DNA from: an uncultured Desulfobacterium sp.
GTDB lineage: Bacteria; Desulfobacterota; Desulfobacteria; Desulfobacterales; Desulfobacteraceae
Assembly (NCBI GenBank): GCA_937124525.1
Contig: CAKZLA010000409.1
Span: forward strand, 1 to 24,746
Direction of reading: 5' to 3'
DNA length: 24,746 bases
Part shown: piece after piece, positions 1-24,746 of the stretch
Numbering within the stretch: the first letter of the stretch is position 1
Layout: each line of letters opens with the position of its first letter
Position numbers and translations under genes: made by a program
Notes under the pieces: model-generated
The model's database searches: none
What the model was told of the DNA's origin: nothing
Seen by the model: the letters and a program-made list of their open reading frames with translations, nothing else

Positions 1-204
1 TGTCGAAAGGGCGGGCAAGTCGTCATCGCTCCACCCACGCATGTCGCGCCACGCGCTTGATAAAAAGTGGCGGTCCAGTTCGAAATCATGATCCCAAATA
101 CACTGCCCCGCACATTCCGACGCAATGCGCCAACGCAATACATCTTCGGATGTCTCAGGAAAACCGACCTGTTGATCAGCGGTGATTGACGTTTTTAGGT
201 TCAT
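1..204 (-). CDS. PAS-domain signalling protein, N-terminal part only
   Basis: The minus strand is open from an ATG at 202-204 to the window edge (68 codons). The predicted protein starts MNLKTSITADQQ, and from about residue 24 it has the pattern of a PAS sensor fold: W-R-I-A-S-E, then C-I-W-D-H-D, then F-L-S-S-A-W-R-D-M-R-G-W-S-D-D-D-L. This matches the 'giWdwd...flSprwkemlGyseeEl' core seen in PAS domains of histidine kinases and diguanylate cyclases. The output domain lies outside the window, so the type of signalling protein cannot be stated. No strong ribosome binding site is visible before this ATG, so the start is uncertain. The gene points away from the truncated TRAP permease and may belong to a segment joined to it by a rearrangement. 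Confidence 0.5.
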   Translation of the reverse strand, partial: MNLKTSITADQQVGFPETSEDVLRWRIASECAGQCIWDHDFELDRHFLSSAWRDMRGWSDDDLPALST

Positions 205-423
205 TTGTTGCCAGCATTGGCCTCGGGTTCATTTTTACAAGCAGCTTAAAGTCCACAGATAGGTCCGAAACGGTAATTTTTCGTCAAACGTCGCCGCAGA
301 AAATGATCGGCGCGCGAATGGCAGTCTGCACCATCGCATTGGCCCGCGCAAATTTGGGGGGCCTGTCCCCTACCATGGTTGGTTGCGTCTTCAGGGCAAC
401 CTTGTCAGAATTATTGAAACCCC

Positions 424-654
424 TCAATCAAAGGCCACCCCAATGAATACGAACAGGGGGACAGCTGCCAGCAGTAACATCCACATATAGTTGAATACAC
501 CGGTAACAATGGGCATCAGCCCGGCAGGTCCCCACATAAGCAAAGCAGTAATGGTTCCAATGGCACCCAACGCATAAGAAAGAGATACCCCTATCATAAT
601 GCAGATAATCAACGATCCAAACATCCCAAGAGTCAACAACAATTCAGTACTCAT
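424..654 (-). pseudogene. Truncated TRAP transporter large permease (DctM N-terminus)
   Basis: The frame encodes only about 76 residues, starting MSTELLLTLGMFG. They match the first membrane segments of the DctM/TRAP large permease, including the A-A-V-P-L-F-V-F-I-G segment that normally leads into several hundred further residues (family length about 430). Here the frame ends at a TGA at 424-426, directly after that segment, and no later DctM sequence is seen downstream. The gene is therefore a 3'-truncated remnant. The start at 654 is chosen because it has a GGGGG-type ribosome binding site and overlaps the end of dctQ by 11 bases, the usual coupled arrangement. An in-frame ATG at 690 lies inside dctQ and is less likely. 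Without an intact large permease the transporter should not work. Confidence 0.8.
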
Positions 655-1150
655 ATTTTGCCCCCTTGACAAGAACAATAATTGAAACAATCAGACGATT
701 AATTCCCTGGATTGTAATCAATGCAGCTCCAATAATCAGCAGAAATTTCACAGGATAAATTGGATGAGCCAGTACCATTTCATCAGCTTCACGAATTTGG
801 AATGAATTCATGAAAAAAGTCCACCCTTCTTTCATCAGTACAAATGACCAGATCAGTAGCATTGTGTAATTGATCACATCGAGAAACGCACGTTTTCTCA
901 ACGAGAATCGCTGATAGATAATATCAACTCGAACGTGCCCATTATTAAGCAGAGTGTATGCGCCCACCAATACAAAATAGCTGCCGAAAATTCTCTGGGA
1001 ATATCCGTGGGCCCATACCGTTGGTGCGCCGAAAAAATATCGAGCGATCACTTCGAACGACAGAATAAAAATACCAACGAATACAAGAAAAGAACACACT
1101 TTGCCTGACCAATCACTAATGCTATCGATGGTTCTAAAAAACAGTTTCAT
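644..1150 (-). CDS. TRAP transporter small permease (DctQ-like)
   Basis: The product has 168 residues with four hydrophobic segments, roughly at residues 18-38, 52-70, 88-108 and 132-155, and a short basic C-terminus. This is the layout of the DctQ small permease of tripartite ATP-independent periplasmic transporters, inner-membrane systems that use the sodium gradient to take up organic acids. It lies 60 bp downstream of the dehydratase gene on the same strand and overlaps the truncated dctM by 11 bases. No periplasmic binding protein (DctP) is in the window. Its partner permease is broken here, so this gene is probably a relic of a substrate uptake system once tied to the dehydratase. The residues themselves show no damage. 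Confidence 0.85.
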   Translation of the reverse strand: MKLFFRTIDSISDWSGKVCSFLVFVGIFILSFEVIARYFFGAPTVWAHGYSQRIFGSYFVLVGAYTLLNNGHVRVDIIYQRFSLRKRAFLDVINYTMLLIWSFVLMKEGWTFFMNSFQIREADEMVLAHPIYPVKFLLIIGAALITIQGINRLIVSIIVLVKGAKYEY

Positions 1151-1210
1151 ACCTTCTATTTCCCCGCTTGTTTGCCGTTAGGCAATATCAATTCGCTGTA
1201 AACTGTATAA

Positions 1211-2701
1211 TCATTCTTCCGTGACATTTAAATTTGCCTCAAGATTCCGAATAGTTGAGTCATCCAAATCCTTGTCAATACCAGCCAGATAACTGGCAAG
1301 GCGTTTTTTGTCTTCAAAATCGTAACCGAGATTCAAAGCGATGGTCTCCATGATGGGAGATCCGCCGCCGTGAACACCGGCGATCTTGTACCAGGATGCC
1401 ATGCTTGACACGCCGACATTTTCCACCAATTGCCATATTTTCAGAGAATCTTTTGGTGAGATGTTTGGATTACGAACGATAAAACGTTTGAGCGTTTCCC
1501 CATGTTCACCTTGCTCAAAATCTTCATCAAAAGGCATAGTTACAGCAATACCACCGGCTATTTCAGTGAGAATATTGTATTCATGATATATCATTTCCCC
1601 GGTCAGACGTCGCCCCACGTTAGAATAAATTTCATTGGGGAAAAATACTCCGCTTGCTGTTTTTTCACCGTATACAGCGGCAGAAACCCCGGCAGCAAAG
1701 GCAAGTTCAGCAGCACCGGCAAATTCAGACAATTTTTCCTTAACATGTGACGCCTTGGCAATATTATTTGCTTCGGCAGCCAGGAGTGTAGTGCCACACA
1801 AAATGTCGGAAACCGCAGGTTTGCACCCGCTGTAGCTATGTCTGTGAGAATCGGCAAAAAGAAGCGCCATTCGTCGACCAAATTGCCACTCTCCACACAT
1901 GAAAACTCTCTCTTTCGGAACAAAAACCTTGTTAAAAACAATAACGCAATCTGAAACACCGTATTTGCAAAAAGGAGCAGCATCTTCATCGTCATTGTTC
2001 CGAAGCCAGACCGGACGCGTGATAAGGCTCATACCTTCGGCATCTCCAGGCACAGCAAAAGCCACCGCGTAATCCTTGTCCGACTCCATGAGCGCCCGAG
2101 TGGGCAGGACGATGATCTCATCGGCATAGGCTGCCTGGGTGATTGACATCTTGAAGCCGCTTACGACAATGCCGTCTTCACGCTCCTCCACCACATGCAG
2201 ATAAGCGTCCGGATCTTGCTGTTCACTGGGACGCTTCATTCGGTCTCCCTTGCTGTCGGTCTGGGCACAGCACCCATCCAGGTCCTTCTCGTGATACATT
2301 TTTAGATAATCAAGAAAGCGTTGATGATAGTCGCTGTTGTTAACAACATCCATCTCCTTGGTGCAGATGGCCAGGGCATTGATGGCATCATGGCCCATGC
2401 AGCGCTGAATACAACCGCCGACTCGCCGGGCACCGAGCCGAATAAGTTTCTGCTTTTGAAGAAGATCATGGGGATTCTGAGGTAAATGGGCCCAACGATT
2501 GATCTCCTCTCCGGTGACCGTTGACACGGCGGTCGCAAGTCCTTTCCAATTAGGGTTTTGGGCCAGGTCGAAAGTCACATCAAGAACGTTAATCCCCGGG
2601 CGAAGTCTTGCATCGTCCCGGCCCACCAGCTCACCGCCAATGTATACGTTGTGTCGCATTGCAAAAAGGTCTTCGTGGTACTGCTCTTTTGTTCTCAGCA
2701 T
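1211..2701 (-). CDS. abfD: 4-hydroxybutyryl-CoA dehydratase / vinylacetyl-CoA isomerase family
   Basis: The product has 496 residues from the chosen start; the Clostridium aminobutyricum AbfD enzyme has about 490. AbfD is a flavin and [4Fe-4S] enzyme that dehydrates 4-hydroxybutyryl-CoA to crotonyl-CoA. Its four cluster ligands (C99, C103, H292, C299) are matched by C97, C101 (C-I-Q-R-C), H286 and C293 (H-R-H-S-Y-S-G-C). This separates it from the related oxygen-using 4-hydroxyphenylacetate hydroxylases (HpaB), which lack them. The ATG at 2701 is preferred because it has an AGGGAG site 9 bases upstream and lines up with the family N-terminus. The longer frame from 2782 gains its extra residues from a transposon end. 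It heads a probable operon with the TRAP genes. The exact substrate, such as 4-hydroxybutyrate or a related hydroxyacyl-CoA, cannot be fixed from sequence. Confidence 0.88.
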   Translation of the reverse strand: MLRTKEQYHEDLFAMRHNVYIGGELVGRDDARLRPGINVLDVTFDLAQNPNWKGLATAVSTVTGEEINRWAHLPQNPHDLLQKQKLIRLGARRVGGCIQRCMGHDAINALAICTKEMDVVNNSDYHQRFLDYLKMYHEKDLDGCCAQTDSKGDRMKRPSEQQDPDAYLHVVEEREDGIVVSGFKMSITQAAYADEIIVLPTRALMESDKDYAVAFAVPGDAEGMSLITRPVWLRNNDDEDAAPFCKYGVSDCVIVFNKVFVPKERVFMCGEWQFGRRMALLFADSHRHSYSGCKPAVSDILCGTTLLAAEANNIAKASHVKEKLSEFAGAAELAFAAGVSAAVYGEKTASGVFFPNEIYSNVGRRLTGEMIYHEYNILTEIAGGIAVTMPFDEDFEQGEHGETLKRFIVRNPNISPKDSLKIWQLVENVGVSSMASWYKIAGVHGGGSPIMETIALNLGYDFEDKKRLASYLAGIDKDLDDSTIRNLEANLNVTEE

Positions 2702-2772
2702 ACTTTGAATCTCCCTGTTTTTCATTTCGGATAAGTCGACAAATGTTGACCTGACTATTTCGTTTAATAATC

Positions 2773-3048
2773 CAGATTCCAACTAATTAAGTGGTAGCTG
2801 AAGTAAGTTTTCAATAACCCGGGGTAATAAAATCTGGTTAAGCCTTTGTACGCCGGATGGTATTCAAAATGATTTGCTAAATTCCAGGGCTTATTGAGAA
2901 CTTACGTAGCTGAACCCAATGGTGCAGCAAGCCTGCAATATCCTGTGCTTGTGCATGCAAAAACCTCACTTCTAATCCTAATTATGGGAATGCCACTATT
3001 AGTAATATAAGATAGTTATCTATTTACCACTTAATTTGATGGAATCTG
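2773..3048. mobile_element. MITE N, nested inside copy A
   Basis: The ends are a 24-bp inverted repeat with two mismatches (2773-2796 against 3025-3048); its inner half reads AATTAAGTGGTA / TACCACTTAATT. The 8-bp direct repeat TAATAATC flanks it exactly (2765-2772 and 3049-3056), and the sequence of copy B is continuous across that point, so this is an insertion into copy A. Without its own nested passenger the element would be about 164 bp. It shows no reading frame of note. Confidence 0.85.
2803..2905. mobile_element. MITE M copy 1, nested inside MITE N
   Basis: A 103-bp element with 15-bp terminal inverted repeats, GTAAGTTTTCAATAA (2803-2817) and TTATTGAGAACTTAC (2891-2905), one mismatch. 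The 9-base sequence GTAGCTGAA flanks it on both sides (2794-2802 and 2906-2914). A second copy, similar in sequence, lies at 11790-11891 with a different flanking duplication, so the element has moved independently at least twice. Confidence 0.88.
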
Positions 3049-3253
3049 TAATAATCAAATATTTACGAACTGGGATTATAATAAAATGAGCATGAATTCT
3101 GCACCCTCAAAATCGCAAATGCCTTGAAAAATTAGGATGGCCTTCAGTACGCATATCTTTTTTTTGAAAATACAAGCTATAAAAAACACTAAAATATCAA
3201 GTTGTTTTAAGATGTTAAAGTAGGTCGCACTTGTAGATTTATCCGTTTCATTT

Positions 3254-3488
3254 CGGATAAGTCTACAAGTCTTGACCTGACTATTTGGTTTAATAATCAG
3301 AGAATTACGAAGGTGAATGATAATAAAATGAGCATGGGTTCTGCACCCTCAAAATCGCAAATGTCTTGAAAAATGGGGATGCCCTTCAGTACGCATGTCA
3401 TTTTTTTAAAAATGCAAGCTATAAAAAGTGCTAAAATATAAAATTATTTTAGGACGTTAAATTATGTCAACACTTGTAGACTTATCCG
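3254..3488. mobile_element. MITE copy B, uninterrupted outer-type element
   Basis: A 235-bp element with perfect 16-bp terminal inverted repeats, CGGATAAGTCTACAAG (3254-3269) and CTTGTAGACTTATCCG (3473-3488); the match extends with mismatches to about 25 bp. It shares TTTCATTT (3246-3253) with copy A as its left flank; the right flank is TCATTTTT (3489-3496), a 6-bp match. It sits 7 bases from the stop codon of the TetR-SDR gene. It is closely similar to the outer parts of copy A and shows no coding capacity. Confidence 0.85.
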
Positions 3489-3495
3489 TCATTTT

Positions 3496-4848
3496 TTAAC
3501 CGCCGGTCACATTTAAAACCTGACCTGTAATGTATTTAGCCCCATCCCCAATAAGAAAAAGAATAGCGGCAGTAATATCAAAGACTTCCCCCAAACGTCC
3601 GGCAGGTATTTTTTCGTCAAGGTTATTAAGCTCTTTTTCAATATTTTGTGGCCGATCAGACCTGATGTAACCCGGAACAATACAGTTTACATTGATTCCG
3701 TTCGCGGCCATTGACCTTGACATGGCCTTGCAAAGGGCTATCGCTCCAGCCTTGGCGGTCTCATAACGAATCAAATTTGTATGTCGATCCCAGCTCCATG
3801 GCGCCAAATAGATGATGCGACCTGATCTATGCTGGGCCATCTGAGTCTTAAAATATGTTGCCAATTCATGGGCACATCGCAAATTTTCTTCAAACAGATC
3901 GTAAGTTCGCATGCTGAGTTTTTCAAGGGGATACTCTGTGGTCCCGATTCCCAAGTCATGAACATATATATCAATGGGACCGTACTCTTTCTCAATGGCT
4001 TGAATTTGATCCGAAGTTAAAGGCTCTTGCTGTTCAATCGTGCAGGTGGGAAGGCAGGTGGATTGGTTTTCCCGATTTTTTGAAGGATTCCGACTGTCCA
4101 CATGAACAATCAATTTAAGACCTTGTGCCAAAAACATGCTGCATATAGCTTGGCCTAATACGGTGCCGCCGTTAACCAAAAGAACAGTCTTTCCTATATG
4201 CGAATCAGACGGAATGGGAAGCTCGGGAAGATCTTGTTCTCCGGCTAATAAACCGTTAAATACCAGCTCAAGAATCAACCCTTCTGCATCTAACTGGTTG
4301 GCATGCCCCCGGAGATCCCAACGCTTTATGGTCCAACTATCAATCATTGATTTGATCAAATTGGCCAACAGCCGCACATTGCAGTTTTTGAACTGCCCTT
4401 TCGCGATACACTCATTTATAACGATTTCAAATTTTTCAAGATGCGCCCGCTCTTTTTCCAAAAGACGTCTGAGAAAATCGCCCTTAAGGATATGGCTTTC
4501 CTGGTAAATCAACAATAAAGTATCTGCCCATTGATCCATCAGGTTAAACTCTCCTCGAACCATGCGACGAAGCTTGTCAATGGGATCTTGTATGTTTTCA
4601 AGGCTGTTGTTAAGAATTTCCATAGCAGAACTGGCCAAAAAATCATGGATAAGAAAAAATATATCTTCTTTACTCCCGACGTAATCATAGATATTGCCGT
4701 GGCTTAAGCCAGCTTCTTCTGCAAGTTCCTTGAGGGTGGTTTTATGATATCCGTTTTTTGAAAAAAGTTTTATCCCTGCCATAATTATCTGTTGACGACG
4801 TTTTTTCACCAAAGCTTTATTTTTTACCGTCGTTGGTATCTCTCGCAT
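3496..4848 (-). CDS. TetR regulator fused to a short-chain dehydrogenase-like domain
   Basis: This is a 450-residue two-domain protein. Residues 15-65 form a clear TetR DNA-binding domain (helix-turn-helix T-L-K-E-L-A-E-E-A-G-L-S-H-G-N-I-Y), followed by a TetR ligand-binding-type helical region to about 205. Residues 219-450 form a Rossmann short-chain dehydrogenase (SDR) domain ending Y-I-T-G-Q-V-L-N-V-T-G-G. The YxxxK pair is present (Y362, K366). However, the glycine motif is reduced (N-G-G-T-V-L-G at 226-232), the usual NNAG is HDLG (297-300), and the catalytic serine position reads A-P. The domain may therefore sense a nucleotide or acyl ligand rather than catalyse. One continuous frame with no break supports a true fusion. 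The likely targets are its own promoter and the abfD/TRAP genes downstream (inference). Confidence 0.85.
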   Translation of the reverse strand: MREIPTTVKNKALVKKRRQQIIMAGIKLFSKNGYHKTTLKELAEEAGLSHGNIYDYVGSKEDIFFLIHDFLASSAMEILNNSLENIQDPIDKLRRMVRGEFNLMDQWADTLLLIYQESHILKGDFLRRLLEKERAHLEKFEIVINECIAKGQFKNCNVRLLANLIKSMIDSWTIKRWDLRGHANQLDAEGLILELVFNGLLAGEQDLPELPIPSDSHIGKTVLLVNGGTVLGQAICSMFLAQGLKLIVHVDSRNPSKNRENQSTCLPTCTIEQQEPLTSDQIQAIEKEYGPIDIYVHDLGIGTTEYPLEKLSMRTYDLFEENLRCAHELATYFKTQMAQHRSGRIIYLAPWSWDRHTNLIRYETAKAGAIALCKAMSRSMAANGINVNCIVPGYIRSDRPQNIEKELNNLDEKIPAGRLGEVFDITAAILFLIGDGAKYITGQVLNVTGG

Positions 4849-4894
4849 GAATTAACCTTGTTTTATAATTTTAGAGATGAGCATTAATTCTGAT

Positions 4895-4915
4895 TGGTCA
4901 TTCAAGTTCTGACCA
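4895..4915. promoter_or_regulatory. Candidate operator for the TetR-SDR protein
   Basis: A perfect dyad TGGTCA-N9-TGACCA lies 47-67 bp upstream of the TetR-SDR start codon, where TetR proteins often bind to control themselves. On the minus strand the same stretch also contains two related 14-mers beginning TGAATG, spaced 19 bases apart. Assignment rests only on position and symmetry. Confidence 0.35.
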
Positions 4916-5017
4916 GCCATTCACTAAGTTTTATCCACCATATTTATATTTGTCAAGTTAAATTTATCCATTCATTTTATTTTTTATATGAAAGTGTAGG
5001 CATCCCCAACATTACTC

Positions 5018-5734
5018 TCATGATTCGTTGTGGGCAGGCGGGTCCAGATCGCTGATTTTCGTGTTTAGCCGACCATGTAATTGTCCGGCAAACACAAGCC
5101 CGGGCAGCATGGTATTTTCAAGGCATTGTCGTTGTGATTCAAAGGCCTCGCTTTCAGAGTCAGGAAGAAAAGACAGGGGAGTCCCGAAGGTCAGGGTTAC
5201 CTTTGAAAAGGGTTTGGGAAGCATGAACCTGTCCCAGGAGTTAAAATACCAGGCATCCTCCCCGTGGATATAAAAAGGCACCAGGCGGGCCCCGGTCCTG
5301 TGGGCCATTCGTATTATTCCGGGCTTGACGATTCCCATGGGCCCCCGGGGTCCATCAAGGATATGAGCGCCAAAGCCATGGGTGTTCAGATGATCAATCA
5401 TGGCGTCCATGGCCTGTTTCCCCCCCCGGGAAGATGAGCCCCGGGGGGTATGCCAGCCAGTTCTATTGGCCACACCGGAAATAAGATCTCCATCTTTACT
5501 CCGGCTGATCATGAGGCCGGGATTTAATTTTGAATAGGTTTTAAAATACCGGATGGCAGAAAAAAACTGCTGATGCCATCCACATAAAAGAATGGGGGTT
5601 TCCTGGTGCAGAAGCTGTTGCCATTTTTTTTCATTTTTTACACGAAACCGGAAGGTCAGGCTGTAAAGCTGAATGAAATAATAAACAAAACCAATAAACG
5701 GAGGGGTATAGATGAGCCATTTTAATTTTTTCAA
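5018..5734 (-). CDS. DUF374 / lysophospholipid acyltransferase-like protein
   Basis: The product has 238 residues. It carries the family marks of DUF374: G-W-H near residue 54 (catalytic His region of LPLAT enzymes), S-R-S-K-D-G-D-L-I at 77-85, R-G-S-S-S-R-G-G at 98-105, D-G-P-R-G-P at 127-132, and P-K-P-F-S-K-V at 173-179. The first 25 residues are hydrophobic and suggest membrane attachment at the inner face. Members are thought to acylate lipid or lipid A-like acceptors; the substrate is not known. The start is a TTG at 5734 with an AAGGA site 9 bases upstream; no better ATG precedes the conserved part. It stands alone, with about 170 bp to the TetR-SDR gene. Confidence 0.85.
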   Translation of the reverse strand: MKKLKWLIYTPPFIGFVYYFIQLYSLTFRFRVKNEKKWQQLLHQETPILLCGWHQQFFSAIRYFKTYSKLNPGLMISRSKDGDLISGVANRTGWHTPRGSSSRGGKQAMDAMIDHLNTHGFGAHILDGPRGPMGIVKPGIIRMAHRTGARLVPFYIHGEDAWYFNSWDRFMLPKPFSKVTLTFGTPLSFLPDSESEAFESQRQCLENTMLPGLVFAGQLHGRLNTKISDLDPPAHNES

Positions 5735-5952
5735 TATAAAAATTCCTTTTAAAAAATGAAGATGTACAATACCATATCAATTTTTTAAAAGAAGGCAAGC
5801 TCCAAAGTTAGCACATGTTCCCCCAGGAGTGCTGACAAGCAGGATCAGGCATAATCAAACAGGATCATCGAATTTAACCAGGACCTATTTTTTTAACTTT
5901 TAGACCAGGAAACATTCCTATAAAAAACGACACCATCCAGACCATCCGACAG

Positions 5953-6847
5953 ATGTTTGACGCCCGAGCCATTGCCGTGGTGGGGGCCTCTGCCGACCCT
6001 TCCAAATATGGTTTCATGACCCTGGACTGTATCATCAAAGGGGGCTTTCAAGGCAAGATCTATCCCATTAATCCCAAGGGGGGCGAAATTCTGGGTCTCC
6101 AAGCCTATACCTCACTGATGGTACTGCCGGAAGTGCCCGATGTGGCGGTTATTCTGGTGCCGGTGCAATTGGTACCAGGTGATCCGGGATGCCGGTGAAA
6201 AAGGAATCGTGATCCTAAAATCCGGCAGATCCACTGCCGGGGAAAAATCAGTGGCCTCCCACACCGCCTCCCTGGCCGGAGCCCACAAGGTATTCCATGC
6301 CGCCTGCCGCCAGTATGGCGCCATCCCCGTGGACAATCTCCAGGATCTCTACGATTATGGCAAATTGCTGTCCACCATGGATATCCCCCAAGGCAACCGC
6401 CTGCTGATCCTCTCCTCCTCCGGGGGTATCGGGGTTATTGCCGTGGATGAAGCAGAAACTCTGGGCATTATTGAGGGAATGCTGGTCTGTCACCAGGCAG
6501 AAGAAGGGGTGGAGCTCATTGTGGGCGCCATGGACGATCCGGTATTCGGCCCCACCTTCATGGTGGGCATGGGCGGCATTTTTGCAGAAATCATGCAGGA
6601 CACAGCCTTTAGGGTTGCCCCCCTAACCCCGGGCCATGCCCGGGAGATGCTCATGGAACTCAAGGGCTATCCCTTGCTCGCAGGTGCCCGGGGGACCGCC
6701 CCCTGTGATGTGAATGCCGTGGTGGACCTCATCATGAACCTGTCTTGTCTGGCCATGGAAAACCCGGACATCCGGGAACTGGATCTCAATCCGGTGCGGG
6801 TCTATCAAAAGGGGCTCCTGGCTTTGGATGTCCGCATTATGCGCTGA
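5953..6847 (+). pseudogene. Decayed NDP-forming acyl-CoA synthetase
   Basis: Pieces of one ADP/NDP-forming acyl-CoA (acetyl-CoA) synthetase are recognisable in order, but in two frames. First is the CoA-binding Rossmann part (A-V-V-G-A-S-A-D-P-S-K-Y-G near the start) up to about 6175. Then, after a frame change, the succinyl-CoA-ligase-like part with L-K-S-G-R-S and S-H-T-A-S-L-A-G. Then, after a second jump near 6470, the C-terminal ATP-grasp part (D-P-V-F-G-P, G-G-I-F-A-E, L-D-L-N-P-V-R-V). The family is about 700 residues; only about 310 codons remain. Two internal deletions plus a frameshift explain this. The remaining text is otherwise well conserved, so the decay is fairly recent. The gene is convergent with qhpE. 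Confidence 0.85.
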
Positions 6848-6869
6848 TTAAAAATGGGTTTTACCGCAT

Positions 6870-7559
6870 TTACACAATTATTGTACGAGATTCCCTGGCC
6901 AATTGTTTTTTTATCCACCACAGATCTTTTTGAGGGTATTTTTGAACCAATGTTGAAACCCTGGCCGTAACATGGGCCACAGCAAAACTGTGGCCTCGAA
7001 AATTTTGTTCCTGGGGCAACCCGGGGATGGGTCTTGGCCAGCCGTGTGCGCCAAATTCAATTTTGGAATCCGGATGAAACACCATTTGACCCCAGTTGCA
7101 GTCATGGTTCCAGTACACACCGATAACGGTTTGAAAAAAAGCCGGATAGGTTCTGTCTTGTGGCCCCTTTGCCGATGCCAGAATGATAATATTTTTATCA
7201 CAGGCCATCTGACATAAACGATCTAACTCATGGACAAAGATTTCATTTTCCACACCAAGACTTAAGTGGATTATCCTGAACTTATTTTCCATGGCCCAGG
7301 CCAACGCCTCAATCAAAAAAGATGCCGGTGCCCCCAGCTCTCGTTTAAATATTTTAACGGCATACAGGCCAGCAAGGGGAACTGATTGCCTGATAATCCC
7401 TGAAATTGCCGTACCATGTCCGATTTCATCCATAAAATCGTCAGTTTTTTTAATCTCTCCCCTTGCATCCAAAACATACCCGTGCCCTCCGGATACCCCT
7501 TGCACATGGGGATGCATTGGGTTGACACCACTGTCAATAATGGCAATTTCAGGAGTCAT
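6870..7559 (-). CDS. qhpE: Subtilisin-like protease of the QHNDH gamma subunit leader
   Basis: A compact S8 (subtilase) protein of 229 residues with no signal peptide, so cytoplasmic. The triad is visible: D9 (I-I-D-S-G), H48 (G-H-G-T) and S191 (G-H-S-F-A-V-A-H-V). In Paracoccus denitrificans QhpE removes the leader of the gamma subunit after the thioether bonds are made. The size, lack of export signal and place in the locus fit that job. The usual oxyanion Asn (A-A-G-N) reads A-S-A-K-G here (128-132), so the pocket may differ. Its start overlaps the end of qhpF by 11 bases, which suggests coupled translation. It is the last gene of the cluster. Confidence 0.85.
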   Translation of the reverse strand: MTPEIAIIDSGVNPMHPHVQGVSGGHGYVLDARGEIKKTDDFMDEIGHGTAISGIIRQSVPLAGLYAVKIFKRELGAPASFLIEALAWAMENKFRIIHLSLGVENEIFVHELDRLCQMACDKNIIILASAKGPQDRTYPAFFQTVIGVYWNHDCNWGQMVFHPDSKIEFGAHGWPRPIPGLPQEQNFRGHSFAVAHVTARVSTLVQKYPQKDLWWIKKQLARESRTIIV

Positions 7560-9315
7560 TGGGCAATGCCTTCACAGGCCCCTGGTATAAGACCCCATGT
7601 TCGCCCAGAACGATCATTTTATGGGCATTTGCAATGGAGGTTTTACTATGACTGACCAGAAGGATGGTTTTATTCTTCATCAATTCATTGAGCGTCTGTT
7701 TGATTTTATTTTCCACCTTTACATCCAGAAAGGCGGTGGCCTCGTCCAGAATGAGTACCTTTGGATTTAAAAGTATGGCCCTGGCAATGGAAAGCCGCTG
7801 CTTCTGACCTCCGGAAAGCCGTGTTCCCCTGTCTCCGATAAGGGTATCATACCCCTCTGGAAGCGAATTGATAAATTCCTCCAATTGGGCCGCCTTTGCA
7901 GCAGATATTATTTCTTCAATCCCAGCGTCGGGCTTAAAAAACCGTATATTGTCCCGTATGGAGGCATGAAAAAGAAAAGTTTGCTGGGAAACCATGGCGA
8001 CCTTATTCCGAAACCATTGCTTGTCCAATTGCCGGATGTCCCTGCCGGCCCAGGTAATGGTTCCTGAATCCGGATTAAAGAGTTTTAATAAAAGATGACA
8101 AATCGTTGTTTTCCCAACCCCGCTTTCCCCTGCCACTGCGATAATTTTTCCATGGGGAATGGTAAAGGAAATATTTTTTAATACAGGAGTCTCTTTATCA
8201 TAGGAAAAATTGACTCCATTCAAGGCAATGTCCTGGCTCATTTCAGCCTCACTCAGGGTCAGATCACCTGTTTCATCAAAACAGGGGGGAATCTCCAGGA
8301 TTTCTCTAACCCTTTTGATGGCCACTTTGGATTTTTGCACTGCAAGAACACCGTCCAACAAGCCCTGTAAAGGACCAAAAACCCTTCCCTGGTATACTGA
8401 AAATGCCACCAGGGTCCCGATGGTCAACTCTCCTTGAAGAACCTGCCATCCACCAAACCCAAAAACGATGAGGGTATTGACAATGGAAAACACCGTATTT
8501 ACTGATCCGGAAACGGCACCAAGGATTTGATATTTTAAAAGATATTTTAAAATTTTCGACTGCTTTTTTTTCAATTTTTCGTTTTCTGTTTTTTCCGCAC
8601 CAAATGCCCGGATAATGGCCGTATTGGAAAGGGATTCAAACAGAAAATGGGCAATATCTGCATTACTTTTGGCAACATCATTGGAAAGATCAAACAACCT
8701 TGGTTTAAGCCGATGGACAATGAACAGGGCAACGGGGAGAAACAAAATGCTCATCAAAGCCATTTGCCAATTCAACCAGAACAAAATCGCCCCTGTGATC
8801 AAAAAAGTTAAACTATCAAACAGGTATTTCGGGAAAATATCGGTTACCAACCCCTGAATGTCTGCCATATCCGATGCAATTCTGGAATAGATGTCCCCAA
8901 TTTTATTTCTGGAGAAAAAGATCAGCGGGATTTTCTGGAGATGTTCAAACAGATCTTCCCTCATTGAAAATAAAATATTTGCAGAATATCGGGTATAAAT
9001 ATAATTGTTGACAACCCTGATGGCAAAACTGAAAAGAAGCAGAACAATCAGCGCAAATAAAACGGGGAAAAGATATTGTGACTGTTTTTCAAGGAACACC
9101 CGGTCTATGAGAATTTTTGCAAAATAGGGCTGCACCAGCCCAAGGCCTGTGCTGATGATACTCAAAAACAAAGAGATGATTAATATCCGCTGATGGGGCA
9201 CAAGATAGGCCGTTAAATATCTAATCTGCTCCCAAAAGGATTTTTCAGAGGTTCCTAAAATAGCACATGTATCCTGAGTTGCAGTATTCAGGGGTCTGGC
9301 GAAGGTTTCTTGCAT
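7549..9315 (-). CDS. qhpF: ABC exporter of the QHNDH gamma subunit
   Basis: A 588-residue half-transporter. The N-terminal membrane domain (about 40-330) has six hydrophobic spans; the C-terminal ATPase has Walker A G-E-S-G-V-G-K-T (396-403), signature L-S-G-G-Q (500-504) and Walker B V-L-I-L-D-E-A (520-526). It resembles lipid/peptide exporters of the MsbA/ABCB type and probably acts as a homodimer. In the known qhp systems QhpF carries the cross-linked gamma subunit to the periplasm, because QhpC has no Sec signal; the same holds for qhpC here. No C39 peptidase domain is present, fitting the use of a separate protease (qhpE). The start at 9315 overlaps the upstream U32 gene by 71 bases and has an AGGA site about 9 bases away. 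Confidence 0.85.
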   Translation of the reverse strand: MQETFARPLNTATQDTCAILGTSEKSFWEQIRYLTAYLVPHQRILIISLFLSIISTGLGLVQPYFAKILIDRVFLEKQSQYLFPVLFALIVLLLFSFAIRVVNNYIYTRYSANILFSMREDLFEHLQKIPLIFFSRNKIGDIYSRIASDMADIQGLVTDIFPKYLFDSLTFLITGAILFWLNWQMALMSILFLPVALFIVHRLKPRLFDLSNDVAKSNADIAHFLFESLSNTAIIRAFGAEKTENEKLKKKQSKILKYLLKYQILGAVSGSVNTVFSIVNTLIVFGFGGWQVLQGELTIGTLVAFSVYQGRVFGPLQGLLDGVLAVQKSKVAIKRVREILEIPPCFDETGDLTLSEAEMSQDIALNGVNFSYDKETPVLKNISFTIPHGKIIAVAGESGVGKTTICHLLLKLFNPDSGTITWAGRDIRQLDKQWFRNKVAMVSQQTFLFHASIRDNIRFFKPDAGIEEIISAAKAAQLEEFINSLPEGYDTLIGDRGTRLSGGQKQRLSIARAILLNPKVLILDEATAFLDVKVENKIKQTLNELMKNKTILLVSHSKTSIANAHKMIVLGEHGVLYQGPVKALPNDS

Positions 9316-10243
9316 ATGTTTTAATCCTGTCCCGGTTTTTATGACGTCTGGTCTTATCCCGCAGGGCTTTTACCAGCTGCAGACTTCCCATTTTTCTGTG
9401 AAAGGATGCTTCCCGGCCCACAATTTTAACAGCGGTTACCCCCCAGTCCCTGAAGTGACCAAACCAGCACAGGCTGCAGGGACCATTGGGAAGGCCGTCT
9501 TTTTGAAAACTTGAACCACAATTATTTTGAAACCACAGATACTCTTTAAAATGAGACATGCGGGCATCCAGTTTTTCAAATTTGCCTCTATTTTCATCCT
9601 CTGATCCCGGAGATCCCATGGGGCTGACCTCCCAGTCCGTAAGACAAAAAGCACCCAGAGTATGGCTGGTCTGGCAGAACCCTTCTTCAAAATAACAGCC
9701 ATCATTCAGGGCAAACACTTCAAACTCCATTTTATCTGAACCTGATTTAACAATGGACTTAATTTCAGGCAGGGTTAACTGCCGGGGCAGAATAATTCTG
9801 TTGACACCAAGGGAACGGTAAAAATCAATGGAATGGGAGTTAAAACAACTGCCAAGGCTGCTCAGATGAATCCGGATGGGCAATGCTTTTTGTGAAAGCG
9901 CCATTAACAGATTTAGATCTGAGACAATCAGGGCATGCACTCCGATTTTTACCAATTGTGCACACAAATTTAAAATATAGGGAATTGAGCTTTCAGGATA
10001 AAAGGAGGCATTCAAGGTAATACTCACCTTGACATCACGGCTGCGGGCGGCAGCAATGATGGTTTCCAAGTCTTCTAATGAGCTTATATTGGCCTGATCC
10101 GGGCATCTTCGGTTCATCCATAAATGCGATCCGAAAAGATCATCCCATTCCCGGGTCCTCAGACCACAATAAAGCTCATCAGCACCGTTATGTAAAAGCA
10201 TCTCAAGCTCAGACAGGGAACTGATGGGGGTAATGATCTTCAT
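9245..10243 (-). CDS. U32-family Fe-S protein, UbiU-like; candidate anaerobic Trp hydroxylase subunit
   Basis: The product has 332 residues; Escherichia coli UbiU has 331. The barrel start (L-H-N-G-A-D-E-L-Y-C-G-L), the L-S-S-L region and V-K-I-V-G-R-E at 272-278 match the peptidase U32/UbiU type. The [4Fe-4S] cysteines of UbiU (C169, C176, C193, C232) have counterparts: C183 and C190 with the same 7-residue step, C200, and C256 or C259. Extra cysteines occur at 133, 242, 321 and 327. UbiU works with UbiV to hydroxylate a ubiquinone precursor without O2, using prephenate as oxygen donor. No other ubiquinone genes are near. The gene lies between UbiV-like and qhpF genes in the QHNDH cluster, so I infer a role in CTQ formation. 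A peptidase role is possible, but qhpE already covers cleavage. Confidence 0.8.
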   Translation of the reverse strand: MKIITPISSLSELEMLLHNGADELYCGLRTREWDDLFGSHLWMNRRCPDQANISSLEDLETIIAAARSRDVKVSITLNASFYPESSIPYILNLCAQLVKIGVHALIVSDLNLLMALSQKALPIRIHLSSLGSCFNSHSIDFYRSLGVNRIILPRQLTLPEIKSIVKSGSDKMEFEVFALNDGCYFEEGFCQTSHTLGAFCLTDWEVSPMGSPGSEDENRGKFEKLDARMSHFKEYLWFQNNCGSSFQKDGLPNGPCSLCWFGHFRDWGVTAVKIVGREASFHRKMGSLQLVKALRDKTRRHKNRDRIKTYARNLRQTPEYCNSGYMCYFRNL

Positions 10244-11112
10244 ATGAGCGCCCCTTGATACACCATGCGAAATCCATGGGACCTGGCTTTTTTAAATATG
10301 CCCTTCATCATGGAAAGGGTGTATAAATAAAAGATGGTATTCCCGTTCTGGAACAATTCCAGAGCACCGTCGGGATGTTTTAATTTAAGGCCATGGGAAG
10401 TGCAGGGGGAGGAACAACCATTATTGAACTTGAAACGGGCATTGGGATTGTTCACCAATCCGGCCGTAAAACAGGCCCGTCCCGTTGTGACATATCCCAG
10501 GGGAAAATAGACAGATGTTTTAAAATCCGCCACCCCAAGCGTTTCAGGGTCTGCATGGGGCAAAAGATCCTGCTCAAAGCGATGAATATCAAGATTTTCA
10601 GCCAGGGTTTGCATCCCCTTTCCCTTAAATGAACAATGGTTAAGAAATTCTTTTGCTTTATTGGACATCCCCATTTCTTTGGATTCCAGGCGGGGATCCT
10701 TAAACCCTTTATTAAACAGTCGGCCCATGGACAATTGAAAATCCGGATAGTTTTTTTTGAGATAAAACAACACCCCCAGATCATTGACCACAACCTCAGC
10801 CGAGGGATTCCATTGGTACAGGCAGTCAAAGAGTTCTGTACAAGCCACAATTGCCTGATCTGTCAAAACCGGGGTTAAAAGCGTGAGGGACAACCCCTTT
10901 TTATCGGCAAACCCCAAAAACCCGGAAAGTTCATGATGGGTGGGCAAGCGAGCCGGACAGAATTCATCCCCCACATAGATATGTTCGGGGTTGGAAAAAA
11001 CCTCTTCCAGGCCATGGGCACTTAGCTCCGGATAAACAGAGGCAAACCTTGGGAATCCTTTACTGGGAAAGTCATCCCCATTTTTATTTACCAGATGCCA
11101 GGCCACTTCCAT
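10240..11112 (-). CDS. U32-family Fe-S protein, UbiV-like; candidate anaerobic Trp hydroxylase subunit
   Basis: The product has 290 residues; E. coli UbiV has 292. All four UbiV cluster cysteines (C39, C180, C193, C197) have counterparts in the same local settings: C52 in Y-V-G-D-E-F-C (UbiV Y-L-G-E-A-V-C), C214 in G-R-A-C-F-T-A (UbiV S-A-R-C-F-T-A), and C233/C237 in G-C-S-S-P-C with the same 4-residue step. This identifies it as the UbiV-type half of a UbiU/UbiV-like pair. It overlaps the UbiU-like gene by four bases (ATGA), so the two are almost surely made together. It follows the cytochrome gene by 22 bp. UbiV family members have no protease site; they form the [4Fe-4S] hydroxylase heterodimer. 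The substrate here is inferred from context to be the gamma subunit tryptophan. Confidence 0.8.
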   Translation of the reverse strand: MEVAWHLVNKNGDDFPSKGFPRFASVYPELSAHGLEEVFSNPEHIYVGDEFCPARLPTHHELSGFLGFADKKGLSLTLLTPVLTDQAIVACTELFDCLYQWNPSAEVVVNDLGVLFYLKKNYPDFQLSMGRLFNKGFKDPRLESKEMGMSNKAKEFLNHCSFKGKGMQTLAENLDIHRFEQDLLPHADPETLGVADFKTSVYFPLGYVTTGRACFTAGLVNNPNARFKFNNGCSSPCTSHGLKLKHPDGALELFQNGNTIFYLYTLSMMKGIFKKARSHGFRMVYQGALI

Positions 11113-11134
11113 TATTTTTCCTCTCCTTTGGGAC

Positions 11135-11689
11135 TCAACCGGCCTGTCCCACCTGGGCCGTCACTTTTTCATAGAACTTCTGGCCGTTGCGCATCTCATG
11201 ATTATGACAATCTTTGCACGGCTGGGATGCGATGTTTTTGATCAATTTATTATGAATTTTAACCTGATCGCTTTGTTGGTGATTTTCCACATTTTTACAG
11301 CTGAAACACCTGCTGTTGGGAACATGGCTCCAATACCCGGGTTCCTTTCCCTCTTCCAGAAACAGGGGTTCTTCTTTGGGCTTGATGGGCTCATTGGAGT
11401 CTCGATCAAAGTGCTCCACCAAGAATCTGACGGCAGATTTATTCATATGCATCCAACCGTCAAACCCAGTGTCAAAATGGCATTTTGCACAATTACTATG
11501 GTTTTTGGCTGTACCTGAGGTCTTCCATTTTTCAATGGGTGTTTTCATTTCATGGCAGACAACACAGGTTTTATCTTGAAAGTATATGACGGATAGTTCA
11601 TGGGAGGCCAGTCCGATGACAGGCAATAAAATCACAACAACGATCAAGGCCATTGTTTTATTCAGTTTAAAATATTTTTTAATTTCCAT
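11135..11689 (-). CDS. NapC/NrfH-type membrane-anchored tetraheme cytochrome c
   Basis: The product has 184 residues with one N-terminal membrane anchor (about 12-30) and four haem-binding motifs: C42-V-V-C-H46, C67-A-K-C-H71, C128-F-S-C-K132 and C158-K-D-C-H162. Anchor, size and four haems fit the NapC/NrfH family, which passes electrons between the menaquinone pool and periplasmic redox partners. The third motif ends in Lys instead of His, as in the active-site haem of NrfA. In this operon it is a good candidate to link amine dehydrogenase electrons to the membrane or to periplasmic cytochromes. It heads the second half of the cluster, after the terminator that follows qhpB, so it probably has its own promoter in the 11690-11980 gap. 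Confidence 0.85.
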   Translation of the reverse strand: MEIKKYFKLNKTMALIVVVILLPVIGLASHELSVIYFQDKTCVVCHEMKTPIEKWKTSGTAKNHSNCAKCHFDTGFDGWMHMNKSAVRFLVEHFDRDSNEPIKPKEEPLFLEEGKEPGYWSHVPNSRCFSCKNVENHQQSDQVKIHNKLIKNIASQPCKDCHNHEMRNGQKFYEKVTAQVGQAG

Positions 11690-11789
11690 GGGTAGATCTC
11701 ATTCTCATATTGGTATCTGATCCCGCTATCCGGGATCTATTATGGGCCAGTTTCAAGAATAGGAGCCTCTTTTACATGATGATCCAATT

Positions 11790-11891
11790 GTAAGTCCTCA
11801 ATAATCCGGGGAGATCAAGCCTGCTTACCCTTTAAACGCCGGATGCTATTCAAAAGGATTTTTTGAATACCCAGACTTATTGAAAAGTTAC
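11790..11891. mobile_element. MITE M copy 2
   Basis: A 102-bp copy of the element at 2803-2905, with ends GTAAGTCCTCAATAA (11790-11804) and TTATTGAAAAGTTAC (11877-11891). The 8-base ATCCAATT flanks it exactly (11782-11789 and 11892-11899) as a target-site duplication. The 439-bp gap between the cytochrome gene and qhpB (11690-12128) holds this element, the terminator at 11988-12049, and otherwise only the presumed promoter of the second transcription unit. Confidence 0.88.
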
Positions 11892-11979
11892 ATCCAATTT
11901 TCTAACAACCCTGTGGGGTAATCCCATCAGCGCTTGGTTTTTTTAGCAGGGGCTATGCTTTTAACAATTCCCTGGCATA

Positions 11980-12049
11980 AAAAAAATCCGCAATGACCTA
12001 AGCTTTTCCCCTCCCAGCCATTGTCAGGATAAAAAACGGGTCATCGCGG
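11980..12049 (-). terminator. Probable terminator after qhpB
   Basis: On the minus strand an 11-bp stem (12039-12049 with 11988-11998, one mismatch, core CCGCGATGACC) closes a 40-base loop and is followed by a run of T (bases 11980-11986 on the plus strand are A). It lies about 80 bp downstream of the qhpB stop codon. The large loop makes it less certain than a classical terminator. Confidence 0.5.
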
Positions 12050-12128
12050 TTTAAATGCTAAAGTTCGAACTAAAATCCCTTGCTCCATTGATTTCGCACC
12101 CCGGGGCCTTTCCCAGGGGACACGTGCC

Positions 12129-13190
12129 CTATTTTTTTGTCAGTCTAATGCTTGCCACCCCATCGGCCATGAGTGGAATGACGCTCAACAATTCAAGGGA
12201 ATCGGCATCATACACACTCATATCCGGGCCACCAGGGCCCACATAAACTTTCTTACCATCCGAGGTAATGGCAACGGTATAGTTGGTACCGGTTTTCAGA
12301 GGAACCGCCTTGATGGTGTCTCCGGTGGAACGGTCCACCTTGATCAATTCATCCATAACCCCATAGATATATTTCTTATCCGGTGACAAGATGCTGGAAT
12401 AGGCAAACCAAACGTCCTTTCCCCGAAGATCATTCAATTTACCGGTATTTTTATCTATGATAAAATACCCAAGTCCCTTTGCATCATAATAGGGATTGAC
12501 AAAAATACCATGATCTCCCGGGCTCCCGGGCTGCCAATTCGCCAGGCAGTTCCTCATATCCCCGGGCTTTTTGGTGTTTAAAAACCCCAGGAGCTGTTCT
12601 TTCTTTCCTGTTTTAAGATTGAACTTGTCAATATCCTGACCCACCAGAATTATATGATCTGAATCATTTCTAAGGGTTACCGGCTGGGTATAACTGCTTG
12701 GGATGGGATAATTTTTTACTATTTTTCTGGCCTGAATATCGTAGACCACCAGCTGGTCGGGCAGTACATTGAGTTTAGGAATGTTTTGTTTTTTCTTTAC
12801 AATGGAACAGCACAGATAAAGCTTTTTTCCGTCATTGGAAACACTTGTTCCAAATATGGACACCTTACTCAGCTCGGAAGAAAAGGAATAGGTGTCCACC
12901 AATGTGTTGGTTGTGGTATCGATGGCATATATCGAGTGGACCGCATTTAAATAGTACCGTTTTCCGTCTGCAGAATAGGCTGTGTTAATAATAAAATCAT
13001 TATACCGGATTGTTTTAATGATGGTATCCGTGTCACAGTCAATCACCTGGAGGCCATTGTTCACAACGGCATAAATATAGTCTTTAGCTGCCATTGCCTG
13101 GGAGGTAAAGAGTAGCAGGATGCTGACAATGATGGAAGTCAATGCCAATTTGTTTTTATTCAGCGCCATTTTTTTTGTATTCATCCCCAT
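12129..13190 (-). CDS. qhpB: QHNDH beta subunit (beta-propeller)
   Basis: The product has 353 residues with an N-terminal signal peptide (hydrophobic stretch about 16-34, cleavage near A-M-A-A-K), then repeated blades of the YVTN/amine dehydrogenase type, such as Y-I-Y-A-V-V-N-N-G-L-Q-V-I-D and L-V-V-Y-D-I-Q-A-R-K-I. In QHNDH the beta subunit is a seven-bladed propeller that packs against the gamma subunit and helps form the active-site pocket in the periplasm. It follows qhpC by 16 bp in the order A-D-C-B, the same order as in Paracoccus. The start at 13190 has an AAGGAG site 9 bases upstream; an in-frame ATG two codons later is also possible. Confidence 0.88.
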   Translation of the reverse strand: MGMNTKKMALNKNKLALTSIIVSILLLFTSQAMAAKDYIYAVVNNGLQVIDCDTDTIIKTIRYNDFIINTAYSADGKRYYLNAVHSIYAIDTTTNTLVDTYSFSSELSKVSIFGTSVSNDGKKLYLCCSIVKKKQNIPKLNVLPDQLVVYDIQARKIVKNYPIPSSYTQPVTLRNDSDHIILVGQDIDKFNLKTGKKEQLLGFLNTKKPGDMRNCLANWQPGSPGDHGIFVNPYYDAKGLGYFIIDKNTGKLNDLRGKDVWFAYSSILSPDKKYIYGVMDELIKVDRSTGDTIKAVPLKTGTNYTVAITSDGKKVYVGPGGPDMSVYDADSLELLSVIPLMADGVASIRLTKK

Positions 13191-13206
13191 GGGTCTTATC
13201 TCCTTT

Positions 13207-13530
13207 TTATCGTTTGATCACAAAATTCAAATTTCTCCAATCCTTCTCAATGGCCTGGCACTGATTTTGATAATGTGGAAAATTGGTCACATTATCCGGG
13301 GTCTGGGCGGGCCACCAGCAGGTTCCGGAACACGCTGAAAAATCCCTGGCGCTGGACAGGCAATTGCCCATGGGGGTCTCAGGTCGCGGGTTTGTTTCCC
13401 ACCCCGTATCAAAAATAGTCGTACAACCAATGGGCATGCCCGTCATGATATTGTCATCTGCCATACCCTTGACCTCATGCTCAATTTTTTTTGCCTTTTT
13501 ATTAACGGCTTTCAGCCCTTTCTTTTTCAT
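13207..13530 (-). CDS. qhpC: QHNDH gamma subunit precursor (carries CTQ)
   Basis: The product has 107 residues: a basic, lysine-rich leader of about 28-30 residues and a cysteine-rich core. With an offset of 30, every cross-linked residue known from the Paracoccus denitrificans gamma subunit is present: C36 and E45 (C7-E16), C57 and D63 (C27-D33), C71 and D79 (C41-D49), and C67 with W73 (C37-W43, the cysteine tryptophylquinone). The conserved C-W-W-P-A-Q and E-K-D-W-R-N-L segments are also there. An extra C91 has no obvious partner. It has no Sec signal, fitting export by qhpF after modification in the cytoplasm by qhpD and leader removal by qhpE. A GAGGA site lies 8 bases before the ATG. Confidence 0.95.
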   Translation of the reverse strand: MKKKGLKAVNKKAKKIEHEVKGMADDNIMTGMPIGCTTIFDTGWETNPRPETPMGNCLSSARDFSACSGTCWWPAQTPDNVTNFPHYQNQCQAIEKDWRNLNFVIKR

Positions 13531-13571
13531 TTATATATCCTCATTTGCTTTCATTACAATTTATTTATGTG

Positions 13572-15023
13572 TCAAACCGGGTGCTGAAATAGCGGCTCAT
13601 GCCCCCTGACCATGGAAAGCTTGTCCAGAAAATCAGGGATTTCCGTCATCAATTGGCCATACACGTTAAGCCCGATTTCAATCCATGCTTTAATCCACTG
13701 ACAATAGTGAAGGTTGGGTGACAAGAGATCGCCTTCCCTGATTTTTGCCTCGTGATAACACCCCCCGGCACAGATGGAGGCGGCCCAACATCCCTTGCAG
13801 GCCTCTTTATTATCCAGTCCTGCTTCACGCCTGAATATTTCAAGCTTTTTTTGATCAGCTCCAGCAAAGACATCTCCCATCATAGCAGAGTCTTCACCGG
13901 TCAATCTCTGGCACAGAAAAAGACCTCCTTCAGGATCAACGGAAAACATGCCGATTCCCGCACCGCAGGGATAATGTTTCACTTCCCCCTCATGGATGGT
14001 AACCAGCAGATCCACCAGATTGGTAAATCCCAGGAATTGACCTTTTCGGGCCATCCGGACAAAGGCCTCAGACAGTTTTTGAAACTGTTCAAGTAAACGT
14101 TCCATCTGTCGGGCATCCAGCTGAAAATCAGAGGCATTGCTCGTGACCGGTGCAAATCCAACCTCGGTAAACCCCAGATCCAGAAGATGATAAAGGGTAC
14201 TTTCAATATCCTCGATGTCCTTTACCAGGGTGACCCTTGCCACAACGGGTTTGGGGGGCCTGGAGTCAAGAAAGGCCCGGACTTTTGGCTCAATGATGTC
14301 ATAGGAGGGAGAATTGTCCGGAAATCGTCTGAAACGATCATGCTGTGCTTTATTCCCATCCAGACTGATGGTGGTTCCAATCCTGCGGTCATTCAGAAAA
14401 GAGATGATCTTGGGATTCAGCAATGATCCATTGGTCGTAATGGCATAGTCGATTTTCTTATCTGAGCGTGACGCGTTCTCATCTGCATAGTCGACGATTT
14501 TTGAAATAAGTTTATAATTTAGTAACGGTTCTCCTCCGAAAAAAACCAACACCAGATCTTTGAGCGTACCGGACATCTCTATCAAAAAATCCACGGCTTT
14601 TTTCGCCACAATTAACGACATAGGCAATGGAGCGGAAAGTGGAATGATCCCGTCTTCAAAACCGTGGTAGCAATAATGGCAGCCCAGGTTGCAAGCCTGT
14701 GTCACATGCAGAACCAGTGTCTTTATAGGAATGGGCCTTGTCGGTTGTGCCGTGGGGGTCGCCCCCCCATTTTCAGGCACAGTGTGGGGGACAAAAATAC
14801 GATTTTTTGTAAGCGTATTCCAATGGGCTTTTTTATCCTCAATGGTTCCGTTTAAACTGGAATAAAATTGTTTTTCTGTAAAACACCCCTTCACCAGGCC
14901 ATGGTCCAGAACCGCCTGTATTTCAGAATCAATTTCAAAAACAGTGCCCATCTGTGTCAGAAAAATAAATGCATTTCCGTTGGCCTGGAACCGTTTATGG
15001 TCTGCTATTTTAACCACTTCCAT
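13572..15023 (-). CDS. qhpD: Radical SAM/SPASM enzyme forming gamma-subunit thioether bonds
   Basis: The product has 483 residues. The radical SAM cluster motif is C111-N-L-G-C115-H-Y-C118. The C-terminal SPASM region is rich in cysteine (C-G-A-G-I-G, F-L-C-Q-R, A-C-K-G-C-W-A-A-S-I-C-A-G-G-C) and should hold two more [4Fe-4S] clusters. QhpD makes the three Cys-to-Asp/Glu thioether bonds in QhpC in the cytoplasm. Residues 1-90 are likely the peptide-recognition part. Its start is 8 bp after the qhpA stop and its ribosome binding site AGGA overlaps that stop; qhpC follows by 41 bp. Identity is supported by both motif and neighbours. Confidence 0.93.
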   Translation of the reverse strand: MEVVKIADHKRFQANGNAFIFLTQMGTVFEIDSEIQAVLDHGLVKGCFTEKQFYSSLNGTIEDKKAHWNTLTKNRIFVPHTVPENGGATPTAQPTRPIPIKTLVLHVTQACNLGCHYCYHGFEDGIIPLSAPLPMSLIVAKKAVDFLIEMSGTLKDLVLVFFGGEPLLNYKLISKIVDYADENASRSDKKIDYAITTNGSLLNPKIISFLNDRRIGTTISLDGNKAQHDRFRRFPDNSPSYDIIEPKVRAFLDSRPPKPVVARVTLVKDIEDIESTLYHLLDLGFTEVGFAPVTSNASDFQLDARQMERLLEQFQKLSEAFVRMARKGQFLGFTNLVDLLVTIHEGEVKHYPCGAGIGMFSVDPEGGLFLCQRLTGEDSAMMGDVFAGADQKKLEIFRREAGLDNKEACKGCWAASICAGGCYHEAKIREGDLLSPNLHYCQWIKAWIEIGLNVYGQLMTEIPDFLDKLSMVRGHEPLFQHPV

Positions 15024-15031
15024 CCGGCATC

Positions 15032-16669
15032 CTATTTCAAATGGGTTATAAAATCAGGAACGGTCACTGCCAGCCGGACCCTGTCCTTGAGCATTTTACC
15101 CTGATCTTCATACTCTGCGGTAACAGCGATGAGGCCAACACCTTCGCGGTTCTGTTTTCTGGTCTTTATGGGACCATAGGTGGTAACAGGAGTATAAAGT
15201 CCGTTGGATATGGATGTATTCAGGTATTGCAGATCATCATCGTCTTCCCGGGTTTTTTCTTCTTCCAACGCCCATTTGGCATTGATCGGATCCAGAACCA
15301 GGTCATCTTCTGTTCCTTGTTGACCATCTTTGCCAAAATAAATTCCCCGGGCCACAAATTGAACTCCCTGGGGGGGATAGGCAGCTCCGCTGCTGACCCT
15401 GGCCCTTCCGATCCGGGGCGAAATGCTTATAGCATCTATCTTGTCAAAAATTTTAAGTCCCTTAAATTGAAGTCCCTTCACACTGACCGTAGCCAGCCCG
15501 ATCTTTGCCCCCGCAGCCACGGTCACACGGCAGACAATCCCGGAAGAATTACTTTTCAATATCTTTGTAATTGCAATACTGGGATCAGAAAATTTAATAT
15601 CATCCGTTGAAATGTTGTCAAAAAGCCCCACACCCACCATGGTGAAAGTTTGTTCTTCATCCAGAAGCACTCTCAATGACTGGGGAAAAGCAGCTATTAT
15701 CTTTGGGGACCCCGAGGACTTATAAAACGCCTCATTGCCGTATGCGTTGGAATCCTGGACAACCGTCCACCATTTTCCGGCAAATCCCATGGTATCGACA
15801 TCCAGATCAAAAACACCTTCAACTCTTCCGGTAAGGGGGGTGGGTGCCATGGCATATCGCAAATGATATTCACTGAAAAGAGTGCCTTCTCCTGTGGTGG
15901 AGATGGTAAAACCGCTTTGATATTGGACCGTTTTTTCTATTAAATATTCATCTTCCCCTTTGGCAGGGTTGGGAGAAACGCTATAGGTTCCATGGTAATA
16001 ACCCATACCGGGCTGGTATCCGGCCACCGTCCACGATCCTGTCAAGTCCTGGTCTTTTCTGTTCTTGATCCAGTCTTTGTACTCCTGGGTATCAAAGGCA
16101 AAACGCCCTGCCAGGTGTTCATTCAGGGCCTTTGACTCCTTTTTCCAGTCCATTTCACGCATCTGGGGAACCACCGTGGGATAATATCCCAAATGAAGGT
16201 TGCGGATATCCTCCCATTGGTCCTGGACCATTCTATGGGATGCAATTTTACCATAGGTGTGACATCTCACACAGGCCGTATAAATTCTGACGTCCAGATC
16301 ATTCTTAGGAATTTCTCTGTATTGACTGTTTTCATCACTGAAAATATAAGCGATTTCCCTGGATTCTTTGGGGGTAAGGCAGAGTGTTTTACCCAATTCC
16401 TTTACCACAGGGTAGAAATCTTCATCGTCCATCTGGGCGCTGTTCAGGCGAATCATTCGATCCACAACCACTTTCCACTCTTCCGTGCTCTTTCTGGTCC
16501 CTTCAATCACTTCCAGGCGCCCCTGGGGATCGGGCTTATGACAAGCCGCACATTTTTGTCTGACAATGGAATTATCCCCGAAAAGGACATCTCCATAGGC
16601 CATGGACCCTGTAAACCAACAGATGCCCAATAAAATAAAAATCATACTCAACGGACTTAATCTTCTCAT
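15032..16669 (-). CDS. qhpA: QHNDH alpha subunit, diheme cytochrome c
   Basis: The product has 545 residues with a signal peptide (about 1-26, A-Y-G/D) and two haem c motifs near the N-terminus, C40-A-A-C-H44 and C133-V-R-C-H137. The C-terminal two thirds are beta-rich, as in the later domains of the QHNDH alpha subunit. The two haems take electrons from CTQ after oxidation of a primary amine to aldehyde and ammonia, and pass them to another cytochrome in the periplasm. It is the first gene of the qhpADCB unit; AGGA lies shortly before the ATG. The 620-bp region upstream (16670-17289) carries the 128-bp inverted-repeat element at 17150-17277 and presumably the promoter. No AraC-type regulator (qhpR) is in the window. 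Confidence 0.93.
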   Translation of the reverse strand: MRRLSPLSMIFILLGICWFTGSMAYGDVLFGDNSIVRQKCAACHKPDPQGRLEVIEGTRKSTEEWKVVVDRMIRLNSAQMDDEDFYPVVKELGKTLCLTPKESREIAYIFSDENSQYREIPKNDLDVRIYTACVRCHTYGKIASHRMVQDQWEDIRNLHLGYYPTVVPQMREMDWKKESKALNEHLAGRFAFDTQEYKDWIKNRKDQDLTGSWTVAGYQPGMGYYHGTYSVSPNPAKGEDEYLIEKTVQYQSGFTISTTGEGTLFSEYHLRYAMAPTPLTGRVEGVFDLDVDTMGFAGKWWTVVQDSNAYGNEAFYKSSGSPKIIAAFPQSLRVLLDEEQTFTMVGVGLFDNISTDDIKFSDPSIAITKILKSNSSGIVCRVTVAAGAKIGLATVSVKGLQFKGLKIFDKIDAISISPRIGRARVSSGAAYPPQGVQFVARGIYFGKDGQQGTEDDLVLDPINAKWALEEEKTREDDDDLQYLNTSISNGLYTPVTTYGPIKTRKQNREGVGLIAVTAEYEDQGKMLKDRVRLAVTVPDFITHLK

Positions 16670-17149
16670 GAATCCTTTCTCCTTAAAGATTAAAAATGTT
16701 TAAATTACAACAAATATGCAACCCAGAGAAAGCTCTCCAACCATGGAGACGACATGACAATTTTTTCTGGTATCTTTGAGTTGCAATCAGGTCATAAACC
16801 GTTATAAACATTTATTTGCCAGGCTTAAAGGAAGATATGCCGATCCATTTTTTTCTTTTCTTAATCCCCATTATTACAATACAACAATCATTTCATACGC
16901 CACATTGAAATAATAAATTGTGAATAGGGATGGTAGCTTTGCAGGCAAATTATTGTTAATACGGCAAATGGCAGGCCGGGTGTTCTTATAAAAAGAAACA
17001 ACTCCATATAACACATTGCCTCCTCCCCGTGAAGTGCAAATCTACAATCCACTGAAAACAGAGAAAAAAAGTGTGGCAGATCAAAATCATGGAAAATGTG
17101 CAGAGATTCTAATGTCAAATATTGAGCAAAACAACCTTTTTAAGGTCAA

Positions 17150-17277
17150 AATACCTTCGCCAACTTCAAAACAGATTTGAAATTTAATAATCAAACACTA
17201 TATATTGTGGCAATACTGGTAATGTAATCACAATATAGGCACTAAAATTTAAGCAAAAGAAAATTGGCGAAGGTATT
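17150..17277. repeat. 128-bp imperfect palindrome, MITE-like
   Basis: The ends are a perfect 14-bp inverted repeat, AATACCTTCGCCAA (17150-17163) and TTGGCGAAGGTATT (17264-17277); the inside is partly palindromic as well, with TATATTGTG facing CACAATATA. Flanks AAGGTCAA and AAGTCAA are near-identical, possibly a target duplication with one lost base. It lies between the MFS gene and qhpA. It could instead be a regulatory region for qhpA. I see nothing else clear in 16670-17149. Confidence 0.55.
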
Positions 17278-17289
17278 AAGTCAAGATAC

Positions 17290-18453
17290 CTATTTATTAT
17301 GAACCGGCTGAATAAAGGGCCTGTTGCGAATTCCCAACCAGAGCACGCCTCCCAGAACGCCGGTGGCGGCCATCAACATGCCCAGGATGGGTATCAGGGA
17401 GCCTGTTTCCCCTGATACCAGAAAAATCCCCAGGCTTCCCATGACCATACCCATGCAGTTGATGAGCGCCGATGCAGACCCGCTGTCAAATTCCTGTTGC
17501 TCCAGCATCAGATGGGTGGAAGGCGGGCGCATGGCCGTGATGACCAGGGTGGCCGGGGCCATGGCCAGGGCAAATATAAGGTAATGGCGCTGTCCGGCAA
17601 AGACCATGACCATACCGCACAATGCCATGACCCAGAAACAGATGGAAATCATGTCCTGTCCGGGAATATTCCTGGAAAGCTTAACATAGATAAAGGGGCC
17701 TGCCATGGCACAAAGGGAATTGATGGAAAACACAATACTAAAAGCCTGCTCGCTTAAGCCAAATTCCTGGATATAGATATAAGCCGAGGCAGAGATAAAC
17801 CCCAACATGGGCATGACCACAATGGAAAAGATAAAAAGCAGGAATGAAAACCCGGGATTTTTCATCACCACGATCAAACGGCCCAGGGAGTTCAGGGTGG
17901 AGCCTGGATACTTCTGGGGCAGGCTCTCCTCCAACAGAAAGGTGGCCAAAAAGGCCAGGATTCCCATACCGGCCAGAACCCAGAAGATGGCCCGCCAGGA
18001 GACAAACTTGAGTAGAAAGGCACCCACCAGTGGTGCGACCACAGGGGCTGCGATCACCAGGCTCATGACCACTGCCAGAACAGTTTCCCGTTTCCTGCCA
18101 CTGTAAATGTCCTTGACAATGGCAGTGGACACGGCGGTGGAGGCCCCGCCGCCCACAGCCTGGAGTGCCCTGAAGATAATCAGGTGATCAACATCCTTTG
18201 CCAGGGCACAGATCACGCTTGCCAAGGTGTAGATGACAAGGCCGATAAAGAGGACGGGTTTGCGCCCGTACTTCTCGCTTAGAGGACCCCAGATCAGGAT
18301 GGAGAGGGCAAAACAGATAAAAAAAAGGCTCAGGGTCAAGTTGAGCCGGGCCTGGGTGGTGGCCAGGGAAATGACCATCTGGGGCAGGGCTGGCAGGTAT
18401 AGGTCGGTGGAAAGGGGGGGAAAACTGCTGAGAAGGGCCAGAACAAGCAGCAT
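17290..18453 (-). CDS. Bcr/CflA-type MFS efflux transporter
   Basis: The product has 387 residues with about 12 membrane spans. The opening F-P-P-L-S-T-D-L-Y-L-P-A-L-P and the loop motif G-P-L-S-E-K-Y-G-R-K-P are typical of the Bcr/CflA drug-resistance group (DHA1), proton-driven exporters of the inner membrane. The ATG at 18453 has no well-spaced ribosome binding site (GGAG is only one base away). The frame is open for about 23 more codons upstream without an ATG, so translation may start at a non-standard codon further out. It is on the same strand as qhpA and upstream of it with a gap of 620 bp, so co-transcription is not assured. A link to amines cannot be shown from sequence. Confidence 0.8.
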   Translation of the reverse strand: MLLVLALLSSFPPLSTDLYLPALPQMVISLATTQARLNLTLSLFFICFALSILIWGPLSEKYGRKPVLFIGLVIYTLASVICALAKDVDHLIIFRALQAVGGGASTAVSTAIVKDIYSGRKRETVLAVVMSLVIAAPVVAPLVGAFLLKFVSWRAIFWVLAGMGILAFLATFLLEESLPQKYPGSTLNSLGRLIVVMKNPGFSFLLFIFSIVVMPMLGFISASAYIYIQEFGLSEQAFSIVFSINSLCAMAGPFIYVKLSRNIPGQDMISICFWVMALCGMVMVFAGQRHYLIFALAMAPATLVITAMRPPSTHLMLEQQEFDSGSASALINCMGMVMGSLGIFLVSGETGSLIPILGMLMAATGVLGGVLWLGIRNRPFIQPVHNK

Positions 18454-18482
18454 GCTCCGGTCTGAAAGTTTTTTTTGATTGA

Positions 18483-18668
18483 TGTTGTGTCTTTTCCGTT
18501 CTTGACACTGATTGTGTGTTGGTTAAAGATAAGAACATAGAACTTGAATATTTTTTGTCAAACCCCAAGCAGTTACGCAACCCCACCCTATTGGTGGAGC
18601 GTAATTTCATGGTCCATCAGTTCCAGAAGGTGGTTGAAATCAAGGGGATTCCAAATGGGCAGGAATAA
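18483..18668 (+). pseudogene. Open frame without start, possible gene remnant
   Basis: This plus-strand frame reads through about 60 codons to a TAA at 18666-18668 and has protein-like composition, for example E-L-E-Y-F-L-S-N-P-K-Q-L-R-N-P-T-L-L-V-E. There is no ATG near its beginning and no ribosome binding site. I do not recognise the family. It may be the tail of a lost gene upstream of the cupin, or chance. It overlaps the presumed promoter region of the divergent MFS gene. Confidence 0.2.
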
Positions 18669-18695
18669 GCCTTTTCATAAAAACAGGAGGAGCAG

Positions 18696-19091
18696 TTGAA
18701 GGAAAGTATTAAACACCAAAGTCTGAGCGATGAGTTTTATACACCTGAACGATGTTATATTACCGAATTATCCAACACACCCGATGACCCCGAAATATCC
18801 ATTGCCAGGGCCAGGGTGGCACCCGGAATTACCACTTGCTGGCACCGACTCCGGGAGACTGTCGAGCGTTATTATATCGTCCATGGCAGGGGACAGGTGG
18901 AAGTGGGCCAACTGTCCCCCAGGGAGGTCGGACCCGGTGATATTGTTCTGATTCCTCCCATGTGTCCCCAACGCATCACCAACATCGGCGTGACAGATTT
19001 GATATTCCTTGCCATCTGCACCCCCCGTTTTTCCGATGATGTCTATGAAGACATGGAAAAAACCCCGGGCGATAATAACACGCCCGGCTGA
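18696..19091 (+). CDS. Cupin-domain protein with degenerate metal site
   Basis: The product has 131 residues forming a single cupin barrel. Motif 1 is seen in P-G-I-T-T-C-W-H-R-L-R-E-T-V-E-R-Y-Y-I and motif 2 in P-G-D-I-V-L-I-P-P-M-C-P-Q-R-I-T-N. The second His of the H-x-H pair is Leu and the His of motif 2 is Gln, so two of the usual metal ligands are missing. It may bind a small molecule without a metal; no function can be named. The start is TTG at 18696, chosen for a perfect AGGAGG five bases upstream. A hairpin with a 7-bp stem (19065-19087) overlaps its stop codon and may help end transcription. Confidence 0.8.
   Translation: MKESIKHQSLSDEFYTPERCYITELSNTPDDPEISIARARVAPGITTCWHRLRETVERYYIVHGRGQVEVGQLSPREVGPGDIVLIPPMCPQRITNIGVTDLIFLAICTPRFSDDVYEDMEKTPGDNNTPG
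19065..19087 (+). terminator. GC-rich hairpin at the end of the cupin gene
   Basis: CCGGGCG (19065-19071) pairs with CGCCCGG (19081-19087) around a 9-base loop, across the last codons of the cupin gene. A T run comes only about 15-20 bases later, so it is a weak terminator candidate. Confidence 0.35.
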
Positions 19092-19235
19092 TCCTTGATT
19101 AATTTTTCCCAGCATTTTTTCAGAACCGCACCCCTGTCCATCTCCACAGTGTACCCTTTAAGTGGCACTTTAAAAGTAGACCGAGTTCATGGTTTTTGCC
19201 GCATCCAGAAAAAAAGTTTCCCAAAGAAAATCGGG

Positions 19236-19337
19236 CATCCTTCATACCACCCCAAAAGTACTTTACACTGTTTTGGGAATAATGCTCTGAAAATGGGGTT
19301 ATTGCTCCAACAAGTGTAAACTGGAAAATGAAGGATG
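19236..19337. repeat. 102-bp inverted-repeat element between convergent genes
   Basis: CATCCTTCAT (19236-19245) faces ATGAAGGATG (19328-19337), and an inner imperfect stem of about 20 bp (starting near ACTTTACACTG and ending near GTGTAAACTGG) lies between. It sits between the convergent cupin and YceI genes, so it may act as a two-way terminator; its size also resembles the small MITEs in the window. I found no target duplication. Confidence 0.45.
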
Positions 19338-19348
19338 TCGAAAGTTGT

Positions 19349-19951
19349 CTATTTTTTATCCACAGCTTCGATGGAAATGCTAACCTGAACCATGTCTCCC
19401 ACTACGCCCATTTTAAAGAACTTTCCAGTGCCCACCCCAAAATCAAGACGGTTGATGGAAAAGGCGGTGTCAAACCCAATGACCTCTTCTTTCTTGTTAA
19501 ACGGACTGGGGGTGACACCGTGGAAAGTAAAGGGAATCTCCATTGACTTACTGGTCTCTTTCAGAGTCATGGTTCCCACCATCACGTAATCCTTGCCCCC
19601 CTTATGAAGGATTTTCTCCGATTTAAAATGCATATCAGGAAACGTGCTTGCAGAGAAAAAATCATTGGACCGAAGATGGGTATCCCTCTTGCCGTTGGCG
19701 GTGTTGATACTGTTGACTTTAACGGTAAAGTCAAAACCGCTGTGGGCCAAATCATGGGGATCAAAGGCAATCTTTCCCTCAAAATCGGAAAAATGGCCCC
19801 ACACAGTGGAAAAAATGTGCTTCACACCAAACTGAATCGTGGTGTGATTGACGTCAATGGTCCAGTCCCGGCCCAGGGCCGGGGAAGATCCTATGGATAC
19901 AAGCAACATCAAGATAAACAGTGTGTGTACAATCAAAATATTTCTTTTCAT
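19349..19951 (-). CDS. YceI-family periplasmic protein
   Basis: The product has 200 residues with a signal peptide (hydrophobic 4-25, cleavage near A-L-G). The mature part has the YceI lipocalin-like pattern: W-T-I-D-V-N-H-T-T-I-Q-F-G-V-K-H near the start, R-D-T-H-L-R-S-N-D-F-F near the middle and F-S-I-N-R-L-D-F-G-V-G near the end. YceI proteins bind long isoprenoid or lipid chains in the periplasm. It follows the haem b membrane protein gene by 33 bp on the same strand; YceI/cytochrome b561-type pairs are common, and a role in quinone-linked redox traffic is often supposed. The exact ligand is unknown. Confidence 0.9.
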   Translation of the reverse strand: MKRNILIVHTLFILMLLVSIGSSPALGRDWTIDVNHTTIQFGVKHIFSTVWGHFSDFEGKIAFDPHDLAHSGFDFTVKVNSINTANGKRDTHLRSNDFFSASTFPDMHFKSEKILHKGGKDYVMVGTMTLKETSKSMEIPFTFHGVTPSPFNKKEEVIGFDTAFSINRLDFGVGTGKFFKMGVVGDMVQVSISIEAVDKK

Positions 19952-19984
19952 TATAATCTCCTTTGTTGTCTGGTTTATGTTCCC

Positions 19985-20635
19985 TTACCTTTTGAAAAAT
20001 CGACGGTGATAAATACGTAAAAAAAGCAAAACAGCACCCCCACCAACCAGAAACAAGCCAGCCCGTGGCCATCCGGTGCTGAAGGATTCACTGACAAACA
20101 GAATATGAACAAAGAGAAAAAGAACAATCACCGGCGTCAGCCAGCGATGAAGGCCCTGCCAGGTGTTCCGTGAAATTCCAAGGCCCGATTGCCACACAGA
20201 AATAATCACCACCCCCAGAATCAGCAAAACCAGCCCCATCCCCACAAACTCCGGCCAATATCGTTTTTCAAAGGGGAAAAAGGTGAAATTTTCAGCTGCC
20301 ATTATGAAAAATGGATGCAGTATCACCAGCACCGCGATGAGTTTGCCGCTGATACGGTGGAATCGATAAAGCCCTTTCAAGGAAAACAGGTTTTCAAGAA
20401 ATTGAAATCGGGAAATATGGAGGGCCTGGGAAAACATCAGCAAAGCCCCGATGGGGCCCATCACCTTGCCGGTACGGAGAAAAATCTTATCCATTCCCAT
20501 TTTATAATAAAGGGAGGGGGATTCAAACAAAAAGGGAATGCTGGCTGCAACCGCCATCAAAACGACCCCACCAGCAAGCACACCGATCTGTAATATTATG
20601 CGGGACCATTTTTTAATCTCAGGGGTTTGTTTCAT
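19985..20635 (-). CDS. Ferric-reductase-like haem b membrane protein
   Basis: The product has about 216 residues from the ATG at 20635, which has AAGGAGG five bases upstream; the longer frame from 20710 is less likely. There are about six membrane spans. Two pairs of His, each separated by 13 residues, are visible: in F-H-R-I-S-G...I-L-H-P and in L-H-R-W-L-T...F-V-H. This is the haem-binding pattern of ferric-reductase-like transmembrane domains. No flavin or NAD domain follows, so it is the membrane part only, as in MsrQ or b561-type partners. It heads a two-gene unit with yceI. Confidence 0.82.
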   Translation of the reverse strand: MKQTPEIKKWSRIILQIGVLAGGVVLMAVAASIPFLFESPSLYYKMGMDKIFLRTGKVMGPIGALLMFSQALHISRFQFLENLFSLKGLYRFHRISGKLIAVLVILHPFFIMAAENFTFFPFEKRYWPEFVGMGLVLLILGVVIISVWQSGLGISRNTWQGLHRWLTPVIVLFLFVHILFVSESFSTGWPRAGLFLVGGGAVLLFLRIYHRRFFKR

Positions 20636-20882
20636 GGCTGCCTCCTTGGTAAACACCAACAAATTGATGCCAAACCTGGCCAGTCCGGGTATCTGATAGC
20701 TTGATGGCACCAGTCCTTGAATCAGCTCCTGTCACACAATGAACCAGTTTTTAACCAATAACAAGCCTGGCGACTTCCAGATATTAGAATCTAAGACATG
20801 TTATTGTGATATACAAGGCGTTGTGGGGAAAAGGAAGGTTATTTCCTTTTTTCTTGACTTTGATTCGAATAAATCGGCGACT

Positions 20883-21047
20883 CAACTTAAAGCGGAACAC
20901 TTCAAAGTGTAGCTCATATGTCACTCTATTGATTTTATAGGAATGATAAAAATATATTCTTTTAAATCAGTATAATAAGTGCGTCATAAAATCACAACGA
21001 TGGATCATCCCTGCGTCATGTCATAAAAAGTGTCCCGCTTTATGTTG
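20883..21047. repeat. 165-bp inverted-repeat element
   Basis: The ends are a 20-bp inverted repeat with two mismatches, CAACTTAAAGCGGAACACTT (20883-20902) facing its complement at 21028-21047. The interior is AT-rich with no frame. It looks like another MITE, but I see no target duplication. The gap 20711-21218 otherwise holds the promoter and leader of the next gene, and a short AAAGGAA/TTCCTTT hairpin near 20830-20855. Confidence 0.45.
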
Positions 21048-21077
21048 GTAGCCCCCTCTCATCAATGCAAAAAAACA

Positions 21078-21106
21078 TTGACATTCTCATTAAGAGCATT
21101 TACTCT
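21078..21106 (+). promoter_or_regulatory. Candidate sigma-70 promoter
   Basis: TTGACA (21078-21083), a 17-base spacer and TACTCT (21101-21106) precede the MvhD-like gene by about 110 bases. The -10 box is only a partial match to TATAAT. Confidence 0.4.
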
Positions 21107-21121
21107 TGACTCCGCTTATAC

Positions 21122-21195
21122 AAAGGCGTATTGGCAAAATTAAAAGAAAACAGAGGCGTTTTCCCAAATCATAACTGGGTAGGCGCCTTTTTTTT
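21122..21195 (+). promoter_or_regulatory. Possible attenuator in the leader of the MvhD-like gene
   Basis: A hairpin (AGGCG at 21154-21158 with CGCCT at 21184-21188, plus an inner CCCA/TGGG stem) is followed by eight T (21188-21195), as in an intrinsic terminator. It lies between the candidate promoter and the start codon at 21219, that is in front of the gene. An upstream AAAGGCG (21122-21128) could pair with the same CGCCTTT and prevent the hairpin. I do not recognise a known riboswitch class. Confidence 0.4.
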
Positions 21196-21218
21196 ATTTT
21201 AAATTTGGGAATAAAAAT

Positions 21219-21623
21219 ATGAATATCCATAAAATTCCAAAGATTACCCTATTTCATTGCTTAAACTCTTTTGAAGAAACAGCTTCAATATTCGATGGTT
21301 GCCAGGTCAAAATTATTAAAATGGCCTGCGCCTCAATGACAAAAGACATTCAACTTCTAAAGGCTTTTGAAGCAGGAGCAGACGCTGTCCTGGTGCTGGC
21401 ATGCCTTGAAAAAGCCTGCCGTTATGCCGAAGGCAGTATCAGAGCCAGGAAACGGGTTGAATATGTAAAAACCATTTTAAATGAGATTGGAATGGATGGC
21501 AGACGTTTAAACATATTCAACACAACGGCAAAAGATAGCGGAACCATTAGAGATATTATCCAAAAAACAATATTGGAAATTGAAAAAATTGGCCCGAACC
21601 CAGCTTTAAACCATTTCAATTAA
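21219..21623 (+). CDS. MvhD-like iron-sulfur protein (hydrogenase/heterodisulfide reductase type)
   Basis: The product has 134 residues. The segment M-A-C-A-S-M-T-K-D-I-Q-L-L-K-A-F-E-A-G-A-D-A-V-L-V-L-A-C-L-E-K-A-C-R-Y-A-E-G-S matches the core of MvhD/FlpD, where the pattern is C...GADGVLV.GC...C. Cysteines at 14, 28, 37, 62 and 67 may hold a 2Fe-2S cluster. MvhD hands electrons between a dehydrogenase and the HdrA flavoprotein. In acetogens and sulfate reducers mvhD-like genes sit near metVF and hdr genes, and metV/metF follow here. A GGGAA site lies 8 bases before the ATG. It is separated from metV by 460 bp holding a large hairpin element. Confidence 0.78.
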   Translation: MNIHKIPKITLFHCLNSFEETASIFDGCQVKIIKMACASMTKDIQLLKAFEAGADAVLVLACLEKACRYAEGSIRARKRVEYVKTILNEIGMDGRRLNIFNTTAKDSGTIRDIIQKTILEIEKIGPNPALNHFN

Positions 21624-21724
21624 TTTCATCCCATAGATGAGCCTGTTGATTTAAAGACGATTTTATTCTGGTTCGATTTTATCGTCCAACGACACAACAT
21701 AAGGTTAAAAATGGTACTATACCG

Positions 21725-21900
21725 CCCCCTACTGGCGATGGGGCTGGCCCGGGACCGTCGCGGCCCTTTTGCCCTGCCGGTCTAAAGCACAGAAACTGCG
21801 GGCAAGCTCCTCAAACAATCTGTGCTTCTTAACGCCCGGCAGGGCAAAGGGGCTGATCGCCTTTGGATCCCAATGGGCCAGCCCCATCGCCAGTAGGGGG
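21725..21900. repeat. 176-bp long hairpin element
   Basis: The outer arms are a perfect 26-bp inverted repeat (21725-21750 and 21875-21900, containing CTGGCGATGGGGCTGG). Inside are a 17-bp stem with one mismatch (21764-21780 and 21836-21852, core TGCCCTGCCGG) and an 8-bp stem AGCACAGA / TCTGTGCT (21786-21793 and 21819-21826). It is far more GC-rich than its surroundings. It occupies most of the 21624-22083 gap between the MvhD-like gene and metV, and would fold strongly in the transcript. It could be a repeat family, a mobile element or an RNA processing signal. Nothing else is evident in that gap. Confidence 0.75.
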
Positions 21901-22083
21901 CTCTGCTGTCGGTACTTTGCTGAGAGCAAGACACCTCATAATAGACAAGAATGGTGCTTAAAATATAAAAGTCGCGAATTAATCAACAGGATTATTAATT
22001 AAAACCGAAAATATTATGACGTCATAGTCTTGCATTAATATAGTCTTTTTTCCAACCTTATATTCATGAAATGGAGTCAACTA

Positions 22084-22752
22084 ATGATAACCGGTAGTCA
22101 AAAGCCCATTAAAGAGATCATTGAACTTTTGGAGCCTTATAAAAAAGTTTTAATTCTTGGTTGCGGAACCTGTGTAAAAACCTGTTTTGCCGGTGGCGAA
22201 GACGAGGTAGGCGTTCTTGGGGCGGCCCTGAGGCTCAGTTTTAAACAAATGTCCAGACCCGTTGAAATAGAAGAGCTGACCATCGAGCGCCAATGCGAAA
22301 ATGAATTTATTCAGGAAGCATCGTCGGGCATTGCCAGAAACGATGTAGTCCTTTCCCTTGCCTGTGGAGCAGGCGTTCAGGCCATGGCAAAACGATTTCC
22401 AGAACAAGCGGTATTGCCCGGGGTGAATACCACATTTATCGGCATCCAGGAAAGTCCCGGTATTTTCACCGAAGAATGCTCTGGATGCGGAGATTGCAGC
22501 CTTGCCGTATTTGGAGGGATCTGCCCCATTACCCGGTGCGCCAAGAAATTGCTCAACGGCCCCTGCGGTGGCTCCCAGAACGGGGTGTGTGAAATTGATC
22601 CCAATACCCCCTGCGCCTGGCACCTGATCATTGAACGGTTGACCACACTTGGGCAATTGTCTAACCTGAAAACCTATATCCCTCCAAAAAACTGGGACAC
22701 CAGTCTTGCCGGCGGCCCCAGAAAACTGGTCAGGGAGGACCATATCATATGA
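22084..22752 (+). CDS. metV: MetV, methylenetetrahydrofolate reductase zinc/Fe-S partner
   Basis: The product has 222 residues from the ATG at 22084, which has GGAG 7 bases upstream; another ATG at 22066 is less well placed. Cysteine-rich motifs are G-C-G-T-C-V-K-T-C near the N-terminus, C-S-G-C-G-D-C and C-P-I-T-R-C in the middle, and G-P-C-G-G-S...G-V-C-E...P-C-A-W near the end, the signature of the MTHFR C-terminal/MetV family. MetV forms a complex with MetF in the methyl branch of the Wood-Ljungdahl pathway, interconverting methylene- and methyl-tetrahydrofolate. In a sulfate reducer this would probably run in the oxidative direction. It overlaps metF by four bases (ATGA). Confidence 0.88.
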   Translation: MITGSQKPIKEIIELLEPYKKVLILGCGTCVKTCFAGGEDEVGVLGAALRLSFKQMSRPVEIEELTIERQCENEFIQEASSGIARNDVVLSLACGAGVQAMAKRFPEQAVLPGVNTTFIGIQESPGIFTEECSGCGDCSLAVFGGICPITRCAKKLLNGPCGGSQNGVCEIDPNTPCAWHLIIERLTTLGQLSNLKTYIPPKNWDTSLAGGPRKLVREDHII

Positions 22753-23657
22753 AAACATTCAGCCAGCTCCATGAAAAACTTTCCAAGGGCGAATTTGTGA
22801 TAACAGGAGAATGCGGTCCGCCAAGGGGGGCGAACAAACAAATCATTGACAAAAAAGTCAAACTCCTGAACGGGTATGTGGATGCGGTAAATGTCACGGA
22901 CAACCAGACCGCCATTGTCAGAATGTCAAGTATTGCAGCCTCTACCCATCTGGTGGCGGCGGGAGTCGAACCTGTTATGCAGATGGTGGTAAGAGACCGA
23001 AACAGGATAGCCATTCAATCGGATATCATGGGGGCCTATTCCCTTGGCATCAGAAATATTTTATGTCTGTCCGGTGATCACCAGAGTTTCGGCAGCCAGT
23101 CCGATGCCATGAACGTCTTTGACATTGATTCGGTAAACCTCATCCGCACGGTTAGAGATATGCGGGATACCGGTAAAGACATGAGCGGGTTTGATCTGGA
23201 TGTGGCACCTGAAATGTTCATTGGTGCGGCAGCCAACCCCTTTGCCGATCCATTTGAATATCGGGTGATCCGGCTTGGAAAAAAAATCGATGCCGGAGCG
23301 GATTTTATCCAGACCCAGAGTATCTACAATCTGGACCGCTTCAGGGAATGGATAAAAAGGGCCAACCATGAAGGGCTCACAGAAAAGGTCTATATCCTTG
23401 GGGGCGTTACCCCGTTAAGATCTGCCGGTATGGCAAGGTATATGAACAAAAAGGTTGCTGGCATGGATGTGCCTGAAGAGATCATCAAACGCATGGACGG
23501 GGTTGAGAAAAAAAAGCAAGCAGACGAAGGCATCAAGATCTGCATAGAAACAATTGAAATACTTAAAGAACTCACCGGGGTCCACGGGGTCCATATCATG
23601 GCCATTGAATGGGAAGAGGCTGTGGCAACGATTGTAAAAGAGGCTGGCTTGAAATAA
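22749..23657 (+). CDS. metF: 5,10-methylenetetrahydrofolate reductase
   Basis: The product has 302 residues forming the FAD-binding MetF barrel. Seen are I-T-G-E-C-G-P-P-R-G-A near the start, N-V-T-D-N-Q, L-C-L-S-G-D-H near residue 100, F-I-Q-T-Q-S-I-Y-N in the middle, and the late block G-G-V-T-P-L-R-S-A-G-M-A-R-Y-M. The enzyme interconverts methylene- and methyl-tetrahydrofolate in the cytoplasm. The tight ATGA overlap with metV shows that the two are made as a complex. The C-terminal A-I-E-W-E-E-A-V-A closes the frame normally. It is followed by the glutamate-synthase-like gene after 17 bp. Confidence 0.92.
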   Translation: MKTFSQLHEKLSKGEFVITGECGPPRGANKQIIDKKVKLLNGYVDAVNVTDNQTAIVRMSSIAASTHLVAAGVEPVMQMVVRDRNRIAIQSDIMGAYSLGIRNILCLSGDHQSFGSQSDAMNVFDIDSVNLIRTVRDMRDTGKDMSGFDLDVAPEMFIGAAANPFADPFEYRVIRLGKKIDAGADFIQTQSIYNLDRFREWIKRANHEGLTEKVYILGGVTPLRSAGMARYMNKKVAGMDVPEEIIKRMDGVEKKKQADEGIKICIETIEILKELTGVHGVHIMAIEWEEAVATIVKEAGLK

Positions 23658-23674
23658 AAAAAGGATCTTACCCT

Positions 23675-24746
23675 ATGCCTAAGAAATACAATATTCACAC
23701 AAAGGCGGCCCTGCCAAAATTCTATCCTGTTGGTAAGTATACCACCATAGAGTTCAGGGAAGACTGCGCTGGAAGCTGCAAAGAGTGTGTCAAAAAAAAA
23801 TGTGTGTATGACATATTCAAGGAAAACTACCTTCATATGAGTAAAATGGAGGAACCCGAATATCTCTATACCTGCAATTCCTGTTTCAGGTGTATCCAGG
23901 AATGTACCAAGGGAATTTTCTCCCGGGTAATCAATCCTGAATACCGTGAAATCGGAGACGACTACTGGACACCGGATGTTCTTCACCGGACATGGTACCA
24001 GGCCCATACGGGAAGCATTCCCGTATCAGGGGCCGGATACAGGGGACCTTTTGTGGGAAAAGGCTTTGATTCCATGTGGACGGACATGTCAGAGATTGTT
24101 CGTCCAACCCGGGACGGTATCCATGGCCGGGAATATATCAATACCTGCATAGAGCTTTCAAGAAGACCTGAAAGACTTGCATTCAATGAAGACGGCTCCA
24201 TTGCCGTGGATGTAAAACCCATTCTTGAAATCCCCCTTCCCATATTGTTCCAGCAGCCTGATTTTGGCATCTTGAGCAAACAAGTTCTCATCTCCATGCT
24301 CGAGGCTGCCAAACATATCGAAACAAAAATGTTCATGCCGGCAGACCAGGTGGATGACGATCTCATCTCCTACGGGTCCACCATCATTCCTTTGGTTACA
24401 AAGGATAATCTCAAACAATATCAAAAAATTCTATCCAGTGCTGACATGGTTGAAATCGCCTATGAACCGGGTATTGAAACCGTGTTGAGCGATTTAAAAG
24501 CCATGAACGACACGCTTTGTATCAGTGTGGGCCTTGGTCTTAGTGCGACCCTTGATTATGCCCAAATTTGCGTTGACCTTTCCAAAACAAAGATGGATAC
24601 CATCCATGTGTATGCCAACCCCCAGGGCAGAGAATTTCACTCTGACAACCCGAGATTCATCAAGGATATGCTAAGGGATATCCATCTGGCATTGATCCAT
24701 GCGGGCATGCGTCAGCAGGTCAACATTATAGCCACAGGCGGCATCA
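23675..24746 (+). CDS. Ferredoxin-fused glutamate-synthase-like FMN protein, N-terminal part
   Basis: The frame is open from the ATG at 23675 to the window edge (357 codons), with an AAGGAT site upstream. The N-terminus holds two cysteine groups for [4Fe-4S] clusters: C31, C35, C38, C43 and C67-N-S-C70-F-R-C73-I-Q-E-C77. From about residue 120 the sequence follows the glutamate synthase FMN/[3Fe-4S] domain (R-P-T-R-D-G-I-H-G-R-E-Y-I near 143-156, then P-I-L-F-Q-Q-P-D-F-G and S-V-G-L-G-L-S). Such stand-alone GltB-like proteins take electrons from ferredoxin-type partners. It lacks the amidotransferase domain at its start, so it may not be a true glutamate synthase. The link with metVF suggests an electron-transfer role. 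Confidence 0.82.
   Translation, partial: MPKKYNIHTKAALPKFYPVGKYTTIEFREDCAGSCKECVKKKCVYDIFKENYLHMSKMEEPEYLYTCNSCFRCIQECTKGIFSRVINPEYREIGDDYWTPDVLHRTWYQAHTGSIPVSGAGYRGPFVGKGFDSMWTDMSEIVRPTRDGIHGREYINTCIELSRRPERLAFNEDGSIAVDVKPILEIPLPILFQQPDFGILSKQVLISMLEAAKHIETKMFMPADQVDDDLISYGSTIIPLVTKDNLKQYQKILSSADMVEIAYEPGIETVLSDLKAMNDTLCISVGLGLSATLDYAQICVDLSKTKMDTIHVYANPQGREFHSDNPRFIKDMLRDIHLALIHAGMRQQVNIIATGGI

Follow-up and report, generated by a model that had tools for sequence, protein, structure and literature searches.

In the O2-dependent pathway of CTQ formation, QhpD introduces the thioethers, Trp43 is dihydroxylated by QhpG, which draws both oxygens from O2, QhpE cuts off the leader and QhpF carries out the export (PMC7876137). 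Since QhpG takes the oxygens of CTQ from O2, bacteria that possess QHNDH and lack QhpG must solve this step otherwise. Schmitt et al. reportedly described in 2019 that QHNDHs of Aromatoleum aromaticum EbN1 are matured during growth without O2.

Hydroxylation that does not draw on O2 is known from the U32 family. UbiU and UbiV, which carry one [4Fe-4S] cluster each (PMC6747719), hydroxylate an aromatic ring, the oxygen coming from a source other than O2 (PMC10470549). The targets of characterised U32 oxidases named in a 2024 review are ubiquinone precursors and RNA bases; the review gives prephenate as the donor for ubiquinone and mentions a reported prephenate dependence for RlhA and TrhP (PMC11574389). 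No earlier report of a U32 pair in tryptophylquinone formation was present among the open-access matches listed, and no open-access paper was found for tryptophylquinone together with U32.

The window studied here is the whole analysed stretch of 24,746 nucleotides from an uncultured Desulfobacterium sp. Its minus strand carries, from 16669 to 6870, qhpA, qhpD, qhpC, qhpB, a multihaem cytochrome gene, two genes designated V and U, qhpF and qhpE. qhpA (15032..16669), coding for the dihaem alpha subunit of QHNDH, scores 297.9 bits with TIGR03908 (cut-off 274.35) and matches PF09098-PF09100 and PF14930. qhpC (13207..13530), coding for the gamma subunit precursor, scores 128.4 bits with NF037958 (cut-off 50), so that the models of both the alpha and the gamma subunit of a QHNDH locus are above cut-off. 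For qhpD (13572..15023, radical SAM thioether maturase), qhpB (12129..13190, beta subunit) and qhpE (6870..7559, subtilisin-like leader protease) the respective models are the top matches and score below their cut-offs (TIGR03906, 411.2 bits vs. 453; TIGR03907, 116.3 vs. 223.2; NF049966, 149.2 vs. 165), and the names of these three therefore rest on gene order as well. qhpF (7549..9315), coding for the gamma subunit ABC exporter, matches PF00664 and PF00005, i.e., a generic ABC exporter at the profile level, and is kept after U; its real start is possibly located downstream of 9315. All six qhp genes named in the earlier note are present.

The three remaining genes lie between qhpB and qhpF. 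The first (11135..11689) codes for a NapC/NrfH-like multihaem cytochrome (PF03264, 28.4 bits) with CXXCK as its third motif; this conserved gene had been passed over in the earlier note. It is followed by V (10240..11112), coding for a UbiV-like partner of 290 aa, and U (9245..10243), coding for a U32-family partner of 332 aa. V and U share 4 bp, an overlap that could exist in 21 of 27 loci, and 71 bp are common to U and the longest frame of qhpF, in agreement with the tight coupling of the two U32-type genes to each other and to qhpF that had been noticed before.

QhpC of the window retains all nine positions of the QHNDH thioethers and CTQ as mapped from the solved gamma chains: C36, E45, C57, D63, C67, C71, W72, W73 and D79. 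In QHNDH these positions make up the bonded residue pairs of three thioethers and of CTQ. W73 corresponds to Trp43 of the mature solved chain in the alignment to 1jju_C and 1jmx_G; its codon (13312..13314, minus strand) would specify the hydroxylation target. Among 30 QhpC sequences from the fetched qhp loci, some of which are near copies, eight of the nine show no variation and W73 is tryptophan in all 30. The only deviation is C67 changed to Thr in one locus (L077), which retains U and V. Since the thioether and CTQ residues are kept, two oxygens still have to reach the tryptophan by one route or another.

This route does not appear to include QhpG. A search of the window with QhpG gave no match (best E 0.48), and the Cupriavidus QhpG had none at 1e-4 in the 22 loci found through V and none at 1e-3 in 36 fetched loci. 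The curated QhpG model (cut-off 240) was above cut-off in none of 35 genomes of relatives (0/21 and 0/14), 29 of which carry qhp and V, the others being G014, G019-G021, G534 and G616. Below the cut-off the highest score was 104.9 bits, and weak matches occurred in every genome as well as in 14 out of 14 control genomes, as is expected for a flavoprotein superfamily. As a positive control, the model was above cut-off in three out of three qhp plasmids. A qhpG homologue elsewhere in the genome, which the earlier note had named as a refutation, is thus not above cut-off in these 35 genomes of relatives. The related statement that no flavin monooxygenase is encoded in the window is correct for QhpG and does not extend to flavoproteins in general: an HpaB-family flavoprotein-type gene is located at 1211-2782, 4 kb away. 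As a stand-in for QhpG this gene was rejected, having no match at 1e-5 in the 36 fetched loci.

The situation is reversed in the Pseudomonadota, which were sampled via plasmids. tblastn found a QhpG match at 1e-15 in 25 out of 26 plasmids with QhpC, most of them at 31-36% identity. On the 26th, from Novosphingobium, a 280-bit QhpG match lies away from qhpC, and a partial one of 50.6 bits is located roughly 2 kb from it. QhpG matches were also located on four listed records that have no match to QhpC. The Azoarcus KH32C plasmid is among them, and no qhp genes are annotated around its match. V had no match in any of the 26 QhpC plasmids; a single weak plasmid match, from Roseburia, lies outside this set.

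A scan of GTDB contigs with a V alignment of 46 rows yielded 22 V loci. According to tblastn with the genes of the window, qhp genes are present on the same contig in 18 of these (L005-L018, L020-L023). One more, L019 of genome G014, is a 3.1-kb contig carrying V and U alone, and the remaining three (L024-L026; Omnitrophota and Elusimicrobia by title) carry no qhp genes beside their distant V-U pair. In the opposite direction, starting with QhpC, two draws of genomes, one of a phylum (395) and one of a class (340), were searched; they share genomes and are not independent, and many of the surveyed genomes are MAGs. QhpC was above cut-off in 8 of the 395 genomes. U reached at least 287 bits in these eight and in G014, the next of the 395 genomes scoring 243.5, with the reservation that the U alignment includes sequences of G041 and G363 and favours these two. 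Some U match was found in 228 of the 395, because other U32 proteins are common.

In the class, QhpC was above cut-off in 14 genomes, with G534 as a 15th at 21 bits, and V reached at least 296 bits in 14 as well; 13 genomes are common to both sets. Both exceptions have cut loci. G616 contains qhpC without V, with a run of N inside qhpB, and the 19.9 kb fetched lack U, F and E as well; G004 has qhpB, the cytochrome, V, U and F on a 4.6-kb contig (L008), which ends before the expected qhpC. Weaker V matches were present in six more of the 340 genomes, including three at 176-186 bits without QhpC. Of the 23 genomes in which QhpC has a match of any strength, V matches 21, G616 and G534 being the misses; the match in G219 is partial and located at a contig end. 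The phylum of G005 (Poribacteria by locus title) comprises only three genomes, one of them with QhpC. The U and V distances track those of QhpD (r 0.93 and 0.95 over the window and 16 loci; such values were reached in none of 1000 permutations). The other qhp genes correlate with QhpD similarly (0.76 to 0.97), which is expected of one operon.

The link of U/V with qhp is not due to chance: 18 of 22 V loci contain qhp genes, and the genomes with QhpC are, apart from the exceptions named above, those with the top U and V scores. The pair is thus not randomly distributed among qhp loci, and it stands where QhpG would be needed, as had been suggested from the window. The record titles (Desulfobacteraceae, Desulforhabdus) and general knowledge point to an anaerobic lifestyle of the U/V hosts.

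U passes the Pfam cut-off for peptidase family U32 (PF01136, 108.1 vs. 22.4 bits) and aligns with UbiU in hhalign at a probability of 98.7. The UbiU equivalog model gives 89.8 bits with U, far below its cut-off of 440. V does not reach the PF01136 cut-off and has no Pfam or NCBIfam match at 1e-3. U is 80% identical to one protein and 76% to a Desulfobacula toluolica protein; for V the nearest relative has 64% identity. The hhalign probability for V and UbiV is as low as 2.7 and still weak at 13.6 with 117 UbiV relatives (reversed control 0.45); these relatives come from the best 120 of 4407 matches of E. coli UbiV and are close enterobacterial ones as far as they are named. The predicted models are confident, with mean pLDDT of 89.4 for V and 87.6 for U, except for U residues 185-196 beside the cluster cysteines (below 50). 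Both are predicted TIM barrels and match the solved U32 structure 5D88, but CutC and pyruvate kinase tie with it in Z, so that the fold match discriminates little between a U32-type and another TIM barrel.

Like E. coli UbiU and UbiV, the products of U and V are small U32-type proteins of adjacent genes. Their lengths (332 and 290 aa) are indeed similar to those of UbiU and UbiV (331 and 292), and each has one set of putative cluster cysteines, at places that match fully in V and in part in U. The proven [4Fe-4S] ligands are C39, C180, C193 and C197 in UbiV and C169, C176, C193 and C232 in UbiU (PMC6747719). V C52, C214, C233 and C237, kept in 120 of 120 aligned rows, align with the UbiV ligands in all four columns (CXnCX18CX3C vs. 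CXnCX12CX3C). In U, C183, C190 and C242 align with UbiU C169, C176 and C232, and C200 lies near UbiU C193 and off its column (CX6CX9CX41C vs. CX6CX16CX38C). The claimed correspondence of the cluster cysteines therefore holds completely for V and in three positions for U. Among the eight conserved cysteines of U, C183, C190, C242, C256, C259 and C321 are kept in 99 of 99 rows and C200 and C327 in 97; C256, C259, C321 and C327 are absent from UbiU.

Linkage to qhp, absence of QhpG from the genomes of relatives, retention of the CTQ residues and the known chemistry of UbiU/UbiV make it most economical to assign the step of QhpG to U/V. We consider it quite probable that U/V is an O2-independent hydroxylase which replaces QhpG in CTQ formation and oxygenates Trp73 of QhpC. 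The proposed step and substrate, the CTQ-precursor tryptophan of crosslinked QhpC, are those of QhpG, a flavoprotein which, unlike the reaction proposed for U/V, uses O2 for both oxygens (PMC7876137) and to which no sequence relation of the pair was found. LodB/GoxB and MauG offer a parallel as convergent tryptophylquinone enzymes of other proteins, but they are flavin or di-haem enzymes acting on mono-hydroxylated Trp (PMC7876137).

U and V may be the two subunits of a heterodimer, each binding one [4Fe-4S] cluster and U perhaps another in addition. QhpD would first form the thioethers of QhpC, after which U/V would hydroxylate the indole at C7 and C6, taking the oxygen from an organic donor, possibly prephenate as in the studied U32 oxidases. 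QhpE would then remove the leader, QhpF would export the gamma subunit, and the final oxidation and formation of the Cys-Trp bond would take place in the periplasm. Electrons from the amine could pass via the QhpA haems to the multihaem cytochrome, the likely electron acceptor of QHNDH.

The qhp locus with U/V thus names a candidate for QhpG-free oxygenation of tryptophan. If the proposal is true, the U32 family gains a protein substrate, the first protein target known to us, and crosslinked QhpC becomes a small and defined substrate on which the mechanism of this chemistry could be studied. It would also explain how CTQ enzymes are formed in sulfate reducers and give anaerobes a tryptophylquinone route of their own.

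Alternatively, U/V could serve QhpD as an Fe-S electron donor or chaperone, leaving oxygenation of the tryptophan to an unrecognised enzyme encoded elsewhere, e.g., a diverged flavoprotein. The many cysteines kept in U and V would suit such a role, as would the neighbourhood of QhpF and, in L023, of QhpD, and flavoproteins scoring up to the 104.9 bits given above do occur in the U/V genomes. However, the 26 QhpC plasmids have no V match, and such aerobic-type QhpD loci without U/V indicate that QhpD as such does not need the pair. Moreover, QhpG is exactly the part missing from the U/V loci, and the characterised U32 relatives are hydroxylases. A helper function of U/V is therefore unlikely in our view.

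Oxygenation could also be attributed to the multihaem cytochrome, which is conserved beside qhpB in the Desulfobacteria-type loci and adjoins V in most of them. It would oxidise the tryptophan in a MauG-like manner with oxygen from water, U/V having another task. The arrangement in G018, a single 8.9-Mb bin of purity not given, speaks against this. One of its loci (L023, 20.7 kb) contains D-V-U-F-E without A, B and C, and two others, L075 (19.9 kb) and L076 (an 8-kb contig starting inside A), contain A-C-B-cytochrome without D, V, U and E; V has one match in the bin. This separation suggests that U/V go with the maturation enzymes and the cytochrome with the structural genes. Furthermore, no cytochrome match at 1e-3 was obtained for the divergent loci L070, L072, L073, L074 and L077, which nevertheless contain both U and V. 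Its involvement as the oxygenating enzyme appears quite improbable, and we retain U/V in this role.

Ten qhp-linked U proteins form one clade (support 100/99), joined with eight U proteins of other pairs (98/98), and fall outside the UbiU/TrhP/RlhA group with support of 93/90 and 90/87 in two trees, neither value being strong. The ten qhp-linked V proteins were not recovered as one clade, and the placement of UbiV was flagged as a long-branch join. The earlier likening of the pair to UbiU/UbiV does not extend to identity with them: U branches apart, the sequence similarity of V to UbiV can hardly be detected and V shows no UbiV-type match, and U has an additional cysteine set. The surroundings also differ, being qhp genes in 18 of 22 V loci rather than genes of the ubiquinone pathway. 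U/V are a separate U32 pair family, not UbiU/UbiV orthologues, with sister pairs in other gene clusters. We think that the pair works like UbiU/UbiV yet is not UbiU/UbiV.

Pairs without qhp include L146-L149 in addition to L024-L026, and those of L146-L148 are located in acyl-CoA metabolism clusters. Together with the ubiquinone precursors used by UbiU/UbiV, they could be taken to mean that U/V acts on the quinone pool or on another small molecule and is linked to qhp by shared regulation. This is very improbable, given that the qhp-linked U proteins form a clade of their own tracking qhp over divergent lineages and that within G018 U/V accompany only the maturation genes. That U/V are peptidases processing QhpC, as the family name alone would have it, is hardly credible with cysteine sets of the Fe-S type and with the leader protease QhpE present in the loci reaching that far, the exceptions being contig ends or gaps.

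With somewhat less assurance than for the function of the qhp-linked pair itself, we favour a wider view of U32 pairs as a modular O2-independent hydroxylase of anaerobes. The qhp clade would be the first to act on a protein, using an organic donor and two or three Fe-S clusters to dihydroxylate the tryptophan of QhpC, and other targets would be hydroxylated by the sister pairs of the acyl-CoA and radical-SAM clusters.

The four additional conserved cysteines of U had not been mentioned in the earlier note. RlhA and TrhP share the U32 domain with U but are longer, act on RNA and occupy separate branches of the tree; in E. coli RlhA a second cysteine set is also located far downstream (C572-C614).

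In one of the loci fetched from relatives' genomes, L077, the quinohaemoprotein amine dehydrogenase gamma subunit precursor QhpC (5704-6015) has threonine where the cysteine of CTQ would stand, but retains both tryptophans of the Trp pair and the thioether residues. The U32-type genes U and V, whose products would form the proposed O2-independent tryptophan hydroxylase, are also retained alongside this variant. Perhaps the L077 protein carries a tryptophan quinone without the bond to cysteine.

U/V pairs also occur in other gene settings. Those of L146 (5493-7329), L147 (6315-8152) and L148 (7855-9692) are 28-31% identical to U/V of the window. The L146 pair, the one of the three for which gene content was read, shares its cluster with genes coding for an acyl-CoA dehydratase activase, subunits of the benzoyl-CoA reductase/2-hydroxyacyl-CoA dehydratase type, a flavoprotein and a B12 acyl-CoA mutase. 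The U/V pair of these loci is a possible hydroxylase acting on a small CoA-bound substrate.

Two further pairs belong to Omnitrophota (L024, 8844-10735; L025, 8860-10735) and another is located in L149 (7179-9055); no qhpC was found in these three loci. Several frames judged by eye to be radical-SAM-like surround the L024 pair, and a radical SAM frame near the L149 pair is 23.5% identical to the thioether maturase QhpD. Searching 395 genomes of one phylum with the U alignment has found U-like proteins (130-243 bits) in about 30 genomes without QhpC, including G333, G407, G313 and G351; several of the 30 or so have two copies each.

In L126, qhpD and qhpC are separated by a frame of about 300 aa (11983-12888) that was judged by eye to be outer-membrane-like. 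A comparable gap of nearly 1 kb is present in L128 and L129; the window has none.

Elsewhere in the window, the HpaB-family product of 1211-2782 scored 146.7 bits against the monooxygenase model, below the cut-off of 480.2; judging from its motifs, it is presumably closer to a 4-hydroxybutyryl-CoA dehydratase. A single 450-aa frame (3496-4848) fuses a TetR-type regulator to a short-chain dehydrogenase. The acyl-CoA synthetase (ADP-forming)-like gene at 5953-6847 is split over two overlapping frames, the longer containing the expected domains only in part, and is either a remnant or a frame error. The third haem motif of the multihaem cytochrome (11135-11689) is CXXCK, as in 19 of 23 relatives, the other four having CXXCH.
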